Source: an uncultured Fibrobacter sp.
GTDB lineage: Bacteria > Fibrobacterota > Fibrobacteria > Fibrobacterales > Fibrobacteraceae
NCBI GenBank assembly: GCA_900313675.1
Contig: OMSO01000016.1
Coordinates: forward strand, 1 to 64,000
Length of the DNA stretch: 64,000 nt
Direction: 5' to 3'
Shown: piece by piece, positions 1 through 64,000 of the stretch
Layout: each line of letters starts with the position of its first letter
Position numbering within the stretch: position 1 is the stretch's first letter
The notes under the pieces: generated by a model
Told to the model about the DNA's origin: nothing
Databases searched by the model: none
What the model saw: the letters and a program-made list of their open reading frames with translations, nothing else
Translations under genes and position numbers: made by a program

Positions 1-1
1 G

Positions 2-1855
2 AAACTTCGTTCGCTCAAGACTATGGAAGGCCGTGAAATGGCCGGTGCACGCGCCCTTTGGCACGCAACAGGAACCAAGGTGGAAGACTTTGGTAAGCCG
101 GTGATTTGCGTGGTGAACAGCTATACCCAGTTTGTTCCGGGCCACGTTCACTTGAAAGACTTGGGCCAGGTGGTCGCCCGCGCCATCGAAGCCGCCGGCG
201 GTGTCGCTAAGGAAATGAACACCATCGCCGTGGATGACGGTATCGCCATGGGCCACGACGGCATGCTTTACAGCCTCCCCAGCCGCGACCTGATTGCAGA
301 CTCCACCGAATACATGGCTAACGCCCACCGCGCCGACGCCCTGGTTTGTATTTCTAACTGCGACAAGGTGACTCCGGGTATGCTCATGGCCGCCATGCGT
401 CTCAACATTCCGGCAATCTTCGTGAGCGGCGGCCCGATGGAAGCCGGCCACGTGACTACGAAGGACGGCAAGGACCGCGCCCTCGACCTGATTGACGCCA
501 TGATCGATTCCGCCGACAGCACCATCAGCGACGAAGAAGTGGCCGCCATCGAAGCGAACTCCTGCCCCACTTGCGGTTCCTGCTCCGGCATGTTCACCGC
601 AAACTCCATGAACTCCCTGACCGAAGCGCTCGGCCTCAGCCTCCCGGGCAACGGCACCATCGTTGCAACGCACGCCGAACGCAAGAAGCTGTTCGAAGCC
701 GCCGGTAAGCGCATCGTGGAACTCTGCCACCAGTATTACGATTTGAACGACGACAGCATTCTCCCCCGCAGCATCGCCACGAAGGACGCCTTCGAAAACG
801 CCATGCGCCTCGACATCGCCATGGGCGGTTCCTCCAACACCGTGCTCCACTTGCTTGCCGTGGCACAGGAAGCGGGCGTCGACTTCACCATGAAGGACAT
901 CGACCGCCTCTCCCGCAACACGCCGTGCATCTGCAAGGTCGCCCCGACGGTCCACAACATCCACGTTGAAAACGTGAACCGCGCCGGTGGCATCATGGGC
1001 ATTCTCGGTGAACTGGACCGCATGGGCCTCATCCACAAGGACGCAAAGACTGTTCACGCGAAGACCATGGGCGAAGCTCTCGAAGTAAACGACCTGAAGC
1101 GCAACCCCAGCGAAGAAGCCAAGCAGCGCTACCTCGCAGGCCCGGGCCGCAAGTACAACCTGGTCGCTTTCTCCCAGAATTTCATGTACCCGGATCACGA
1201 TCTCGACCGCGCCACGGGTGCTATCCGCGACGGCGAACACGCCTACACCAAGGACGGCGGCCTCGCTGTTCTGTACGGAAACCTCGCCGTGGACGGCTGC
1301 ATCGTGAAGACCGCTGGCGTCGATGAATCCATCTTCAAGTTCACCGGCCCCGCCGTGGTTTTCGAAAGCCAGGAAGATGCCGTGAAGGGCATTCTCGACC
1401 CGAACGTGGTGAAGGCTGGCGACGTGGTCGTTATCCGCTACGAAGGCCCGAAGGGTGGCCCCGGCATGCAGGAAATGCTCTACCCCACCAGCTACCTCAA
1501 GAGCCGTCACCTGGGCAAGTCCTGCGCCCTCCTCACCGACGGACGCTTCTCCGGCGGTACCAGCGGCCTCTCTATCGGCCATGCTTCTCCGGAAGCCGCC
1601 AACAAGGGTAACATCGGCCTCGTGCACACGGGCGACGTCATCGAAATCGACATCCCGAACCGCAGCATCAACGTGCAGCTCACCGACGACGAACTCGCCG
1701 AACGCCGCAAGGAAATGGAAGCCCGCGGCGCCAAGGCTTGGAAGCCGGAAACCCGCAACCGCGTTGTCAGCAAGGCTCTGCAGGCTTATGCTGCGATGGC
1801 ATCCAGTGCCGACAAAGGCGCTGTCCGCGATTTGAGCCTCATTGGTGTGAAGTAG
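2..1855 (+). CDS. ilvD: Dihydroxy-acid dehydratase, 5' end cut by window edge
   Basis: Catalyses dehydration of 2,3-dihydroxy-isovalerate and 2,3-dihydroxy-3-methylvalerate to the 2-oxo acids in valine and isoleucine synthesis, in the cytoplasm. Sequence from the ATG at 23 matches the IlvD/Edd family throughout. The Fe-S ligand cysteines appear as SNCDK (Cys about 113 counted from that ATG) and [10 protein letters not shown] (about 181-187). [21 protein letters not shown] and the C-terminal GGPGMQEML and DGRFSGG motifs are also present. Reading continues in frame upstream of the ATG to the window edge (KLRSLKT). Because family members carry about 10-15 residues before the corresponding MAGARALW segment, the true start probably lies outside the window. 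A hairpin terminator follows the gene. Family assignment is secure; only the start is open. Confidence 0.96.
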
Positions 1856-1867
1856 TTCAGATCTAGA

Positions 1868-1903
1868 TCCTTCGACTCCGCTGCGCTCCGCTCAGGATGA
1901 CAC
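1868..1903 (-). repeat. Dispersed GTCAT...ATC palindromic element, copy 1
   Basis: Read on the minus strand this is GTCATCCTGAGCGGAG, a short spacer, then TCGAAGGATC. It shares the GTCAT start and ATC end with copies at 13901, 19640, 28883 and 37224, while the stem sequence differs. It lies in the intergenic gap after ilvD. Confidence 0.6.
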
Positions 1904-1956
1904 GTTCGAAGCGGAAGACGACAATGCCGGGAAAAACCGGCGATAACAAAGGCATT

Positions 1957-1984
1957 AAGCCCCTCCTTTGGAGGGGCTTTTTTT
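1957..1984 (+). terminator. Rho-independent terminator after ilvD
   Basis: AAGCCCCTCC and GGAGGGGCTT form a perfect 10-bp stem around a TTT loop, followed directly by a T run. It separates ilvD from the histidine kinase operon. Confidence 0.9.
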
Positions 1985-2012
1985 ATAATTCTAGTTGTCG
2001 GAGGTCTTTCTC

Positions 2013-4622
2013 ATGGAATCGAAAAAACAGGCCAGCATTATGCGGGCCGCCATCACGGCGGCAATCGTTGTAGCGGCCATTCTGATTGTAGGCTCTTTCT
2101 GGAACGGAAAAAGCGCCGGCGCAGACACCGAAAAGGCTGTCAGGAGCGTGAGCCTCCTTTACCTGAACGAACTGGCCGAACGTCGCGAGCAGGTGGTTTC
2201 CGCAAGGCTTGCAGACTACATCAGCGACATGGACATCGCCATAGGCCTTATCGAAAAAGACGACCTCAAGAGCATCGAAAAACTCCAAGCCTACCAGGCC
2301 CGTATGAAACAGCTCTACGGGCTCGAAAAGTTCGCCTTCGTGGACACTACGGGACTTATCTACACCTCCCGCGGAACCCGCACCGACATCCAACTGTACA
2401 ACATCGACTACAACAACCTCCAAAAACCCGAAATTTCCATCAAGAACGTAAGCGCCGAGAACAAGACCATCATCATCGCCATCCCCGTTGACCGGCTACC
2501 CCTAGAAGACCGGGTCCTGGTGGTGTGCTTCATGGAATTGAGTATCCCGAACCTGCTAGAAGGACTCTCCTTGCAAGGGGGCAACAACAACTCCACCTTC
2601 TGTAACATCTACACCAAAGACGGGAAAGCCCTCACCGACATGGTGCTAGGCGGCCTTGCCAGCGAAGACAACCTGCTGAACGCCCTCAGCCACGCCGATT
2701 ACAACATGGGCTATTCCTTTGAAAAGGTAAAGGACGATTTCAACGGACACATCGAAGGCGAAGTCTCGTTCACCTACAACAACATTCGCGAGACCCTGTA
2801 CTACGTGCCTATCCACAATACAGACTGGATGCTCACCTACCTCATCCGGGAAAGTGTCATCAGCAACCAGATTGGCAGCATCTCTTCGGGAATCATCGTC
2901 CGGAGCCAGTTCCTTTCGGCGGTAACGGCCTTTGTGCTCGTCGCCATGTTCGTCTTTATCATCTTGCATGTCCGGCGCACCACAAGGGTTTCGCTCCAGC
3001 ACGAAATCCAGGAAGCCGAGGACCGTATCAAGCGGGAGGCCCTTTCCGAGGCCCTGAAGGTGGCCGAGGAATCCAACAGGGCAAAGACCATATTCCTCTC
3101 CAACATGAGCCACGAGATTCGCACCCCCATGAACGCCATCATCGGGCTGGACAGCCTCGCCCTCCATGAACCGGGACTTTCGGACAAGGTCAAGGACTAC
3201 CTACAAAAAATCGGAGGCTCCGCCGAACACCTGCTGAACCTCATCAACGAAATCCTGGACATGTCCCGCATCGAATCGGGCAAGTTCGCCCTGAAGAACG
3301 AGGAATTCCCCTTCTCCAAGCTTATGGAGCAGGTGAACACCATGTTCAGCGTGCAGTGTCAAGAAAAGGGAATCCAGTACAACTGCCACTTTATCGGAAA
3401 CATCGACGAATACTTCGTAGGCGACGACATGAAGCTCCGACAGGTGCTCATCAACATCCTCGGAAACGCCGTCAAGTTCACCAACAAGGGCGGAAGCATT
3501 GATTTCAGCGTCCAGAAGACTGCCTCGTTCAACAGCAAGTCCACCCTCAGGTTTACCATCAAGGACACGGGTATCGGCATGAGCAAGGAATTCTTGCCAA
3601 AGATTTTCGACTCCTTCGCCCAGGAAAACACAGGAAATTCCAGCAATTACGGCGGTTCGGGCCTTGGCCTTGCCATTTCCAAGAGTATCGTGGAACTAAT
3701 GAACGGCAACATCGAGGTAGAAAGCGAAAAGGGCAAGGGCACCACCTTTACCATTACCGTCACCCTGCAAGATTCTACGAAAAAGCACGAGAAGGACAAC
3801 GGAGACATCGACATACGCCTGAACGAACTGAGCGTGCTTGTGGTGGACGACGACCCGGTGGCCCTGGAGCATGCAAAGCTGGTGCTGGAACTGGCGGGAA
3901 TCGCCACCGAAACGGCAAACTCCGGAAAGGAGGCCGTGGAGATGGTCAAGCTGCGCCACGCCCGCAGGGAGCCTTTCAACCTGATTATCGTGGACTGGCA
4001 GATGCCCGAGATGGACGGCGTAGAGACCGCAAGGCAGATACGTGCCACCACCGGCGACGAATCGGCAATCATCATCCTTACCGCCTATAACTGGGACGAC
4101 ATCCTGGACGAGGCCATCCAGGCAGGCGTCGACAGCTTTATCGCAAAACCGATCTTTACGGGAGCGCTGCTGGACGAATTCAAGACCGTGCTCAAGAAAA
4201 AACGGAGCGCAGAACAGTCCACCCGCAAAAAGGCGGAACTGAAGGGCAGGCACATACTCCTTGCCGAAGACGTAGAAGTCAACGCCCAGATTATGGAGAA
4301 CGTGCTGGAAATGCGCGGCATGAAAACGGACATCGCCGTGAACGGCAAGATTGCCGTGGAGATGTTCAGCAAGCAGCCCGAAGGCTATTACGACGCCATT
4401 CTCATGGACATGCGCATGCCCGAAATGGACGGTTTGCAGGCCACCATGGCCATCCGAAAGATGGACCGGGCCGACGCCCAAAAAATCCCGATTATCGCCC
4501 TTACGGCCAACGCCTTCGACGAAGACGTGCAGCGGAGCCTGCAGGCGGGCCTCAACGCCCACCTTTCAAAGCCCGTGCAGCCCGAGACCCTCTTTGAAAC
4601 CCTGGAAACGATGATTCCATAA
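2013..4622 (+). CDS. Membrane hybrid histidine kinase, periplasmic sensor, two receiver domains
   Basis: First gene of the phosphorelay operon (869 aa). The ATG at 2013 is chosen over an upstream TTG (1995) because GGAGG at 2000-2004 is spaced 8 nt from it. Order: TM1 (about residues 9-30), a periplasmic region of about 265 residues (probably Cache-like; not proven), TM2 (about 297-321), a short coiled coil, HisKA with [13 protein letters not shown] (His about 366), HATPase_c with DTGIGM and GGSGLGLAIS, then two receivers. REC1 has VVDDDP, phospho-Asp in VDWQMPEMDG (about 661) and a conserved Lys. REC2 has LLAEDVEVN, Asp in LMDMRMPEMDG (about 799) and HLSKP. All catalytic residues look intact. 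It probably autophosphorylates on a periplasmic cue and passes phosphate through its receivers to the free HPt encoded two genes downstream. The ligand is unknown. Confidence 0.9.
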   Translation: MESKKQASIMRAAITAAIVVAAILIVGSFWNGKSAGADTEKAVRSVSLLYLNELAERREQVVSARLADYISDMDIAIGLIEKDDLKSIEKLQAYQARMKQLYGLEKFAFVDTTGLIYTSRGTRTDIQLYNIDYNNLQKPEISIKNVSAENKTIIIAIPVDRLPLEDRVLVVCFMELSIPNLLEGLSLQGGNNNSTFCNIYTKDGKALTDMVLGGLASEDNLLNALSHADYNMGYSFEKVKDDFNGHIEGEVSFTYNNIRETLYYVPIHNTDWMLTYLIRESVISNQIGSISSGIIVRSQFLSAVTAFVLVAMFVFIILHVRRTTRVSLQHEIQEAEDRIKREALSEALKVAEESNRAKTIFLSNMSHEIRTPMNAIIGLDSLALHEPGLSDKVKDYLQKIGGSAEHLLNLINEILDMSRIESGKFALKNEEFPFSKLMEQVNTMFSVQCQEKGIQYNCHFIGNIDEYFVGDDMKLRQVLINILGNAVKFTNKGGSIDFSVQKTASFNSKSTLRFTIKDTGIGMSKEFLPKIFDSFAQENTGNSSNYGGSGLGLAISKSIVELMNGNIEVESEKGKGTTFTITVTLQDSTKKHEKDNGDIDIRLNELSVLVVDDDPVALEHAKLVLELAGIATETANSGKEAVEMVKLRHARREPFNLIIVDWQMPEMDGVETARQIRATTGDESAIIILTAYNWDDILDEAIQAGVDSFIAKPIFTGALLDEFKTVLKKKRSAEQSTRKKAELKGRHILLAEDVEVNAQIMENVLEMRGMKTDIAVNGKIAVEMFSKQPEGYYDAILMDMRMPEMDGLQATMAIRKMDRADAQKIPIIALTANAFDEDVQRSLQAGLNAHLSKPVQPETLFETLETMIP

Positions 4623-4634
4623 CGGAGATTCCCG

Positions 4635-6338
4635 ATGAAAAAGTTTCGACAGAACAGGACCATCAAGAGGAACGTCCTCATCGTAGATGACGAACTGATC
4701 AACCGCGAGATTCTCGGGAATATCCTTTCGCAGGAATATACGGTCAGCTATGCCGACAACGCGAAAGACGCCCTGGAAAAACTTGCGGAAAAGGAATCCA
4801 GCTATTCCCTGGTGCTTCTGGACCTGCTCATGCCTGTCATGGACGGTTTCCAGTTCTTGCAGAAGCGGAGCGAAGACGAAGCCCTCAAGCGGATTCCCGT
4901 CATCGTGATGACCTCGGAAAAGGAATCCGAAGTCCGAAGCCTCAAGCTGGGAGCAGAAGACTTTATCAAGAAACCCTTCGACATGCCCGAGGTGGTGCTT
5001 GCCCGCTGCGAACGCATTATCGAGCTGTTCGAAGACCAGAGCCTCATCAAGCAGACCGAAAGGGACTCCGTCACGGGGCTCTACACCCACGACTATTTCT
5101 TTGAATACATCCGTCAGATCGAGCGCTGGGATGCAGACACCAGCCGCGACGTGCTGGTCATTGACATCGAGCGGTTCCACCTGGTGAACGAGTTCTGCGG
5201 AAGGCCCTTTGGCGACCTGCTGCTTTCGAAAATAGCGGAAACCCTGGAAAGGGAGCTGCCGGCCATGAACGCCATAGCCTGCCGTGCAAACGCAGATACC
5301 TTCTATGTCTATGCCGCCCACCAGGACGACTACGAAGACCTGCACGTGGCCATCTTGAACGTGCTGAACGATTTCAAGATGAACAACATCCGCGTGCGTT
5401 GCGGCCTTTGGGAAAACGTATCCAAGGACGTAGAAGTAGAGGCCTGGTTTGACCGGGCAAAAATCGCCTGCGACCAGATTCGGGGCGACTACACCCATAC
5501 CCTCGCCCGCTACGACAACGAAATTCACGCCAGGCATGTCTTTGAAGAGACCCTCATCCGGGACCTCCCCGAAGCCATCGCCAACAAGGACCTGGTGGTC
5601 TATTTCCAGCCCAAGTACAACATCGAGGGCGACACGCCGAGACTTACCAGCGCCGAGGCGCTTATCCGCTGGAACCACCCGAAGCTCGGGTTCGTAAGCC
5701 CCGGTGATTTTGTGCCCCTTTTCGAATCCAACGGGCTTATCCAGAAGGTGGACAACTTCGTGTGGAGCGAAGCCGCCGCCCAGATCCGCAAGTGGAAGGA
5801 ACTGTTCGGAATCACCGTTCCCGTTTCGGTAAACGTTTCCCGCATCGACATTCTGGACCCGACGCTGGAATCCAAGCTGGACAACATCCTCAAGGAAAAC
5901 GGCCTTTCTCCCAGCGAATACATGCTGGAAATTACCGAAAGCGCCTACTCCGAAAATGCAAGAAGGCTCATCGAGGTCGTAGAGAACCTGCGCAAGAAGG
6001 GTTTCCGTATCGAGATGGACGATTTCGGTTCCGGTTATTCTTCCCTCAACATGATTACGAGCCTCCCCATCGATATTTTGAAAATCGACATGTCGTTCAT
6101 CCGCAACATGGAAAAGGACGAACGGAACATGAAGCTGGTGGAACTGGTCATCGACATCGCCAAGTTCCTGAACGTGCCCACGGTGGCCGAAGGCGTAGAG
6201 ACCGACTCCCAGCTGAAAACCCTAAAGCAAATGGGTTGCGGTATCATTCAGGGATATTACTTCTCGAAGCCGGTTCCAGCCGGAGAATTCTCAAAGTTTA
6301 TAGAAAAGGAACTCGAACATAGGAGAAACGCCCCATGA
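4635..6338 (+). CDS. Response regulator: REC, degenerate GGDEF, EAL c-di-GMP phosphodiesterase
   Basis: 567 aa; starts 12 nt after the kinase, with GGAG in the gap. Residues about 13-130 are a receiver (LIVDDE, phospho-Asp in LLDLLMPVMDG, KKPF). About 135-290 are a GGDEF-type domain in which the signature is replaced by ANADTF, so diguanylate cyclase activity is unlikely. About 305-555 are an EAL domain with the recognised catalytic and metal residues: AEALIRW, SVNVSR, EITES, DDFGSGYSS, LKIDMSF, AEGVET and QGYYFSKP. It is therefore predicted to hydrolyse c-di-GMP when phosphorylated. It is the only output protein in the operon, hence the likely end point of the relay. A GTP-sensing role for the degenerate GGDEF domain is known in relatives but not shown here. 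Confidence 0.92.
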   Translation: MKKFRQNRTIKRNVLIVDDELINREILGNILSQEYTVSYADNAKDALEKLAEKESSYSLVLLDLLMPVMDGFQFLQKRSEDEALKRIPVIVMTSEKESEVRSLKLGAEDFIKKPFDMPEVVLARCERIIELFEDQSLIKQTERDSVTGLYTHDYFFEYIRQIERWDADTSRDVLVIDIERFHLVNEFCGRPFGDLLLSKIAETLERELPAMNAIACRANADTFYVYAAHQDDYEDLHVAILNVLNDFKMNNIRVRCGLWENVSKDVEVEAWFDRAKIACDQIRGDYTHTLARYDNEIHARHVFEETLIRDLPEAIANKDLVVYFQPKYNIEGDTPRLTSAEALIRWNHPKLGFVSPGDFVPLFESNGLIQKVDNFVWSEAAAQIRKWKELFGITVPVSVNVSRIDILDPTLESKLDNILKENGLSPSEYMLEITESAYSENARRLIEVVENLRKKGFRIEMDDFGSGYSSLNMITSLPIDILKIDMSFIRNMEKDERNMKLVELVIDIAKFLNVPTVAEGVETDSQLKTLKQMGCGIIQGYYFSKPVPAGEFSKFIEKELEHRRNAP

Positions 6339-6676
6339 TTACCATCGAAAAACTGAAAGCCTTCGGCGCCAATACCGAAGAGGGTCTTGGCCGCTGCATG
6401 GGAAACGAGGCGCTGTACTTGCGGCTGGTAGCCACAATCCCCGCCGAAAAGAACTTTGACAAGCTCAAGACGTCTATCGAGAGCAACAACCTGGACGAGG
6501 CCTTCGACGCGGTCCATGCCCTGAAAGGGGTCCTTGGGAACCTGGCCCTCACGCCCATGTTCGACATGGCGGTAAAGATTACGGAACCCCTGCGGAACCG
6601 TACCGCAATGGATTACAGCGGAATGGTCTCGGAACTGCTTAACCTCAGGGACAAACTGTCGGAACTGTGCGCATAA
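6335..6676 (+). CDS. Free-standing histidine phosphotransfer (HPt) protein
   Basis: 113 aa. Its ATG overlaps the stop of the EAL regulator (ATGA), indicating translational coupling. The HPt signature AVHALKGVLGNL is present with the phospho-accepting histidine at His61. The rest is predicted all-helical, as expected for the four-helix HPt bundle. No other HPt domain is evident in this operon, and all four kinases carry C-terminal receivers. It is therefore the probable shared carrier between the hybrid kinases and the REC-EAL output. Cytoplasmic. Identification rests on the HPt motif, the size and the context. Confidence 0.85.
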   Translation: MITIEKLKAFGANTEEGLGRCMGNEALYLRLVATIPAEKNFDKLKTSIESNNLDEAFDAVHALKGVLGNLALTPMFDMAVKITEPLRNRTAMDYSGMVSELLNLRDKLSELCA

Positions 6677-6699
6677 ACACTTAACCGAAAGGTGCAACC

Positions 6700-9165
6700 A
6701 TGTTCAACCATTTCAAGCTGAACGACAAGAACATGTCCATCGTAGAAGACATCGGGCGCTACATGCCCGGTGGATTCTTCATCTACAAGGCTCAAGGTGA
6801 TGGCGAACTGCTATACGCAAACCACACGGTGTTCGATATTTTCGGGTGCCGTGACCTGGACGAATTCAAGTCACTGACCGGTTTCACCTTCAAGGGCATG
6901 GTTTACACCGAGGATTACGAAAAAATTCAGTCCTCTATCGACAAGCAAATCGTAAAATCAAGCGAAAAACTGGACTATGTCGAGTACCGCATCAAGCGCA
7001 AAGACGGAAAGCTCCGTTGGGTAGATGATTACGGACACTACGCCGACAGCGAAAACTACGGCGGGCTCTACTACGTGTTTATTTCGGACATTACCGAAAA
7101 GCACGAACAAATTGAACAGAAGCTGTTGGAAGGCCAAAAACAGCGGGCGCAGCTGGACAGCATGATTACCGCCATGGCCTCGGACTACCGAAGCGTCTAT
7201 CACGTGGATCTAGACAAGGACGACGCCGTCTGTTACCGCGGCGACCCCGAAGATAAACACCAGCATGCCGAAGGAGTGCATTTCCCTTACCTGGAACGGT
7301 TCCGGGACTACGGCAACAACTGCGTTACCGAAAAATACCGTGAAGGATTCTTGAAGTTCATCGAGCCCGCGAACATCCGCGAGGCGCTCCAGAACGAACA
7401 GCTGATCGCCTACCGCTACCTGGCCCGCCGGGACGGCAAGGAATACTACGAGATGATCCGCATGGCTGGGGTGCATCACCCTGAAGACCGCAAGGACCAC
7501 ATGGTACATGCGGTAGGAATGGGGCTCACCATCATCGATGCCGAAATGCGGGATTCCATGGCCAAGAACCAGGCCCTAGGCGAAGCACTGGACGCGGCGG
7601 AAGAGGCCAGCAAGGCAAAGACGGCCTTCCTTTCGAACATGAGCCACGAAATCCGCACGCCCATGAACGCCATCATCGGCCTCAACAGCCTAGCCCTGAG
7701 AGACCCGGCCATTTCGGAGCGGACCCGCGAATACCTGGAAAAGATTGGCGGGAGTGCACGGCACCTGCTGGGGCTCATCAACGACATTCTGGACATGAGT
7801 CGAATCGAATCCGGCAGGCTGGTGATGCGCAAGGAGGAATTCTCCTTTGCCGGGATGCTAGAGCAGATCAACACCATGGTCATGTCCCAGTGCTCGGACA
7901 AGGGCCTCAAATTCGAATGCCATATCGAGGGCCGCATCGACGACTACTTTATCGGCGACGACATGAAGCTCAAGCAGGTGTTCATCAACATCTTGAGCAA
8001 CGCCATCAAGTTTACCGAAGCCCCCGGCAGCATCACCCTCACCATTTCCAAGGTGGCCCAGTTCGAAGACCAGAGTACCCTGAAATTCGAGGTGAAGGAC
8101 ACGGGTATCGGCATGGACGAATCCTTTATTCCGAAAGTATTCGATTCCTTTACCCAAGAAGATTCCAGCCGCAAGAACAAGTTCGGCTCCACCGGGCTTG
8201 GCATGGCCATTACCAAGAACATCGTGGAAATGATGAACGGTTCTATCTCGGTAAAGTCAAAGAAAGGCGAAGGTTCCGTATTCACGGTGGTGGTGACCCT
8301 CAAGAACTGCGACCACGAAGTAATGTCTATAGACCACGTGAACCTGCGCGACATCAGCGTGCTGGTCGTCGATGACGACCCCATTGCCTGCGAACACGCG
8401 CGGTTCGTGCTGGACGAGGCGGGCATCAAGGCGGACACCAGCACCAGCGGCGAAGAAGCCCTGCAGATGCTGGAGGTAAAGCACGCCAAGCACGAGCCCT
8501 ACAACCTGGTGCTCCTGGACTGGAAAATGCCCAACATGGACGGCCTGGAAGTGGCGACGAAGATCCGTGAACGTTACGACAACGAGACTACGGTGATTAT
8601 CCTTACCGCCTACAACTGGGACGAAATCATGGACGAGGCGCTGCATATCGGGGTGGACAGTTTCCTTGCGAAACCGCTCTTTGCAAGCAACGTCATCGAC
8701 GAGTTCGAACGCATCGCCCGTCGAAACAACATGAACCTTTTCAAGAAAAAGTGCCGTGCAAGCCTCGCCGGGCGGCATATCCTGCTGGCCGAAGACATCC
8801 TCATCAATGCCGAAATCATGAAGGAACTGTTGACGGTAAAAGACGCCATTGTCGATCACGCCGTAAACGGCCAGATTGCACTGGACATGTTCGCCAAGAG
8901 CGACGAAAATTACTACGACGCCATCTTGATGGACATCCGTATGCCCGAAATGGACGGTCTGGAAGCGACCAGGGCCATACGCGCCCTGGACCGGAGCGAC
9001 GCCAAAACGGTGCCCATCGTGGCCATGACCGCAAACGCCTTCGACGAAGACGTGCAACGCTCCCTGCAGGTAGGCATGAACGCGCACCTTTCGAAACCGG
9101 TGGAACCGGAACACCTGTACCAGACTCTCGAAGAGCTCATCTGGTCAGCGGAGAATAGGAAATAG
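6700..9165 (+). CDS. Cytoplasmic PAS hybrid histidine kinase with two receivers
   Basis: 821 aa, 23 nt after the HPt gene, with AAAGGTG as a plausible ribosome site. No membrane segment is visible. Residues about 20-145 form a PAS/PAC domain ([10 protein letters not shown]...[12 protein letters not shown]). About 150-290 is a second, PAS-like region without a clear name. HisKA follows with [13 protein letters not shown] (His about 316), then HATPase_c with DTGIGMDES and [13 protein letters not shown]1 (VVDDDP, Asp in [11 protein letters not shown] about 607) and REC2 (LLAEDILIN, Asp in [11 protein letters not shown] about 745, HLSKP). The catalytic core is closely related to the first kinase of the operon, pointing to duplication with swapped sensor ends. 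It probably reports an intracellular signal to the same HPt. Confidence 0.9.
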
Positions 9166-9167
9166 GT

Positions 9168-11984
9168 ATGCTGCAAGACAAGGATTCAGCAATTTCAAAA
9201 TACATTTCGCGCCTAGACGTCTGGGGCATGGCTTTCGGCGTCATGGTCGGATGGGGAATATTTGTGATGCCGGGGACCACGTTCCTTCCGGTGGCGGGCC
9301 CTCTGGGAACCCTCATCGCCATGCTGGTGGGTATGGCTATCATGCTGGTGATTGGCTACAATTTCACTTACCTGATGGGTCGAAACGGCCAGCCCGGCGG
9401 TGTGTACGCCTACGCCAAGGAAGCCTTCGGACGCGACCACGCCTTTCTCTGCTCCTGGTTCCTGTGCCTTTCTTACCTGACCGTCGTTTTCCTGAACGCG
9501 ACCGCGCTTTTTATCGTGGCGAGACTCCTGTTGGGCGACACCCTGCAAGTCGGCTACAGCTATACGGTAGCGGGGCACCAGGTTTTCCTTACCGAGGCCA
9601 TGGTATCTGTGGCAAGCCTCGCCGTGGTCGGAACCCTGTTCTTGCTCCTGAAGGGAATCTTGCACAAGCTGCAGACCCTCTTCGCGCTAATCCTGTTCAT
9701 AGGAATTGTCATTATCGGGATTATCTGCCTGCCTAAGGCCATCGCTACAGGCGCACTCACGAGCGGCCCCATTTTCGGTACGGCCGGGCTGAACCCGTTT
9801 TACGGCATTTTCAGCCTGGTGATTCTTGCCCCGTGGGCCTTTGTGGGCTTTGACGTAGCCTGCTTCGAGACCTACCGCTTCAAGTTTGCGCCCTCAAAGT
9901 CCAAGTGGATTATCGCCACCGCCATTATCCTGGCCGCTATTTCGTACATATCGATTGCACTGGTAGGAGTGGCCGTTGTTCCAGAAGGATTCAGCTCCTG
10001 GAGTGACTATGTCTCCAAAATCGGCACGCTACAAGGGGTCGTTTCCGTGCCCGTTTTCTACGGGGTAAAAGAGATTATGGGCCCCTTTGGCCTTGTGGTC
10101 CTGGGAATCACTGCCGTTGCCGCCATCTTGACCGGGCTTATAGGCGGTTACCGCGCCATCGTGCGCATCCTTTCCACCATGGCCGAAGACCGTATCCTTT
10201 CTGACGGATTCTCGAAGACCACCAACAGCATCCTGTTCATCATGGTCATTTCCATTGTGCTTGCGCTTTTGGGCCGAAACACGCTGAACTGGTTTGTAGA
10301 TCTGACATCCTTCGGCGCCATTGTAGGGTTCGGCTATGTATCGGCTGCGGCCTGGAAAATCGCAAAGACCGAAAACAACTCCAAAGTTCGTGTGGCCGGC
10401 GGTATCGGCACTATCATATCCATTATCCTCGTGGTGGTGCAGCTTGTGCCCAGGCTTGCCGCCATGGAGGCTATGGGTTCTGCGGCCTTCTTGCTCCTGT
10501 CGCTGTGGTGTCTGCTGGGCTTTGTCTTTTACTGGAGCACCATTCGCCGGAGTTCCCTCGCCGAATACAGCGGCATGTCCATCTCGGGTGTGGTGTTGTT
10601 TGCCCTGCTCCTGTATTCCGCCATCATGTGGGTGGCAAAGCTCCTGTATGCAAAAGCCCCCGACGAAGTTTCCCGCGACATGCTGGTATTTACCGGCATA
10701 GTGCTCCTTGCCATTGTCTTTATCGGGCTGGTGGTTATGTTGTATGTGCAGAACCAGGTCCGCAAAAAGAACGAACTGGTAGAGCGCGAAAAAATCCGCG
10801 CCGTAGAAGGGAGCCTTGCCAAGAGCCAGTTCCTGTTCAACATGAGCCACGATATCCGCACGCCCATGAACGCCATTATCGGATATACCAACCTGGCCAT
10901 GAAGGAGCCTGCCTCCGAAAACCTGCACAGCTACCTGAAAAAGATTGACATGTCAAGCCAGCACCTGCTGACCCTCATCAACGACATTCTGGAAATGAGC
11001 CGTATCGAAAGCGGCAAGGTAGAGCTGGAATTTTCTCCCGAAGACCTGTGCAAGATTTTCGAGAGCATCCGGGACCTGTTCGCCGAACAGATGAAGCAGA
11101 AAAAAATCAATTTCCAGCTGCACCTCTCGCAGGTCAAGAACAACTTGGTCTGGTGCGACAAGAAAAACCTGAACCGAGTGCTGTTGAACGTGCTTTCCAA
11201 CGCCTTCAAGTTCACTCCCGAAAAGGGGACCGTCAACGTGTCCCTATGGGAAGTTGGAGCAGGCGAAGAAGGCTACGGTTTCTACGAAATCCGAATCCAG
11301 GACACGGGCATCGGCATGTCCAAGGACTTTGTAGGCAAGATTTTCACCGCCTTCGAGCGTGAAAGGAGTTCCACCAACAGCCGCACCGAAGGAACCGGAC
11401 TCGGCCTAGCCATCACCAAGAGCATCGTGGACATGATGGGCGGCACCATCGAGGTGCTCACCTCCCTCGGGAACGGTACCGAAATCATTATCCGGGTCAA
11501 GTTCAAGCTCGCCACCGAAGAAGACTTGCTCAAGTTTGGCGGCGACAAGCCCGAAGAATCCGACGAAGGCGCATCCAGCGAAGTTTCCTTTGCAGGCAAG
11601 CGCGCGCTTCTGGTAGAAGACAACCTGGTGAACCTGGAAATTGCAAAGATGATCCTTTTGCAGACAGGCTTTGCCGTAGAAACCGCCGAAAACGGAAAGG
11701 CCGCCGTGGAGATGGTGGAAAAGTCCGCTCCCGGCTACTACGACCTGATTCTCATGGATATCCAGATGCCCGTCATGGACGGCTATACCGCCACCAAGAA
11801 CATCCGGCTCCTTGAAAACAAGGCCCTGGCACAAATCCCCATCGTGGCCATGACCGCAAACGCCTTTGCCGAAGACGTAAAAGCCGCCGAAGACGCAGGC
11901 ATGCAGGCACACATCGCAAAACCCGTAGATGTGAAGCTGATGATCAAAACGCTTGCACGGGTACTGGACGGGAAAGAAGCATGA
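9168..11984 (+). CDS. APC-family amino-acid permease fused to a hybrid histidine kinase
   Basis: 938 aa in one uninterrupted frame, starting 2 nt after the preceding stop. Residues 1 to about 530 are a polytopic transporter with about 12 hydrophobic segments. The APC TM1 signature is present as GWGIFVMPG, the motif that in APC permeases contacts the substrate backbone. A short charged linker leads to HisKA with NMSHDIRTPMNA (His about 560), HATPase_c (DTGIGMSKDF, GTGLGLAITK) and one receiver (LLVEDNLVNLE, Asp in LMDIQMPVMDG, HIAKPVD). Unlike its neighbours it has a single receiver, and the DHp box has D instead of E after the His. The permease half may transport, sense, or both; CbrA, an SSS-transporter kinase, is the known analogue. 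An artefactual fusion is unlikely: no stop or internal ribosome site is seen at the junction. Confidence 0.9.
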   Translation: MLQDKDSAISKYISRLDVWGMAFGVMVGWGIFVMPGTTFLPVAGPLGTLIAMLVGMAIMLVIGYNFTYLMGRNGQPGGVYAYAKEAFGRDHAFLCSWFLCLSYLTVVFLNATALFIVARLLLGDTLQVGYSYTVAGHQVFLTEAMVSVASLAVVGTLFLLLKGILHKLQTLFALILFIGIVIIGIICLPKAIATGALTSGPIFGTAGLNPFYGIFSLVILAPWAFVGFDVACFETYRFKFAPSKSKWIIATAIILAAISYISIALVGVAVVPEGFSSWSDYVSKIGTLQGVVSVPVFYGVKEIMGPFGLVVLGITAVAAILTGLIGGYRAIVRILSTMAEDRILSDGFSKTTNSILFIMVISIVLALLGRNTLNWFVDLTSFGAIVGFGYVSAAAWKIAKTENNSKVRVAGGIGTIISIILVVVQLVPRLAAMEAMGSAAFLLLSLWCLLGFVFYWSTIRRSSLAEYSGMSISGVVLFALLLYSAIMWVAKLLYAKAPDEVSRDMLVFTGIVLLAIVFIGLVVMLYVQNQVRKKNELVEREKIRAVEGSLAKSQFLFNMSHDIRTPMNAIIGYTNLAMKEPASENLHSYLKKIDMSSQHLLTLINDILEMSRIESGKVELEFSPEDLCKIFESIRDLFAEQMKQKKINFQLHLSQVKNNLVWCDKKNLNRVLLNVLSNAFKFTPEKGTVNVSLWEVGAGEEGYGFYEIRIQDTGIGMSKDFVGKIFTAFERERSSTNSRTEGTGLGLAITKSIVDMMGGTIEVLTSLGNGTEIIIRVKFKLATEEDLLKFGGDKPEESDEGASSEVSFAGKRALLVEDNLVNLEIAKMILLQTGFAVETAENGKAAVEMVEKSAPGYYDLILMDIQMPVMDGYTATKNIRLLENKALAQIPIVAMTANAFAEDVKAAEDAGMQAHIAKPVDVKLMIKTLARVLDGKEA

Positions 11985-13867
11985 CATACTCCATCATAGG
12001 CATTCTGGCAACAATCCTGTTGCTTATCGGTAACCGCGACGTGTTGCGCCCGCAGGACGGAGCGGAAAACGCCCCTACCAAAAAGTATTACCGGCGATTC
12101 CTTTTTGGCGTACTTGTGTATTACGTGACCGACATGCTCTGGGGCGTCTTAGATGAAAACCACCTGACTAAGCTCCTGTTCGCAGACACCACCGTATATT
12201 TTGTGGCCATGATTGCGACAGTCATGCTGTGGACACACTACGTGGTTTCCTATCTCGACCGCAAGAACTTCTTTGAACGGTGGCTCCTGCATGTGGGGCA
12301 AATTATTTTCTGGCTAGTTCTTGTGGGCATCATCTTCAACTTTTTCTACCCCGTGTTTTTCTGGTTCGAAAGTGACGGAAGCTACCATACCGGTTACATG
12401 CGCCATGTAGCGCTGGCCCTGCAAATCTTAATGTTCCTTTCGACCTCCATTTACACACTTTACACCACCACCAAGACCGAGGGTGTTATCCGGCAGCGGC
12501 ACCTGACCATCGGGCTATTCGTCCTTGCCATGGCGGTGTTCCTCCTATTCCAGGTTTTCTTCCCGTTGTGGCCCTTCTACGCCATGGGATACATGCTCGG
12601 CCTCAATTTCTTGCACAGCTACGTGCTAGAAGACGAAAAGGAAGAATACCGCCACAAGCTAGAAGTTAGCCGCGAAGCCTTGAAAGAGGCCCTGGAGGTC
12701 GCCGAAAAGGCCAACAAGGCCAAGACCGTGTTCCTCTCCAAGATGAGCCACGAGATTCGCACCCCCATGAACGCCATCATCGGGCTCAACAGCATCGCCC
12801 TGACCGACAAGAGCGTTCCCAAATCTACCCGTGACCATTTGGAAAAAATCGGCGCGTCGGCGCAACACTTGCTCGGCATCATCAACGACATCCTGGATAT
12901 CAGCCGTATCGACTCCGGCAGCATGACCCTCAAGAACGAGGAATTCTCCCTTACAAAAATCCTGGAACAGGTAAACTACATCATCCAGGGGCAATGCGAG
13001 AGCAAAGACGTTCTTTACCATTACGAAGTGCAAGAGGGCGCGACCGGCAATTACATCGGCGACGAAACGAAACTGCGCCAGATCTTGATAAACATCCTCG
13101 GGAATTCCGTCAAGTTCACCCCCGAAGGTGGCGGCATCAAGATGACCGTGGAGAGCGAACCCGCTAGCGGCACGAAATGCACCCTCCGCTTCGTCATAGA
13201 AGATACGGGTATCGGAATCGCCGCCGATTTCTTGCCCCGTATATTCGAGACTTTTGCCCAAGAAGACGAATCCTTCAGCAGCAAGTACGGGAGCACCGGC
13301 CTCGGGCTACCCATCACCAAGAGCCTCGTAGAACTTATGGACGGGCATATCGACGTGGAAAGCGAAAAGGGACTCGGTTCAAAGTTCACCGTTACCGTTA
13401 CGCTGCAAAAGAGCTCCCGCAAAGAATCCGGACAGCGTGGACAGGGCGCGGCAAACGGGGACGGAACGGACAAACCGAAGGTTGACCTTGAAGGCCGCAA
13501 AATCCTGCTCGCCGAAGACGTCGCCGTAAACGCCGAAATCACCACCATGATTCTTTCTATGCGAAAAATCAACGTGGAGCATGCCGAAAACGGACGCATT
13601 GCGGTAGAAATGTTCAGGGACCACAAGCCCGGCTACTACGACGCCATCCTTATGGACGTTCGCATGCCCGAAATGGACGGACTGCAGGCCACCGCCGCCA
13701 TACGGGCCATGGACCGGGAAGATGCGAAAAGCATCCCCATCATCGCCCTCACCGCAAACGCCTTCGACGAAGACGTGCAGAACAGCCTGCAGGCAGGCCT
13801 CAACGCCCACCTGAGCAAGCCCATCGAAGCCGAAACCCTGTACCAGACCCTGGAAGAACTGCTGTAA
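11981..13867 (+). CDS. Polytopic-membrane hybrid histidine kinase with one receiver
   Basis: 628 aa; ATGA overlap with the permease-kinase. The N-terminal 215 residues hold about six hydrophobic helices with short loops (for example IIGILATILLLIG and FWLVLVGIIFNFFYPVFF), an uncharacterised integral-membrane sensor. A coiled coil (LKEALEVAEKANKAKT) leads to HisKA with [13 protein letters not shown] (His about 256), HATPase_c (DTGIGIAADF, STGLGLPITK) and one receiver (LLAEDVAVN, Asp in LMDVRMPEMDG about 558, HLSKP). It is the last gene of the operon, followed by a strong terminator. Its REC is very similar to the second receivers of the first and third kinases, as expected if all dock on the same HPt. 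The ligand is unknown. Confidence 0.88.
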   Translation: MTYSIIGILATILLLIGNRDVLRPQDGAENAPTKKYYRRFLFGVLVYYVTDMLWGVLDENHLTKLLFADTTVYFVAMIATVMLWTHYVVSYLDRKNFFERWLLHVGQIIFWLVLVGIIFNFFYPVFFWFESDGSYHTGYMRHVALALQILMFLSTSIYTLYTTTKTEGVIRQRHLTIGLFVLAMAVFLLFQVFFPLWPFYAMGYMLGLNFLHSYVLEDEKEEYRHKLEVSREALKEALEVAEKANKAKTVFLSKMSHEIRTPMNAIIGLNSIALTDKSVPKSTRDHLEKIGASAQHLLGIINDILDISRIDSGSMTLKNEEFSLTKILEQVNYIIQGQCESKDVLYHYEVQEGATGNYIGDETKLRQILINILGNSVKFTPEGGGIKMTVESEPASGTKCTLRFVIEDTGIGIAADFLPRIFETFAQEDESFSSKYGSTGLGLPITKSLVELMDGHIDVESEKGLGSKFTVTVTLQKSSRKESGQRGQGAANGDGTDKPKVDLEGRKILLAEDVAVNAEITTMILSMRKINVEHAENGRIAVEMFRDHKPGYYDAILMDVRMPEMDGLQATAAIRAMDREDAKSIPIIALTANAFDEDVQNSLQAGLNAHLSKPIEAETLYQTLEELL

Positions 13868-13900
13868 AAAGGCGGCAGGCACGCCCCGCTCCCCCCTCTT

Positions 13901-13927
13901 GTCATGCCCGCGAAGGCGGGCATCTCC
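13901..13927 (+). repeat. Dispersed GTCAT...ATC palindromic element, copy 2
   Basis: GTCATGCCCGC, spacer GAA, GGCGGGCATCTCC: perfect stem ATGCCCGC/GCGGGCAT in the gap between convergent genes. Same plan as the elements at 1868, 19640, 28883 and 37224. Confidence 0.65.
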
Positions 13928-13941
13928 ATACACCACAACGA

Positions 13942-13974
13942 AAAAGTCCCGCATTCTGCGGGACTTTTCCTTTT
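13942..13974. terminator. Bidirectional terminator between convergent genes
   Basis: AAAAGTCCCGC and GCGGGACTTTT form a long stem with A and T tracts on both sides, so it can end both the kinase operon (+) and the ankyrin gene (-). Confidence 0.9.
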
Positions 13975-13989
13975 AAACATCAACAGGAA

Positions 13990-14730
13990 TTACTTTCCGA
14001 ATTCCTTTGTGTAGGCGGCAGTGTTCTTGGCGCCGGCCTTCTTCAGTTCCTTGATGAGTCGGGTGTAGCCTTCGTTCTTGGCCCAGTCCATCACGGAGTA
14101 GCCCTGGCCGCACTTTACGTTCACATCTACGCCCTTCTTGATAAGGAACATCATGGCATCATAGTGACCGCCCTTCACCGTCAAGTGAATCGGGTAATAA
14201 CCATCGGGGCTCTTGACCTCGAGAGGGGCGCCAGCGTCGGCCAGCAATTCCAACATGTCCACCTTGCCGGTCTTGGCGGCGATAGTCACAGCCGTGCCCA
14301 GGTTCTGCACATCTACGCCTTCTTTCTTGAGCTGGGCCAGAAGCAGGGTCACCACTTCCTTGTTGCCCATCATCACGGCGTTGTCAATCACCTGTTCGCC
14401 GTTGCCGTTGCGAACATTGGCCTTTGCACCGTGGTCGAACAAATAGTTCAGCACCATCACGTTGCCCTTGTTGGCGGCGATGGCCACGGCGTTGTTGCCG
14501 TTGTCGGCGGCGGCGTCAATTTCCATAGAAGCCTGCAAGAACAAGGTCATCTTGGCGGTATCGCTGTTCACCGCATAAGACACGAACTGGTTCGGCGTAA
14601 AGGCGATTTTCTGCTTTGTCAAGTACTTACGCACGGACTGGGGATCGTTGGGGTCCATCGTATCGTTACAGGCGGTAAGGCCAGCTGCCAGCAGGCCCAT
14701 AGCGCACAATCCAAGGATTTTTTTGTTCAT
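13990..14730 (-). CDS. Ankyrin-repeat lipoprotein
   Basis: 246 aa from the ATG at 14730 (MNKKILGLC...), preferred over the upstream in-frame start because ACGGAG lies just before it and the signal peptide then begins at residue 1. LLAAGLTACND is a clear lipobox, so the mature protein is probably lipid-anchored at Cys about 21. The remainder is made of about five ankyrin-type repeats (DNGNNAVAIAANKGNVMVLN, NGEQVIDNAVMMGNKEVV, GYYPIHLTVKGGHYDAMM, GYSVMDWAKNEGY). It presumably acts as a protein-binding scaffold in the periplasm or outer membrane; the partner is unknown. Monocistronic, with its own terminator. Confidence 0.85.
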   Translation of the reverse strand: MNKKILGLCAMGLLAAGLTACNDTMDPNDPQSVRKYLTKQKIAFTPNQFVSYAVNSDTAKMTLFLQASMEIDAAADNGNNAVAIAANKGNVMVLNYLFDHGAKANVRNGNGEQVIDNAVMMGNKEVVTLLLAQLKKEGVDVQNLGTAVTIAAKTGKVDMLELLADAGAPLEVKSPDGYYPIHLTVKGGHYDAMMFLIKKGVDVNVKCGQGYSVMDWAKNEGYTRLIKELKKAGAKNTAAYTKEFGK

Positions 14731-14829
14731 TTTCGGGGCTCCGTAATAGTTTTTTCGTTTTCTGTCACTAAAATTACACTTTTTTTCGGGGAAATACACA
14801 TTTTTTTCAAAAAAAAGCGATTTTTTGCA

Positions 14830-17022
14830 TTATTTTCGGATGATGAGCTTGTCTCCAATCCGGATTTTGGTGTCCTTGAGGTCGTTCCAGCGGACAATAT
14901 CCTCGATGGTCACGCCGTACTGGCGGGAAATATCCCACAGGCCCTCCCCCTTCTTGACCACATGGACCCGCTCCTTGGCAGGCTTTTCCGACTTTGCGCC
15001 GGATGAACCTGCTGACTTATCGGCAGCCTTTGCCGGCTTGGCCGATGGCTTTTCGCTAGAAGACTTGTCCGCCTTGGCCTGCCTTTCAGAAGATTTCGGG
15101 GCGTTCTTCACCACGGTCTGGGTAAACTCCGGAATCACCAGGGAATCCCCTACAGAAAGGCGATGGCTGTAGCCGCCGTTGGCCTCCAGAAGCATCACCA
15201 CAGGCACGCCGAACTTCTTTGCGATTTCGGCATAGGTGTCGCCCTCGCCCACCACGTAGCGTTCGCCCTTGGCAAGCTTCGGAGCCGAACTCGCCTGGGG
15301 CACCACGGGTTTCAGTTCCGGCTTGGACACGAACAGGGTATCCCCCGGATTCACCACGTGGTCCTCTTTCATGGAATTCCACACCCGGATGCTTTCTTGA
15401 GATACGCCAAAGAGCCGAGCCACCGTAGCCACGTTGTCGCCCAACTTGGCCACATAGGTCTTGACTTTCGCAGGTTTCTTGCCCGTAGATTTCTTGGGGG
15501 TGACCTTGATAGGAATCAGCAGGGTCTGCCCCGCACGGATACGGGTGCCCTTCATGTCGTTGGCCTGCTGGAGTTCCTTCACCGAAATGCCGTACTGGCG
15601 CGAAATCACGCCCAGGCTTTCGCCCCGCTTGACCTTGTGGTGGTGCCAGCTAGAAAAGTTGTTCTTTTCCATCTTGTCGTAGCCATCTACAAAGGCGCTG
15701 CGGGTGCCCACCGGCAGGCGAAGCAGGTAAGAATCCCTGTTGGGAGGCGTGCACCACTTGACCAGTTCCATGTTCAGGCTCCGCAGGGTGTCTTCGGGAA
15801 CCTTCAAAACCTTCGCCACTTCCTCCAGCGGGAAAGAGTCAAAAACCGTCACCGTATCAAAGTCGGGCCTGTACTGCCGATTGATTTTCATGTCGTACTG
15901 TTCAGGATAATGACCTATGACCATGGCGGCCAAAATACGAGGCACATAGCGCATGGTTTCCTTGGGCAGTTCCAGATCCCAGTAGGTCACCACCTGGGTG
16001 GTGTCCCAAGTGGAATCGGCCATTTTTTCCTTGACCAGTCGGCGCACTCGACCTTCGCCGCAGTTGTAGGCGGCCATGGCCAAAAGCCAGTCATTGAATT
16101 CATTGTACAGCCGCGAAAGATACTTGAGGGCGGCCGTGGTGGCCATCTCCGGATTGCGGCGCATGTCCACCCAATAGTCCACCGCAAGGCCGTAACGCTT
16201 GCCCGTCTCCGGAATGAACTGCCACATGCCGCTGGCCTTGGCACGGCTATAGGCCTTCAGCTTGAAACCGGATTCCACCAGGGCGAGGTAAATCAGGTCG
16301 CGGGGCATGCCCATCTCGTCGAGTTTAGAATAAACTAACGAGTCGTAGGCGGTCTTACGGTTAAGGGAGCCCTCGGTAAAGGAACGAGCCCCGCCGCTCA
16401 TGTAGAAAATTTCTTGCATCACCCTTTCGTTGAACACCACGGGCAGCGTAAACTGAGCCACGTCTATGGTATCCAAGAAGTTTTCGATAACCTGCAAGGC
16501 AGCGCTATCCGCAGCGCTTTCGTCCAGGGCATCCACACCCTCGATAGACACTTCGTTCTGCTCGAACACCCCTGCATCTACACCGATTTCAGAAATGTTG
16601 GGGTAAACCTCGTCCAGGGCATCCACAATTCGGAGCGGCATCTGTGCCCGGTATATGGAATCAACGGATTCGGGAACATTATGGTAAAGGGTATCGTGCT
16701 TTTCGGCAATGAACTGCCGCAGGGATTCGTCCAAGTAATGCCTGGCCAAGAGCCATTCCTGGTTGTCCATGGCCTCCAGGGCGTACTGGTAATAAGTCCA
16801 AGAAGGCCGGACCGCCAGGGAATCGTGGACCTTTTCCCGGAGGGCCACCTGGGCAAAGGATTCCGGACCGTCTTCGGAATACACCAAAGAATCGGGCTTG
16901 CCGACAGGGCCACCCGAAGGAACATCGTTTGCAACTGGAGCCTGTGCCGGGGCACAGGCAGCTAGCAGGATAGCCGAAAGAAAGGTTCCCAGTACTACGA
17001 TATGCCTAGAAAGGCATATCAC
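14830..17022 (-). CDS. MltD-like membrane-bound lytic transglycosylase with four LysM domains
   Basis: Cleaves peptidoglycan glycan strands to 1,6-anhydro products. Start taken as the GTG at 17022, whose GTGA overlaps the stop of the upstream gene; this puts a lipoprotein signal at the N terminus (VLGTFLSAILLAACAP). A TTG at 17058 is the alternative. After about 200 variable residues comes the SLT domain with catalytic Glu in ALVESGF and SGMWQFIPETGKRYGL, AYNCGEGRV and YVPRILAA. Four LysM repeats follow (starting near HHHKVKRGESL, TYVAKLGDN, RYVVGEGDT and VHVVKKGEGL), with a Lys/Ala/Ser-rich linker before the last. At about 730 aa it is longer than E. coli MltD (about 450 aa), which has fewer LysM repeats. 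Last gene of a three-gene set. Confidence 0.92.
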   Translation of the reverse strand: MICLSRHIVVLGTFLSAILLAACAPAQAPVANDVPSGGPVGKPDSLVYSEDGPESFAQVALREKVHDSLAVRPSWTYYQYALEAMDNQEWLLARHYLDESLRQFIAEKHDTLYHNVPESVDSIYRAQMPLRIVDALDEVYPNISEIGVDAGVFEQNEVSIEGVDALDESAADSAALQVIENFLDTIDVAQFTLPVVFNERVMQEIFYMSGGARSFTEGSLNRKTAYDSLVYSKLDEMGMPRDLIYLALVESGFKLKAYSRAKASGMWQFIPETGKRYGLAVDYWVDMRRNPEMATTAALKYLSRLYNEFNDWLLAMAAYNCGEGRVRRLVKEKMADSTWDTTQVVTYWDLELPKETMRYVPRILAAMVIGHYPEQYDMKINRQYRPDFDTVTVFDSFPLEEVAKVLKVPEDTLRSLNMELVKWCTPPNRDSYLLRLPVGTRSAFVDGYDKMEKNNFSSWHHHKVKRGESLGVISRQYGISVKELQQANDMKGTRIRAGQTLLIPIKVTPKKSTGKKPAKVKTYVAKLGDNVATVARLFGVSQESIRVWNSMKEDHVVNPGDTLFVSKPELKPVVPQASSAPKLAKGERYVVGEGDTYAEIAKKFGVPVVMLLEANGGYSHRLSVGDSLVIPEFTQTVVKNAPKSSERQAKADKSSSEKPSAKPAKAADKSAGSSGAKSEKPAKERVHVVKKGEGLWDISRQYGVTIEDIVRWNDLKDTKIRIGDKLIIRK

Positions 17023-17222
17023 TGGTCGTAATCCAGGTCTTCGGCGTAGTCGGACCAAATCTGGTCGCGCTTGAAGGACGGCTGGTCGAAATCGACCTCT
17101 TCGTCCAGTTCTTCTTCCTCCTCCTCGATTTCCTCTTCGATTTCCTCGTTGGGGAAAGGAAGGGAATTATCGAAAGAATCACTCTTCGGCCTACGGCCGC
17201 AATGGTACGCATAGTTCAACAT
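17019..17222 (-). CDS. Small very acidic protein of unknown function
   Basis: 67 aa. The ATG at 17222 is chosen because GAGGAG lies 6 nt upstream; an in-frame upstream start is less likely. The centre is a run of glutamate and aspartate (EEIEEEIEEEEEELDEEVD), flanked by a basic N-terminal stretch and an aromatic/acidic tail. No signal peptide or known domain. It sits between a small membrane protein and the lytic transglycosylase, with a 4-nt overlap to the latter, so it is co-translated. It could be a regulator or partner of the enzyme, but that is only context. Confidence 0.65.
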   Translation of the reverse strand: MLNYAYHCGRRPKSDSFDNSLPFPNEEIEEEIEEEEEELDEEVDFDQPSFKRDQIWSDYAEDLDYDQ

Positions 17223-17232
17223 AGAATTCTCC

Positions 17233-17409
17233 TCAGTGCAGGACACGACTGATTCCAACCAGGATTACCCCGCTCATCACCAAAGACGCCACTATCTGGA
17301 GCACGATGATGACCCTATTGACCCGATAGGCTTTTTGGGCCTTTCTGTGCCAAGGAGGGAGTCCTGATTTAGTCTCTCGGTTCGGTTCCACGAGTGGAAA
17401 TGTATACAT
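17233..17409 (-). CDS. Small single-pass membrane protein
   Basis: 58 aa from the ATG at 17409 (MYTFPLVEPN...); a TTG three codons upstream is also possible. A basic, Pro-rich N terminus precedes one hydrophobic helix (VIIVLQIVASLVMSGVILVG), ending in a short tail. The ribosome site of the next gene overlaps its end and the gap is 10 nt, so the pair is probably one operon with the transglycosylase gene. No recognised family. No clear ribosome site was seen. Confidence 0.5.
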   Translation of the reverse strand: MYTFPLVEPNRETKSGLPPWHRKAQKAYRVNRVIIVLQIVASLVMSGVILVGISRVLH

Positions 17410-17458
17410 AAACTTCAAAAAGTCAATACCTTTGTGAAAAAAAATTAAATTTTTTGCA

Positions 17459-19501
17459 ATGAACGCCAGAAAAATATTCCTAAGTCTTTGCCTAGCAACG
17501 ACTTACGCTTTTTCGCATACCGGGGCAATTCGCAACGGTGACGGCTTCAGAGTACCCTCGTCCACCACCCTAGGTCAGGGATTTTTCTTCTTTTCCGGGA
17601 ATTTCGAGAACCTGAGCGACGGCTCCCCCATGGCTATCGACGGATTCGAGGACGCCGGTACAGGCAAGGAACACGAAGTCCCGAGCAATATTCCCTCATC
17701 GGGCGGAGCCCTCCAGGCCTCTTACGCCCCCCTAGACTATTTCGAATTCGGCATTTACCAGCCCTTCTACTACGACGGTCAAATCAAGGAGACGGACTAC
17801 AAGACTACGGGGCTGGGCGATATGCAGATATACGGCAAGGCTTCGCTCCCAACGGACTTTCCCCTGAAGCCCGCAATCTCCCTTGAGGTATTCGCCCCTA
17901 CAGGCACCAAAGACGCCGGTTTCCGCCCCAGACGCATCTGGAACATCAAGGATGAAAATAAAACAACCCATGCCTATACCTACGGCAGTTGGTCCTTTGC
18001 CACAACGCTGTTCCTGACTCTTGAACTTTTTGACATTGTTCAATGGAATACCTATTTCGGTCACTTCGGTACAGAGTACGTAGTATGGGGAAGCGGTTTC
18101 AATCTTTTTCCACACAAATTAATATCCGTCATTCTTGAAATTTCAGGTGAAACAAAAATCAGTCCAAGCAGATTCAGCAACCACCTGGAAAAAGACGGGT
18201 TCCGCATTTCGCCTGCAGTAAAGCTTCACCTGCCACAGGATTTCAATTTGCTCCTAGGCGTCGACCTTGGTCTTGACTATTTCAGGGGAACAGAACTGCG
18301 CAACGGTCACCAAGTCACCCGCGAAAATGAAGGAAAAGACATTCACTACACCGTTTCGGGAACCCCGAAAATTTCTATGACCATCGGCATAAGCAAGGCC
18401 ATCGACTTCAGCTGGAAAGACGCCGACCGCGACGGAGTGCCCGACCGTCTGGATATGTGTCCGGGATCTGCCCGCGACATGGTGGTAAACAGCCGCGGAT
18501 GCCCCGTTGACGAAGACCAGGACGGAGTGCTGAACATCGTGGACGACTGTCCGGGAACACCCTTGGGCGTAAAGGTGGACTTTTTGGGTTGTCCGCTGGA
18601 TCAAGACAAAGACGGAGTCCCCGATTACAAGGACACTTGTGCCAACACTCCGGAGGGCATGGCTGTAGACGCGTTCGGATGCAAGCTGGACACCGACGGC
18701 GACGGAGTTGACGACAATGCGGACCAGTGCCCGAACACCCGCAAAGACGACCCCGTAGACGGCAAAGGCTGCCCCCTGGACGAAGACCACGACGGAGTGC
18801 TTAACGAAAACGACGCCTGCCCGGGAACACCCGAAGGCTGGAAGGTCAATCCCTTCGGATGCCCCCTGGACGAAGATAGGGATGGCATCCCTGACGAAGT
18901 AGACTCCTGCCCAGGAACAGAGCTTGGAGAAACCGTCAACAAGGACGGCTGCCCCGTAGATTCCGACGGCGATGGCGTTTCTGACCTGCACGACAATTGC
19001 GCCGACACCCCTAAGGATTATCCCGTAGACAAAAACGGCTGCCCGCAGGACACCGACAAGGACGGGGTGCCAGATGCCATCGACCAATGTCCCAAAACCC
19101 CGGCAGGAGCTGTCGTAGACAGCCTGGGCTGCATCATGGACTCCGATTTTGACGGAGTGCCCGACCACCTGGACAAATGTCCCACCACACTCCCAAAAGT
19201 CAAGGTAGACGAAAGCGGTTGCGCCCGCAACACCAAGCAGGACCTGAGCGCTATCGCCAAAGAAGTCAAATTCTTCAAGAACTCCGACAAGCTTATCGCC
19301 TCTAGCTACACCGCCCTGAACGATGTTATTATGCTCATGCGCAAGCACAACTTTACGCTAGAGGTAAGCGGCCCCGAAGGCAAAATCAATTCCATCGGAG
19401 AATACCTCAAAGGCAAGGGCTTTGACTCCAAGCTCGTGATGCTTACCCCCAAGGCCGGCGAAATCAAGTTCATCGCCACCGGAGTGAAGTACGAGGAGTA
19501 G
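17459..19501 (+). CDS. Outer-membrane protein with nine thrombospondin type-3 repeats
   Basis: 680 aa. Signal peptide (IFLSLCLATTYAFS), then about 300 residues rich in alternating aromatic/polar strands typical of an outer-membrane barrel. Nine calcium-binding TSP3 repeats follow, each of type DxDxDGVxDxxDxCP with a second Cys about 15 residues on. The C-terminal 85 residues look like an OmpA-C fold (VKFFKNSDKLIASSYTALND) but lack the peptidoglycan-binding Asp and Arg and the GHTD motif. The family (OprF/OmpA-like with TSP3 stalk) normally links the outer membrane to peptidoglycan; here the last link seems lost. No Shine-Dalgarno is visible before the ATG. It is divergent from the small-gene/transglycosylase set. 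Confidence 0.85.
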   Translation: MNARKIFLSLCLATTYAFSHTGAIRNGDGFRVPSSTTLGQGFFFFSGNFENLSDGSPMAIDGFEDAGTGKEHEVPSNIPSSGGALQASYAPLDYFEFGIYQPFYYDGQIKETDYKTTGLGDMQIYGKASLPTDFPLKPAISLEVFAPTGTKDAGFRPRRIWNIKDENKTTHAYTYGSWSFATTLFLTLELFDIVQWNTYFGHFGTEYVVWGSGFNLFPHKLISVILEISGETKISPSRFSNHLEKDGFRISPAVKLHLPQDFNLLLGVDLGLDYFRGTELRNGHQVTRENEGKDIHYTVSGTPKISMTIGISKAIDFSWKDADRDGVPDRLDMCPGSARDMVVNSRGCPVDEDQDGVLNIVDDCPGTPLGVKVDFLGCPLDQDKDGVPDYKDTCANTPEGMAVDAFGCKLDTDGDGVDDNADQCPNTRKDDPVDGKGCPLDEDHDGVLNENDACPGTPEGWKVNPFGCPLDEDRDGIPDEVDSCPGTELGETVNKDGCPVDSDGDGVSDLHDNCADTPKDYPVDKNGCPQDTDKDGVPDAIDQCPKTPAGAVVDSLGCIMDSDFDGVPDHLDKCPTTLPKVKVDESGCARNTKQDLSAIAKEVKFFKNSDKLIASSYTALNDVIMLMRKHNFTLEVSGPEGKINSIGEYLKGKGFDSKLVMLTPKAGEIKFIATGVKYEE

Positions 19502-19506
19502 TTAGT

Positions 19507-19618
19507 GAGTTGTGAGTTATGAGTTATGAGTTGTGAGTTATGAGTTATGAGTTATGAGTTGTGAGTTATGAGTTATGAGTTATGAGTTATGAGTTGTGAG
19601 TTATGAGTTATGAGTTGT
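19507..19618 (+). repeat. Array of 16 heptamers GAGTT(A/G)T
   Basis: Sixteen uninterrupted 7-bp units start five bases after the stop codon of the TSP3 gene. Units are identical except at position 6 (A or G), in the order G A A G A A A G A A A A G A A G. It is not a CRISPR: there are no spacers. Confidence 0.95.
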
Positions 19619-19639
19619 GAGCTTCGGGTCTTAAACGTT

Positions 19640-19670
19640 GTCATCCTGAGCGCGACCGCGCGAAGGATCC
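19640..19670 (+). repeat. Dispersed GTCAT...ATC palindromic element, copy 3
   Basis: GTCATCCTGAGCGCG, ACC, GCGCGAAGGATCC. Same plan as the copies at 1868, 13901, 28883 and 37224; closest to 1868. Confidence 0.6.
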
Positions 19671-19701
19671 AGGCCAGCGTCTCGTCTCTGGAATAAACGG
19701 C

Positions 19702-19728
19702 AAAAGCCCTGCGTTGCAGGGCTTTTTA
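19702..19728. terminator. Bidirectional terminator between TSP3 gene and cadherin gene
   Basis: AAAAGCCCTGC, loop GTT, GCAGGGCTTTTT: 11-bp stem with A and T tracts on both sides, between two convergent genes. Confidence 0.9.
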
Positions 19729-19767
19729 CTTATAGTCTTGTTCGTGCCAGACTGACAGCCGGGACTA

Positions 19768-22700
19768 CTACTTGCCGGACTTGGGCCGCTTGTAACCGAA
19801 GGACTTCAGCAGGTCTTCCTTGACCTTTTTGGTCTGGTCCATCTTGTTCGCATTGGTCGCATCGTCAAAGGGCGGCAAATCGCAGCGCAGCTTGCTCTTC
19901 ATGGTGATTTCCGTCTTGTAGACGTAGGCACCGGTAGCATACAGGCGGCCGTTGGCCGTATGCACATCGCCGTTCCTGTCGGGCTTCATTTCAAAGTACA
20001 TGGTCAGCACACCGGCATCGCTTGCATAGCTCGGGTCGTTCAGTTCCTGAGTGAAGCTGAAGTAATCCACGAACTGGCCGAGAGAGGTGTAGACCCAAAT
20101 CTTGGCGCTCATCTTGGTGTCGTAGATGTTTGCCTTGCTGATATCGCTACCCAGCTCCGCCTTGAAATCGGCATTGCAGTGCTCTGCCACGAACTCGTCC
20201 ACAGAGACCTTCTTGCTGCCCACGGCATCCACCGCATCCAGCAGGATCATGCCGTCTGCACCAACCAGGTCGTCGAGCGTTGCAAGACCGTCAACAGAGT
20301 TGATGACCGGCACCTTGGCCTGGATTCCGAGAGTCGGACCCAAGTGGTTCTTCAAGCCGGGGTACACTTCTTCGCCAGAAGTAACTTCCCTGTTCTTGAA
20401 ATCGCCACCCACCAAGGTCTCGATTTCCTTGTCGGTCTGAGGATTGTAAATGGATATGGCAAAGGTCTGACCCTTTTCAGGTTCCTTGGTGGCATAGTAC
20501 TTGTCCACGTCTTCCTTGGTAATGGAAGTCACCGGCTTTTCTACGGAAATATCCACGTCCTTGGTGTTCTTGGCCATGACATACACCACGTCGGAGGCCT
20601 CGTTACCGGCCTTGTCGCGATAGAGACGAACAATCTCGTTCACTTCGCCAGGCTGCAGGCCTTCAACGTTCAGGCTATCCTGTTCAACGCAGCCGCGACC
20701 GTCCCCAAAGTCGACACACCATTTCACGTTGACTGAATTGGAGTGGAGCACGGAGTCGTTTGCAGGCGACATAATCTTCACCTTGGGCGGAATCAGGTCT
20801 ACTACGATGAACACGGACTGGGTCGAAGAATTACCCATCTCGTTTACATAGGTGTAGCTCACCGAATAACCCACGTTGCCATCCTTGTCCTTGGTCACGT
20901 TGCCCTTCTGGTCAACCGTGTAGCTTACCTGCACGGTGGTCTCGCCCATGCCCTTGGCCTTGGTAGTAAAGTCGTAGGTCACGGAGTACAGAACCTCGCC
21001 TTCGGTGAGGGAATACATATACACAGGAGCGGCATTGCCGGTACCACCATTACCGCTAGAGCCACTGCCACCGTTAGAGCCGTTGTTAGCTCCGGCGTTT
21101 GCACCGCCGGTGCCGCCATTAGAGCCGGATCCACCGTTGGAGCCAGAATTTCCCGCATTGGACGTGCCGCTGTTAGAGGCGGTGTTGTTCACCGTGGTAG
21201 TTTTCAGGGGCTGACCTGTAGCGGCATCGGCCACATAAGACACGTTCACAACCTTGCCACCCACGTTCACCTGGTAAGATACCGTAATGACCTCGATGGA
21301 ATCAATCTTTCCATTGGTGCCAATCACCGGAATCTTTTCCACGTTGCCGTCCTTGTCCGTCACGTACGAAATCGTCACATCCACGCCGGCAACCTTCTCG
21401 GTGTAAGAGACCTTGACCTGGTCCTTATTATACTGGGAGTAGGTCACCTCGGAAGCAGGATTGTCGTTGAGCACAGGGCCGGCGGCAGCAATCTTATCCA
21501 TAACGTTGTAGGTGTTAGACGGAATGGTCACCGGTTCCAGTTCCGTATTCACCGTAAAGGTATGGCTTTCGTAGTTGCAAGAAGAATCCGAATAGGTCTC
21601 GTCAATGACAGGTTCCCTAACCGTAATCACGATATCGTTGTTCTTCTTGTTCACGTATACGGAGGTATCGCCTTCGGCAGGGGTTTCCACCAGAGTGTAA
21701 ATGCTCGCGGAATTGTCGTGGTTGGCAGAGGTGGTCACCGTCACTTCGGGAGTACGAGTGCTGACAAAGATACCCACGGTTTCCGTGACACCCTTGTTCT
21801 TGGTGGGATCCGTGTAGGTAAGGGTCACCACATTGTAGCCTTCATGGAGATTCGTGAGCAAAGTGTCCGGCATGGGCTTGCCATCGGCAGTCCACTGGAG
21901 AAGCATAGTATTCTCGTTGACGTACAGGGTTCCCACCGGATTGGTCTGGCTCCAGGCGCCACTACCCGTTTCGGCGTATGTCACCTGAATGTTGGAAGTT
22001 TCCTTCACATCGGCAATGTTGATGGTAACGGTAGCCGTGTCGGCATTGCCGTCCTGGTCGTAGACACGTACCACCAAGCTATAAGAAGTCTTGGCTTCGT
22101 AATCGAATACAGCGTTGGTCTTTATCTCACCTGTAGTCGCATCAATGGTAAACAAATCCTTATCACCACCGATAGCCTGGTATTTGTTCTGCAGGTTCTC
22201 GTTCTTTGTATCCTGGTCATAGAGTTCCAAGGTTCCTACCGTGGTTCCCTTGGGCTGATTTTCGGCCACGGTCATAGTGGCGTCATCGATTTCGGCACCT
22301 TCATTGATGTCACGGATGGCGATATTGACAAAAGTCTCATCGCGGAGGCCACCGTCATCTACAACAAGAACCTTTATCTTGAACACCGTATCGGTCAGTG
22401 CTTCAAAATCAATATCCCTGGCCACCGTAATTACACCCGTAGTCGGGTCAATGGCAAAAGCCTGGCCATTGTTTCCGCCGGCAAAGCTATAGGTAAGTTC
22501 ACCATTTTCGGGGTCTGTTCCCGTAACCGTTCCCACCGGAGTTCCCACCGGAGTATGTTCGTCAATAACCTGGTCCGGAATACCCGTAATGGAGGGCTTC
22601 TCGTTGCCATCCTTCACCGTGATGTTCGCAACCACATCAACACACAAGGTATCCGTACCCGGAGTTCCCTTATCGCACACGCGAATTGTTAGCGAGTAAG

Positions 22701-25700
22701 AAGACTTGGTCTCGAAATCAATGATGTCTTTAGCCACGCGGATTTCACCATCATCGTTTTGACCAACGCCAGAAGACTTTATGGTAAAGGCGCCATCTTC
22801 GTTACCGGCAACAATACGATATGTCAGTTTCAGGCCATCTTCAATATCTGATGCATTTACCCAGGTCACATAGGTATTGACAGAGGCATTCTCCGGGACT
22901 TCCGACGGATTGGTCTCCACCTCTGCCGTAGGCCGTTCGTTTACGTCAATGACATGGACCAAAACAGCTGTCTTTGTCGTGTTCGTCCCATCGGAGACAT
23001 CAACGACCAGAGTGTAGTCAGAAACATCTTCAAAGTTGGGAGCCTTGCTGGCCGTAATCACGCCAGAAGAACTGATCGCAAACGTTGAATTCGCATTACC
23101 CGCCGAAATGGAATAGCTCAAGGTCTTGCCTTCCGGATCCGTACCAGTAACTTTACAAGTCTTGGTGGTGGTCTTGTTCTTCTGATAGAACGGGGTCTTG
23201 GTATTTTCCTTTATCCAACAGGTATCCTGTGTAACGGTAGGAGCCTCGTTTTCATCGGTAATGGTCACCGTGGCGGTGGCCGTTTTCGTCTTGCCACGGC
23301 CATCGGAAACCGTAACCGTAAGGACAAAGAACTTATCAGAACTTAGGACATCGTAGTCTATAACATCCTTCACAACGATGTTACCATGCTCGTCAACCCT
23401 GAAATAATCCGCACCATTCTGCGTTGCGCTGGTAATACTATAAGTCAGCGCGTCACCATCTTGGTCACTTGCTTCAATCCAACATGGCGTCACCAAGTTG
23501 ATCGGTGAATTTTCGGCAATCGTGCAAGAGGTATTCTTGGCTGTGGGAGCTTCATTCACATCAATAACCTTGATGAGGGCCAGGGTCTTGACGGGTTCAT
23601 TTACACCATCAGAGACTTCAATAACCAAGGGGAACTCCGGCGTAGTTTCAAAGTTAGGAGCCTTGAGGGCCGTAATCACGCCTGCCTCCACTTTGAAAGT
23701 TGTACTGGTATTGCCGGCAGTTATGGTGTAAGTCAAGGCATCGCCTTCCGGGTCAGTACCAGCCACAGAACAAGTCTTGGTGGTCGTTCCATTCTTCTGG
23801 TAGAACGGAGTCTTGGTATTTTCCTTTATCCAGCAGGTATCGGCAGGAGCAGCAGGCGGTTCGTTCACGTCGGTAACAGTAATCGTAGCCGTTGCCGTAG
23901 TCGACTTGTAGCCAGAACCGCCGTTCTTATCCTTTACCGTTACAGTCAGGGTGTATGAACTCTGAGTTTCGTAGTCTATGGCACCGTCAGTCCAAATATC
24001 CCCTTGGTTATCAATCCGGAAAAGCTCCTTGCCTGCCCCACCGGTAATCTCGTACTTGAGGGTCGTTCCCTCTGGATCACTAGCAACAATATGGCAGTTT
24101 GTATATGTATTGATGAGGGAATTTTCTTTCACCGAGCCTGTGCAATTAATTGCCACAGGGGGTTCGTTTTCATCCAAGATATTTACGACAACAATAATGT
24201 CTTTATAAAGACCTCCATCATCAGAAACCCGCACCTTAAGAGGATACCTCTCAATACGTTCAAAATCTAACTTTCCCTTAACAGAAATCTTGCCCGTGGA
24301 GGCGTTGATAGCAAAGGAAGCCGTACCATTTTCGTCGTTAGCATTTCCGTCAATGATACTATATGTCAAATTGTAAAATTCTCCAGTTTTTCTGGTCGTG
24401 GCATCCACGTCAGAACCTGTCACCGTGGCAAAGACAGAATCTATAGGCGCATTTTCGCGGACACTTACTGTAAACCCGGAGGCATTAGGAATATCATTCA
24501 TCGGAGTCACATCCAAGGTCACGGTATAGATCGCCGTCAACACATGTTCATGTTCATCTTCGACCTGAAACTTTATTGAATCCATCGGGACGCCATTGCT
24601 ATCACGGGCAGGAATGTATTTCAACTGCGGAAGATTGCCACTGGCAATAACGTCATTGGCATGCACCTCTTTCGCACCCAAATACAGTTTTCCTTTGAGA
24701 GGCAAGGTCTTAATGTGCACGTTGTAGACAGGAAGCACCGTTTCATCAGAACAATTTGCCGGGAAAGCAGAACCGGAAAGGATAATAGAGGCGTCTTCCG
24801 GCAAAGAGAAACGGCTGTTCTTACTGTCCACATTGCATGGGGACGCCGAGCCGTCATTGTCGAGAATCTGGAAAGGCACAGTCCTGTCACGGGAGCCGTC
24901 GGGGAATACTCCTCCCACCATATTGAAAATTCTCAAATTGAAAAATTCGCGATTTTCTACATCCTTGTCGTCATGAATCCAGACCTTTATTTCATCTGCA
25001 GCCCTAAGCTTAGTTTCCCCCTTGTAAATGCGGGCAGAATACACCGTATCCCTACCGCATATAGGAATATGGGTCGCAGCCGTATCTATATCATAAAAAT
25101 TCGCATTATTGGACCCGGTGTTCGCAGCGGTACCGCTAATCAAGAAACAGTAGTCAAATTCCACATTCGTTTCGGGGGCCTTGTCGAGTTCAATGTTCAA
25201 AGACGTTCCCGTATAAGAGCCCGCACTAGCAACAGCTTCAAGAGAGTCGTTTTCAGAAATTTTCTGGTTCGAGGCCAAGTTCAGGCCAATCTGGGGAGGA
25301 TCAAATGGAACATACCTAAAATCACCTGAAACATCTGCCTGGAAATCCAGGTTGTTTGCAATAACCTGCCCAGCTAGTTTGAAGTGACCGCCAATGGTTA
25401 TTTTGCCAGTGGAAATCCAGGACCCCTGAAAATTTGCATCTACCCAATAATCCCACTTGATATCCTTGGGGGTATAGAACAGGACATTCCCACCATACGT
25501 TTTGTTATCTACATAGGTAAACTTACTATTATCCTCACCAGTCCAAAAGCCCTTTGAGGCGTTATAAGTCTGCCCCAGTTGCCACTGCTTCGTAGTCCTA
25601 TTGTACTCGACACCGTTTTGAACCGTAAGCACCTGTATTCTCAAATCGTTTGCAGCATTGGAAAATACATAACCATTCTTTGAATAGATACGCGTCAACT

Positions 25701-26484
25701 TTCCCTTAGGCGGCATCACAATATAGAGGGTCTTGTTATTGGTACAAGACACATTCATCTGGTCAATATACAAGTCGTAAGTTCCATACTCATTCGTTTG
25801 GACCGTATCAGGGGGAACATGAATAAAAAACTTTTCTCCACCATAACAACTTGTCATGTTAATGGACGTATCCATCTTCGCCGGTGCAGGCCAAATGGGA
25901 ACTTCCAATTCCGTATTCACCTGAGGAACCGTTGTTGGACACTGAGCATAAGTTCCAGCCTTCTTGCTCAATGTATAAGTATTGTTGTAAACAGCACCAT
26001 TTAACAAATTATTCCAGGCCACCAAATTTCCATCGTACTGCCCGGAAATCGTTCCTTGTACGCACCAATCTCCTTCCATAACGTTATTGTTCTGCAAAGA
26101 GACCGTCAGGTTACCAAGGATGCGAACAGGACCTGCAGTAATGGAGTCAGGGCTACCTGCATTAAAAGACAGGTTTCCGCCGACTAGCGTCGGACCGCCA
26201 ATATGGTGGTGCGGGAAATTAAACACAACATTGCCATCAGCCGTTCCGTTATAGCCGATGTTGTCACCAATGGAGACCTTCTGATTAGTAAAATTCAGGG
26301 AGTGAGTTCCCCACAGCTTGTACTTCATCAAGCGTTCCCAGTACACCTGCTGCTCATCAGAATTTTCATCGAAAGACGAGCCAAGGCTCTCAAAATACAA
26401 TGGAGCCACCGTCGCGGCAAACGATGAACAAGCAGCCCCGACCACCAGGGCAAGTCCAAGTAAATTTTTCTTTAACACCCACAT
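19768..26484 (-). CDS. Giant secreted cadherin-repeat surface protein
   Basis: 2,238 aa from the ATG at 26484, which has AGGAG 7 nt upstream and gives a clean signal peptide (LLGLALVVGAACSSFAA). Order: about 380 residues of a beta-rich N-terminal region (PHHHIGGPTLVGGNLSFNAG and similar), a Calx-beta-like segment near 420-560, then roughly eight to ten cadherin-type domains marked by DVNEPP, DENEAP, DVNERP, LDFERI and YTLVVDVSDG motifs. Many have a conserved Cys pair. A Gly/Ser/Asn-rich linker lies near 1810-1850, then further Ig-like domains. The last 100 residues (VYTSLGQFVDYFSF ... GAYVYKTEI) resemble a FlgD/T9SS-type C-terminal module. Probably a calcium-stabilised adhesin; export by a type IX-like route is inference. 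Downstream is a bidirectional terminator. Confidence 0.85.
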   Translation of the reverse strand: MWVLKKNLLGLALVVGAACSSFAATVAPLYFESLGSSFDENSDEQQVYWERLMKYKLWGTHSLNFTNQKVSIGDNIGYNGTADGNVVFNFPHHHIGGPTLVGGNLSFNAGSPDSITAGPVRILGNLTVSLQNNNVMEGDWCVQGTISGQYDGNLVAWNNLLNGAVYNNTYTLSKKAGTYAQCPTTVPQVNTELEVPIWPAPAKMDTSINMTSCYGGEKFFIHVPPDTVQTNEYGTYDLYIDQMNVSCTNNKTLYIVMPPKGKLTRIYSKNGYVFSNAANDLRIQVLTVQNGVEYNRTTKQWQLGQTYNASKGFWTGEDNSKFTYVDNKTYGGNVLFYTPKDIKWDYWVDANFQGSWISTGKITIGGHFKLAGQVIANNLDFQADVSGDFRYVPFDPPQIGLNLASNQKISENDSLEAVASAGSYTGTSLNIELDKAPETNVEFDYCFLISGTAANTGSNNANFYDIDTAATHIPICGRDTVYSARIYKGETKLRAADEIKVWIHDDKDVENREFFNLRIFNMVGGVFPDGSRDRTVPFQILDNDGSASPCNVDSKNSRFSLPEDASIILSGSAFPANCSDETVLPVYNVHIKTLPLKGKLYLGAKEVHANDVIASGNLPQLKYIPARDSNGVPMDSIKFQVEDEHEHVLTAIYTVTLDVTPMNDIPNASGFTVSVRENAPIDSVFATVTGSDVDATTRKTGEFYNLTYSIIDGNANDENGTASFAINASTGKISVKGKLDFERIERYPLKVRVSDDGGLYKDIIVVVNILDENEPPVAINCTGSVKENSLINTYTNCHIVASDPEGTTLKYEITGGAGKELFRIDNQGDIWTDGAIDYETQSSYTLTVTVKDKNGGSGYKSTTATATITVTDVNEPPAAPADTCWIKENTKTPFYQKNGTTTKTCSVAGTDPEGDALTYTITAGNTSTTFKVEAGVITALKAPNFETTPEFPLVIEVSDGVNEPVKTLALIKVIDVNEAPTAKNTSCTIAENSPINLVTPCWIEASDQDGDALTYSITSATQNGADYFRVDEHGNIVVKDVIDYDVLSSDKFFVLTVTVSDGRGKTKTATATVTITDENEAPTVTQDTCWIKENTKTPFYQKNKTTTKTCKVTGTDPEGKTLSYSISAGNANSTFAISSSGVITASKAPNFEDVSDYTLVVDVSDGTNTTKTAVLVHVIDVNERPTAEVETNPSEVPENASVNTYVTWVNASDIEDGLKLTYRIVAGNEDGAFTIKSSGVGQNDDGEIRVAKDIIDFETKSSYSLTIRVCDKGTPGTDTLCVDVVANITVKDGNEKPSITGIPDQVIDEHTPVGTPVGTVTGTDPENGELTYSFAGGNNGQAFAIDPTTGVITVARDIDFEALTDTVFKIKVLVVDDGGLRDETFVNIAIRDINEGAEIDDATMTVAENQPKGTTVGTLELYDQDTKNENLQNKYQAIGGDKDLFTIDATTGEIKTNAVFDYEAKTSYSLVVRVYDQDGNADTATVTINIADVKETSNIQVTYAETGSGAWSQTNPVGTLYVNENTMLLQWTADGKPMPDTLLTNLHEGYNVVTLTYTDPTKNKGVTETVGIFVSTRTPEVTVTTSANHDNSASIYTLVETPAEGDTSVYVNKKNNDIVITVREPVIDETYSDSSCNYESHTFTVNTELEPVTIPSNTYNVMDKIAAAGPVLNDNPASEVTYSQYNKDQVKVSYTEKVAGVDVTISYVTDKDGNVEKIPVIGTNGKIDSIEVITVSYQVNVGGKVVNVSYVADAATGQPLKTTTVNNTASNSGTSNAGNSGSNGGSGSNGGTGGANAGANNGSNGGSGSSGNGGTGNAAPVYMYSLTEGEVLYSVTYDFTTKAKGMGETTVQVSYTVDQKGNVTKDKDGNVGYSVSYTYVNEMGNSSTQSVFIVVDLIPPKVKIMSPANDSVLHSNSVNVKWCVDFGDGRGCVEQDSLNVEGLQPGEVNEIVRLYRDKAGNEASDVVYVMAKNTKDVDISVEKPVTSITKEDVDKYYATKEPEKGQTFAISIYNPQTDKEIETLVGGDFKNREVTSGEEVYPGLKNHLGPTLGIQAKVPVINSVDGLATLDDLVGADGMILLDAVDAVGSKKVSVDEFVAEHCNADFKAELGSDISKANIYDTKMSAKIWVYTSLGQFVDYFSFTQELNDPSYASDAGVLTMYFEMKPDRNGDVHTANGRLYATGAYVYKTEITMKSKLRCDLPPFDDATNANKMDQTKKVKEDLLKSFGYKRPKSGK

Positions 26485-26547
26485 ACACAGTCTCCTGGGC
26501 AAAGCCCAACTCCGCAAGGTCCCCTCGACAATGCGGCACACACTATG

Positions 26548-26556
26548 TTAAATATA
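26548..26556 (-). promoter_or_regulatory. -10-like box TATATTTAA upstream of the cadherin gene
   Basis: Minus-strand TATATTTAA about 65 nt before the start codon. The same string recurs upstream of other minus-strand genes (35725, 36597, 37748, 59960), which supports it as part of the main promoter. No clear -35 was identified. Confidence 0.5.
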
Positions 26557-26641
26557 CTTTATAAATCTTCTATTTCAAAACGGAATGTTTCGATTTGGAT
26601 ACATTTTAGTGATAAAAACACCATTTTTTTGCATGTTTAAT

Positions 26642-26671
26642 AAAAAAACAACCCCCGATAGCATCGGGGGG
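26642..26671 (-). terminator. Terminator after poly-Ser lipoprotein gene
   Basis: On the minus strand CCCCCGAT, GCT, ATCGGGGG is followed by TTGTTTTTTT: 8-bp stem and T tract directly downstream of the stop codon at 26678. Confidence 0.85.
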
Positions 26672-26677
26672 GGCGCT

Positions 26678-28696
26678 TTAATATCCATAGCCACATTGCA
26701 AATCGGTAGGGGCATCATCATTGATGATAAGCAAGTAAGCCTGACCCGCCGAGACACTGGTTCCTGTTGAGCACCAGTTTTCTTTGCATGAAGCGATGGT
26801 CTTCCCGTCAAACGAACCTACCGTAACGGGTGAACCCGTTGGCGTAGAAGCTGATTTACACCTAAATGTATGCGAAATAGACGGCGTTATTTTGTACTTT
26901 CCTGGAGCATAGTCCTCAAAAGTTGTCGTCGACGGCACTCGAGTCTCATCCACCACCACATACGTCACATCAAAGGTTCTTGACCTTGGTCCCAAATAAT
27001 TACTCAACGTCAAGGTGTAATTGACCTTAGCATCGGTAGACATTCCTTCAAAGGTTATAGCGCCGCCCGTGTAATAGGAGCCACTCGACAAGGGGGTGGA
27101 CTCTCCCGTCACCTTCAATTCATAGGAGCACTTGTCGGAATCATAGTTACACCCCGTTATGGAACTCGGCGTAACTTTGTAAGATGCCTCCCCAGCAAAC
27201 GTCGTTATATTACTTACAGCGAAATTAGGAATGACCTCTTCTGAGTAAACGGCGTAAGCACTGGCACAACTGACTTCCGTAATCTCGTCCTCCTCATTTG
27301 TAATATTCACTTTAACCGCCTGATTTATGGCCGTGGTGTAAGTTCTAGAAACACTAGTTCCATGTTCTCCCGCCAAAGCACCGGCCCAATCAATAGACTT
27401 GATTTCATAGCACCCTGCGGTCTGAATAAGATTCCACTCGTAAGAAATCTGTTTTGGATTATTTTTCCATATATTGTCGTTAGCATCTGCAGGAATCTTT
27501 GTTCTACTACACTGATATGTGTTGGCGGTCTTGCAAGGGGATTTGACCCTTAACGGGTCGCACACCACATTTTCTCCACCCATAGAGAACTGCACCCCCT
27601 CTTTTATACCAACCGTCGAAAATGAAACAACAAAATCATATTTTTGTTGAGGGGCATTATAGGAATGTTCCTCATGTACTATGGAAGCGCCTGTGTTTTC
27701 CACTGTCACGTTCCATTCTACCTCGTTATAACCGTTGCAGGTGTTATCCTCAGCTGGCGTAAACGTGTAGGTAACGGGTTCTCCTTTGACTCCCGGACTA
27801 GGCAAGGCAACACAGGTTCCCTTAAGAGTTTGTGGACCACAGGCCATTGCATTAGAACTAACTCCCGTATGGTGCGTGGCAGAACTACTACTCAATTGAA
27901 CCACCGTCTCGGAACTACTACTCTCGGACACTGAACTTACACTAACAACAATCTTGGAACTGCTACTACGTTCATGATAAATACTAGAACTGCTCGCCAC
28001 CCCAAGACTAGAGCTGCTGCTGCTCAAAAAGCTCAAATCCACAGAACTACTGCTGGTTACCTTCTTGGAGCTGCTGCTACGGATAATCGTAGAACTGCTG
28101 AGCACCTTTATGCTGGAACTGCTGTTCAAAAAGCTCAAGTCCACGGAACTGCTGCTGGTGGACTTCTTGGAACTGCTGCTGCGGTCGTGTGCCACAGAAG
28201 TGCCGCCCGAGCCAGAGCCGTTGCTTTCAGCGCCATCGCCGCCGTCGGTATATTCGTCTACCTCGTAGCCGCTGGCACTGCTCCGCTTGCTGGAGCTGCC
28301 CGAAGTGGCGGTACCTCCGCTGCTGGTCACGTCTTCGTCGTCATCGTCATTACTGTTAGAGGAAAAATTGAAAACCGGAAGCTTCTTGCCGCTCTTGTCG
28401 TAAATGAAGGCGGAATCCCCTTCTACTATGACGATATTTCCAGAAGAATCCCTGAGCACCTTGGTGTAATCACCTTGGTAGATTTCACCGGTCTTCTTGG
28501 CCTTTTCCCAACAGGCGTCGTCCTTTTTACAGGCTTCGACAATGCTGTCCAGCATGTCGTAGTCGATGGTACTCGGGAAACGGCTGATCATCAAGAGTTC
28601 GGTATCGCTCAGCGAATCCACCGAACCGTCACCGCAAGACCAAAGCAGAAGCCCTGCCGCCAAAATCGCAAATCCCAAGACACTTTTTCTAAGCAT
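26678..28696 (-). CDS. Surface lipoprotein with poly-serine linkers
   Basis: 672 aa. ATG at 28696 follows GGGGGAG. Lipoprotein signal ending LLLWSCGD (Cys about 21). Residues about 25-110 are a short Asp/Lys-rich domain. About 120-275 are low-complexity serine stretches, including a tandem duplication (SSSSKK, TSSSSVDLSFL, SSSS twice). The C-terminal 400 residues hold repeated beta domains with spaced Cys (YTFTPAEDNTCNGYNEVEWN, YSCSRTKIP-like, CNYDSDKCSYELKVTG). Poly-Ser linkers are typical of Fibrobacter secreted proteins. The architecture suggests a cell-surface binding protein; no enzyme motif was recognised. It lies upstream of the giant cadherin gene in the same direction, but each has its own promoter-like box and there is a terminator between, so they need not be co-transcribed. 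Confidence 0.85.
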   Translation of the reverse strand: MLRKSVLGFAILAAGLLLWSCGDGSVDSLSDTELLMISRFPSTIDYDMLDSIVEACKKDDACWEKAKKTGEIYQGDYTKVLRDSSGNIVIVEGDSAFIYDKSGKKLPVFNFSSNSNDDDDEDVTSSGGTATSGSSSKRSSASGYEVDEYTDGGDGAESNGSGSGGTSVAHDRSSSSKKSTSSSSVDLSFLNSSSSIKVLSSSTIIRSSSSKKVTSSSSVDLSFLSSSSSSLGVASSSSIYHERSSSSKIVVSVSSVSESSSSETVVQLSSSSATHHTGVSSNAMACGPQTLKGTCVALPSPGVKGEPVTYTFTPAEDNTCNGYNEVEWNVTVENTGASIVHEEHSYNAPQQKYDFVVSFSTVGIKEGVQFSMGGENVVCDPLRVKSPCKTANTYQCSRTKIPADANDNIWKNNPKQISYEWNLIQTAGCYEIKSIDWAGALAGEHGTSVSRTYTTAINQAVKVNITNEEDEITEVSCASAYAVYSEEVIPNFAVSNITTFAGEASYKVTPSSITGCNYDSDKCSYELKVTGESTPLSSGSYYTGGAITFEGMSTDAKVNYTLTLSNYLGPRSRTFDVTYVVVDETRVPSTTTFEDYAPGKYKITPSISHTFRCKSASTPTGSPVTVGSFDGKTIASCKENWCSTGTSVSAGQAYLLIINDDAPTDLQCGYGY

Positions 28697-28882
28697 ATCT
28701 CCCCCTTATGTAGCCATAAGCGACAAGAGTGTAGTATAAATATAATATTTGAGGGCTTTCCGCACAACCAATTGTAAAAAAAACTATGCATTTTATCACG
28801 GATAAAGTGATTTCCTGCAGAATTCCGAGCAATTCATTCCAAAAAAAGCAACCCGCCGGTTATTCCGACGAGATGCTTTATC

Positions 28883-28910
28883 GGTGATCCCGACTCAAGG
28901 CCGGGATGAC
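28883..28910 (-). repeat. Dispersed GTCAT...ATC palindromic element, copy 4
   Basis: Minus-strand GTCATCCCGG, CCTTGAGT, CGGGATCACC: stem ATCCCG/CGGGAT. It lies just after the stop of the fumarase gene. Same family as 1868, 13901, 19640 and 37224. Confidence 0.6.
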
Positions 28911-28919
28911 AATTCGGGA

Positions 28920-30557
28920 TTAGAGCAAGTCCTTGAAAAAGTCGTTGCCCTTGTCGTCAACAAGGATGAAGGCCGGGAAATCCTTGATGGTGATCTTGCG
29001 GATGGCTTCCATGCCCAGTTCCGGGAAGGCCACGATGTCGTTGCTCAAAATGTTCTGCTCGGCAAGGATAGCCGCCGGGCCGCCGATGGAGCCCAGATAG
29101 AAGCCGCCGTACTTGTGGCAGGCGTCGGTCACGTCCTGGCTGCGGTTGCCCTTCGCCACCATGATCATAGAAGCTCCCTTGCTCTGGAAGCGCATCACGT
29201 ACGGGTCCATGCGGCCGGCGGTCGTGGGGCCAAAGCTTCCGGTAGGCATGCCTTCCGGAGTCTTGGCCGGGCCGGCGTAGTAAATCGGGTGGTTGCTGAC
29301 GACTTCGAGCACGGTCTTCTCGATATCGGAGAGGGCCTCGCCCTTTTCCTGCTTGTCGAAGATTTCGGCAATCTTGGCGTGAGCCATGTCGCGGGCCACA
29401 ATCATGGTGCCCTTCAGGTTCAGGCGGGTCTTCACCGGGTACTTGGTGAGTTCGGCGAGCACGTCCTTCATGGGGCGGTCAAGGTCGATTTCTACCGCCG
29501 GGGCCATGTTCACGGCGTCGCCCTTGGGCAAATACTGTTCCGGATGGTGTTCCATTTTCTCGAGCCAGAGGCCGTTCTCGTCAATCTTTGCCTTGATGTT
29601 GCGGTCGGCAGAGCAAGAGACACCGATAGAGACCGGGCAGCTAGCCGCATGGCGCGGGCAGCGGATCACGCGCACGTCGTGCACAAAATACTTGCCGCCG
29701 AACTGGGCGCCAATGCCCGTCTTCTGGCAGATGTGCAAAACCTTTTCTTCCATTTCCAGGTCGCGGAACATGCGTCCGCCTTCAGAACCGGTGGTCGGAA
29801 GGTCGTCCAGGTAGCCGCAGCTAGCGAGCTTCACGGTGTGGGTGTTCATTTCGGCAGAAGTTCCGCCAATCACGATGGCCAGGTGGTACGGGGGGCATGC
29901 CGCCGTACCCAAAGTCTTTACTTTGTCCGAAATAAACTTCTCAAGAGACTTGGGGTTGAGGAGCGCCTTGGTCATGGGCCAGTAGTAAGTCTTGTTGGCA
30001 GAGCCGCCGCCCTTGGCGACGAACAGGAACTTGAGGTCAGCCCCTTCTTCGGCGTGGATGTCAATCTGGGCGGGCAAGTTGCAAGCCGTATTCTTCTCCT
30101 CGTACATGGTGAGGGGGGCAATCTGGCTGTAGCGCAGGTTCTTGCCGGTGTAGGCGTTGTAGATACCTTCAGAAATCGCTTTCGCGTCGTCGGCGCCGGT
30201 CCAGACCTGCTGGCCCTTGTGGCAAATACAGATGGCTGTGCCGGTGTCCTGGCAGAACGGGAGAATTCCCTTGGCGGCCACGCAGGCGTTCTTCAAAAGC
30301 GTGAGGGCCACGAACTTGTCGTTGTCCGATGCCTCCGGGTCCTGCAAAATCTTCGCCACCTTCTGGGTGTGGGCCGGGCGGAGTCTGAAGCTCACTTCCT
30401 CGAACGCCGCCTGGGCGATCTTGGTCAGCGCCTCGGGGGCGACCTTCAAAATCTTCTTGCCTTCGAACTCGGCGACAGAAATGCCGTCCTTGCCGAGGTT
30501 CACGTATTCAGTCTTGTCTTCGCCGTGCTGCACGGTCGCTTCGTATTTGAATGCCAT
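28920..30557 (-). CDS. fum: Class I (iron-sulfur) fumarate hydratase
   Basis: Interconverts fumarate and malate in the cytoplasm. In a succinate-forming anaerobe it would run from malate to fumarate in the reductive branch; that direction is inferred. 545 aa, matching the single-chain FumA/FumB type (548 aa in E. coli) with fused alpha and beta domains. The three [4Fe-4S] cysteines are at the expected places: Cys102 in FCQDTGTA, Cys221 in GTAACPPYH and Cys315 in VSCSADRN. The C-terminal domain has the [17 protein letters not shown] and [14 protein letters not shown] motifs. The 5' leader contains heptamer repeats (30564-30605). Monocistronic. Confidence 0.96.
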
Positions 30558-30563
30558 AGTAGT

Positions 30564-30605
30564 TTAGGGGTTAGGGGTTAGGATCTAGGGGTTAGGGGTT
30601 ACGGG
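30564..30605 (+). repeat. Six 7-bp units TTAGGGG in the fumarase leader
   Basis: TTAGGGG, TTAGGGG, TTAGGAT, CTAGGGG, TTAGGGG, TTACGGG, starting seven bases upstream of the fumarase ATG (the gene is on the other strand). Telomere-like in look only; it belongs with the other 7-bp-period arrays of this window. Confidence 0.9.
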
Positions 30606-30902
30606 GAAAGCCTTCCCCTCGCTCCATAATAGCCGACTTGAGCCGTCTATTATTTCGCTACCCTTTCTAGCGGGCTTCAATCGCCAGCCCGCAACGCCTG
30701 GCTTACAGTTCATATATTACAAGATAAAATTTCCATGCCCAAATGGAGCGTTTTCGGCTCTTTTAGGCCGCAATAATCAGCAAAAAAGCGACAAAAGGAT
30801 AAAAAAAGCGGACAAAATGATTTTTTTTGAAAAAAAGTGAGCAAATCGGACAAAGAAGTGCTATTTTTAGAGCGTTAAAGTTTAAACATAGAGAGGATTA
30901 CT

Positions 30903-31559
30903 ATGAAGATTAAGAATCTGTTGCTGGCAACCATGCTGGCTTCTGCCGTTGCCTTTGCTGCCGATGCCGCAAAGCCTGCCGCCGCAGCCCCCGCTGCCGC
31001 TCCTGCAAAGACCGAAGCCGCCGCACCGGCTGCTGCTCCTGCCCCGGCTGCTGAAGCCGCCGCTCCTGCAGCTGCTGCCCCTGCTGAGGCCGCACCGGCA
31101 CCCGCTGCCGAAGCTGCTCCTGCTGCCGCACCTGCTGAAGCCGCTGCCGCTCCTGCCGCAGCCCCTGCTGATTCTGCTGCTCAGCCTGCTGCCGAAGCCG
31201 CTGCCGCTCCCGCCGCAGTCCCTGCAGATTCCGCTGCTCAGCCTGCTGAAGCAGCCGCACCCGCCGACTCCGCTGCCGCCGCTCCGGCTGAAGCCGTAGC
31301 CGCCGCAGATACCGCCAAGGCCGACTCCGCCGAAGTGCTGGAAGCCAAGACCGAAGAAGCTCCGGTTGACAGCGCCGCCCTCGCCCAGTCCGAAGCCGAC
31401 AAGAAGGCCGCCGAAGAAGCCGCCAAGGCCGAAGCCGCTGCTCCTTCTGAGTCTACCGCTTCTGCCAAGTCCTCCATCATGGAAAACCCCTGGGAATTCC
31501 TGATTGTCTCCGCCGCCTTCGTGGCATCCGTGCTGGTGATTATCTTCACCGGGGACTGA
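30903..31559 (+). CDS. Ala/Pro/Glu-rich protein with signal peptide and C-terminal membrane helix
   Basis: 218 aa; GAGAGGA lies upstream of the ATG. Signal peptide (LLLATMLASAVAFAA) then about 155 residues of low-complexity AAPAEAAPAPA-type sequence that becomes more acidic (ADSAAAAPAEAVAAADTAK, EEAAKAEAAAPSE). It ends in one membrane helix near the C terminus (FLIVSAAFVASVLVIIFTG). Such sequence is expected to be an extended flexible arm, so the protein may span the periplasm from one membrane. No domain was recognised. Large open frames on the other strand over this gene are shadows of its composition. The initiation site and signal peptide support a real, expressed gene; the function is unknown. 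Confidence 0.8.
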   Translation: MKIKNLLLATMLASAVAFAADAAKPAAAAPAAAPAKTEAAAPAAAPAPAAEAAAPAAAAPAEAAPAPAAEAAPAAAPAEAAAAPAAAPADSAAQPAAEAAAAPAAVPADSAAQPAEAAAPADSAAAAPAEAVAAADTAKADSAEVLEAKTEEAPVDSAALAQSEADKKAAEEAAKAEAAAPSESTASAKSSIMENPWEFLIVSAAFVASVLVIIFTGD

Positions 31560-31565
31560 TACTGA

Positions 31566-31702
31566 CCGCTCGTTCGTCTTTTTGAGCGAAGTTCCTCCGG
31601 AATCTCACTCGCTCCCACCTAAAGGTGGCCATGTACACTAAGGCATAAAAGCCAAGTGTCCAAAGGTCGCAACCGCCCCAGTTTAATAACTGGGGCTTTG
31701 TT
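31566..31702 (+). other. Series of hairpins after the Ala/Pro-rich gene, possible structured RNA
   Basis: In order: CGCTC...GAGCG (31567-31587), CCACC-TAAA-GGTGG (31616-31629), an extended hairpin with outer GGCC/GGTC, ACACT/AGTGT and GGC/GCC (31627-31668), and GCCCCAGTT-TTAAT-type loop-AACTGGGGC (31675-31696) followed by CTTTGTT. Could be a long structured 3' UTR or an independent small RNA; no known family was recognised. Confidence 0.4.
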
Positions 31703-31740
31703 GCTCACAGAAGCGACAGTTCTAGTTTTATCTAAGGATT

Positions 31741-31769
31741 AAAAAGCCCGACTAGGTCGGGCTTTTTTT
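31741..31769 (+). terminator. Rho-independent terminator
   Basis: AAAAAGCCCGAC, TAG, GTCGGGCTTTTTTT: 12-bp stem plus T run, ending transcription from the Ala/Pro-rich gene. Confidence 0.9.
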
Positions 31770-31770
31770 G

Positions 31771-32012
31771 TTTGCGACAAGGGAGGGCTTCCGCCCTCCC
31801 TAAGACCCTCCCTACACGTTGTATTCGCTACAATCGCAGGTTTGAAACCCTGGTACGCGAATACAACCGTGGGCGCTCTCGATGAGAGCTATTTGCGACA
31901 AGGGAGGGCTTCCGCCCTCCCTAAAACCCTCCCTACACGTTGTATTCGCTACAATCGCAGGTTTGAAGCTCTGAAACGCGAATACAACCGTGGGCGCTCT
32001 CGATGAGAGCGC
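31771..32012. repeat. 121-bp structured sequence in two tandem copies
   Basis: Copy 1 is 31771-31891 and copy 2 is 31892-32012, differing at a handful of positions. Each copy has three palindromes: GGGAGGGC-TTCC-GCCCTCCC, the long pair CGTTGTATTCGC ... GCGAATACAACCG, and GGGCGCTCTC-GAT-GAGAGC. The second copy runs into the stop codon of tex. Confidence 0.9.
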
Positions 32013-34417
32013 TATTTAGCCTTTTTCATAATCTGCTTGAGCATGGAGTTGAGTTTGCCGATCTGGACGGGGGCGGCTGGCTTTTTCGGCTGCTGGCCCG
32101 GGCGTTCCTTACCGGCAATCTTGTTCTTCAGGTCGGCGATGGTAGCGTGGCCCTGGATGCCCCCCTGGGGGCGTCCGCCGCGGTTATCGCGGCCGCGGCC
32201 ACCGAAACCGCCCTTGGGTCCGCCGACACGCTGGCCGCGCGGGCCACTGGCACCTGCACCGGCAACACCATCGGTTGATTCCTGCTTCATGGAGAGGCTG
32301 ATGCGCTTCTGGTTTGCGTCCACCGCCACCACGCGGACCTTCACGATGTCGCCCACCGTCAAGGCCTCCTTGGCGTCGGCAATGAACTTGTCGCTGATTT
32401 CGGACACGTGCACCAGACCGTCCTGATGGACACCGATATCCACGAAGGCACCGAAGTTCGCCACGTTGGTCACCACGCCTTCCATCCAGCTGCCCGTCAC
32501 CAGGTCGTTGATGGTCTTGATGCGGTCGTCGAACTTGGCATAGCGGAATTCCTTACGGGGGTCGCGGCTGGGCTTCTGGAGTTCCTTCAGAATGTCGTCC
32601 AGGGTAGCCTTACCCACCTCGTCGGAGAGGAACTCTTCCAGGTTGATGGCCTTCACCGCCTCGGCGTTGCCCACCATATCCTTCACGGAGACTCCGGCCT
32701 TTTCGGCCATCTTCTCCACCAGGGCGTAGTTTTCGGGGTGCACGGCGGAATCGTCCAGCGGGTTTTCCGCACCGGGGATACGCATAAAGCCTGCGGCCTG
32801 TTCAAAAGCCTTGGGGCCAAAGCCCTTCACGTTCTTCAGGGCTTCGCGGCTGGCGTAAGCGCCGTTCTCTTCACGATACTTCACAATGGCTTCAGAAAGG
32901 GTGCTGCTCAGGCCCGCCACGTGGGAAAGGAGCGGTGCGGAGGCGCTGTTCACATCCACGCCCACCATGTTCACGCAGCTTTCCACCACTTCGTCCAGGC
33001 GCTTCTTCAGTTCGCGCTGGTTCACGTCGTGCTGGTACTGGCCCACACCGATAGACTGGGGGTCCACCTTCACCAGTTCGGCAAGGGGGTCCTGTAGACG
33101 GCGACCGATAGAAATGGCTCCACGGGTGGTCACGTCTTCTTTCGGGAATTCCTGGATGGCAATCATGCTGGCACTATAGACAGAAGCACCCGCCTCGCTC
33201 ACAATGACGCGGGGCGGAACCTTGCCCTTGAACTTCAGGGCCATCTCGCCACAGAAGGCGTCGGTCTCGCGGCTTGCGGTACCGTTACCGATGGCAATCA
33301 GGTCTATCTTGTACTTGTCGATAAGCTGCATCAGGTAGACGCAGGCGCCGGCCTTGTCGTTCTTGGGTTCGTGAGGGTAAATCACGCCATGGTCCATGAA
33401 CTTGCCGTTCTCATCCAAAACAGCCACCTTGCAGCCGGTACGGAAACCAGGGTCCAGGGCAAGTACGGCCTTGTGGCCAGCGGGGGCGGCCAGCAAAACG
33501 TCTTGCAGGTTCTTGCTGAACACCTTGAAGGCCTCCTCTTCGGCAGCGTCCTTCAAAAGCAGGCGCACTTCGCTTTCCATGCTGGGCTGCAGCAGGCGCT
33601 CCCAAGCGTCCTGGCACATGTCTTCCAGGTAGGGTTTCCACACGGAATCCTTCTTGATGACCTGGGCCTTCAGGTAGCCCACCAGTTCTTCGGTAGGCAC
33701 TTCGATAGAAAGGCGGAGCACCTTTTCCTTTTCGCCACGGCGGAGTGCCAGCATGCGGTGGCTCGGAATCTTGGAAACGGGTTCGCTGAAGTCGTAGTAG
33801 TCCTTGAACTTGGTCTCCTGCTTCTCGAAATCCTTCTTGACCTTGCTGACCATGACGCCCTTCTTTTCCATCTGGGCGCGGAGGTACTGGCGGAATTCCG
33901 TGTTGTCGGCCACTTCTTCGGCCAAAATGTCGGCTGCACCCTTGAGGGCGGCCTTCGGGTCGGCCAGGCCCTTTTCTTCGGAGAGGTAGATGCGGGCGAT
34001 TTCTTCGGCGGTATTGCTGGTGTCTTCCTGTTCCCACATCAGGCGGGCGAGCGGCTCCAGGCCAAGTTCCTTGGCGATGGTGGCGCGGGTGCGCTTCTTG
34101 GGCTTGTAGGGGGCGTAAATGTCTTCAAGCAGGGTCTTGTCCTTGCAGGCCTCGATCTGGGCCTTCAGTTCGGGAGTAAGCTTGCCCTGTTCCTCGATGC
34201 TCTTGAGGATGGTTTCCTTGCGGTCGGTCAGTTCCTGCAGGTAGTCGCGACGGTGGCTGATGTCGCGGAGTTCAATTTCGTTCAGGGTTCCCGTCTGGTC
34301 CTTGCGGTAACGGGCGATAAAGGGGATAGTGCCCCCCTGGTCCATGAGTTCCAGGGCCTTGGCCACGCGCCAAGTTTCAAGTTTCAGCTCTTCAGCAATA
34401 ATGGCAGAAAAATCCAT
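32012..34417 (-). CDS. tex: Tex transcription accessory / RNA-binding protein
   Basis: 801 aa, usual length for Tex (about 770-800). N-terminal HTH-rich region (IPFIARYRKDQTGTLNE, LREL-type helices), YqgF/RNase H-like domain (VLALDPGFRTGCKVAVLD, IAIGNGTASRETD), helix-hairpin-helix domains (SSTLSEAIVKYREENGAY, LKNVKGFGPKAFEQAAGF) and a C-terminal S1 domain (VVTNVANFGAFVDIGVHQDG). After S1 it carries an extra Gly/Arg-rich tail (GFGGRGRDNRGGRPQGG) and a basic end, a common addition that may aid RNA binding. Family role: nucleic-acid binding factor affecting transcription and RNA turnover; the exact role here is not shown. A TATATTC box lies about 95 nt upstream (34511-34520). Confidence 0.95.
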   Translation of the reverse strand: MDFSAIIAEELKLETWRVAKALELMDQGGTIPFIARYRKDQTGTLNEIELRDISHRRDYLQELTDRKETILKSIEEQGKLTPELKAQIEACKDKTLLEDIYAPYKPKKRTRATIAKELGLEPLARLMWEQEDTSNTAEEIARIYLSEEKGLADPKAALKGAADILAEEVADNTEFRQYLRAQMEKKGVMVSKVKKDFEKQETKFKDYYDFSEPVSKIPSHRMLALRRGEKEKVLRLSIEVPTEELVGYLKAQVIKKDSVWKPYLEDMCQDAWERLLQPSMESEVRLLLKDAAEEEAFKVFSKNLQDVLLAAPAGHKAVLALDPGFRTGCKVAVLDENGKFMDHGVIYPHEPKNDKAGACVYLMQLIDKYKIDLIAIGNGTASRETDAFCGEMALKFKGKVPPRVIVSEAGASVYSASMIAIQEFPKEDVTTRGAISIGRRLQDPLAELVKVDPQSIGVGQYQHDVNQRELKKRLDEVVESCVNMVGVDVNSASAPLLSHVAGLSSTLSEAIVKYREENGAYASREALKNVKGFGPKAFEQAAGFMRIPGAENPLDDSAVHPENYALVEKMAEKAGVSVKDMVGNAEAVKAINLEEFLSDEVGKATLDDILKELQKPSRDPRKEFRYAKFDDRIKTINDLVTGSWMEGVVTNVANFGAFVDIGVHQDGLVHVSEISDKFIADAKEALTVGDIVKVRVVAVDANQKRISLSMKQESTDGVAGAGASGPRGQRVGGPKGGFGGRGRDNRGGRPQGGIQGHATIADLKNKIAGKERPGQQPKKPAAPVQIGKLNSMLKQIMKKAK

Positions 34418-34555
34418 AATTCATTTTCCGATTGGAGGGTCCTAGTCTTCCGAAAAGGCCCTAAGTTAAACAACCCGGCGACGTCTGCCGCAGGGCACCC
34501 TCGCGGGTCTGTTGAATATAGTAAAAGGTCACCTCAAAAAGGGAATTTTTAGGCT

Positions 34556-35701
34556 CTAATGGCGGCCAGAAGGTCTCGGTTTCGGGGCCGAAGAAGTCCT
34601 GGACCTGGGGGCCGGCTGGCTGATGGAGCCTCCCTGGTTCCTGGAATCGTAACGACGGTTGTCGTAGCGTCTGGAATCGTCGTCGCTGTCCACATAACGG
34701 GTCGGGAGCCTTTCCGGTTCGATACCGCCCGGGCCCGGTGCTGGCCGCCTTGCCGCAGGAGCGGAGGCGGGGCTGGCCGCAGGGTAAGACTGGGGAGCAG
34801 GCGCCGTCATCACTCGGGTGGCAGGTGCAGGAGCGACGCGTGTCGCCGGTGCAGGTGCCGTCGACATTCTGGCTCCAGAGGGAGCAGGCGCCACCCGTAC
34901 CGCAGGAGCGGGAGCCACACGGCTGGCGGGTGCCGGAGCGGGCCTTCTCGGAGGCGGGCTGTTAAAGTGGTGAGGCGGGCGGTAGCGCCTCGGGTGCCGG
35001 GGAATCGGCCGATGGGCATACCAGCGGGTATCCCGCACGTAGATAACGCGGGGGCCCCAGTCTATCCAGCAGGAACCCCAACCCCACTCGCCGAACCAGG
35101 TGCCGAGCCACACGCCGGAACCGTAATAGACACGGCTATAGCCGTCATAACGCACGTAATAGACCACGCGGGGGTTATAGACCGGCACGTAAACGTATTC
35201 CTTCTGCACCGGGTAGATGGTGATGTTGTCGCCGGTCTCCACCTTTACCTGTTCATTTGTCTTCAGGTGTCCGTAGGCGTAGGCCTTCTGGCGCATGCGC
35301 TGAACCGCCTCCATCACGTCTTCTTTCTGGTTGGTGACGGCATCGCCCAGCTGGTCGGTCCAGGTGCGGTACTTGCTCATCATGGAAAGCACCGACGGGA
35401 ACGGCAAAAGCGCCTGCACGCTGGGGTCGTATGGCAGGTTCGCCTCCTCGATGGCGTTGGCGAGGGTCTCCCCCTTCAGGTTCTTGTGGGATTCCGCCCA
35501 CAGTGCGGCGGGGGCAATCTGGTTTCCGTAGGTGGAAGCATCCAACACCTGCACCAAAAGCGGGTCAGGGTAAAGGGCGATGTTTGCCACCAGGGTGTCC
35601 AGCTCCGAAGTAGAGTAGTTGGCCTGGGCAAAGCCCGAAACACCAAGGCAAAGGACCAGCGCGGCCATCACATTCAGCAATCTCGAAAACAACCTGTCCA
35701 C
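34556..35701 (-). CDS. DUF3300 exported protein
   Basis: 381 aa from the GTG at 35701. AAAGGAGG 5 nt upstream decides this start over an in-frame upstream codon, and it gives a proper signal peptide (VMAALVLCLGVSGFAQA). Residues about 25-200 match DUF3300 (LDTLVANIALYPDPLLVQVL, WTDQLGDAV, QKAYAYGHLKTNEQ, YVYVPVYNPRVVYY). The C-terminal 180 residues are disordered, with Pro/Ala/Arg repeats (RVAPAPA-type units). DUF3300 proteins are envelope proteins of unknown role. TATATTTAACG at 35725-35733 on the minus strand is a likely -10 region. Confidence 0.88.
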   Translation of the reverse strand: MDRLFSRLLNVMAALVLCLGVSGFAQANYSTSELDTLVANIALYPDPLLVQVLDASTYGNQIAPAALWAESHKNLKGETLANAIEEANLPYDPSVQALLPFPSVLSMMSKYRTWTDQLGDAVTNQKEDVMEAVQRMRQKAYAYGHLKTNEQVKVETGDNITIYPVQKEYVYVPVYNPRVVYYVRYDGYSRVYYGSGVWLGTWFGEWGWGSCWIDWGPRVIYVRDTRWYAHRPIPRHPRRYRPPHHFNSPPPRRPAPAPASRVAPAPAVRVAPAPSGARMSTAPAPATRVAPAPATRVMTAPAPQSYPAASPASAPAARRPAPGPGGIEPERLPTRYVDSDDDSRRYDNRRYDSRNQGGSISQPAPRSRTSSAPKPRPSGRH

Positions 35702-35724
35702 GGGAACCTCCTTTGCAGTTCTCG

Positions 35725-35733
35725 TTAAATATA
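35725..35733 (-). promoter_or_regulatory. -10-like box TATATTTAA for the DUF3300 gene
   Basis: Minus-strand TATATTTAA about 24 nt before the GTG start, leaving room for the AAAGGAGG site. Same string as other promoter-like boxes in the window. Confidence 0.55.
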
Positions 35734-35787
35734 CAAATTTACACAGCTTTGAATGTCCATTTTTCTCTACCAAGCTGGTAGAGAATA

Positions 35788-35970
35788 TCACAAACGGAAC
35801 AAGTCTATTTCTTCTCGAGTCAGTTCGCACATCGGCTTGCCGACCCTTTCTGCATAACGAGACAATTCCAATAGATTGACATGCATCGACGGAGCATCCT
35901 TGTACGGATCGGGAACAGCCTTGTAGGCCTCCATAGATTCCGCCAAGATGACTGGTCCTTTAGTTCCATT
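35788..35970 (-). CDS. Small protein downstream of and overlapping the GNAT gene
   Basis: 60 aa from the ATG at 35970, which overlaps the end of the GNAT gene by 11 nt in another frame; GGAG lies 10 nt upstream. The C-terminal part (HVNLLELSRYAERVGKPM, ELTREEIDLF) looks like two short amphipathic helices of a compact helical domain. No DNA-binding motif can be named with confidence. The overlap with an acetyltransferase gene implies coupled expression and probably a joint role. A toxin-antitoxin pair is one reading, but the usual order (antitoxin first, ribbon-helix-helix) is not seen. Confidence 0.7.
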   Translation of the reverse strand, partial: NGTKGPVILAESMEAYKAVPDPYKDAPSMHVNLLELSRYAERVGKPMCELTREEIDLFRL

Positions 35971-36514
35971 CATAGGTGTATGTCTCCAAAAGAGGTTTTG
36001 CCGCCTTTTCATTCACGAAAAAATGGTATTCGTGCAATGAACCCAAGAATATGGCTCCTAACACGTCAATATAGTGATTTAGTAGTTCCTTGTTAAGGGC
36101 AAAACCATGAATCGCCCCTTGATATCCCCACTGAATTGACTTATCGGCAGCAATGGCGAACAAATGTCCACCGACCCCAACGTACTTTTGCGAACCATTC
36201 AAATGCTTATTATTGCGAGGTGCCGTACATGCCCAATGAATAAAAGACGCTACAGAATTTTTGTCATTTTTCACCCCTACAAGCCCCTGTATTTCGTTGT
36301 TTTCCTTCAGTGCAAGGGCGAAAATTTCGACATTGTCCGGAACTTCAATCCAGTTGATTCCCCAACCATTCTTTTCGTTGAATTTTTTCAGGAACGACCG
36401 GCTTTCTATCCTGAACACAACCGTTTCCTTTATTTCACCAGTTTCAGTATCCTTGAGGCATGGGACAATTTCGTCAAGCCAGATACCGACACCGCTAGTT
36501 TTCGCATCATTCAT
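35960..36514 (-). CDS. GNAT-type N-acetyltransferase-like protein
   Basis: 184 aa. The fold is suggested by the acetyl-CoA loop QKYVGVGGHLFAIAADKS (Q/RxxGxG/A pattern at about 118-124), a preceding strand (FIHWACTAPRN) and a following hydrophobic core (GAIHGFALNKELLNHYI). N-terminal residues 8-75 include a strand-rich substrate region (VVFRIESRSFL, VEIFALALKEN). Substrate unknown. First gene of a two-gene unit with the overlapping small protein; TATATTTAG at 36597-36605 upstream is a likely promoter element. The stretch around it is more AT-rich and flanked by repeats, which may mean acquisition by transfer. GNAT assignment is from motif shape only. Confidence 0.65.
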   Translation of the reverse strand: MNDAKTSGVGIWLDEIVPCLKDTETGEIKETVVFRIESRSFLKKFNEKNGWGINWIEVPDNVEIFALALKENNEIQGLVGVKNDKNSVASFIHWACTAPRNNKHLNGSQKYVGVGGHLFAIAADKSIQWGYQGAIHGFALNKELLNHYIDVLGAIFLGSLHEYHFFVNEKAAKPLLETYTYEWN

Positions 36515-36652
36515 CTTCTACTCCTCCCCCGCAGACATGCTGAAACAGCGGGGCTTTATTCTTTGTCATTGCGAGCTAATTCTACTCACTTGTGCACTAA
36601 ATATAAATTGTCAGAAAGACTTTGTCAAGAGGTTTCTACGATTAATTTATCT

Positions 36653-36760
36653 GGGCGTTACCCCTACAGAGGCTGGCTATATTCACTTCGCTCACGGAGC
36701 CTTGCAAGCAGGTCTCCGCCCCAGGGGGTCACGCTTCGCAGGCTCGCTATCCCTAACGCT
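36653..36760 (+). repeat. GC-rich palindromic dispersed element bounded by GCGTTA / TAACGC
   Basis: About 108 bp inside an AT-rich gap. Ends are inverted (GCGTTA at 36655-36660, TAACGC at 36754-36759). Inside are CTTCGCTCACGGAGCC and GGTCACGCTTCGCAGGCTCGCTATCC segments with many short complementary blocks. The look is that of REP/BIME-type noncoding repeats; only this copy is in the window. Confidence 0.5.
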
Positions 36761-36840
36761 TTATTCTTCGTCTTTGACGCAACGATTGATTTTTCGTCAG
36801 TTCTACTCGGAATTCAAGTGTTTGGCTCGCCCCGTTCTTG

Positions 36841-37052
36841 AATTTACAGCCACCGAATTCGGGGCAAACGCGCCGTTGGCAAGCGATTTGGGCGATAATT
36901 TGGCAACCTTGCCCCCAACGGAAACATATTTGGCAAACGGTGTTTGCCAAATTAGGCAAGCAGTGATTGCCCAATCTAAAAAAATGAAACTGTCTGCCGA
37001 AGACGAATTGACCAAGTGGCTCAAGAACGAGATCAGTGGGAAGAAGGGGTAA
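36841..37052 (+). other. Unassigned open stretch with GGCAA/TTGCC palindromes; possible gene remnant
   Basis: An open frame on the plus strand ends at 37052 just before a good terminator, and its tail (MKLSAEDELTKWLKNEISGK) reads like real protein. However, no start with a ribosome site was found and the upstream part runs through a noncoding repeat. Between 36875 and 36971 there are three hairpins sharing GGCAA/TTGCC, the best being an 11-bp arm pair (36928-36938 and 36942-36952). Either a decayed gene or a regulatory region. The rest of the 36515-37282 gap holds only the repeats and the terminator listed separately. Confidence 0.35.
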
Positions 37053-37072
37053 AAAAATAATCAGCCCCATTT

Positions 37073-37104
37073 AAAAGCGACCTCCGTATGGAAGTCGCTT
37101 TTGC
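37073..37104 (+). terminator. Hairpin terminator
   Basis: AAAAGCGAC ... GTCGCTTTTG with inner TCC/GGA pairing and A/T tracts. It sits 20 nt after the stop of the open stretch ending at 37052. Confidence 0.75.
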
Positions 37105-37223
37105 TTTGATAAACTTAGGAAGTTTTTCTATGCGAAATTTACAGCATCGATTCGGCCAGCTACGCACGGGCAGGCTTTTTTGAGGGGTACAGCCCCTAGG
37201 AGAGGGGGTAGCGTAAGACTCAA

Positions 37224-37251
37224 GGAGATCCCCGACCAAGTCGGGGATGAC
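37224..37251 (-). repeat. Dispersed GTCAT...ATC palindromic element, copy 5
   Basis: Minus-strand GTCATCCCCGAC, TTG, GTCGGGGATCTCC: perfect 9-bp stem. Same frame (GTCAT start, ATC end) as copies at 1868, 13901, 19640 and 28883 with a different stem. It lies just downstream of the thioesterase gene. Confidence 0.7.
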
Positions 37252-37282
37252 ATGAGGCTGGAGCGAGGGGGGAGGCTTCCCC

Positions 37283-37717
37283 CTACGCCCCTTCTACGTA
37301 CAACTTCTTCATCTCGTCGGAAATGGCCATAGGGCGGCCGCGGTTCAGGTCCACCAGCACCCACTGGGTCTCGGATTCGAAAATCACCTTGCCGTCGGAC
37401 ACCCGCTCGAACTTGCACTTTCGAATGGTTGCCACCTTGCCGTAAGCCGCCACCCAGGTGGTGCCCTTGATTTCGTCGCCCAGGAACGCCTGGTTCTTGT
37501 ATTCGATGTGCTGCACGTGGATCATCCAGCCGGCGCCAAGACTTCTCATGAGGGCGGTGCCGCCTACCGATTCGGAGTGGGCGATGGCGATGTCCTGGAT
37601 CCACTGCACGGACCACACGTTGTTGAAATGGTGGTTGTCGTCAATCATCTCCGGCGTCACCTTGAACACCTGGGTGAACTGCATGGGGTTCACCGTCTCT
37701 TCCATCGCAATAGCCAT
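37283..37717 (-). CDS. Hotdog-fold acyl-CoA thioesterase (4HBT family)
   Basis: 144 aa; GGGAGGAG lies just upstream of the ATG. The hotdog motif is present as DDNHHFNNVWSVQWIQDIAI, equivalent to the D/GHxNNxxYxxW region holding the catalytic acid in YbgC/FadM-like enzymes. The second strand pattern (HVQHIEYKNQAFLGDEI) and core VLVDLNRGRPMAI also fit. Hydrolyses acyl-CoA or acyl-ACP thioesters; the chain length is not predictable. Monocistronic, with TATATTTAA at 37748-37756 about 30 nt upstream as a likely -10 box. Confidence 0.88.
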   Translation of the reverse strand: MAIAMEETVNPMQFTQVFKVTPEMIDDNHHFNNVWSVQWIQDIAIAHSESVGGTALMRSLGAGWMIHVQHIEYKNQAFLGDEIKGTTWVAAYGKVATIRKCKFERVSDGKVIFESETQWVLVDLNRGRPMAISDEMKKLYVEGA

Positions 37718-37747
37718 AACTCCTCCCTAAAATCGAAAACGGGCCGT

Positions 37748-37756
37748 TTAAATATA
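37748..37756 (-). promoter_or_regulatory. -10-like box TATATTTAA for the thioesterase gene
   Basis: Minus-strand TATATTTAAACGG about 31 nt upstream of the ATG at 37717. A plus-strand TATATT (37837-37842) in the same divergent gap is the likely counterpart for parE. Confidence 0.55.
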
Positions 37757-37954
37757 GCAATACCCCACCTTTTTAGAAAAAACCAGCAAGAAAACGGATA
37801 CTGCACAAATTGTCACTCTTTGACAAAAAATTTTGCTATATTAGGAGCAAAGGGCGGACCGGAGCCGCGAGTCCGGGCATTTCCCGCAAGAAATATCGCG
37901 AAATTTCTTAAAATTGGCGAAAAAAGCATTTTTTTTGTTTTGAAAAGGTAGATA

Positions 37955-39837
37955 ATGGCTGTAAAGTACGACAAGGACAGCATCAAGACTCTAGATTGGT
38001 ACGAACACATTAGGCTCCGCCCCGGTATGTACATCGGCAAGCTGGGCGACGGACAGAGCCCCGACGACGGCATCTACGTGCTCGCGAAGGAAGTTATCGA
38101 CAACTCCATCGACGAGTTCGCCATGGGCGCGGGCAAGAAGATTGAAATCGACATGGAAGACCACAGAAGAAGATTGAAATCGACATGGAAGACCACAGTT
38201 GCCGCGTGCGCGACTACGGCCGCGGCATCCCGCTCGAAAAGGTCATCGACTGCGTGTCGAAGATGAATACGGGTGGCAAGTACGATTCCGAAGCCTTCCA
38301 GAAGTCTGTAGGCATGAACGGCGTGGGTACCAAGGCGGTGAACGCGCTCTCCACAAAGTTTATCGTACAAAGTTTCCGCGACGGCAAGGTCAAGCGCGCC
38401 GAGTTCAGCAAGGGCATCCTGGTGAAGGACTTCAAGATTACCTCCACCACCGAGAAGAACGGCACCGAAATCTACTTCGAGCCCGATAACGACCTGTTCA
38501 AGAACTTCCGGTTCCTCCCCGCCTACATGGAAGAGAAAATCTGGAACTACGCCTACCTGAACAACGGGCTCACGCTGGTGATGAACGGCAAGGATTACAA
38601 TAGCCCGAACGGGCTCTTGGACCTGCTCCACAGCCGTACCGATGACACCATCCGCTACCCGGTCATCCACTGCAAGGGCAAGGACATCGAGTTCGCCATC
38701 ACCCACTCGAACCAGGAAGGCGAGCACTACTTCAGCTTCGTGAACGGCCAGCACACCACCCAGGGCGGAACCCACCAGGCGGCATTCCGCGAGGGCTTGG
38801 TGAAGGGCGTGCGCGACCACTTCAAGAAGGAATACGACGCATCCGACGTGCGCAACTGCATCGTGGGAGCCGTTTCCGTGCGCATCCAGGAACCGGTTTT
38901 TGAATCCCAGACCAAGACAAAACTCGGTTCTACCACCACGGCCCCCAACGGCCCCGCGCTCCGTACCTGGATTGTGGACTTTGTGGCCCGCGAGCTGGAC
39001 AATTACCTCCACAAGAACGAGGATACGGCCAAGAAGCTCCTGGAGCGCATCAACCAGAACGAAAAGCTCCGCAAGGAACTGGCCGGCGTCAAGAAACTCG
39101 CCAACGAGCGCGCCAAGAAGGCAAACCTCAACAACAAGAAGTTGCGTGACTGCAGCGTGCACCTCACCGATGCCAAAAACCCGCTCAAGAGCGAGACCAT
39201 GATTTTTATTACCGAGGGTAATTCCGCCTCCGGTACCATCACTACGGCACGTAACCCCAAGACCCAGGCGGTGTTCAGCCTGCGCGGCAAGCCGAAGAAC
39301 AGCTACGGCCTCTCCAAGAAAATCGTGTACGAGAACGAGGAATGGAACCTGCTCCAGGCCGCCCTCAACATCGAAAACGGGCTCGAGGACCTACGCTACG
39401 ACAAGGTGATTATCGCGACCGATGCCGACGTGGACGGTATGCACATCCGCCTTTTGGTGATGACGTTCTTCCTGCAGTACTTCCCGGAACTCGTGCAGGA
39501 AAAACACCTCTACATATTGCAGGCGCCGCTCTTCCGCGTGCGCAACCGCAAGGACAAGAAGAAGACCTTCTACTGCTACGACGAAGAGGAACGCGACAAG
39601 GCCGCGAAGGAAATCAACAAGAAGGATTTGGAAATCACGCGCTTCAAAGGTCTCGGTGAAATGGATTCCGAGGACTTCAAGCTGCTTATCGGCGAAAACA
39701 TGCACCTGGAGACCGTCACCATGCCAAGCGACGCATCGCTCGGCAAGTTGCTGGAATACTACATGGGCAAGAACACCCAGGCCCGCCAGGACTACATCGT
39801 CGAAAACCTGCGCACCGAGGCGGTAGAGGAACTTTAA
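37955..39837 (+). pseudogene. parE: Topoisomerase IV subunit B, frameshifted by a 32-bp tandem duplication
   Basis: Bacteroidetes-type ParE (type IIA topoisomerase ATPase subunit), which with ParC unlinks daughter chromosomes. The first frame (37955 onward) encodes the start of the GHKL ATPase domain up to [10 protein letters not shown], including [11 protein letters not shown] with the Mg-binding Asn. The sequence then runs off frame. The rest (from about 38185: [16 protein letters not shown] ... FITEGNSASGTI ... IIATDADVDGMHIR ... RFKGLGEMD) is intact in another frame. The cause is visible: 38135-38166 is repeated exactly as 38167-38198 (32 bp, not divisible by 3). Removing one copy restores a normal protein of about 615 aa. 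Neither half alone would be active. Either a fresh mutation or a sequence error; parC follows 131 nt downstream. Confidence 0.93.
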
Positions 39838-39915
39838 TAGGTATGAGCTACGAGTTATGAGCACGGGCCTTCGGCCCTTTGAGCAAAGTAAGGCGCCACA
39901 GGCGCGATTATCTAG

Positions 39916-39958
39916 CTCAAAGCGAAGCGACCTCACACCTCAAAGCGAAGCGACCTCA
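39916..39958 (+). repeat. Two copies of CTCAAAGCGAAGCGACCTCA before parC
   Basis: Copies at 39916-39935 and 39939-39958 (23-bp period) just upstream of the parC start. One-base-different copy at 52311-52330 before the cyclophilin gene, and an inverted relative at 52154-52181. Preceded by a short GAGCTAC-GAGTTAT-GAGCACG heptamer run and a CGGGCC-TTC-GGCCC hairpin. Confidence 0.8.
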
Positions 39959-39968
39959 AGGCTAAATT

Positions 39969-42422
39969 ATGGATGAAGAACAGAAAACTTTAGGACTTTC
40001 GAACGTAAACCACCTGGAAAAGCTTTACAACGGCTGGTTCCTGGACTACGCGAGCTATACGATTCTCGACCGCGCCGTGCCCTACTTCGAGGACGGCCTC
40101 AAGCCGGTGCAGCGCCGCATTCTCGCTCTCGTGAACATGGGCCAGAAAAACCTGCTTATCGAGCCGCAGGGTAACTGGGGTAACCCGCTTACGGGCGACG
40201 AGGCGGCCGCCCCGCGTTACATCGAAGGCAAGCTCAGCGACTTCGCGCTCGACGTGATGTTCAACCCCGAGACTACGGAATGGATCCCGAACTACGACGG
40301 GCGTTCCAAGGAACCGGTGACGCTCCCCGCGAAGTTCCCGATTCTCCTGGCCCAGGGCGTGGACGGCATCGCGGTGGGCCTTTCCACCACCATCCTCCCC
40401 CACAATTTCAAGGAACTGTGCCAGGCGAGCATCGACTACCTGCGCGGCCGCAAGTTCACGCTTTACCCGGACTTCTACACGGGCGGCATCATCGACGTGA
40501 GCGAATACAACGACGGCCAGCGCGGCGGACGCCTCAAGGTCCGTGCCCGCATCGAAAAGCTCGACAACAAGACGCTGGTCATCCGGGAAATTCCCTTCGG
40601 CACCACCACCGATAGCCTCATCGACTCCATCGTGGCGGCCAACGACAAGGGCAAAATCAAGATCAAGCAGATTGTGGACCACACCACCGAAAACGTGGAA
40701 ATCCAGATCCACCTGCAGGCAGGTTCCGACCCGCAGGTCGTCATCGACGCGCTCTACGCGTTTACCGACTGCCAGACGACACTTGCCGCCAACAGCTGCG
40801 TGATTATCGACAAGAAGCCGAAATTCAGCAGCACCACCGAACTTCTGAAGCTCAGCACCGACCACACGGTGCACCTGCTGGACTGGGAACTGGACAACGA
40901 GCTCAAGCACCTGCAAGACCAGTGGCACATGACGAGCCTCGAGAAAATTTTCATCGAGAAGGAAGTCTACGAGGTCATCAAGAAGGCGAAAACCCACGAC
41001 GAGATGGTCCAGCTGATTGACGAAGGCCTGAAACCCTATGTGCGCAAGCTCCGCCGGGAAGTGACCCGCGAAGAAATCCTGAAGCTGGCCGAAATTCCGG
41101 TCCGCCGCATCAGCCGTTTCGACCGCAAAAAAGCCGACGAGTTCCTGGAAGAACTGGACAAGAAGATTGAAGAGGTGAACTACAACAAGGAACACCTCAC
41201 CGACTACGCCGTGAACTACTTCAAGAACATCCTCAAGAAGTACGGCGAAGGTCGCGACCGCAAGACTGAAATTGGCGAATTCGGCCAGGTGAGCGCCGTG
41301 CACGTGGCTCTCGCAAACCAGAAGCTCTACGTGAACCGCAAGGAAGGCTTCCTCGGCACCGGCATGAAGAAGGAAGAATACCTCTTCGACGTGTCCGAGT
41401 ACGACGACCTCATCGTGTTCAAGGCCGACGGCAGCTTTAAGGTGGTGAAGGTTTCCGACAAGGATTTCGTGGGCAAGAACATTGTGCTCGTTGAAAAGTT
41501 CAACAAGGACGACGAGCGCCACATCTACAACGTCATCCACCAGGACGGCAAGGACGGCACCGCCTACATCAAGCGTTTCAACGTAGGCGGCGTGACCCGC
41601 GACAAGGACTACTACATGGGCAAGAACAAGCCCGGTAGCCGCCTCCTGTACATGTCCAGCAACCTAAACGGTGAAGCCGAAGTGGTAGAAGTGACCCTGA
41701 AGCCCCGCCCCCGCACCAAGCTGAACTTCGAAGTGGACTTCAGTTCCATCGAAGTGAAAGGACGCGGTGCCATGGGCAATATCGTCACCAAGTACCCGGT
41801 CAAGACCGTCAAGCGTATCCGCAAGGGCGTAAGCACCCTGGGGGCCCGCGTGCTGTACTTTGACGCCCTCTCCGGACTCATCAGCACCCAGAGAAGGGGC
41901 GACCGCATCGGCGAATTCGGCGAGAAGGACAAGATCCTCATCGTCAAGGAAAACGGCAGGGCCCGGGTTCACGATATGGCAGACCCGATTCTTGTGGGAA
42001 CTGGCATCAAGTACATCCACAAGTTCGACCCCACCCAGGTCTTTACCATCCTCTACTTCGAGGGCGGAAACTTCAACTACATGGTGAAGCGTTTCAACTT
42101 GGAAGGCTGTCCCATGACAACGGAATTCAATCTCATCAGTGATCACAAGGATTCCCAGATGATTGAATTCTTCGCCACAGACGACGCCCGCCAACTGATG
42201 GAATACCAGGTAGGCCGCGAAGTCCAGAAGGAAGAACTCGACCTCACAGAAGTCGCCGACATCAAGAGCTACAAGGCGCTCGGCAGCAAGTTCACCGCGA
42301 AGAAGGTCAAACGCACCAGCCGAATCAGCCCGGCCGACACCTTCGACGACGGCACGGACGATTCTGCCACCGGTACAGAAGTATCTGTCAAGGACGAAGA
42401 CGACAACGACCTGTTTAAATAG
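39969..42422 (+). CDS. parC: Topoisomerase IV subunit A, Bacteroidetes type
   Basis: 817 aa DNA breakage-reunion subunit. LKPVQRRIL, EPQGNWGNPLTGDEAAAPRY (the catalytic Tyr is the final Y) and EWIPNYDGRSKEPVTLP with LLAQGVDGIAVGLST are those of Bacteroidetes-type ParC rather than GyrA. The C-terminal domain has degenerate beta-pinwheel blades (RLLYMSSNLNGEAEVVEV, GARVLYFDALSGLISTQ) without the GyrA box. It ends in an acidic tail (DEDDNDLFK). Pairs with the preceding parE. No strong ribosome site is seen before the ATG. A terminator follows. Confidence 0.94.
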   Translation: MDEEQKTLGLSNVNHLEKLYNGWFLDYASYTILDRAVPYFEDGLKPVQRRILALVNMGQKNLLIEPQGNWGNPLTGDEAAAPRYIEGKLSDFALDVMFNPETTEWIPNYDGRSKEPVTLPAKFPILLAQGVDGIAVGLSTTILPHNFKELCQASIDYLRGRKFTLYPDFYTGGIIDVSEYNDGQRGGRLKVRARIEKLDNKTLVIREIPFGTTTDSLIDSIVAANDKGKIKIKQIVDHTTENVEIQIHLQAGSDPQVVIDALYAFTDCQTTLAANSCVIIDKKPKFSSTTELLKLSTDHTVHLLDWELDNELKHLQDQWHMTSLEKIFIEKEVYEVIKKAKTHDEMVQLIDEGLKPYVRKLRREVTREEILKLAEIPVRRISRFDRKKADEFLEELDKKIEEVNYNKEHLTDYAVNYFKNILKKYGEGRDRKTEIGEFGQVSAVHVALANQKLYVNRKEGFLGTGMKKEEYLFDVSEYDDLIVFKADGSFKVVKVSDKDFVGKNIVLVEKFNKDDERHIYNVIHQDGKDGTAYIKRFNVGGVTRDKDYYMGKNKPGSRLLYMSSNLNGEAEVVEVTLKPRPRTKLNFEVDFSSIEVKGRGAMGNIVTKYPVKTVKRIRKGVSTLGARVLYFDALSGLISTQRRGDRIGEFGEKDKILIVKENGRARVHDMADPILVGTGIKYIHKFDPTQVFTILYFEGGNFNYMVKRFNLEGCPMTTEFNLISDHKDSQMIEFFATDDARQLMEYQVGREVQKEELDLTEVADIKSYKALGSKFTAKKVKRTSRISPADTFDDGTDDSATGTEVSVKDEDDNDLFK

Positions 42423-42460
42423 GTCCGTAAAAGTCCGAGACAGACAAGTCAAAAATTAAA

Positions 42461-42486
42461 GGCCAGGGCATTCGCCCTGGTCTTTT
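42461..42486. terminator. Terminator between parC and the pil operon
   Basis: GGCCAGGGC, ATT, CGCCCTGGTCTTTT: 8-9-bp stem and T tract, between convergent parC and pilQ. Confidence 0.85.
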
Positions 42487-42511
42487 GCTAACACTCTTTC
42501 AAGCCGAGAAA

Positions 42512-44047
42512 CTATTCCCAATCGCCGTCATCACTCTTTGCTGGGGCGGGAGCTGCCGGAGCCTTGGACGCTGCCGGTTTCTGCGACTGCTGGGCCGCAG
42601 GAGCCTGCTGCTTAGCAGGAGCCGCAGCGGGTTTGGCCTGTGCTGCAGGCTTCTGTTCTACCTTCTTCGCTTCGGGAGCGGCAGGAGCTGTAGCCTTTTC
42701 TGCGGAAACCTCGGAAATATCCACATTGCCAATGTAATTACGGATAATGCGAGGTGTAACAAAAATAACCAGGTCTTTTTTGACCACAGACTTACGAGAA
42801 TACTTGAACAGATTGCCAAACAGCGGAATATCCTTCAAGAAAGGAATACCGCTTTCAGATTCCTGAGTCTCGTTACGGGTCAGACCACCGATAACCACGG
42901 TTTCACCGTCGGCCACCACAACTTTTGTCTTGGCTTCCTGGGTACTGATGACAATTTCACCCTTGGAGTCATAGTCATAAGAGTTGTTTTCAGGGTGCAG
43001 ATCCAGCAAAATACGGTTGTCGCCAGAGACATGGGGCGTTACTGTCAGTTTGATACCCGTTTCCACCAGCTGGGTAGAAGACTCACCGCTATCGTCAATC
43101 ACGCGGATAGAAACCTTGTCACCCATGAACACCTGGGCTTCTGTGTTATCCAAGGTAGAAACCTGAGGACTGGCAAGCACCTCGGTAGAAGCATCACCCA
43201 TCAGGTTAGAAATGGCAAGCTGCAGATGGTTATCCAGCACACTGGTTGTAATGGCCGTAGAGGCTCCACTCACAGCAGGAGACACACCGTTGTTGGGGAA
43301 AGAACGGATGGCTGCACTTGTACGAGTGTCGCCGGCACCACTTCCGTTAGGCGTTCCGGCAGTACCGGGAGTAAGGGCTGTGCTTCCCATAGTAGCAGTC
43401 CAGTCCACTCCCAGCTCACGAGCAAGTTCGCTGTTCACCACCACAAGCTTAGCCGTAATCATAATCTGGAGAGTTTCAATATCAAGTTCACTCAGAGCAT
43501 TGTCCATTTGCTCAATGCGAGAGTCGGTATCATAAACGATGATAGAGTTTGTACGTTCCACCACAGTAATGCGACCACGATTGGACTTCATGCTTTCCAG
43601 CACCTTCACAAGCTCATCAGCCTTGGCATGGTGCACCTGGAAATTCTTACGAACCAGAGGTGCATTCTGCTCTGCCTGAGCTTCCTCATCGGCAAGCTTT
43701 TTCTGTTTGGCCTGGTAAGTACTGGAACGCTGGATTACAATGTACTTGTCCTGAATAAGCCAGGTCAAATCATTGATTTCGCAGATAATGTCCAAAGTTT
43801 CCTGCCAAGTTTTCTTGGTAATCTTGAGGCTCATCTTGCCCTTAACATCGGGAGCAAGCAAAATATCCACGCCCGCAGTCACGGAGAGGGAACGGAATAC
43901 GGCATCAAAATCCATATCCACAAAGGTGAAGTTATACAGCTTCTTGTTTGGCTCCGAAGGGCCACTCTCTGCAGGCTGCTGAGCAAATGATGCCGCAAAG
44001 CCTACCGCAAGAAGCAGGATGAGAACGATCTTAGCTACTTTTTTCAC
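42512..44047 (-). CDS. pilQ: Type IV pilus secretin PilQ, short form without AMIN domains
   Basis: 511 aa outer-membrane secretin through which the pilus passes. Signal peptide (LILLLAVGFAASFA), an STN/N0-type domain (FTFVDMDFDAVFRSLS), one N1/secretin_N domain (ARKNFQVHHAKADELVK-type, VVERTNSIIVYDT), then the secretin core (ITAKLVVVNSELARELGVDW, LDNHLQLAISNLMGD, VSTLDNTEAQVFMGDKVSI, VVADGETVVIGGLTRN, PFLKDIPLFGNLFKY). A Lys/Pro/Ala-rich tail of about 55 residues ends the protein. Proteobacterial PilQ usually begins with AMIN domains; here they are absent and AMIN-like segments are in the adjacent PilP-like protein. Start overlaps the stop of that gene (ATGA). Last gene of pilMNOPQ. Confidence 0.93.
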   Translation of the reverse strand: MKKVAKIVLILLLAVGFAASFAQQPAESGPSEPNKKLYNFTFVDMDFDAVFRSLSVTAGVDILLAPDVKGKMSLKITKKTWQETLDIICEINDLTWLIQDKYIVIQRSSTYQAKQKKLADEEAQAEQNAPLVRKNFQVHHAKADELVKVLESMKSNRGRITVVERTNSIIVYDTDSRIEQMDNALSELDIETLQIMITAKLVVVNSELARELGVDWTATMGSTALTPGTAGTPNGSGAGDTRTSAAIRSFPNNGVSPAVSGASTAITTSVLDNHLQLAISNLMGDASTEVLASPQVSTLDNTEAQVFMGDKVSIRVIDDSGESSTQLVETGIKLTVTPHVSGDNRILLDLHPENNSYDYDSKGEIVISTQEAKTKVVVADGETVVIGGLTRNETQESESGIPFLKDIPLFGNLFKYSRKSVVKKDLVIFVTPRIIRNYIGNVDISEVSAEKATAPAAPEAKKVEQKPAAQAKPAAAPAKQQAPAAQQSQKPAASKAPAAPAPAKSDDGDWE

Positions 44048-45885
44048 TTTTTACCCCCATACTTATCGGGAAGACCCATGGAGTAGCGACGGCTCACACC
44101 AAATTCTTGAATTAGGAAGAGCACATCTGTTTCTGTAATTTTCAATACCTTACCGTTCAAGATCTTATCCCCTTCCTTGAGGGTATAAGAGATGGACGGA
44201 TTTTTGGATTCAACCAAAATGGCCATAGGCACATCGGATTCCCAAATGATACCCACCAGTTCCACCTGGTCGATGTTAATACCTTCTTCAACCAGTCCCT
44301 TCACTTCTACGAAGGGGTCACGACGTCCAAAGGAACTATAAGTGACGCGATCTTCGTACATGCCATCCAACTGGCTTGCAATGTTAATCGAACCTTCGGC
44401 AAGTTCTCCCCGCTCCTTGTCTACCTGTTTGAGTCTTTCCTGCTGGACAGCAGAAAGTTCATCCTTGTAGCTTACGGAACGACGGTTTACAAATCCCACA
44501 CGTGCACCACTCTGAACTTTGTAGTAGAGACCAACCAAGTCCAAGTTCACCAAGCGGTCGCCAAATGAAAGGCGATTGATAATCTGGGAATTATCGTTGG
44601 GACCTGCGTACATATCAATTTCATCCTCAACCACAATAAGTTCGCGCACCACCGGTTTGAGGTGGAACACCTGGGCTCCGGACACAATCTTCTTACTGTC
44701 CTTTTCAAATTTATTCACAAAGGTGTCGAAGTTCTGACTCGCTTCAGCAGCCTTCATCCAGTCACGTACAAAGATTCCTTCGGGTTTTGCCGACCAGAAT
44801 ATGAAACCGTCCTTCTTTATGGCGTTTTCGGAGGTCTGCAAGACCAAAGCTCCATCCTGGACCAAAACAACCGGCCGTAGTCCCACCGGCAACTGGAGCT
44901 TTAAGCCATTGGCACCCCAAGTTGCGGATTTCACAAGGGAACCTGCTCCTATCTTGAATATAGGAGACTTTTGCGGACCGGCAACCCCAACCGTAATGAT
45001 AGAGGCCTTGTCAGGACCAGATACATATTTGATATCAATAGCATCATCCGTCACCAGCCGGAACTGTTCCATGCCAGATCCCATGAGTACCGTAAACTCC
45101 TTGACACCTGGCAGAAGAGCCGATATAGCGCTACTATCCTTGGCAACTTTATCCAGATTTTTCTGTTCGTCAGCCAGGCGTTTCGCCTCTTCAGCGGCAG
45201 CCTTCTTAGCAGCCTTTTCTTCTTCGGCTAGGCGCTTCTTTTCTTCGAGAGCAGCCTTTTCAGCAGCTTTCTTTTCTTCGGCTAAGCGTTTCTTTTCTTC
45301 GGCTGCGGCCTTGGCAGCAGCCTTCTTGTCTTCGAGAGCCTGCTTTTCGGCAGCCTTCTTTTCTTCGGCTAAACGTTTCTTTTCTTCGAGAGCAGCCTTT
45401 TCGGCTGCTTTCTTTTCTTCAAGAGCTCGCTTGTCGGCTTCTTTTTTCTTCTGTGCAAAAATCTTAGAAAGCGTCCAAGCCTTGCCCTGATTTCCCTTAA
45501 GATTCAGCAAAAATTTAGAGCCATCCAAAGAGATTTCGTTCTTGTCGCTTGCAAGAGACGGGCCTACAGACATTTCGATTTTCAAGAAATCCATACCGCG
45601 ATATTTATCCTTGAAAACCCTCATAGATTTAACCCATTCGGAGGCAGCGTCTATATCGTAAGATCCTTCGCCCAGAGCAAATTCCGTATTGGAAAAACCA
45701 ACCGTAAGTTTTTTCGAAGCGGCATCGTACTTCTGGAAAAACGTGGGTAAATCCTCTTCGGATGCAAACTGGTATTCCAGTCCGCATTTCTTGGCATCAC
45801 AGACAAAACGAACATCCTTAATCTGGGCCGCCAACGAAGATGCAGCAAAAGCAAGGAACAAAAGGACAAATACTTTTTTCATCAT
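44044..45885 (-). CDS. pilP: PilP-like pilus protein with AMIN-like, coiled-coil and SH3 regions
   Basis: 613 aa, over three times the usual PilP (about 175 aa). Signal peptide, then an AMIN-like domain (residues about 20-125). About 145-245 is a long Lys/Glu/Ala coiled coil of repeated EEKKAAEKAALEEKKRLA type, also repetitive in DNA. A second AMIN-like region is at about 255-360 (VKEFTVLMGSGMEQFRLV). An SH3-type domain is at about 415-470 (DEIDMYAGPNDNSQI). The C-terminal PilP core has the hallmark RRDPFVEV and VGIIW...LVES pattern. PilP joins the PilNO inner-membrane complex to the secretin; this version may reach into the peptidoglycan by its own AMIN domains. ATGA overlaps on both sides. 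No PilP lipobox is seen. Confidence 0.85.
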   Translation of the reverse strand: MMKKVFVLLFLAFAASSLAAQIKDVRFVCDAKKCGLEYQFASEEDLPTFFQKYDAASKKLTVGFSNTEFALGEGSYDIDAASEWVKSMRVFKDKYRGMDFLKIEMSVGPSLASDKNEISLDGSKFLLNLKGNQGKAWTLSKIFAQKKKEADKRALEEKKAAEKAALEEKKRLAEEKKAAEKQALEDKKAAAKAAAEEKKRLAEEKKAAEKAALEEKKRLAEEEKAAKKAAAEEAKRLADEQKNLDKVAKDSSAISALLPGVKEFTVLMGSGMEQFRLVTDDAIDIKYVSGPDKASIITVGVAGPQKSPIFKIGAGSLVKSATWGANGLKLQLPVGLRPVVLVQDGALVLQTSENAIKKDGFIFWSAKPEGIFVRDWMKAAEASQNFDTFVNKFEKDSKKIVSGAQVFHLKPVVRELIVVEDEIDMYAGPNDNSQIINRLSFGDRLVNLDLVGLYYKVQSGARVGFVNRRSVSYKDELSAVQQERLKQVDKERGELAEGSINIASQLDGMYEDRVTYSSFGRRDPFVEVKGLVEEGINIDQVELVGIIWESDVPMAILVESKNPSISYTLKEGDKILNGKVLKITETDVLFLIQEFGVSRRYSMGLPDKYGGKK

Positions 45886-46481
45886 TTTGCTACCTTCTTA
45901 GATGTATAGGTGGTCAAGTTGAATGTAACCGACATGGTGATGGGAGTCCATCCATGGGTTTCCGCCTTCTGGAGTTCAGCAGCAATGCCGGAATAACGGT
46001 TCAGGCGCAAGTTGGAAATTGACGTCGGGTAATTGAAGTTCGCAATCTCCGCAAATAGGTAGCCAAGCATGTGGTAACCGGAATTAACCGCAATGGAATA
46101 GCGGTTTTCCTTATAATGTTCCTTCTCGCTGCCACCTTCGGGATTAAACCGCTGGATCTGCACCCCCGAACTGCGTAGCACAGAGTACAAGTCCTGCAAA
46201 CGCAGAGGAACCTTTTCTTCTTCGGGGAACATTTCTTTCAGTTTTTCAAAATCCTTTTCCGCCTGAACCAGCTGCATTTCCAACTCGGCAATACGTTTCT
46301 TTTGAGCGTTAATCTTGTCCAGTTCTGCTTGGGCAGATTGCAACTGATTTTCAAGGCTGGTTCGCTCTTGGACAAAAGGATCCCACATATAGGTATATAC
46401 ACAGTAGGCAGCCGCCAAAATCAGGACGATAATGGAGAGGGCGTATATATTCTTTTTGTCTTTCCAATCTATGTTACCCAT
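45882..46481 (-). CDS. pilO: Type IV pilus inner-membrane protein PilO
   Basis: 199 aa. One membrane helix near the N terminus (YALSIIVLILAAAYCVYTYM), a coiled coil (LENQLQSAQAELDKINAQKK, LEMQLVQAEKDFEKLK), then the periplasmic ferredoxin-like domain (PLRLQDLYSVLRSSGVQIQR, VNSGYHMLGYLFAEIANF, MSVTFNLTTYT). Forms heterodimers with PilN in the alignment subcomplex. Between pilN (gap 1 nt) and the pilP-like gene (ATGA overlap). Confidence 0.9.
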   Translation of the reverse strand: MGNIDWKDKKNIYALSIIVLILAAAYCVYTYMWDPFVQERTSLENQLQSAQAELDKINAQKKRIAELEMQLVQAEKDFEKLKEMFPEEEKVPLRLQDLYSVLRSSGVQIQRFNPEGGSEKEHYKENRYSIAVNSGYHMLGYLFAEIANFNYPTSISNLRLNRYSGIAAELQKAETHGWTPITMSVTFNLTTYTSKKVAK

Positions 46482-46482
46482 G

Positions 46483-47115
46483 CTACCCCTCCATTCCCAA
46501 ATCTTGCTTCAGGAGCACCTTGATAGTGAAGGTATACGCTTCTTCCCCATCAACCTTCGAAGTAGAAATGTTCACCAGCGAAACTTTTTCGACGCTCACC
46601 TGCTTCTCAAGCTTCACCATATACTCGGCCACTTCGGAAAAATCAAAAGTGGTTCCGCGCATTTCCAAATCATTGTCGCTTACCTGATTCAAGCTGGTAA
46701 GCCACATATTAGGCGGCAGTACCGATGACACGTTTTCAAACAAAATAACCCAACGTTTCTTGCTTACCTGAATAGACTTGAGAGCGTTTATCTTTGTGTT
46801 GATAATACCTTGTTTCTGCTCCAAATCGCTAATCTTTGTGAGAAGCGGGCGTTCCCGCTCCACTTCGGCCTTGACCCGATCCAGTTCTTGGTTAAGCCCA
46901 GAAAGAGTTTCTTCAATGAAAGAGAACAACATCACTACACTAATCACCGCAGCGATGAGTGCAAGGGTCGGCCACACCACACGACGATCCGTAATCCAAG
47001 AAAAATCCTTGACTGGCTTACGGTATTCCCTGGGAAGCAGGTTAATGGAAATGCAAAGAGATTTCCTTGTAGCCACGGAGGATTTTGCATCTTCCTTTTT
47101 CTTTTTCGTAGCCAT
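46483..47115 (-). CDS. pilN: Type IV pilus inner-membrane protein PilN
   Basis: 210 aa. Basic cytoplasmic N terminus containing the PilM-binding motif as INLLPREYR (INLLPxR in the family), a membrane helix (PTLALIAAVISVVMLFSFI), a coiled coil, and a periplasmic domain (VSSVLPPNMWLTSLNQVSDN, VAEYMVKLEKQVSVEKVSL). Docks PilM to the membrane and pairs with PilO. Start shares one base with the pilM stop (TAATG). Confidence 0.92.
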   Translation of the reverse strand: MATKKKKEDAKSSVATRKSLCISINLLPREYRKPVKDFSWITDRRVVWPTLALIAAVISVVMLFSFIEETLSGLNQELDRVKAEVERERPLLTKISDLEQKQGIINTKINALKSIQVSKKRWVILFENVSSVLPPNMWLTSLNQVSDNDLEMRGTTFDFSEVAEYMVKLEKQVSVEKVSLVNISTSKVDGEEAYTFTIKVLLKQDLGMEG

Positions 47116-48263
47116 TAGAACTTCCTCATCGCAAGGCCCAACGCGGGGGCATAAATATTAGAAAGGCCAAGAGAAATGCCATTTGCACCAAACACCTTGG
47201 CATCGCACTCCACATAGCGGAATGGGTTCACTGTGTCAGTTTCAAGCCCTGTGCGCTCTGCTATATAAGCCTTCATTCCAGGGATCGAGGCTCCTCCACC
47301 GCCCAAGAAGATTTTTCCAAGAGACTTCGAATCCTCCGAAGATTCGAAATAACGGATACCAAACTCAATCTGCGCCATTAGGTCTTCGAAAGCAAGCTTC
47401 ATGGCTTCTTCTACTTCGGCTTCGGAGAATCCATCCACCACCCCTAGATCGCCCTTCTCAAAAATTTCGTGACACTTGGCAGCATCAATACCCAAATGAG
47501 TTCCCAGCTTGGAAATCACCAAATCCAAGGAACCGCCAGTCATGGCACGCATGGAGTGGAAGGCTCCGTCTTGCACAAAGGCAATACTCATCTTCTTTTC
47601 GCCAATGTTCACAATAGCGCAGGTGGTATTCAAATCTTCTTCGCTGGCTGTCGCCATATAGGCATTGAGAAGTCCGAAGATATCCACATCAATTGCAGAC
47701 AGCTTGAGGCCCTTTACCGTAAAGAACTGGGCCCATGAGTCCAGCAAGGCGTTCTTTGCCGCCACCACATTCACTTTTACTTCATCGTTTTCGCGGGAAG
47801 CCACTTCGTAGTCAATGACGTTATCCTGGTCATCGAAGGGCGGACGGGACTGGGCGGTCTGGAGAATAATGGCGGCCTCATCTCCATTTTTAGGGAGTTT
47901 TACGCTCAACCGGTCCACCAGGACGCCACCGGCGCCAGCGCCGCAGTTCACAGAAGCCACCAAGTCCGTAGATTCATCCAGAGGATGACGTAGCATAAGC
48001 TTGGTCATAGCTTCGCTCAAGAGCTCATAGCCGTCTTTTTCCTTTTTGGCGTTCGGATCTTGGGGTTCGTCACCGCCTTCGCGACGTTGGATTTCGCCGT
48101 TGACAATGGCACCCTCGGGTACCGGTTCAAGGTCGGCATCGACCACCACCTTACCACCGCGGCTATTATGATAGACTTTAACATACTTGATGCTGTAATG
48201 CCCAACATCAATGCCTACGGTCACGCGTTCACCGCGAATCTTAGCTAGCAGACTTAAAGCCAA
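47115..48263 (-). CDS. pilM: Type IV pilus actin-like ATPase PilM
   Basis: 382 aa. Start taken as the TTG at 48263 because GGAG lies 6 nt upstream; a TTG four codons earlier overlaps that site. Actin/FtsA-like nucleotide fold: phosphate-1 VGIDVGHYSIKYVKV, phosphate-2 like CAIVNIGEKKMSIAFV, adenosine-motif like KIFLGGGGASIPGMKAYI. Binds the PilN N-terminal peptide and forms the cytoplasmic ring of the pilus machine. It has an insert of about 35 residues with charged sequence (EGGDEPQDPNAKKEKDG). First gene of the pil operon, 96 nt after the PilZ gene. Pilus motor genes (pilB, pilT) and pilins are not in the window. Confidence 0.93.
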   Translation of the reverse strand: MALSLLAKIRGERVTVGIDVGHYSIKYVKVYHNSRGGKVVVDADLEPVPEGAIVNGEIQRREGGDEPQDPNAKKEKDGYELLSEAMTKLMLRHPLDESTDLVASVNCGAGAGGVLVDRLSVKLPKNGDEAAIILQTAQSRPPFDDQDNVIDYEVASRENDEVKVNVVAAKNALLDSWAQFFTVKGLKLSAIDVDIFGLLNAYMATASEEDLNTTCAIVNIGEKKMSIAFVQDGAFHSMRAMTGGSLDLVISKLGTHLGIDAAKCHEIFEKGDLGVVDGFSEAEVEEAMKLAFEDLMAQIEFGIRYFESSEDSKSLGKIFLGGGGASIPGMKAYIAERTGLETDTVNPFRYVECDAKVFGANGISLGLSNIYAPALGLAMRKF

Positions 48264-48371
48264 AATAAACTCCAATCGGAAACTATACTACCCTAATTCT
48301 ACCTTTATAAAAGCCAAATGTCAAGCAAAAAATTCATCTAAGTCATTGAAAATGAACTACTTAGGACTTTT

Positions 48372-49373
48372 TTAGACCTCTTCGGGGGCCTTTTTTTGCT
48401 TGTGGACCTCGAAAATGTACTGCAGGACCCTCTCCTGGGTCCACCCGAAGGCCCCGAAGAAGGAGGCCGTCAAGAAATAGTAATCCGGAAATATTGGATT
48501 TTTTTGCCCCAAATTGCGCAAAATCTCAATTTCCACATCTTCTTCGCCAAAACTGGGCAATTCGAACTTGATTTTTAAGTGCTGCCCCGAAGAGCAGTCC
48601 ACCGGAAGCCCAAGAAGGATACCGCCCGCAGATAGGTCCAAAAGCACCCCATTGCTGGTAGAACCATCTTCAAAGGTCGCCACCACCGGGAAATCCACCG
48701 GTTCGCGAACCCAACGGCGCAATTGCTTCTTTTCGAGGTTTGTCGCATGAGATAGCGTAAGGCGGCCCGAATTGAAGGATTTGACCGCAACCTTGGCCGT
48801 GTATACGGCATCTTCTGGCCGGGTCCAGCGTAGTCGGACATTCCGGCCCACCAGGGAGCGCCCCGAACCTACGGATTCGTCGTATCCGACCACAAGCCCC
48901 AGTTCATCCGTTCCAAGAATCGTCGAATGGAACATTCGGGTTCCACCGTCCAAGAGAACATCTACGCGATTCGTCTCGTTGTACTGTCTTGTAGAGGTTA
49001 CTGTAGCAAGATGATTTGCTGCCGTAAAATTCAATTTTCTACGGAGCCTCGCAATAACCTCAAGCACCTCTTTTTTGACATTTTCTTCGCCCTTGAAATC
49101 GTAGTAGTTGGACACTGCCGATTCAAAGAGGGTTGCCGTATTCAAGATAGCGTCTTTGTTTTCGTACTTCGAAGAACGGACTAGCTTTTCAAGGACCCTG
49201 ATTTCATCAGGAAGGAGTCCCAACTCTTTAATCTGAGCATCAAAGAGGGGCGTCCCGAACATGACCTCGTGTTCCCTGCGATAGTAACTGCGCTGAATTT
49301 CCCACAGGGCCACCAGTGTAAGCACCAGGACCACAATGCCAAAAATCCAGAACAACTGCAGGGGTTCAATCAT
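48372..49373 (-). CDS. Membrane-anchored PilZ-domain c-di-GMP receptor
   Basis: 333 aa. N-terminal membrane helix (LFWIFGIVVLVLTLVALW), a helical region (about 50-130), a YcgR-N-like beta domain (VDVLLDGGTRMFHSTILG, LVGRNVRLRWTR), then PilZ with both c-di-GMP signatures: RRWVREPVDFPV (RxxxR) and DLSAGGILLGL (DxSxxG). Predicted to bind c-di-GMP and act at the membrane. Its place directly upstream of pilMNOPQ suggests control of pilus function or expression by c-di-GMP, and links it to the EAL regulator at 4635 in concept only. It starts 5 nt after the pyrC' stop, so it is likely transcribed from the pyr side. Confidence 0.9.
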   Translation of the reverse strand: MIEPLQLFWIFGIVVLVLTLVALWEIQRSYYRREHEVMFGTPLFDAQIKELGLLPDEIRVLEKLVRSSKYENKDAILNTATLFESAVSNYYDFKGEENVKKEVLEVIARLRRKLNFTAANHLATVTSTRQYNETNRVDVLLDGGTRMFHSTILGTDELGLVVGYDESVGSGRSLVGRNVRLRWTRPEDAVYTAKVAVKSFNSGRLTLSHATNLEKKQLRRWVREPVDFPVVATFEDGSTSNGVLLDLSAGGILLGLPVDCSSGQHLKIKFELPSFGEEDVEIEILRNLGQKNPIFPDYYFLTASFFGAFGWTQERVLQYIFEVHKQKKAPEEV

Positions 49374-49378
49374 TTAGC

Positions 49379-50626
49379 CTAGACCTCGGTCCAAAGACCG
49401 CCCAAATAGGAACCCTTGATTTTGCCAGAAAGTGTTTGACCCAGAAGCGGGCAATTGCGAACCTGACCGGCAAACAAGGACGGAGCTACCACCGTTTCTT
49501 CCTTGTCATTGAACACCACAAGATTCGCCTTGGAACCCAGAGACAGGTCGGAAGAATCAGCGCCTGCAATCTTTGCTGGGGCAAAGGACAACAACTCCAG
49601 AGCACGAGCATCGCCCAACTTTTCTACCAGAGGCTTCCACAAAGCAGGGAGCGCTATTTCCAAAGAGATGGCGCCTGGCACAGCATCTTCAAAGTTCACT
49701 TCTTTATCTTGACGGAGCACCGGATCGTGGTTCACGCTAATAGCGTTCACCGTCCCGGACTTGAGTCCCTGCCACAGAGCCTCCTTGTCGCTTGCCGAGC
49801 GGAACGGCATCACCACATTACAGTGAGAATCCAGATTGAACAGACAGCTATCGTCTAGCAACAGGTGATAGATATCCACATCGCAGGTAGCGTCCACGCC
49901 CTGTTCCCGAGCGTTTTCAATTAACTTCAAAGTTTCACCGCAGCTGACCTGCTTGAAATGCACAGGAACTTTTAAGAACCGAGCCATTTCAAGAATGCGG
50001 AAAGCAGCGATGGTTTCTGCCACACGGGGGATTCCCTTCATGCCAAGTGTATCGGCGTAATGGCCCTCGTGGACAAGCCCGTGATGGCGGAGGGATTCGT
50101 CCAGCGGCATAAAGAAGAAACGCTTGCCCGTCATGGAACCGTATTCCATGGCAAGGCGCAAAAACCTGGTCCGGGTGGCGTCCTGGTTACCGTCGCCAAA
50201 ACCGACAGCCCCCTCTTCGGCAAGCTCGATCATCTCCGTCAGTTCCTTGCACTTGTAGCCCATGCTGAAGGCGCCCAAGAAGCCGAACGCAAATCCGGCA
50301 AAGCTGCTAATCTGCTTGATGGCAGAAAGCTTACGGGAATCGTCGATGGCATTGTCAGAACTTTCGTAAAGACCACCGTAGAATCCACCACGACGCATGG
50401 CATCTACGCCATCCTTGAAGTCGTAAATGTCGTCACGAAGAGGTTCCTTAAAGTCCAGTCCAAGGCCGAAAAGGGCCGGAAGCGCAAGAGCCCCACCGGC
50501 ATCAAAGACGGTCGCGTCGGTCAAATCTTCCTTGACCCACTTGCCGTCGGCAAGGTTCATGGTGGTAGGAGCTTCAAACTTCCCGTTTACAAAAGGACGA
50601 ACATTCTTGAGAACAATCTTATTCAT
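49379..50626 (-). CDS. pyrC': Dihydroorotase-like protein lacking metal ligands (PyrC' type)
   Basis: 415 aa from the ATG at 50626 (MNKIVLKNVRP), overlapping the pyrB stop by 8 nt. The amidohydrolase frame is clear, but each metal site is changed. The DLHTH of active enzymes aligns with GLGLD. HxxHVS reads HFKQVS. The PHH segment reads IYH. The D of TDHAPH is N (VNHDPV). It should therefore not catalyse dihydroorotate formation. In Pseudomonas an inactive PyrC' encoded by a gene overlapping pyrB is a structural subunit of the aspartate transcarbamoylase dodecamer; the same role is inferred here. A true pyrC must then be elsewhere in the genome. Confidence 0.88.
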   Translation of the reverse strand: MNKIVLKNVRPFVNGKFEAPTTMNLADGKWVKEDLTDATVFDAGGALALPALFGLGLDFKEPLRDDIYDFKDGVDAMRRGGFYGGLYESSDNAIDDSRKLSAIKQISSFAGFAFGFLGAFSMGYKCKELTEMIELAEEGAVGFGDGNQDATRTRFLRLAMEYGSMTGKRFFFMPLDESLRHHGLVHEGHYADTLGMKGIPRVAETIAAFRILEMARFLKVPVHFKQVSCGETLKLIENAREQGVDATCDVDIYHLLLDDSCLFNLDSHCNVVMPFRSASDKEALWQGLKSGTVNAISVNHDPVLRQDKEVNFEDAVPGAISLEIALPALWKPLVEKLGDARALELLSFAPAKIAGADSSDLSLGSKANLVVFNDKEETVVAPSLFAGQVRNCPLLGQTLSGKIKGSYLGGLWTEV

Positions 50627-51554
50627 GGGCACGGCCTCCGGCCAAAAGGTAAAGCACCGCCATGCGGACGGCAACGCCATTTGTCACCTGGTTCAAGATG
50701 ACAGAATTTTCACCATCAGCGATTTCGCTATCCAGCTCTACGCCGCGATTGATAGGACCCGGGTGCATAATCAGAACCTTGTCCTTGGCGCATTCCAAAA
50801 GTTCGTGGGTGATACCGAAGGTGTTGCGGTATTCACGCATGCTAGGGAGCAGGGCGTCGTCCATGCGTTCCTTTTGCAGGCGAAGTGCGATAATGGCGTC
50901 GGCATTCTTTACCGCCTTTTTCACATCGCTTTCCCAGGTGACATTGGACATAAGTTCCGTGTTGCGGGGAACCAGGGTGCTAGGTCCGCAAAGGGTCACA
51001 TGAGCCCCCATGGTGGTCATACCCCAAAGGTTACTGCGGGCAACCCTGCTGTGGCGGATGTCGCCTACGATGGTCACGTTCTTACCTTCAAGAGTCCCAA
51101 GCTTTTCTTCTACGGTAAGCATGTCCAGAAGCGCCTGGGTCGGATGCTCGTGGGCGCCATCTCCGGCATTCACGATGATGGCCTTACTGTTGTCGGCCAA
51201 AAACTTCGGAACGCCCGTCCCCTTGTGGCGGACCACCACGATATCAATCTTCATGGCCTCAATGTTGCGGAGGGTATCGACCAGAGTTTCTCCTTTCTTG
51301 ACGCTGGAGTTACTGCTGGTAAAGTTCACCGTATCGGCCGAAAGCCTTTTCTCAGCGAGTTCAAAGCTGGTGCGGGTGCGGGTACTGTTTTCAAAGAACA
51401 GGTTCACCACCGTCATGCCCCGAAGGCTCGGCACCTTTTTCACGGGGCGTTCAAGGACTTCTCTAAACTGTTTCGCATGGTCGAGAATCAGGCGAATATC
51501 TTGTTTCGATACGCCGCGCAGTCCAAACAGGTGCTTAATTTCAAGTGCGCTCAA
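50619..51554 (-). CDS. pyrB: Aspartate carbamoyltransferase catalytic subunit
   Basis: 311 aa. Condenses carbamoyl phosphate with aspartate, the second step of pyrimidine synthesis. Carbamoyl-phosphate motif FFENSTRTRTSFE (about 53-65), SSVKKGETL, and GDGAHEHPTQALLD are all present. TTG start at 51554, one base after the pyrR stop, with GGAG inside the end of pyrR. No pyrI is adjacent; the overlapping inactive pyrC' instead points to the Pseudomonas-type enzyme. Confidence 0.96.
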   Translation of the reverse strand: MSALEIKHLFGLRGVSKQDIRLILDHAKQFREVLERPVKKVPSLRGMTVVNLFFENSTRTRTSFELAEKRLSADTVNFTSSNSSVKKGETLVDTLRNIEAMKIDIVVVRHKGTGVPKFLADNSKAIIVNAGDGAHEHPTQALLDMLTVEEKLGTLEGKNVTIVGDIRHSRVARSNLWGMTTMGAHVTLCGPSTLVPRNTELMSNVTWESDVKKAVKNADAIIALRLQKERMDDALLPSMREYRNTFGITHELLECAKDKVLIMHPGPINRGVELDSEIADGENSVILNQVTNGVAVRMAVLYLLAGGRAHE

Positions 51555-51555
51555 G

Positions 51556-52116
51556 CTAAGCCTCCACTTCTACGAGATAGACGGAATTTTCATTGTCAAT
51601 GGGTTCGATGTTCACCCGGACTTCCTGGTTCTGTGCGGTTTCAACGGTGAGTCCCACGCAGTCGGGTGCGATGGGCAGTTCCCTATGGCCCCGGTCCACC
51701 AAGACGCAAAGCCGAACCACCGATGGGCGTCCAAAGTCCAAAATGGCCTGCAATGCCGCCCGAACGGAGCGACCTGTGTACAGGACGTCATCTACCAGAA
51801 TCACCACCTTGCCTTCTACGCTGGCGGGCATCTCGGTAAAACGCATTTCCGTAGAGCCCAGTTTTTTGCGGTAGTGGAAATCATCACGGTAGAACGTGGC
51901 GTCCAGGCTGCCGGTCTCGATGGGTTTCCCGAACTTTTCGCTCAAGCGCTTGCTGAGCTTTTGTGCCAGGGGAATCCCGCGGCTTGCCATGCCGAGGACA
52001 ATCATGTTGTCGGCACTTGGGTGCATCTTTGCAATCTTTGCGGCCATCTCGTCCAGGGCGAATTCCATAGCCTGGGCCGAGAGGAGTTCTTGAAGTCTTT
52101 TGCAGTTGTCTTTCAT
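51556..52116 (-). CDS. pyrR: PyrR bifunctional regulator / uracil phosphoribosyltransferase
   Basis: 186 aa. PRPP-binding loop VVILVDDVLYTGRSVRAAL and phosphoribosyltransferase core (MIVLGMASRGIPLAQKL, LVDRGHRELPI) match PyrR. The family controls pyr operons by UMP-dependent RNA binding or attenuation and has weak UPRT activity. First gene of pyrR-pyrB-pyrC'. No convincing anti-terminator/terminator pair was seen in the 239-nt leader (52117-52355), which instead holds repeat elements, so an RNA-binding role here is unproven. Confidence 0.9.
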   Translation of the reverse strand: MKDNCKRLQELLSAQAMEFALDEMAAKIAKMHPSADNMIVLGMASRGIPLAQKLSKRLSEKFGKPIETGSLDATFYRDDFHYRKKLGSTEMRFTEMPASVEGKVVILVDDVLYTGRSVRAALQAILDFGRPSVVRLCVLVDRGHRELPIAPDCVGLTVETAQNQEVRVNIEPIDNENSVYLVEVEA

Positions 52117-52153
52117 ATAGGCGTCAGCGCGGTCGCAAGCGCCCTCTGAGGTG

Positions 52154-52181
52154 TGAGGTCATTCGCTCCGCTCATTTTGAG
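52154..52181 (-). repeat. Inverted relative of the CTCAAAGCG...GACCTCA element
   Basis: Minus-strand CTCAAAATGAGC, GGAGC, GAATGACCTCA. A direct copy of the family follows at 52311-52330 (CTCAAAGCGTAGCGACCTCA), so the pyrR / cyclophilin divergent gap is flanked by opposed copies. Confidence 0.6.
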
Positions 52182-52355
52182 GTATTTTCTTGCTAGAAGT
52201 TAGATTTTTTCAAGGACTTTTTTCTTTTGCGCTCTATAAAATACGCCTTGTTTTTATATATATAAGCAGAACCTTGCGTTACGCCGGAATGCAGCAAAAA
52301 TTGCCCATACCTCAAAGCGTAGCGACCTCATACCCCATTCCTAAAGGAGTACCCA

Positions 52356-52904
52356 ATGGCATTCAACCAGCTCGACAAACCCCAGGCAGGCGAAACCATC
52401 GCCATCATGAAAACCAACCACGGCACCATGAAGCTCCGCCTCTTCGAAGAACGGGTGGGCGAATGCGCCACCAACTTCATTGAGCTTGCCAAGCAGGGCA
52501 AGTACGACGGCACTCCCTTCCACCGTATCATCAAGGATTTCATGATCCAGGGCGGCGACTTCACCAACAGGAACGGCACCGGCGGGCACTCCGCCAAGGG
52601 CCCGGGCACCACCATCGGCGACAAGTACGACCCCTGCCTATCCCACATGCGAGGCGCCCTCAGCTGGGCAAAGACTTCCCTCCCTAACTCCATCGGCAGC
52701 CAGTTCTTTATCGTCCACGGCGACAACGTGCACTTTTTGGATCACGACCAGGTGGGCCCCGGCCCCGCCGACGGCTACTCCGTGTTCGGCCAGCTCTATG
52801 AGGGCTTCGAGGTCCTGGACGAAATTGCAAGCGTCAAGACCGACCGCCGCGACGCCCCTTACGATGACGTAATCATCGAATCCGTGACCATCGAGAAGGC
52901 GTAA
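52356..52904 (+). CDS. Cyclophilin-type peptidyl-prolyl isomerase
   Basis: 182 aa; AAAGGAG 6 nt upstream of the ATG. Core motifs: FHRIIKDFMIQGGDFT (catalytic Arg in FHR), GALSWAKT, NSIGSQFFIVHGDN, and VFGQLYEGFEVLDEI. No signal peptide, so cytoplasmic. About 20 extra residues in the YDP...GPGPADGY loops compared with small cyclophilins. Catalyses cis-trans isomerisation of Xaa-Pro bonds. It stands alone between repeat elements. Confidence 0.94.
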   Translation: MAFNQLDKPQAGETIAIMKTNHGTMKLRLFEERVGECATNFIELAKQGKYDGTPFHRIIKDFMIQGGDFTNRNGTGGHSAKGPGTTIGDKYDPCLSHMRGALSWAKTSLPNSIGSQFFIVHGDNVHFLDHDQVGPGPADGYSVFGQLYEGFEVLDEIASVKTDRRDAPYDDVIIESVTIEKA

Positions 52905-52937
52905 TTGCAGCTGCAACCGCAGCGCAATTACGAGCTC

Positions 52938-53025
52938 CTAGTTACTAGTTAATAGTTACTAGAAGATTTCCTAGAAATTTTCTTTTTTGGGGCAATTCTA
53001 GTAACTAGGAACTTAGAACTAGTAA
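52938..53025. repeat. Two opposed 7-bp-period blocks
   Basis: 52938-52965: CTAGTTA, CTAGTTA, ATAGTTA, CTAGAAG. 52998-53025: CTAGTAA, CTAGGAA, CTTAGAA, CTAGTAA. The second block is largely the reverse complement of the first, so the pair can form a long imperfect hairpin after the cyclophilin stop. Confidence 0.75.
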
Positions 53026-53060
53026 CTTTCACTATTTTTGAAAAAAATGGTGAATACCCC

Positions 53061-53089
53061 TTGACAAGAGCCAGATAAATTTCTCTATT
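53061..53089 (+). promoter_or_regulatory. Promoter of tRNA-Ala
   Basis: -35 TTGACA (53061-53066), 17-nt spacer, -10 TCTATT (53084-53089); expected start about 53096, seven bases before the mature tRNA. Confidence 0.8.
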
Positions 53090-53102
53090 TGGCTCACCTT
53101 TC

Positions 53103-53175
53103 GGGGTTATAGCTCAGTTGGTAGAGCGCCTGCATGGCATGCAGGAGGTCAGGAGTTCGACTCTCCTTAGCTCCA
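53103..53175 (+). tRNA. tRNA-Ala (anticodon GGC)
   Basis: Full cloverleaf: acceptor GGGGTTA/TAGCTCC with one G-U and discriminator A, D arm GCTC/AGC region, anticodon stem CCTGC/GCAGG with loop ATGGCAT (anticodon GGC), T stem AGGAG/CTCCT with TTCGACT. CCA is not encoded. Confidence 0.96.
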
Positions 53176-53178
53176 CTC

Positions 53179-53208
53179 AAAAGACCTGCCTATTCGGCGG
53201 GTCTTTTT
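53179..53208. terminator. Terminator of tRNA-Ala and lptD (convergent)
   Basis: AAAGACCTGCC, TATTC, GGCGGGTCTTTTTG: 11-bp stem with A and T tracts on both sides. Confidence 0.85.
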
Positions 53209-53227
53209 GTTTTCCCGGTATTGTCTT

Positions 53228-55702
53228 TTACTTGCTGGACTTGTCCTGCTTTGTATCCGTGCTGCCCGCATTCAGCTTGATATCGGGCAGGTCACGCACA
53301 TAGATGGCAAAGCTCCAGCCGGCGGCAGGACCTGTGGGCGTCCAGGTGAAGTCCAACTGCCAGCAGTGGAGCGTCCGGTTAAAGGTAAACCGGTGGGTCA
53401 CGAACTTGCCTTCGTTGTAATCGTACTGGGTGCTGTAGCTCATCTCCCAGTTCACCGTGGGCTGGAAGGTAGCGGTAATGCTTGTGGAGTGAGAAATCTG
53501 GTCCCGGAACAGGTCCTTGGCCACTCGGGTACTGGAGAAAGTATAGCGGTAATCGAAACCGAAGGACCATTTGAGCATCTCGTACTTGCCCATCTGAGAC
53601 GGCAGGCCGCCATTAAAGTTACCGCTCCAGCGGAAGGCTCGGGACAGTTCATAGCCCCAGTAAATCAACTCGGGCACTTGAACTTTGTTGGGATCATCTG
53701 AAAACTTGTGGTAAACGCTATGACGGGTATTGACCGTAAACATGTAGTCGGGCAGTATCTGCAAGCCAAAGCTAGAGGTAATGTCCGAAAAGTTCAGGGA
53801 GTCTGCAGCAAAGTTGTACGACACATTATGCCGAGTCGTTAGCACACGACGGTTACCGTACTGGTCTTCTACCGCCCCCGAACCGTCTTCCCTAGTCGTG
53901 TCTGCAGCGCGGCCCACCACCTTCAGGTACTTGATATCGAAGTCATTGTTCAAGCCGAAGCCCACGGTTTTCTGTTCAATCTGATAAGGGGTCTGTCCTA
54001 GCAAAGGGTGCGGGGCAAAGGTCTTGACCGTATCAATTTCGGGAGCATAGGTATAAGAAACACTTGGCGACAGCACATGTCTAAGCCCCGTAAAACGGCC
54101 TATTTCTGGAACCCAGATTCCATACAGTTTGGTATCCGCCGTAACGCTATAGTTATGGTTGTAAGCCGCTTCGCCATAGGTATCGTGTTCCGGATCCAGG
54201 CTCATGTAGCGCTTACGGTAGATCAGGGAATCTTCTGGATTGCGCCAGGAGGTTCCCGTCCAGAAGCCCGTGAAGTCCGCCCGTGGCGTCAGGTTTATTA
54301 CCCGAAGGACCCGCAAGGAATAGTCCAGAGAATAAGTTCCCGTGTAACCCACATACTTGGCCGTAGTGTCCACCTCGTTGACGGTATCCTGCGCCCGAAC
54401 GGTATAGAAATTGAACCTGTTGTTGAAACTGTAGTTGAACTTTTCCAGGTAACTTGCGATGGAATGATCGTCGTAGGCCTCTTCGTCTTCATCTATGTCA
54501 AAATTGAACAGAGGGCCGCTCATGCGGTACTGGATATCAGGAATTTCCCTCTGCATCATGTCCGTCACCAGGTTATGGTCTTGCCTGACTTTCACCGTCA
54601 GGCTCTTGTTGGTACCGAACTTGCCGGAATAGGTCATCTGGGCATTAGCCTGCTGGTTCAAGATGGTCTCTGCATCCAGGGCGTTGTCCTTACGGACGCT
54701 CTGGCTAGAAACGAAAGAGCCCGAGCCGCTCAAGGTATGCTTTCCATCGGGAGTCAAGTTCTGGTTATGAGAAAAACGGATGTCATAGCCACTATTGGCC
54801 ATATCAAATTCTTCTAAGTAGCTTGTGTAAGAAACATTTCCTTCTAGCACATAGCGCAACTTGTACCGAACCTCCCCCGTCAAGGTAGAGCGTTCGAACC
54901 GAGCTTCCTCGCCTTCGATGATATCGCCCTTCACCGTAGCATCCCAATAATCATTAGGAGCGTAGTAGAAACCCAGGTTACTCATGTAATAACCCTGCAC
55001 CTGGTCACCACCGAACTTGGGCGTCAATATACCGGACCTACGTCCGCTCTTGAGAGGAGCCACAATCATGGGGAGTACCGCTACCGGCACATCGGCAATA
55101 TTCAGCACCACCGGCCGCGCCGTAATGGTTTCCTTGGGCTTTACCACCATGCGGCGGCCATAGAAGTAAAAATGCTGGTGGGTAGAATCGTTACAGGTAC
55201 TGAAATCACCTCGAGCAATCTGGATTCGCTGGTCCGGCAAACGACGGACCTCCATACCGTTCAGCTGTTGGTTATCTTGGTATGTTGTGGCGTAATAGAT
55301 TTCACCGATACGGCTTTTCATGTTGTACTTGAGCCGCATTCCCGAAAGGGAGGGGTTCTTGGTTTCCCTGAGAATAGGGTCTCCACTGGCAGCCAAAACG
55401 CTATTTTCTTGATCAAACCAGATAGTATCGGCATCCAGGGTTGCGGTACGGTACTTTAGCTGGGCGCTATTGTTCAAATTGAAGGTGGACTTGTCCACGT
55501 CGTAAACCAGGTCCACCGCACGATACTCGATGGTATCCACTCCAGAAGTATCGTTCATCCAGTTTACTTCGGTGGTGTCCTTTTCCTCTTCTTGAACCTG
55601 TTCCTCCAACTCAAACCGAGTCATCTCCTGGCCAAGGGCAGGGAGTGGCAAGACCGTCACGGCAAACACCAAAACGGCCCACAGAAGACTATGGGTTCTC
55701 AT
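53228..55702 (-). CDS. lptD: LPS-assembly outer-membrane protein LptD
   Basis: 824 aa from the ATG at 55702 (MRTHSLLWAVLVF...); a GTG six codons upstream is possible and neither has a clear ribosome site. Signal peptide ends near LPALGQ. Residues about 50-230 form the OstA/LptA-like beta-jellyroll (LVYDVDKSTFNLNNSAQLKY, ATLDADTIWFD). The rest is a large beta barrel with LKSGRRSGILTPKFG at its start and many aromatic-ended strands to the C terminus. Inserts lipopolysaccharide into the outer leaflet with LptE. The cysteine pattern of E. coli LptD is not seen. Monocistronic. Confidence 0.9.
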   Translation of the reverse strand: MRTHSLLWAVLVFAVTVLPLPALGQEMTRFELEEQVQEEEKDTTEVNWMNDTSGVDTIEYRAVDLVYDVDKSTFNLNNSAQLKYRTATLDADTIWFDQENSVLAASGDPILRETKNPSLSGMRLKYNMKSRIGEIYYATTYQDNQQLNGMEVRRLPDQRIQIARGDFSTCNDSTHQHFYFYGRRMVVKPKETITARPVVLNIADVPVAVLPMIVAPLKSGRRSGILTPKFGGDQVQGYYMSNLGFYYAPNDYWDATVKGDIIEGEEARFERSTLTGEVRYKLRYVLEGNVSYTSYLEEFDMANSGYDIRFSHNQNLTPDGKHTLSGSGSFVSSQSVRKDNALDAETILNQQANAQMTYSGKFGTNKSLTVKVRQDHNLVTDMMQREIPDIQYRMSGPLFNFDIDEDEEAYDDHSIASYLEKFNYSFNNRFNFYTVRAQDTVNEVDTTAKYVGYTGTYSLDYSLRVLRVINLTPRADFTGFWTGTSWRNPEDSLIYRKRYMSLDPEHDTYGEAAYNHNYSVTADTKLYGIWVPEIGRFTGLRHVLSPSVSYTYAPEIDTVKTFAPHPLLGQTPYQIEQKTVGFGLNNDFDIKYLKVVGRAADTTREDGSGAVEDQYGNRRVLTTRHNVSYNFAADSLNFSDITSSFGLQILPDYMFTVNTRHSVYHKFSDDPNKVQVPELIYWGYELSRAFRWSGNFNGGLPSQMGKYEMLKWSFGFDYRYTFSSTRVAKDLFRDQISHSTSITATFQPTVNWEMSYSTQYDYNEGKFVTHRFTFNRTLHCWQLDFTWTPTGPAAGWSFAIYVRDLPDIKLNAGSTDTKQDKSSK

Positions 55703-55781
55703 CAAAAACACGTTGCGCACAATTTAGAAAAACAAGCCGGCCTATAGAGTCACACCTCGTCTGGATAGTCCTTGAAAAAGC

Positions 55782-55787
55782 TATATT
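55782..55787 (+). promoter_or_regulatory. -10-like TATATT seven bases before an ATG
   Basis: TATATT ends at 55787 and the ATG of the next gene is at 55795. With the usual 6-7 nt to the start point, the mRNA would begin at or beside the ATG. No ribosome site is visible in between. Confidence 0.45.
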
Positions 55788-55794
55788 CATAATT

Positions 55795-56064
55795 ATGATT
55801 TGCGACCACATTCTCGGGACAATCCACCATGGCTCCTATAAAAAAGTCATTGATGTCCTTTTTGAAAATAAAGAACTCAAGGAACACTCCATTCGAAAGA
55901 TCGCACGTGACGGCGTTGAACTCGAAATCGAAGTGAGCGAAGACCTACAGGAAGGCGACATACTTGCAGAAACAGAACACTATGTCTATGCCGTCAAAAT
56001 TTACACTCCCAAGCCTCCCAAAGAGAACTTGAATGAAGAAATTCGCATAAAAAACTATTTGTAA
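55795..56064 (+). CDS. Small protein resembling the UreE N-terminal domain
   Basis: 89 aa from the ATG at 55795. The pattern ILGTIHHGSYKKVIDV, IRKIARDGVELEIEVSEDL, QEGDILAETEHYVYAVKI resembles the beta-sandwich N-terminal domain of the urease nickel chaperone UreE (R..T..G.ei.i.l.....l.dGD.L). The metal-binding C-terminal half of UreE is missing, and no urease genes are near. It could be an independent protein of the same fold. Protein-level match is moderate and made by eye. Likely leaderless start (TATATT 7 nt upstream). Confidence 0.6.
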   Translation: MICDHILGTIHHGSYKKVIDVLFENKELKEHSIRKIARDGVELEIEVSEDLQEGDILAETEHYVYAVKIYTPKPPKENLNEEIRIKNYL

Positions 56065-56088
56065 ACAGATAAAAACGTCTTTCAACCC

Positions 56089-56117
56089 TTGTCGCTCAGC
56101 AAAAAACAAGCTAAATT
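56089..56117 (+). promoter_or_regulatory. Promoter of the SRP-like RNA
   Basis: -35 TTGTCG (56089-56094), 17-nt spacer, -10 TAAATT (56112-56117); start expected about 56124, exactly at the base of the closing helix. Confidence 0.7.
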
Positions 56118-56123
56118 GCATAG

Positions 56124-56225
56124 TCCCAGGCCCTGAACAATGATTATTTGCGGGCAAATCGCCAGGGCGAAAGCAGCAACGGACTTGCGAATCTTTATGT
56201 GTTCAGGTCGCCTGGGATTTTTTTT
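56124..56225 (+). ncRNA. ffs: Probable SRP (4.5S) RNA
   Basis: About 100-nt rod: closing helices TCCCAGGC/GCCTGGGA (8 bp) and CCTGAAC/GTTCAGG (7 bp), a middle helix ATTTGCGGG/CTTGCGAAT, and an apical region CAGG-GC-GAAA-GC-AGCA (56163-56178). CAGG opposite AGCA below a GNRA loop is the Ffh-binding core of SRP RNA. A T8 run follows. The apical stem is one base pair shorter than the usual CAGG-NCC-GGAA-GGN-AGCA. Own promoter. A strong terminator-like hairpin alone would not explain the internal core. Confidence 0.72.
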
Positions 56226-56228
56226 CTT

Positions 56229-56441
56229 ATGGTCTACGTCTTATTGATTCTTGCAAGCCTCACCGGTATCGCCATATCGGTGTTTTATTTGCGCAAGAAC
56301 ATTATTCGCATTCGCGAAAAAAACAAGAACGAGCCCAAGGCCTATAAGCGCGGTCTCAACTATGTTATGACCTACCTGTGGTATGGCTACCTATTGGTAT
56401 TTTTCACAGGTCTAACTGTTAACAACCTTGGGAACTGGTAG
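56229..56441 (+). CDS. Small two-helix membrane protein
   Basis: 70 aa from the ATG at 56229. Hydrophobic helix 1 (VYVLLILASLTGIAISVFYL), a basic loop (RKNIIRIREKNKNEPKAYKR) and helix 2 (YVMTYLWYGYLLVFFTGLTV). The codon pattern and positive-inside loop argue for a real gene. It begins four bases after the T run of the SRP-like RNA, without a clear ribosome site, so expression may depend on read-through. Its 3' end overlaps the convergent Nudix gene by 23 nt. No family recognised. Confidence 0.55.
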   Translation: MVYVLLILASLTGIAISVFYLRKNIIRIREKNKNEPKAYKRGLNYVMTYLWYGYLLVFFTGLTVNNLGNW

Positions 56442-57141
56442 CCTGTTTCCATCGTTCGTAAAGGAACAGCGCTATTAAGTTCTTTCCGTCAATAAACTGA
56501 CGGGCGGCCTCTTCGTACGGAAGCACCACGGTCTTAATCCACTCTATTTCTTCGGTGTACTGCTGGTCCTTGCCGTCCATGGCGGCAAGTTGTTCGGGAG
56601 TCACATCCCGCTCAATGGCATACAAACGAATGCGTTCATCTAGAAGCCCACAACTGGCAGCAAAACCTTCGCTCTTACCGTGGTACCAAAAATCCATCAA
56701 GTCAACGAGTTCAGAATCATCGGCCTTGATCTGGGCTTCTTCCTCCAGCTCCGAAAGGGCCACCTTGCGGTAATCCCCCGTCCAATCCAGAATCCCTGCC
56801 GGAATTTCCAACGAAGCTTGCTCGCTGATGGCAAACCTGGGTTGCTTTACCAGCAACAGGTATTTTTTTCCTTCGCAACGAAGCACCACCAAAATTCCGA
56901 CAGCATTTCCGCGAACAAGGACAATCCCGTGAACCGGGCGACCGTCAGGAAGCGTGGCCGTGGCGTTCAGCTTTATAAAGAGCGGTTGGCGGCCATTGCG
57001 CAAGAAATCCACCGAGGTAAAATGGATCTTGGTAATATTGAATTTTGCACTAGTCGCTGCAAGCCAGTCCTTGAAAATACGACTTTCCAAAATCAAAGGA
57101 TAGTCGGACTCGGCAATTTCAGAAGCAAAAGAGTATTCCAT
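56419..57141 (-). CDS. Nudix hydrolase with altered Nudix box
   Basis: 240 aa. N-terminal beta region, then the Nudix fold with IPAGILDWTGDYRKVALSEL followed by EEEAQIKAD. Compared with GX5EX7REUXEEXGU, the Arg of REU is Ser and the last Gly is Gln, while the metal-binding Glu cluster is kept. Layout is that of NDP-sugar / ADP-ribose pyrophosphatases of about 200-240 aa (AISEQASLEIPAG, ERDVTPEQ). The substrate cannot be told. No ribosome site is visible before the ATG; the leader holds heptamer repeats. Confidence 0.82.
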   Translation of the reverse strand: MEYSFASEIAESDYPLILESRIFKDWLAATSAKFNITKIHFTSVDFLRNGRQPLFIKLNATATLPDGRPVHGIVLVRGNAVGILVVLRCEGKKYLLLVKQPRFAISEQASLEIPAGILDWTGDYRKVALSELEEEAQIKADDSELVDLMDFWYHGKSEGFAASCGLLDERIRLYAIERDVTPEQLAAMDGKDQQYTEEIEWIKTVVLPYEEAARQFIDGKNLIALFLYERWKQATSSQGC

Positions 57142-57144
57142 AGT

Positions 57145-57179
57145 CAGTTTTCAGTTATCAGTAGTGAGTTTTCAGTTAT
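57145..57179 (+). repeat. Five 7-bp units (C/G)AGTTAT-like, Nudix leader
   Basis: CAGTTTT, CAGTTAT, CAGTAGT, GAGTTTT, CAGTTAT, just upstream of the Nudix ATG. Close to the GAGTTAT units at 19507. Confidence 0.8.
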
Positions 57180-57217
57180 AGCGGAAACAAGATGCACTAA
57201 ATAAAAAATATACATTT

Positions 57218-57266
57218 CTCACAACTCATTACTCACAACTCACAACCCACAACCCACAACCCACAA
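57218..57266 (-). repeat. Seven 7-bp units TTGTG(A/G)G abutting a stop codon
   Basis: On the minus strand: TTGTGGG three times, TTGTGAG twice, TAATGAG, TTGTGAG, starting at the base after the stop codon of the lipoprotein gene (57267). Shifted one way these are the same GAGTTGT units as at 19507. Confidence 0.9.
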
Positions 57267-58361
57267 CTACTTCCGCTTATTCGGATTCACACTTGTCGCC
57301 ACCGTTGCCTTTTCCCAAACCCCACGCAGGGAGTCCATGCTGATTGTGTCAGGAACCATACGGTTGTAATTCAAGTCAAACCAGAACATGTCCTTTTGCG
57401 TAGAAGGACCGCAGAATGATTCTGCAGCATCGGGAGTGTACAGTTCACGTACCGCAATCATTTCACGCTTTGTTCCATAAGCCGAGATGGAAAACCTATT
57501 GGGAACCACATTGACCGCACCACACTCGGGAATCTTTTCCACATAGTACAAGTGGGTATGCCACAGGGTATCCAAGCGCTCTTGCACATCTCCCAAAGCA
57601 TTGGAATCATTTTCCCACCCGGCAGATTTACAATAAAACAAGGTGGAATCGGCACATTTCTGACGCAACGGGACTAAGGCCGTATCGGTCAAGCTCCAGC
57701 TTCTAGGAAAAAGTGTATCGGGAACCATCTTGTCGCATTTATCCATGGTAAACTTGCAAACCGATTTCATAGGTCGCCAATAATAGACCCTTGGAGTCAA
57801 GGAGTCCAAGACCTTCATAAACGAAGGAGACCCCTTTGTCCGCAAGGGCAACGTCTTTATGGAATCAAAAAGGGAGTCTATATAAACCTTAAAAGTATCC
57901 AGGCTAAAAGAACCATGACGAACAAGAATCGTATCTAGCAGGGAATCAACATCGTTATAAATCTCTATTTGGGATATTCCCTTCAACGAATTCCTATCAA
58001 AAAGCACTTTTAGAACAGTATCCGGCCGAAACATGGGAGACGCGCAGTCTTCTTTCTTGGTCTGGTACTGAATGATGGGTTCCAATTCTAAGGCGGTATC
58101 TCGCCACGCCGTATCAATCGTTATGGATTTCAAGGCACAATTGGAAAAAGACCAGATACTGTCCAAATGGATGTACAGGGTATCATCTGCCAGGTGAATC
58201 AGGCTTCCTGAATCCAGTTCCGCACTCAAGAAAAATCCTTCGCCACCAAAGACATCCGAAGCACTGTAAATATCAATGGGGCCGTCATCATCCTGGGTAC
58301 AGGCAACAACCAGCAGCAGCCCAAAGACAAAGAACAACGGCACTTTCTTGATAAAATTCAC
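57267..58361 (-). CDS. Lipoprotein of unknown function
   Basis: 364 aa. Lipoprotein signal (FFVFGLLLVVACTQDD, lipidated Cys about 21), then a beta-rich sequence with repeated Asp/Ser/Leu pairs (SAELDSGSLIHLADDTLYIH, LDSLTPRVYYWRP) and several spaced Cys (CKFTMDKCDK, CADSTLFYCKS) that may form disulfides. No domain recognised. Third gene of an operon with the STAS and LytM-like genes (17-nt gap), so probably an envelope component working with them. Confidence 0.75.
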   Translation of the reverse strand: MNFIKKVPLFFVFGLLLVVACTQDDDGPIDIYSASDVFGGEGFFLSAELDSGSLIHLADDTLYIHLDSIWSFSNCALKSITIDTAWRDTALELEPIIQYQTKKEDCASPMFRPDTVLKVLFDRNSLKGISQIEIYNDVDSLLDTILVRHGSFSLDTFKVYIDSLFDSIKTLPLRTKGSPSFMKVLDSLTPRVYYWRPMKSVCKFTMDKCDKMVPDTLFPRSWSLTDTALVPLRQKCADSTLFYCKSAGWENDSNALGDVQERLDTLWHTHLYYVEKIPECGAVNVVPNRFSISAYGTKREMIAVRELYTPDAAESFCGPSTQKDMFWFDLNYNRMVPDTISMDSLRGVWEKATVATSVNPNKRK

Positions 58362-58378
58362 AACGACTCCAGGCCCAG

Positions 58379-59302
58379 TTACAAGCCAATCTGTTCCTTG
58401 AATTTAGAAATTTTAGCAGAATCTACCGGATGGCTTTCGGCAAAGAAATCGTTCCAGCGGACAAAATGTCCATTGCGACGAATCGTCAAGTAAATAGCGG
58501 AACTGTCCCTAGGTGCAATACGCCCAACCAGGGTTTGCAAGTCCACCCAGGAACCCGGCTCAAAGGAAACAGAATCCTTATCGTAGCGGAAAAGTCCAGA
58601 CATCTTGGAGGTTACATTATAACCATGATCTAGTTCAACATAATAGCCCAAGGAATCCTTGCCGGTTGCCAGAACCTTTCCCGAAAGGATTGGCCTAACG
58701 GGAGCCTCCCCTATGCCGCGCAACTTATCCATAGCGAGCAAGGCCTCTTGACCACTAAAGTCAAAGTCATCCGAAATGGATAATGACGACCATCCCAATG
58801 GCTGTTTTGGGCAAAGCCCCGGAAAACGACAACCCGTAGAAGCATCTATCCATATCATTGAAGAATCCGCCGCTGGAATATGCAAGTAAGCACTGGATAT
58901 GGAGTCCTCGTGAAGGACAAAAAGGGCCTTTGAAAAATCCCCTATTGAAGCAACCCAATGGATAGATGACGCAGCCCCCTTGCGAAGCGAAGCCACATAG
59001 CGCAAGAAACTATTGGGCAATTCTGCCATAGAGTCCCGAACAATCCAAGAGCACTGGCCAAGACTGCCGTCTAGCTCAAAGGCTTTCCCTGAATATTTTT
59101 CGCAGGCGACTTTCCAAGAAGGTTTATTGTTCATCTCTGCCGAACCGGGCAAGGGCAGCAGATCCACCACCATGGAAAAAAATCCCAAACGGTAAGCCAA
59201 CAAGAAGGCAAGTCCCAAAAGGATTAGCCGAAACAAAGGAAACTTGTGGGATCCCGATTTGTACTTACGTTTACAGCGGTATTCCGAAAATTCGACGGGC
59301 AT
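58379..59302 (-). CDS. Membrane-anchored protein with degenerate LytM/M23-like domain
   Basis: 307 aa. Basic N terminus, one membrane helix (FRLILLGLAFLLAYRLGFF), a central domain of about 130 residues with four Cys, and a C-terminal region (about 205-295). The latter follows the M23/LytM pattern: VRPILSGKVLATGKDSLGYY, VELDHGYNV, FEPGSWVDLQTLVGRIA, IYLTIRRNGHFVRWNDFF. The zinc ligands (HxxxD and HxH) are not there, so it is probably a non-catalytic LytM factor, like EnvC/NlpD that activate amidases. Fold assignment is by pattern only. It starts 3 nt after the STAS gene. Confidence 0.55.
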   Translation of the reverse strand: MPVEFSEYRCKRKYKSGSHKFPLFRLILLGLAFLLAYRLGFFSMVVDLLPLPGSAEMNNKPSWKVACEKYSGKAFELDGSLGQCSWIVRDSMAELPNSFLRYVASLRKGAASSIHWVASIGDFSKALFVLHEDSISSAYLHIPAADSSMIWIDASTGCRFPGLCPKQPLGWSSLSISDDFDFSGQEALLAMDKLRGIGEAPVRPILSGKVLATGKDSLGYYVELDHGYNVTSKMSGLFRYDKDSVSFEPGSWVDLQTLVGRIAPRDSSAIYLTIRRNGHFVRWNDFFAESHPVDSAKISKFKEQIGL

Positions 59303-59305
59303 TCA

Positions 59306-59956
59306 TTACATCAAGATGAACACCGCCAATGCGGCAAAAATCAAAAGGACGACTGCTATCACAGGTGCAACCTTGTGAGTCGTGGGAGGTTCCTCGAATG
59401 GATCCTTAATCCCTTGATTTTCCAGGTTGTCCTTTTTCTTGATAATCGCGTTGAAACTCTTGGTAAAGCGCCTGTTGAGGCCTGTCTTTCTTTCGGTCCG
59501 CTTTGCAGGAGCCGCACCGCCACCGATGTTCTGGGAAGCAACTGCTGCGACAACTGCAGGTTCCTCATGAGCACTGGCAGAACTTTCCTGTTCGGGAGAC
59601 TGGCTGTGCAAGGAGAAAGACATCATCTCCGCTTCAAAGGAAAAAACCTTCAACTTGGAGGCGAGGCCCGCCTTCATAAGACCGTCGGCAATGGTCTTGC
59701 TGTTGGAAAGCAAGGCCAGCATTCCGCCTTTGGAAGACAGCTCTTGCTGGAATTGAATAAAAGCGTTATAAGCGTCACTATAGACGAAATCGAGCCCCAT
59801 CAAATCTACGGCCACGAACTTGTCGTCGGGGTTGGCGTCGATCAAGGCGCGAACATCTTTCTTGAATTGCTCCGCATCGAAAGCCCCAATCGGGTTAAGG
59901 GGGGCAGACAAAAGGTCAAATATTCCGACTTCGCGATAGTTCTTCAAAGAATTCAT
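59306..59956 (-). CDS. STAS-domain protein with C-terminal membrane anchor
   Basis: 216 aa. Residues about 10-115 are a STAS domain as in anti-sigma-factor antagonists (FVAVDLMGLDFVYSDAYNAF), with the phospho-acceptor Ser in the VYSDAYNA loop position. A charged, disordered linker (about 120-190) leads to one C-terminal membrane helix (VAPVIAVVLLIFAALAVFIL). A membrane-tethered STAS protein is unusual; soluble antagonists are the rule. No partner kinase is in the window. TATATT six to seven bases upstream of the ATG and no ribosome site suggest a leaderless mRNA. First gene of the three-gene operon. Confidence 0.78.
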   Translation of the reverse strand: MNSLKNYREVGIFDLLSAPLNPIGAFDAEQFKKDVRALIDANPDDKFVAVDLMGLDFVYSDAYNAFIQFQQELSSKGGMLALLSNSKTIADGLMKAGLASKLKVFSFEAEMMSFSLHSQSPEQESSASAHEEPAVVAAVASQNIGGGAAPAKRTERKTGLNRRFTKSFNAIIKKKDNLENQGIKDPFEEPPTTHKVAPVIAVVLLIFAALAVFILM

Positions 59957-59962
59957 GGTCTA

Positions 59963-59968
59963 AATATA
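59963..59968 (-). promoter_or_regulatory. -10-like TATATT abutting the STAS gene
   Basis: Minus strand TATATT-TAGACC-ATG: only six bases between hexamer and start codon. Part of the recurring TATATTTA box. Confidence 0.5.
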
Positions 59969-60023
59969 ACCAAAAATCAACGAAATTAAAGGTTTTTACT
60001 CTTTTTTCTTGATAAAACGCCAA

Positions 60024-61292
60024 TTATTCTTCCCAATAGACGCCACCAGCAGGTGCATTGTAGAGGACTTCATCTGAAGATTCCTTTGATTCGTCGGCAC
60101 CTTCTTCAGGTTGGACCGGATTTTCGTCGGGAACGGTTCCCTCAGGGGTTGCCTTTTCCGGATCCAGACTGGACTTTTCTTCGGCCTCAACAGAAACATC
60201 CTGCTCCACAGTCTCCCTTACCGGATCGACCCGATGTTCTACCGGGGTTGGCTTTTCTGGATGGGAGAACAGGTACGGGCTGATGCTGACGCTCACCCGA
60301 TGGACTGGAGAGAGCACCGGGTGAGATTCAAAGGCGTAGTCCACTCGCAAAAACTTAGCGATGACGAGACCCGCACCTGCGGTTACACTTTGAAAAGTCG
60401 TAAAACTGCTGAGGCCGGCCCTGAGAGACAGTCCGAAATCAAAGGTGAATTCCACACCGCCGCGACCGCCGGAAAGCCAATCCACCGGGTCGTCCCAGAG
60501 GCGTCCGCCGCTATCCTCGTCGGTATCAAAATCCAGACTGCGGGCTTCGTGATGGAACAGTCCCGCGCTCTGCCAGTACAGGCCCAATGTTCCATAGAGG
60601 TACGAAACCGGAAGGGAATAGCTTGCCGCCAGGTAAAATTCCGGCGAAGAGTATTCCACCTCCCCCGACTCCCAGGTTGTGGCAGAAGAGGTCCAGCCCT
60701 TCAAGAGGCCCGATACATACAACTTATCCACTAAACGATAGCGTAACCCCGCATCGCCCCGGAATCCCCAGCCGGTCTGGTCCATCTCACGGTACAGCCC
60801 ATGAAATCCAACGCCAATATCCAGACGAGGCAAAATGCGCCGACCAAAAGTGACCGAAAACATCCAGTCCGCATAGGACAAGGTATTGTAATCGCTCCCT
60901 TCGGGAATGGGTTCTCCTTCACGAATATAGGGGATGTCGTCAGCACCGAATCGAGCAAAGGAAATCCCCAGGCCCTGCCCCTCGCCCAAAGGTAATGCCG
61001 CCGAAGCAAAATCGTACTGGGTATCTTCGAAATAAGCCGTATGGGAAAAACTAGCCCACCCATAGCGGATATTGGATAGCTGGTACGGATTGGAAACCAA
61101 ACCTAGGTAATCCCCGTCTACCGCCATAGTGGCCGACCCCAAAGCCGCAGAACGGGCTCCGGGCTCTGTATCCAAGGTCGCATTCGCTCCTGACACACGG
61201 TCCATGGCGAACGCCTGAACCCCCATCCCGAACAAAAGGATGGCGCACCACAAACGTGGTCGGCTGAACGCCGCAAAAGATTTTAATGTCAT
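60024..61292 (-). CDS. PorV/PorQ-like outer-membrane beta-barrel protein
   Basis: 422 aa from the ATG at 61292 (GGAG nine bases upstream; an ATG two codons earlier is nearer to it). Signal peptide (LLFGMGVQAFAM), then the PorV-family start GARSAALGSATMAVDGDYLGL and SNPYQLSNI, followed by about 14 amphipathic strands. A Pro/Glu-rich acidic tail of about 80 residues (EEKSSLDPEKATPEGTVPDE) and a final GGVYWEE end it. PorV-type barrels serve in type IX secretion; that the cadherin protein in this window is a client is speculation. Divergent from xerC. Confidence 0.8.
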   Translation of the reverse strand: MTLKSFAAFSRPRLWCAILLFGMGVQAFAMDRVSGANATLDTEPGARSAALGSATMAVDGDYLGLVSNPYQLSNIRYGWASFSHTAYFEDTQYDFASAALPLGEGQGLGISFARFGADDIPYIREGEPIPEGSDYNTLSYADWMFSVTFGRRILPRLDIGVGFHGLYREMDQTGWGFRGDAGLRYRLVDKLYVSGLLKGWTSSATTWESGEVEYSSPEFYLAASYSLPVSYLYGTLGLYWQSAGLFHHEARSLDFDTDEDSGGRLWDDPVDWLSGGRGGVEFTFDFGLSLRAGLSSFTTFQSVTAGAGLVIAKFLRVDYAFESHPVLSPVHRVSVSISPYLFSHPEKPTPVEHRVDPVRETVEQDVSVEAEEKSSLDPEKATPEGTVPDENPVQPEEGADESKESSDEVLYNAPAGGVYWEE

Positions 61293-61345
61293 TGACATTT
61301 TCTCCAAAACAAAATAGATTTTTTTATCGACTCAGATGTAATTCA

Positions 61346-62239
61346 ATGAATCTTCAAAACCACATATCCAATTTTTTGACCTACCTGGAAACCCAGCGCA
61401 GGTTTTCCCCCAGGAGTATTGACACCTACCGCAAGAGCCTGGACAAGTTTCTTGCTCTAGTGGGTGAAGAAGCTCTCCTGGAGTCTTTCTCGGAAATGCA
61501 AGTCAAGAATTTCGTGTGGGATTTAAAGATGCGGCAGAATCTTTCGCCAGCAAGCATCTGCGAACATTTGGCCGCTTTAAAAAGTTTCGGAAAATACCTC
61601 GTCCGTTCTTCTATTCTAGAAATCAATCCGGCCGGAAATGTACCTATGCCCAAGAGACCAAAACGCCTAGTGGCATTCCTTGGGCAAAAGGACCTCGCCG
61701 AAAAAAATTTCGACGATCTAGAGTGTTCAACATTGCCTCAAATTAGGGCCCGCGTACTGCTAGAACTCATCTATGGTTCCGGACTCCGCATTTCGGAATG
61801 TCAAAGCCTCACCTGGGACCGCCTGCGGAAAAAGGAACGGCTGGTCCGTGTGCTTGGCAAGGGCAACAAGGAGAGGATTGTGCCCATCACGGACTCCCTT
61901 GTGGAGCGCCTAGGACTTTTCAAGGCCAAGCTGACCGAAGCAGGCCACCTGATTTCGACCACAGGATTCGTCTTTGTCAGCGAAGACGGCAAGCCCTACA
62001 GTATAAGAACTCTCCGTAATGACATTCAAAATCTGCTCCGGGAAATTGGTTGGGAGGGCAAGGCCAGCCCACACGTGCTGCGGCACAGCTTTGCCACCCA
62101 CCTGCTGGAAAACGGAGCCGAAATCATGAGCGTCAAGGAAATGCTCGGACACTCCAGCATTTCCACCACACAGATTTACACTCACGTGAACGCGGAACGG
62201 CTAAAACAGGCCTTCAAAAAGACCCATCCGAGAGCATAA
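61346..62239 (+). CDS. XerC/XerD-type tyrosine recombinase
   Basis: 297 aa from the ATG at 61346, the usual Xer length; an upstream in-frame start would overlap the divergent gene. N-terminal core-binding SAM-like domain (YLETQRRFSPRSIDTYRKSL). Catalytic residues: Arg in GSGLRISE, Lys in RVLGKGNKER, HxxR in HVLRHSFATHLL, His in LGHSSISTTQ, Tyr in IYTHVN. Resolves chromosome dimers at dif, or may be a paralogue. No dif-like site or integron was found beside it. Confidence 0.92.
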   Translation: MNLQNHISNFLTYLETQRRFSPRSIDTYRKSLDKFLALVGEEALLESFSEMQVKNFVWDLKMRQNLSPASICEHLAALKSFGKYLVRSSILEINPAGNVPMPKRPKRLVAFLGQKDLAEKNFDDLECSTLPQIRARVLLELIYGSGLRISECQSLTWDRLRKKERLVRVLGKGNKERIVPITDSLVERLGLFKAKLTEAGHLISTTGFVFVSEDGKPYSIRTLRNDIQNLLREIGWEGKASPHVLRHSFATHLLENGAEIMSVKEMLGHSSISTTQIYTHVNAERLKQAFKKTHPRA

Positions 62240-62256
62240 AGAACAGGTTTGATTTT

Positions 62257-63207
62257 CTACAGCGAAAAGACCCGCTTGATGTCGTCCACCCGTTCCGTTA
62301 CCGTGAGGGCAAGCTTCAACAGCACCGCCGCCTTCTGGGGCGCAAGTCTCCCTGCGCAAATACAACCGGGGGCAAGAGTTTCGTTCAACGTCACCAGCCC
62401 GTGATGGGTGCGGCTCGCTATGACCACAGGAATGTCGATGCGTTCAAGGACCTTGGCCCAGGCCAGGCTGAACTCGCCCGAGCCCGCCCCCGCAATCACA
62501 AGGCCGTCCGAAACGCAGGAGGCGTATTCCAGCACCTTCGGGTTTGCATCTACCGTAAAATAGACCACGTTCACCCGAGGCAGTTCCTGGAGTTTTGACA
62601 CGTCAAAAAAATTCTGCTCCTTGAGGGCGTTCCAGTTGGAACCTTCGCCGGGAGCGTCCACCCCCATGGCGTTTATGGCCGAGGCGCTGCACTTTTGCAC
62701 GCTGCGGGCATCAAAGAGTTCTCCTGCAAAGAAAACCCACACCAGGTTTGCCGGAGGGTCGTCGTCGATGGCAAATCCCACCGCCGCACGGACTGCACCC
62801 AAGAGGTTCGCCGGGCCGTCGGGGTCCTTCGCCGTAGCGGGCTTCATGGAACCTGTCAAGACCACGGCTTTTTCGCACTTGACCGTAAGGCTTATAAAAT
62901 AGGCCGTCTCGTCCATGGTGTCGGTGCCGTGGGTCACCACGATTCCATCGATGGTTTCGTCTTCTTGCAGTTCCCTGATGCGGTTCGAAAGCTTAATCCA
63001 TAGTTTGTCTGTAATATCGTCGGAATTCACGTTGCAGATTTGCTCCGCCGTGACTTCGGCGTATTCCGAAAGTTCGGGCACTGACTTTACCAGGTCTTCG
63101 GCAGAAATCTGGCCCGAAACATAGCCCGTGCTCTTGCCGGGCTCGCCTACGCCGGCAATGGTTCCGCCGGTGGCCAAAATTGCAATTCGTTTCTTTCCGC
63201 TTGCCAT
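62257..63207 (-). CDS. L-asparaginase, cytoplasmic
   Basis: 316 aa. Hydrolyses asparagine to aspartate and ammonia. Active-site motifs: ILATGGTIAGV (catalytic Thr) and VVTHGTDTMDETAYF (second Thr-Asp pair). Also VLTGSMKPATAKDPDGPANLL and VIASRTHHGLV. No signal peptide, although the sequence is closer to type II enzymes. Third in line after pth and the DUF4416 gene (9-nt gap). Confidence 0.93.
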   Translation of the reverse strand: MASGKKRIAILATGGTIAGVGEPGKSTGYVSGQISAEDLVKSVPELSEYAEVTAEQICNVNSDDITDKLWIKLSNRIRELQEDETIDGIVVTHGTDTMDETAYFISLTVKCEKAVVLTGSMKPATAKDPDGPANLLGAVRAAVGFAIDDDPPANLVWVFFAGELFDARSVQKCSASAINAMGVDAPGEGSNWNALKEQNFFDVSKLQELPRVNVVYFTVDANPKVLEYASCVSDGLVIAGAGSGEFSLAWAKVLERIDIPVVIASRTHHGLVTLNETLAPGCICAGRLAPQKAAVLLKLALTVTERVDDIKRVFSL

Positions 63208-63216
63208 CTCTTCCCC

Positions 63217-63807
63217 CTACAAGTCCCGCGAAGAAACGTTACCCGAGTTGGACTTCTCGTCACCTAGCTCGTGCTTTCCGCCACCCATCTTCTTGAACTT
63301 CTCGCGGATGAGTTGCAAATCGTGCTGGTAAGGGTTCCGCTTGAAATCTTCAAAAGCCCAGGCCGTAGGGTGGAACTGTCCCTTGGCATAAGTCAAGAGC
63401 ATGTCCAGCCACACGCCTCCGCCCGCATAAAGCTTGAAGGGTCCCCGCTTGTAACTGGGAAGCACCACCTTGTCCAAGTCCATGTAGCCGATGTCGATAT
63501 TCACCCGACGGGCCTCGGGCCGCACCGCAGACGCCATGGTCAACTCCAGGGCGTTGCTCCGTTCTTTTTCAAGAGCGATGGTCTCCGGCGGGATTTTCTT
63601 TTCAAAAGAAATCACCCCGCGGTAAAGGCCTTCCCCCATCTCGGGCGTGTAATAGGGGGTCTGGTCGAAGGGAAACAACTTTCCCCTGTGGCGGATACTC
63701 CCCCAGGTGCGTTCCAGGGCGTCAATCACCTCCGGAAGCCACTCGGGCCCCGGCTGTAGCACAAAGGCCAGCAGTTGCGCATTCTCCGAAAATTGCGACG
63801 CTTTCAC
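63217..63807 (-). CDS. DUF4416 family protein
   Basis: 196 aa from the GTG at 63807, with GGGGG a few bases upstream and a 10-nt gap after the pth stop. Motifs of the family: LLAFVLQPGPEWL, FPFDQTPYYTPEMG, FEKKIPPETIALEKERSNAL, VNIDIGYMDLDKVVLPS, FKLYAGGGVWLDML. Function unknown; the family is often found in anaerobes. Confidence 0.85.
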   Translation of the reverse strand: MKASQFSENAQLLAFVLQPGPEWLPEVIDALERTWGSIRHRGKLFPFDQTPYYTPEMGEGLYRGVISFEKKIPPETIALEKERSNALELTMASAVRPEARRVNIDIGYMDLDKVVLPSYKRGPFKLYAGGGVWLDMLLTYAKGQFHPTAWAFEDFKRNPYQHDLQLIREKFKKMGGGKHELGDEKSNSGNVSSRDL

Positions 63808-63817
63808 CTTGCCCCCA

Positions 63818-64000
63818 CTACTTGCCGTTGTAGCGTTCCATGCACTTTTCCATACCGAGCTTGAAATAGCATTCCACCAGGGCGGGAACTTTCGCGATGG
63901 CCTCCTCAAAAACGGGCCGGTCCTCGGGCGAAAACTTCGCCAGCACCCAGTTACTCAGGTCGAACTTGGGCGGACACTTGCCCACGCCAAAACGGATTCG
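63818..64000 (-). CDS. pth: Peptidyl-tRNA hydrolase, C-terminal part (cut by window edge)
   Basis: 60 codons visible. RIRFGVGKCPPKFDLSNWVL, AKFSPEDRPVFEEAIAKV and the final ALVECYFKLGMEKCMERYNG match the C-terminal third of Pth, which frees stalled peptidyl-tRNA. The gene continues past 64000. Confidence 0.88.
   Translation of the reverse strand, partial: RIRFGVGKCPPKFDLSNWVLAKFSPEDRPVFEEAIAKVPALVECYFKLGMEKCMERYNGK

Follow-up and report, generated by a model that had tools for sequence, protein, structure and literature searches.

A small SRP RNA with a two-base-pair apical stem in Fibrobacter and related families of Fibrobacterota

Fibrobacter carries a bacterial small SRP RNA whose apical stem has two base pairs in place of the three of the RF00169 consensus, and this short form is fixed across a clade of four families of Fibrobacterota (f1, f2, f3, and f5), in which all 117 recovered SRP RNAs have it. 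SRP RNA helps deliver membrane proteins, and its helix 8 is among the most conserved RNAs. The RNA described here lies in the window, i.e. the whole 64,000 nt stretch of DNA analyzed; it is a bacterial small SRP RNA, neither an error nor a decayed copy, and is classed as RF00169 with a variant tip. The features of the locus are as follows, with the evidence for each in brackets.

56089..56117, + strand: promoter, consisting of TTGTCG (56089-56094, -35-like), a 17 nt spacer and TAAATT (56112-56117, -10-like) (conservation)
56122..56131, + strand: 5′ arm of the closing helix, pairing with 56210-56219 (fold; covariation)
56124..56220, + strand: small SRP RNA gene, RF00169 match (RF00169 covariance model, fold, lineage model)
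56163..56166, + strand: 5′ side of the symmetric loop, CAGG, the site of the Ffh M domain (model alignment, direct reading)
56167..56174, + strand: apical stem of two base pairs (G-C and C-G) with GAAA tetraloop (fold, alignment, family survey); the strands are GC at 56167-56168 and GC at 56173-56174, and the tetraloop is 56169-56172
56175..56178, + strand: 3′ side of the symmetric loop, AGCA (alignment, direct reading)
56210..56225, + strand: intrinsic terminator, formed by the 3′ arm of the closing helix and a run of eight T (56218-56225) (fold, reading, conservation)

The RF00169 (Bacteria_small_SRP) model matched the RNA over its full length at 56124-56220 on the + strand with 45.3 bits (E 1.1e-8), which is above the gathering score of 40 bits used by Rfam itself to decide membership. 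This was the only RF00169 match in the window genome (G000; 2.4 Mb, 78 contigs), and a lineage-specific model returned the same sole match, leaving no second, canonical SRP RNA to set against the identification. Folding placed the start of the RNA near 56122. Among the matches listed, F. succinogenes (L170) has the same core in a nearly identical SRP RNA. The SRP RNA was absent from a whole-window Rfam scan at default gathering settings; despite the score above the cut-off, it was probably dropped by the fast filters. An RF00169 search with stricter filters similarly missed 7 of 60 genomes, four of which were recovered with the lineage model. Annotation pipelines may therefore call Fibrobacter genomes SRP-RNA-less, which is the practical side of the finding.

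The first-pass annotation of this DNA had read the core as CAGG-GC-GAAA-GC-AGCA, and direct reading of 56163-56178 confirmed it letter by letter. The symmetric loop CAGG...AGCA of RF00169 and a GNRA apical tetraloop (GAAA) are both present, and the first three letters of CAGG are invariant in an alignment of 23 Fibrobacterota sequences. The 3-bp apical stem of the consensus is not, as the RF00169 alignment places a 2 nt deletion at this stem and the minimum free energy (MFE) structure contains a 2-bp stem. The proposal of an SRP RNA one base pair short at its tip thus agrees with model score, alignment, and fold. The 3-bp stem is a feature of the consensus rather than a criterion of membership, because further RNAs with a 2-bp stem also score above this cut-off. 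The window RNA folds at -43.2 kcal/mol compared with -28.3 ± 4.1 kcal/mol for shuffled sequences (z -3.6), and none of 200 shuffles equaled it. In isolation, 2-bp stem-loops are weaker than canonical ones (-0.1 kcal/mol for GC/GC and +1.6 kcal/mol for AC/GU, whereas two 3-bp versions have -3.3 and -1.7 kcal/mol); therefore, Ffh and stacking on the symmetric-loop pairs probably steady the short stem.

The rest of the hairpin is backed by covariation. Among 32 distinct f1 sequences, 16 of 36 pairs showed double changes and 95.1% of cells were paired, a value reached by 0 of 500 shuffles and far above the 30-44% of slid structures. The closing helix of the RF00169 hairpin is supported by this covariation, and the closing helices are in place as first described. 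Both apical pairs are invariant within f1, and the apical covariation comes from the wider clade: in the mixed alignment of 23 sequences, the outer apical pair occurs in four forms (AU, GC, CG, and UA) with no break.

We compared the SRP RNAs across Fibrobacterota with a model (R1) built from the 23 sequences, which was run on 167 genomes and rerun on 20 of these under looser filters. An SRP RNA whose core could be read was obtained from 155 genomes. The apical stem has 2 bp in 117 of them (f1, 105; f2, 1; f3, 10; f5, 1) and 3 bp in 38 (f4, 2; f6, 1; f7, 4; f8, 3; f9, 21; f11, 2; f12, 3; f13, 2), and no family is mixed. All 75 Fibrobacter genomes that yielded a sequence share the same core. 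The short stem is maintained within the 2-bp set, since 107 genomes have G-C as its outer pair and the other 10 have A-U. The tetraloop differs as well: it is GAAA or GAGA, always GNRA, and within Fibrobacterota these loops are confined to the 2-bp set, whereas the 3-bp relatives carry GGAA. The departure from a very conserved RNA suspected from the window alone is hence real, but it is not peculiar to one genome, being uniform in four families and found in other phyla, and it involves the tetraloop in addition to stem length.

Twelve of the 167 genomes, including five of Fibrobacter, gave no usable SRP RNA with R1. Two Fibrobacter genomes, G001 (94% complete) and G115 (99%), had no R1 match even with looser filters, which may reflect an assembly gap or a still more divergent RNA. 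In another Fibrobacter genome (G111), the SRP RNA occurs three times, on three contigs (L287, L288, and L289), and either mixed strains or real duplication may account for this. CAGA replaces CAGG in G155-G158 (genus g18), G053, G083, and G087, some of which have 2-bp and some 3-bp stems.

A tree of Ffh (28 Fibrobacterota rows and E. coli) places all 16 rows from 2-bp genomes on one side of a branch, although this branch is not strongly supported (86/67). The single f4 row, which belongs to the same class and has a 3-bp stem, adjoins the 2-bp rows (96/88) but is long; this position fits one pair loss after the split of f4. These sequences are most simply read as showing a single origin of the 2-bp stem in the phylum.

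The RNA is flanked by a conserved promoter and terminator. A promoter of the form TTG...TANN[AT]T is found at the equivalent position in 69 of the 75 Fibrobacter genomes, and its -10 element alone in 75 of 75, compared with 6 of 177 control positions. A strict promoter consensus scan found none, as TTGTCG-17-TAAATT falls below that consensus, but the conservation sustains the promoter originally proposed. The terminator proposed with it is also present, as eight T at 56218-56225, and TTTTT follows the SRP RNA in 75 of 75 Fibrobacter genomes. From this conservation, the locus appears to be an active gene. Loci of f3 and f5 (e.g. L026) have no T-run after the SRP RNA in the aligned sequences, unlike Fibrobacter, and termination may differ in these families.

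In 16 of 17 f1 loci checked (L012, L014-L020, L027-L031, L239, L244, L246, and the window), the first ORF after the SRP RNA is the start of a histidine-phosphatase-like protein, of which one 75-residue piece matched PF00300. The window is the exception; a 70-aa protein, probably membrane-bound, is encoded at 56229-56441 and starts three bases past the T-run. It seems that either the RNA and its promoter moved as a unit or the neighbor moved.

Short stems also occur outside Fibrobacterota. A pattern scan of public genomes returned at least 119 stretches, which include many chance matches and give no basis for frequencies, and a scan of viral sequences returned 36, taken as a view of chance matches. 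From the two scans, 18 loci were chosen by eye as likely RNAs together with a few likely chance matches. RF00169 or RF01854 scored above its cut-off at the place of the pattern in 13 of the 18: Bacillota, Chloroflexi, the Micrarchaeota-labelled L115, Geothrix, two Deinococcota, Treponema, Sumerlaeota, Verrucomicrobiota, two Planctomycetota, a cyanobacterium, and an alphaproteobacterium. Among 14 genomes reached through such loci, 13 have one RF00169 match and one has two; the latter is the cyanobacterium of L159 (G172), with matches of 46.8 and 45.0 bits.

Pattern surveys of three phyla, which detect RNAs with exact flanks only, matched 14 of 119 Acidobacteriota, 41 of 117 cyanobacterial, and 94 of 111 Deinococcota genomes. 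The 111 Deinococcota divide into 25 genomes with 2 bp, 67 with 3 bp, 2 with an odd match, and 17 without a match. A 2-bp core with TC/GA was found in 5 of the 119 Acidobacteriota, and two further matches (G256 and G242) are of 2-bp length. The 3-bp core was present in 40 of the 41 matched cyanobacteria, and the one 2-bp genome had served as the center of the survey. In Micrarchaeota, RF01857 matched L161 (82.0 bits, E 1.1e-18) and L099 (69.7 bits, E 1e-15), both below its gathering score of 96.5; the tip of L161 has 2 bp in the alignment, and the core of L099, read directly, is the same. These surveys make 3 bp look like the common state and the loss of one pair like a recurrent event.

We searched 30 genomes for the protein partners and obtained Ffh from 28 (missing in G000 and G040) and FtsY, scoring above its cut-off, from 29; in G059, the FtsY search returned only its Ffh. 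The window's own assembly (81% complete) yielded FtsY but no Ffh at E 1e-80, and Ffh is present in its congeners. The RNA-binding residues S382, R398, R401, G405, and G407 of the Ffh M domain do not vary among the 28 Fibrobacterota rows, whether from 2-bp or 3-bp genomes. FtsY K399, which we take to be a tetraloop contact, is lysine in 17 of 17 2-bp rows and 12 of 12 3-bp rows. Because these contact residues of Ffh and FtsY are conserved, the short-stem RNA most likely functions as an ordinary SRP RNA with its FtsY-docking tetraloop brought one base-pair step toward the Ffh site.

We consider it very probable that a single-copy Fibrobacter SRP RNA gene lost one apical pair, most simply once, exchanged its GGAA tetraloop for GAAA or GAGA, and has retained this form since. 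The pair would have been lost in the ancestor of most of the class Fibrobacteria (f1, f2, f3, and f5) after f4 had split off, and the tetraloop switch would have accompanied the loss. The M domain of Ffh would be bound as usual via the symmetric and asymmetric loops. One A-form base-pair step amounts to roughly 2.8 Å and 33 degrees, and the docking loop would lie about one such step nearer the Ffh site. The GNRA loop would still dock FtsY in the early targeting complex. In E. coli, according to the accessible parts of two studies (PMC4737761, PMC5454536), the NG domain of the receptor is first positioned on the SRP RNA tetraloop in the early state and then shifts to the distal end, the place at which GTP hydrolysis is set off.

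Whether the shorter stem has any consequence is a matter apart from its identity. It may have arisen by neutral drift, with GNRA docking tolerating 2 or 3 bp and the proteins and kinetics unchanged, a view for and against which we judge the chances to be even. The occurrence of the 2-bp form in several phyla and the unchanged contact residues suit this view. Ffh-FtsY co-variation confined to Fibrobacterota was rejected as a test of protein adaptation, since many positions separate the 2-bp and 3-bp groups and the comparison is confounded with ancestry. A contrast of three clades, in which the Deinococcota FtsY rows G513, G490, G169, and G501 and the cyanobacterial rows were omitted, gave few convergent positions, close to the control (7 of 453 in Ffh compared with 4; 6 in FtsY compared with 3), as drift would predict. 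Against drift, the seven convergent Ffh positions include three (380, 381, and 415) that fall within 377-420, the stretch taken as the RNA-binding region (binomial 0.024, the region having been chosen post hoc), although position 380 appears in the control list too; this signal is weak and post hoc. Moreover, none of the 117 Fibrobacterota genomes has returned to 3 bp, and none of the other 38 has 2 bp. Apical-stem length might instead be an evolvable register that relates the Ffh site to the FtsY loop, shortened separately in Fibrobacteria, part of Deinococcota, the Geothrix-containing part of Acidobacteriota, Micrarchaeota, and other lineages, with the early complex and Ffh positions 380, 381, and 415 rebuilt to match, but we regard this as rather unlikely.

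It is very improbable that another pairing register makes the stem in effect 3 bp long. G56166 and A56175 adjoin the stem and could form a stacked G-A pair; however, canonical relatives have this G and A beside their 3-bp stem as members of the symmetric loop, the G is replaced by A in the four g18 genomes, and the MFE structure keeps the stem at 2 bp. An error of sequencing or assembly, or a decayed pseudogene, confined to one genome, to which the silence of the default Rfam scan might point, is refuted by the core common to the 75 Fibrobacter genomes, the single copy in the window genome, the covariation, and the conserved promoter.

The spacing between the Ffh site and the loop on which the receptor docks is usually regarded as fixed. 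Clades with a clean difference of one base pair offer a natural experiment on how exact this spacing must be.

In the literature covered, the scope of which left out most subscription papers and SRPDB, we found no description of a 2-bp bacterial apical stem or of a Fibrobacter SRP RNA. Compared with RF00169 and E. coli 4.5S RNA, the window RNA has the same CAGG/AGCA symmetric loop, GNRA loop, and hairpin with closing helix, but its apical stem has 2 bp instead of 3 and its lineage carries GAAA or GAGA instead of GGAA. The SRP RNAs of Geothrix, Trueperaceae, Planctomycetota, Treponema, Verrucomicrobiota, the cyanobacterium, and others share the 2-bp stem and the GNRA loop; they differ in that many have GGAA and most have UCAGG/AGCAGC flanks, and they belong to separate lineages. 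The SRP RNA of Micrarchaeota (RF01857) has a 2-bp helix 8 tip, CC-GGAA-GG in L161, but is a long RNA of another domain in which helix 8 is packed on helix 6. In basidiomycetes, the accessible part of one report (PMC4605306) describes altered helix 8 together with changes in Srp54, likewise a lineage-specific change in the most conserved part of SRP RNA; there, the changes are insertions and alterations of the asymmetric and symmetric loops in a eukaryotic RNA. The plastid SRP RNA of a moss, as far as set out in the accessible part of another report (PMC5115805), has a 10 nt apical loop and lower affinity for SRP54. It too departs naturally at the same tip, but by an enlarged loop, whereas Fibrobacter has a GNRA loop on a shorter stem.
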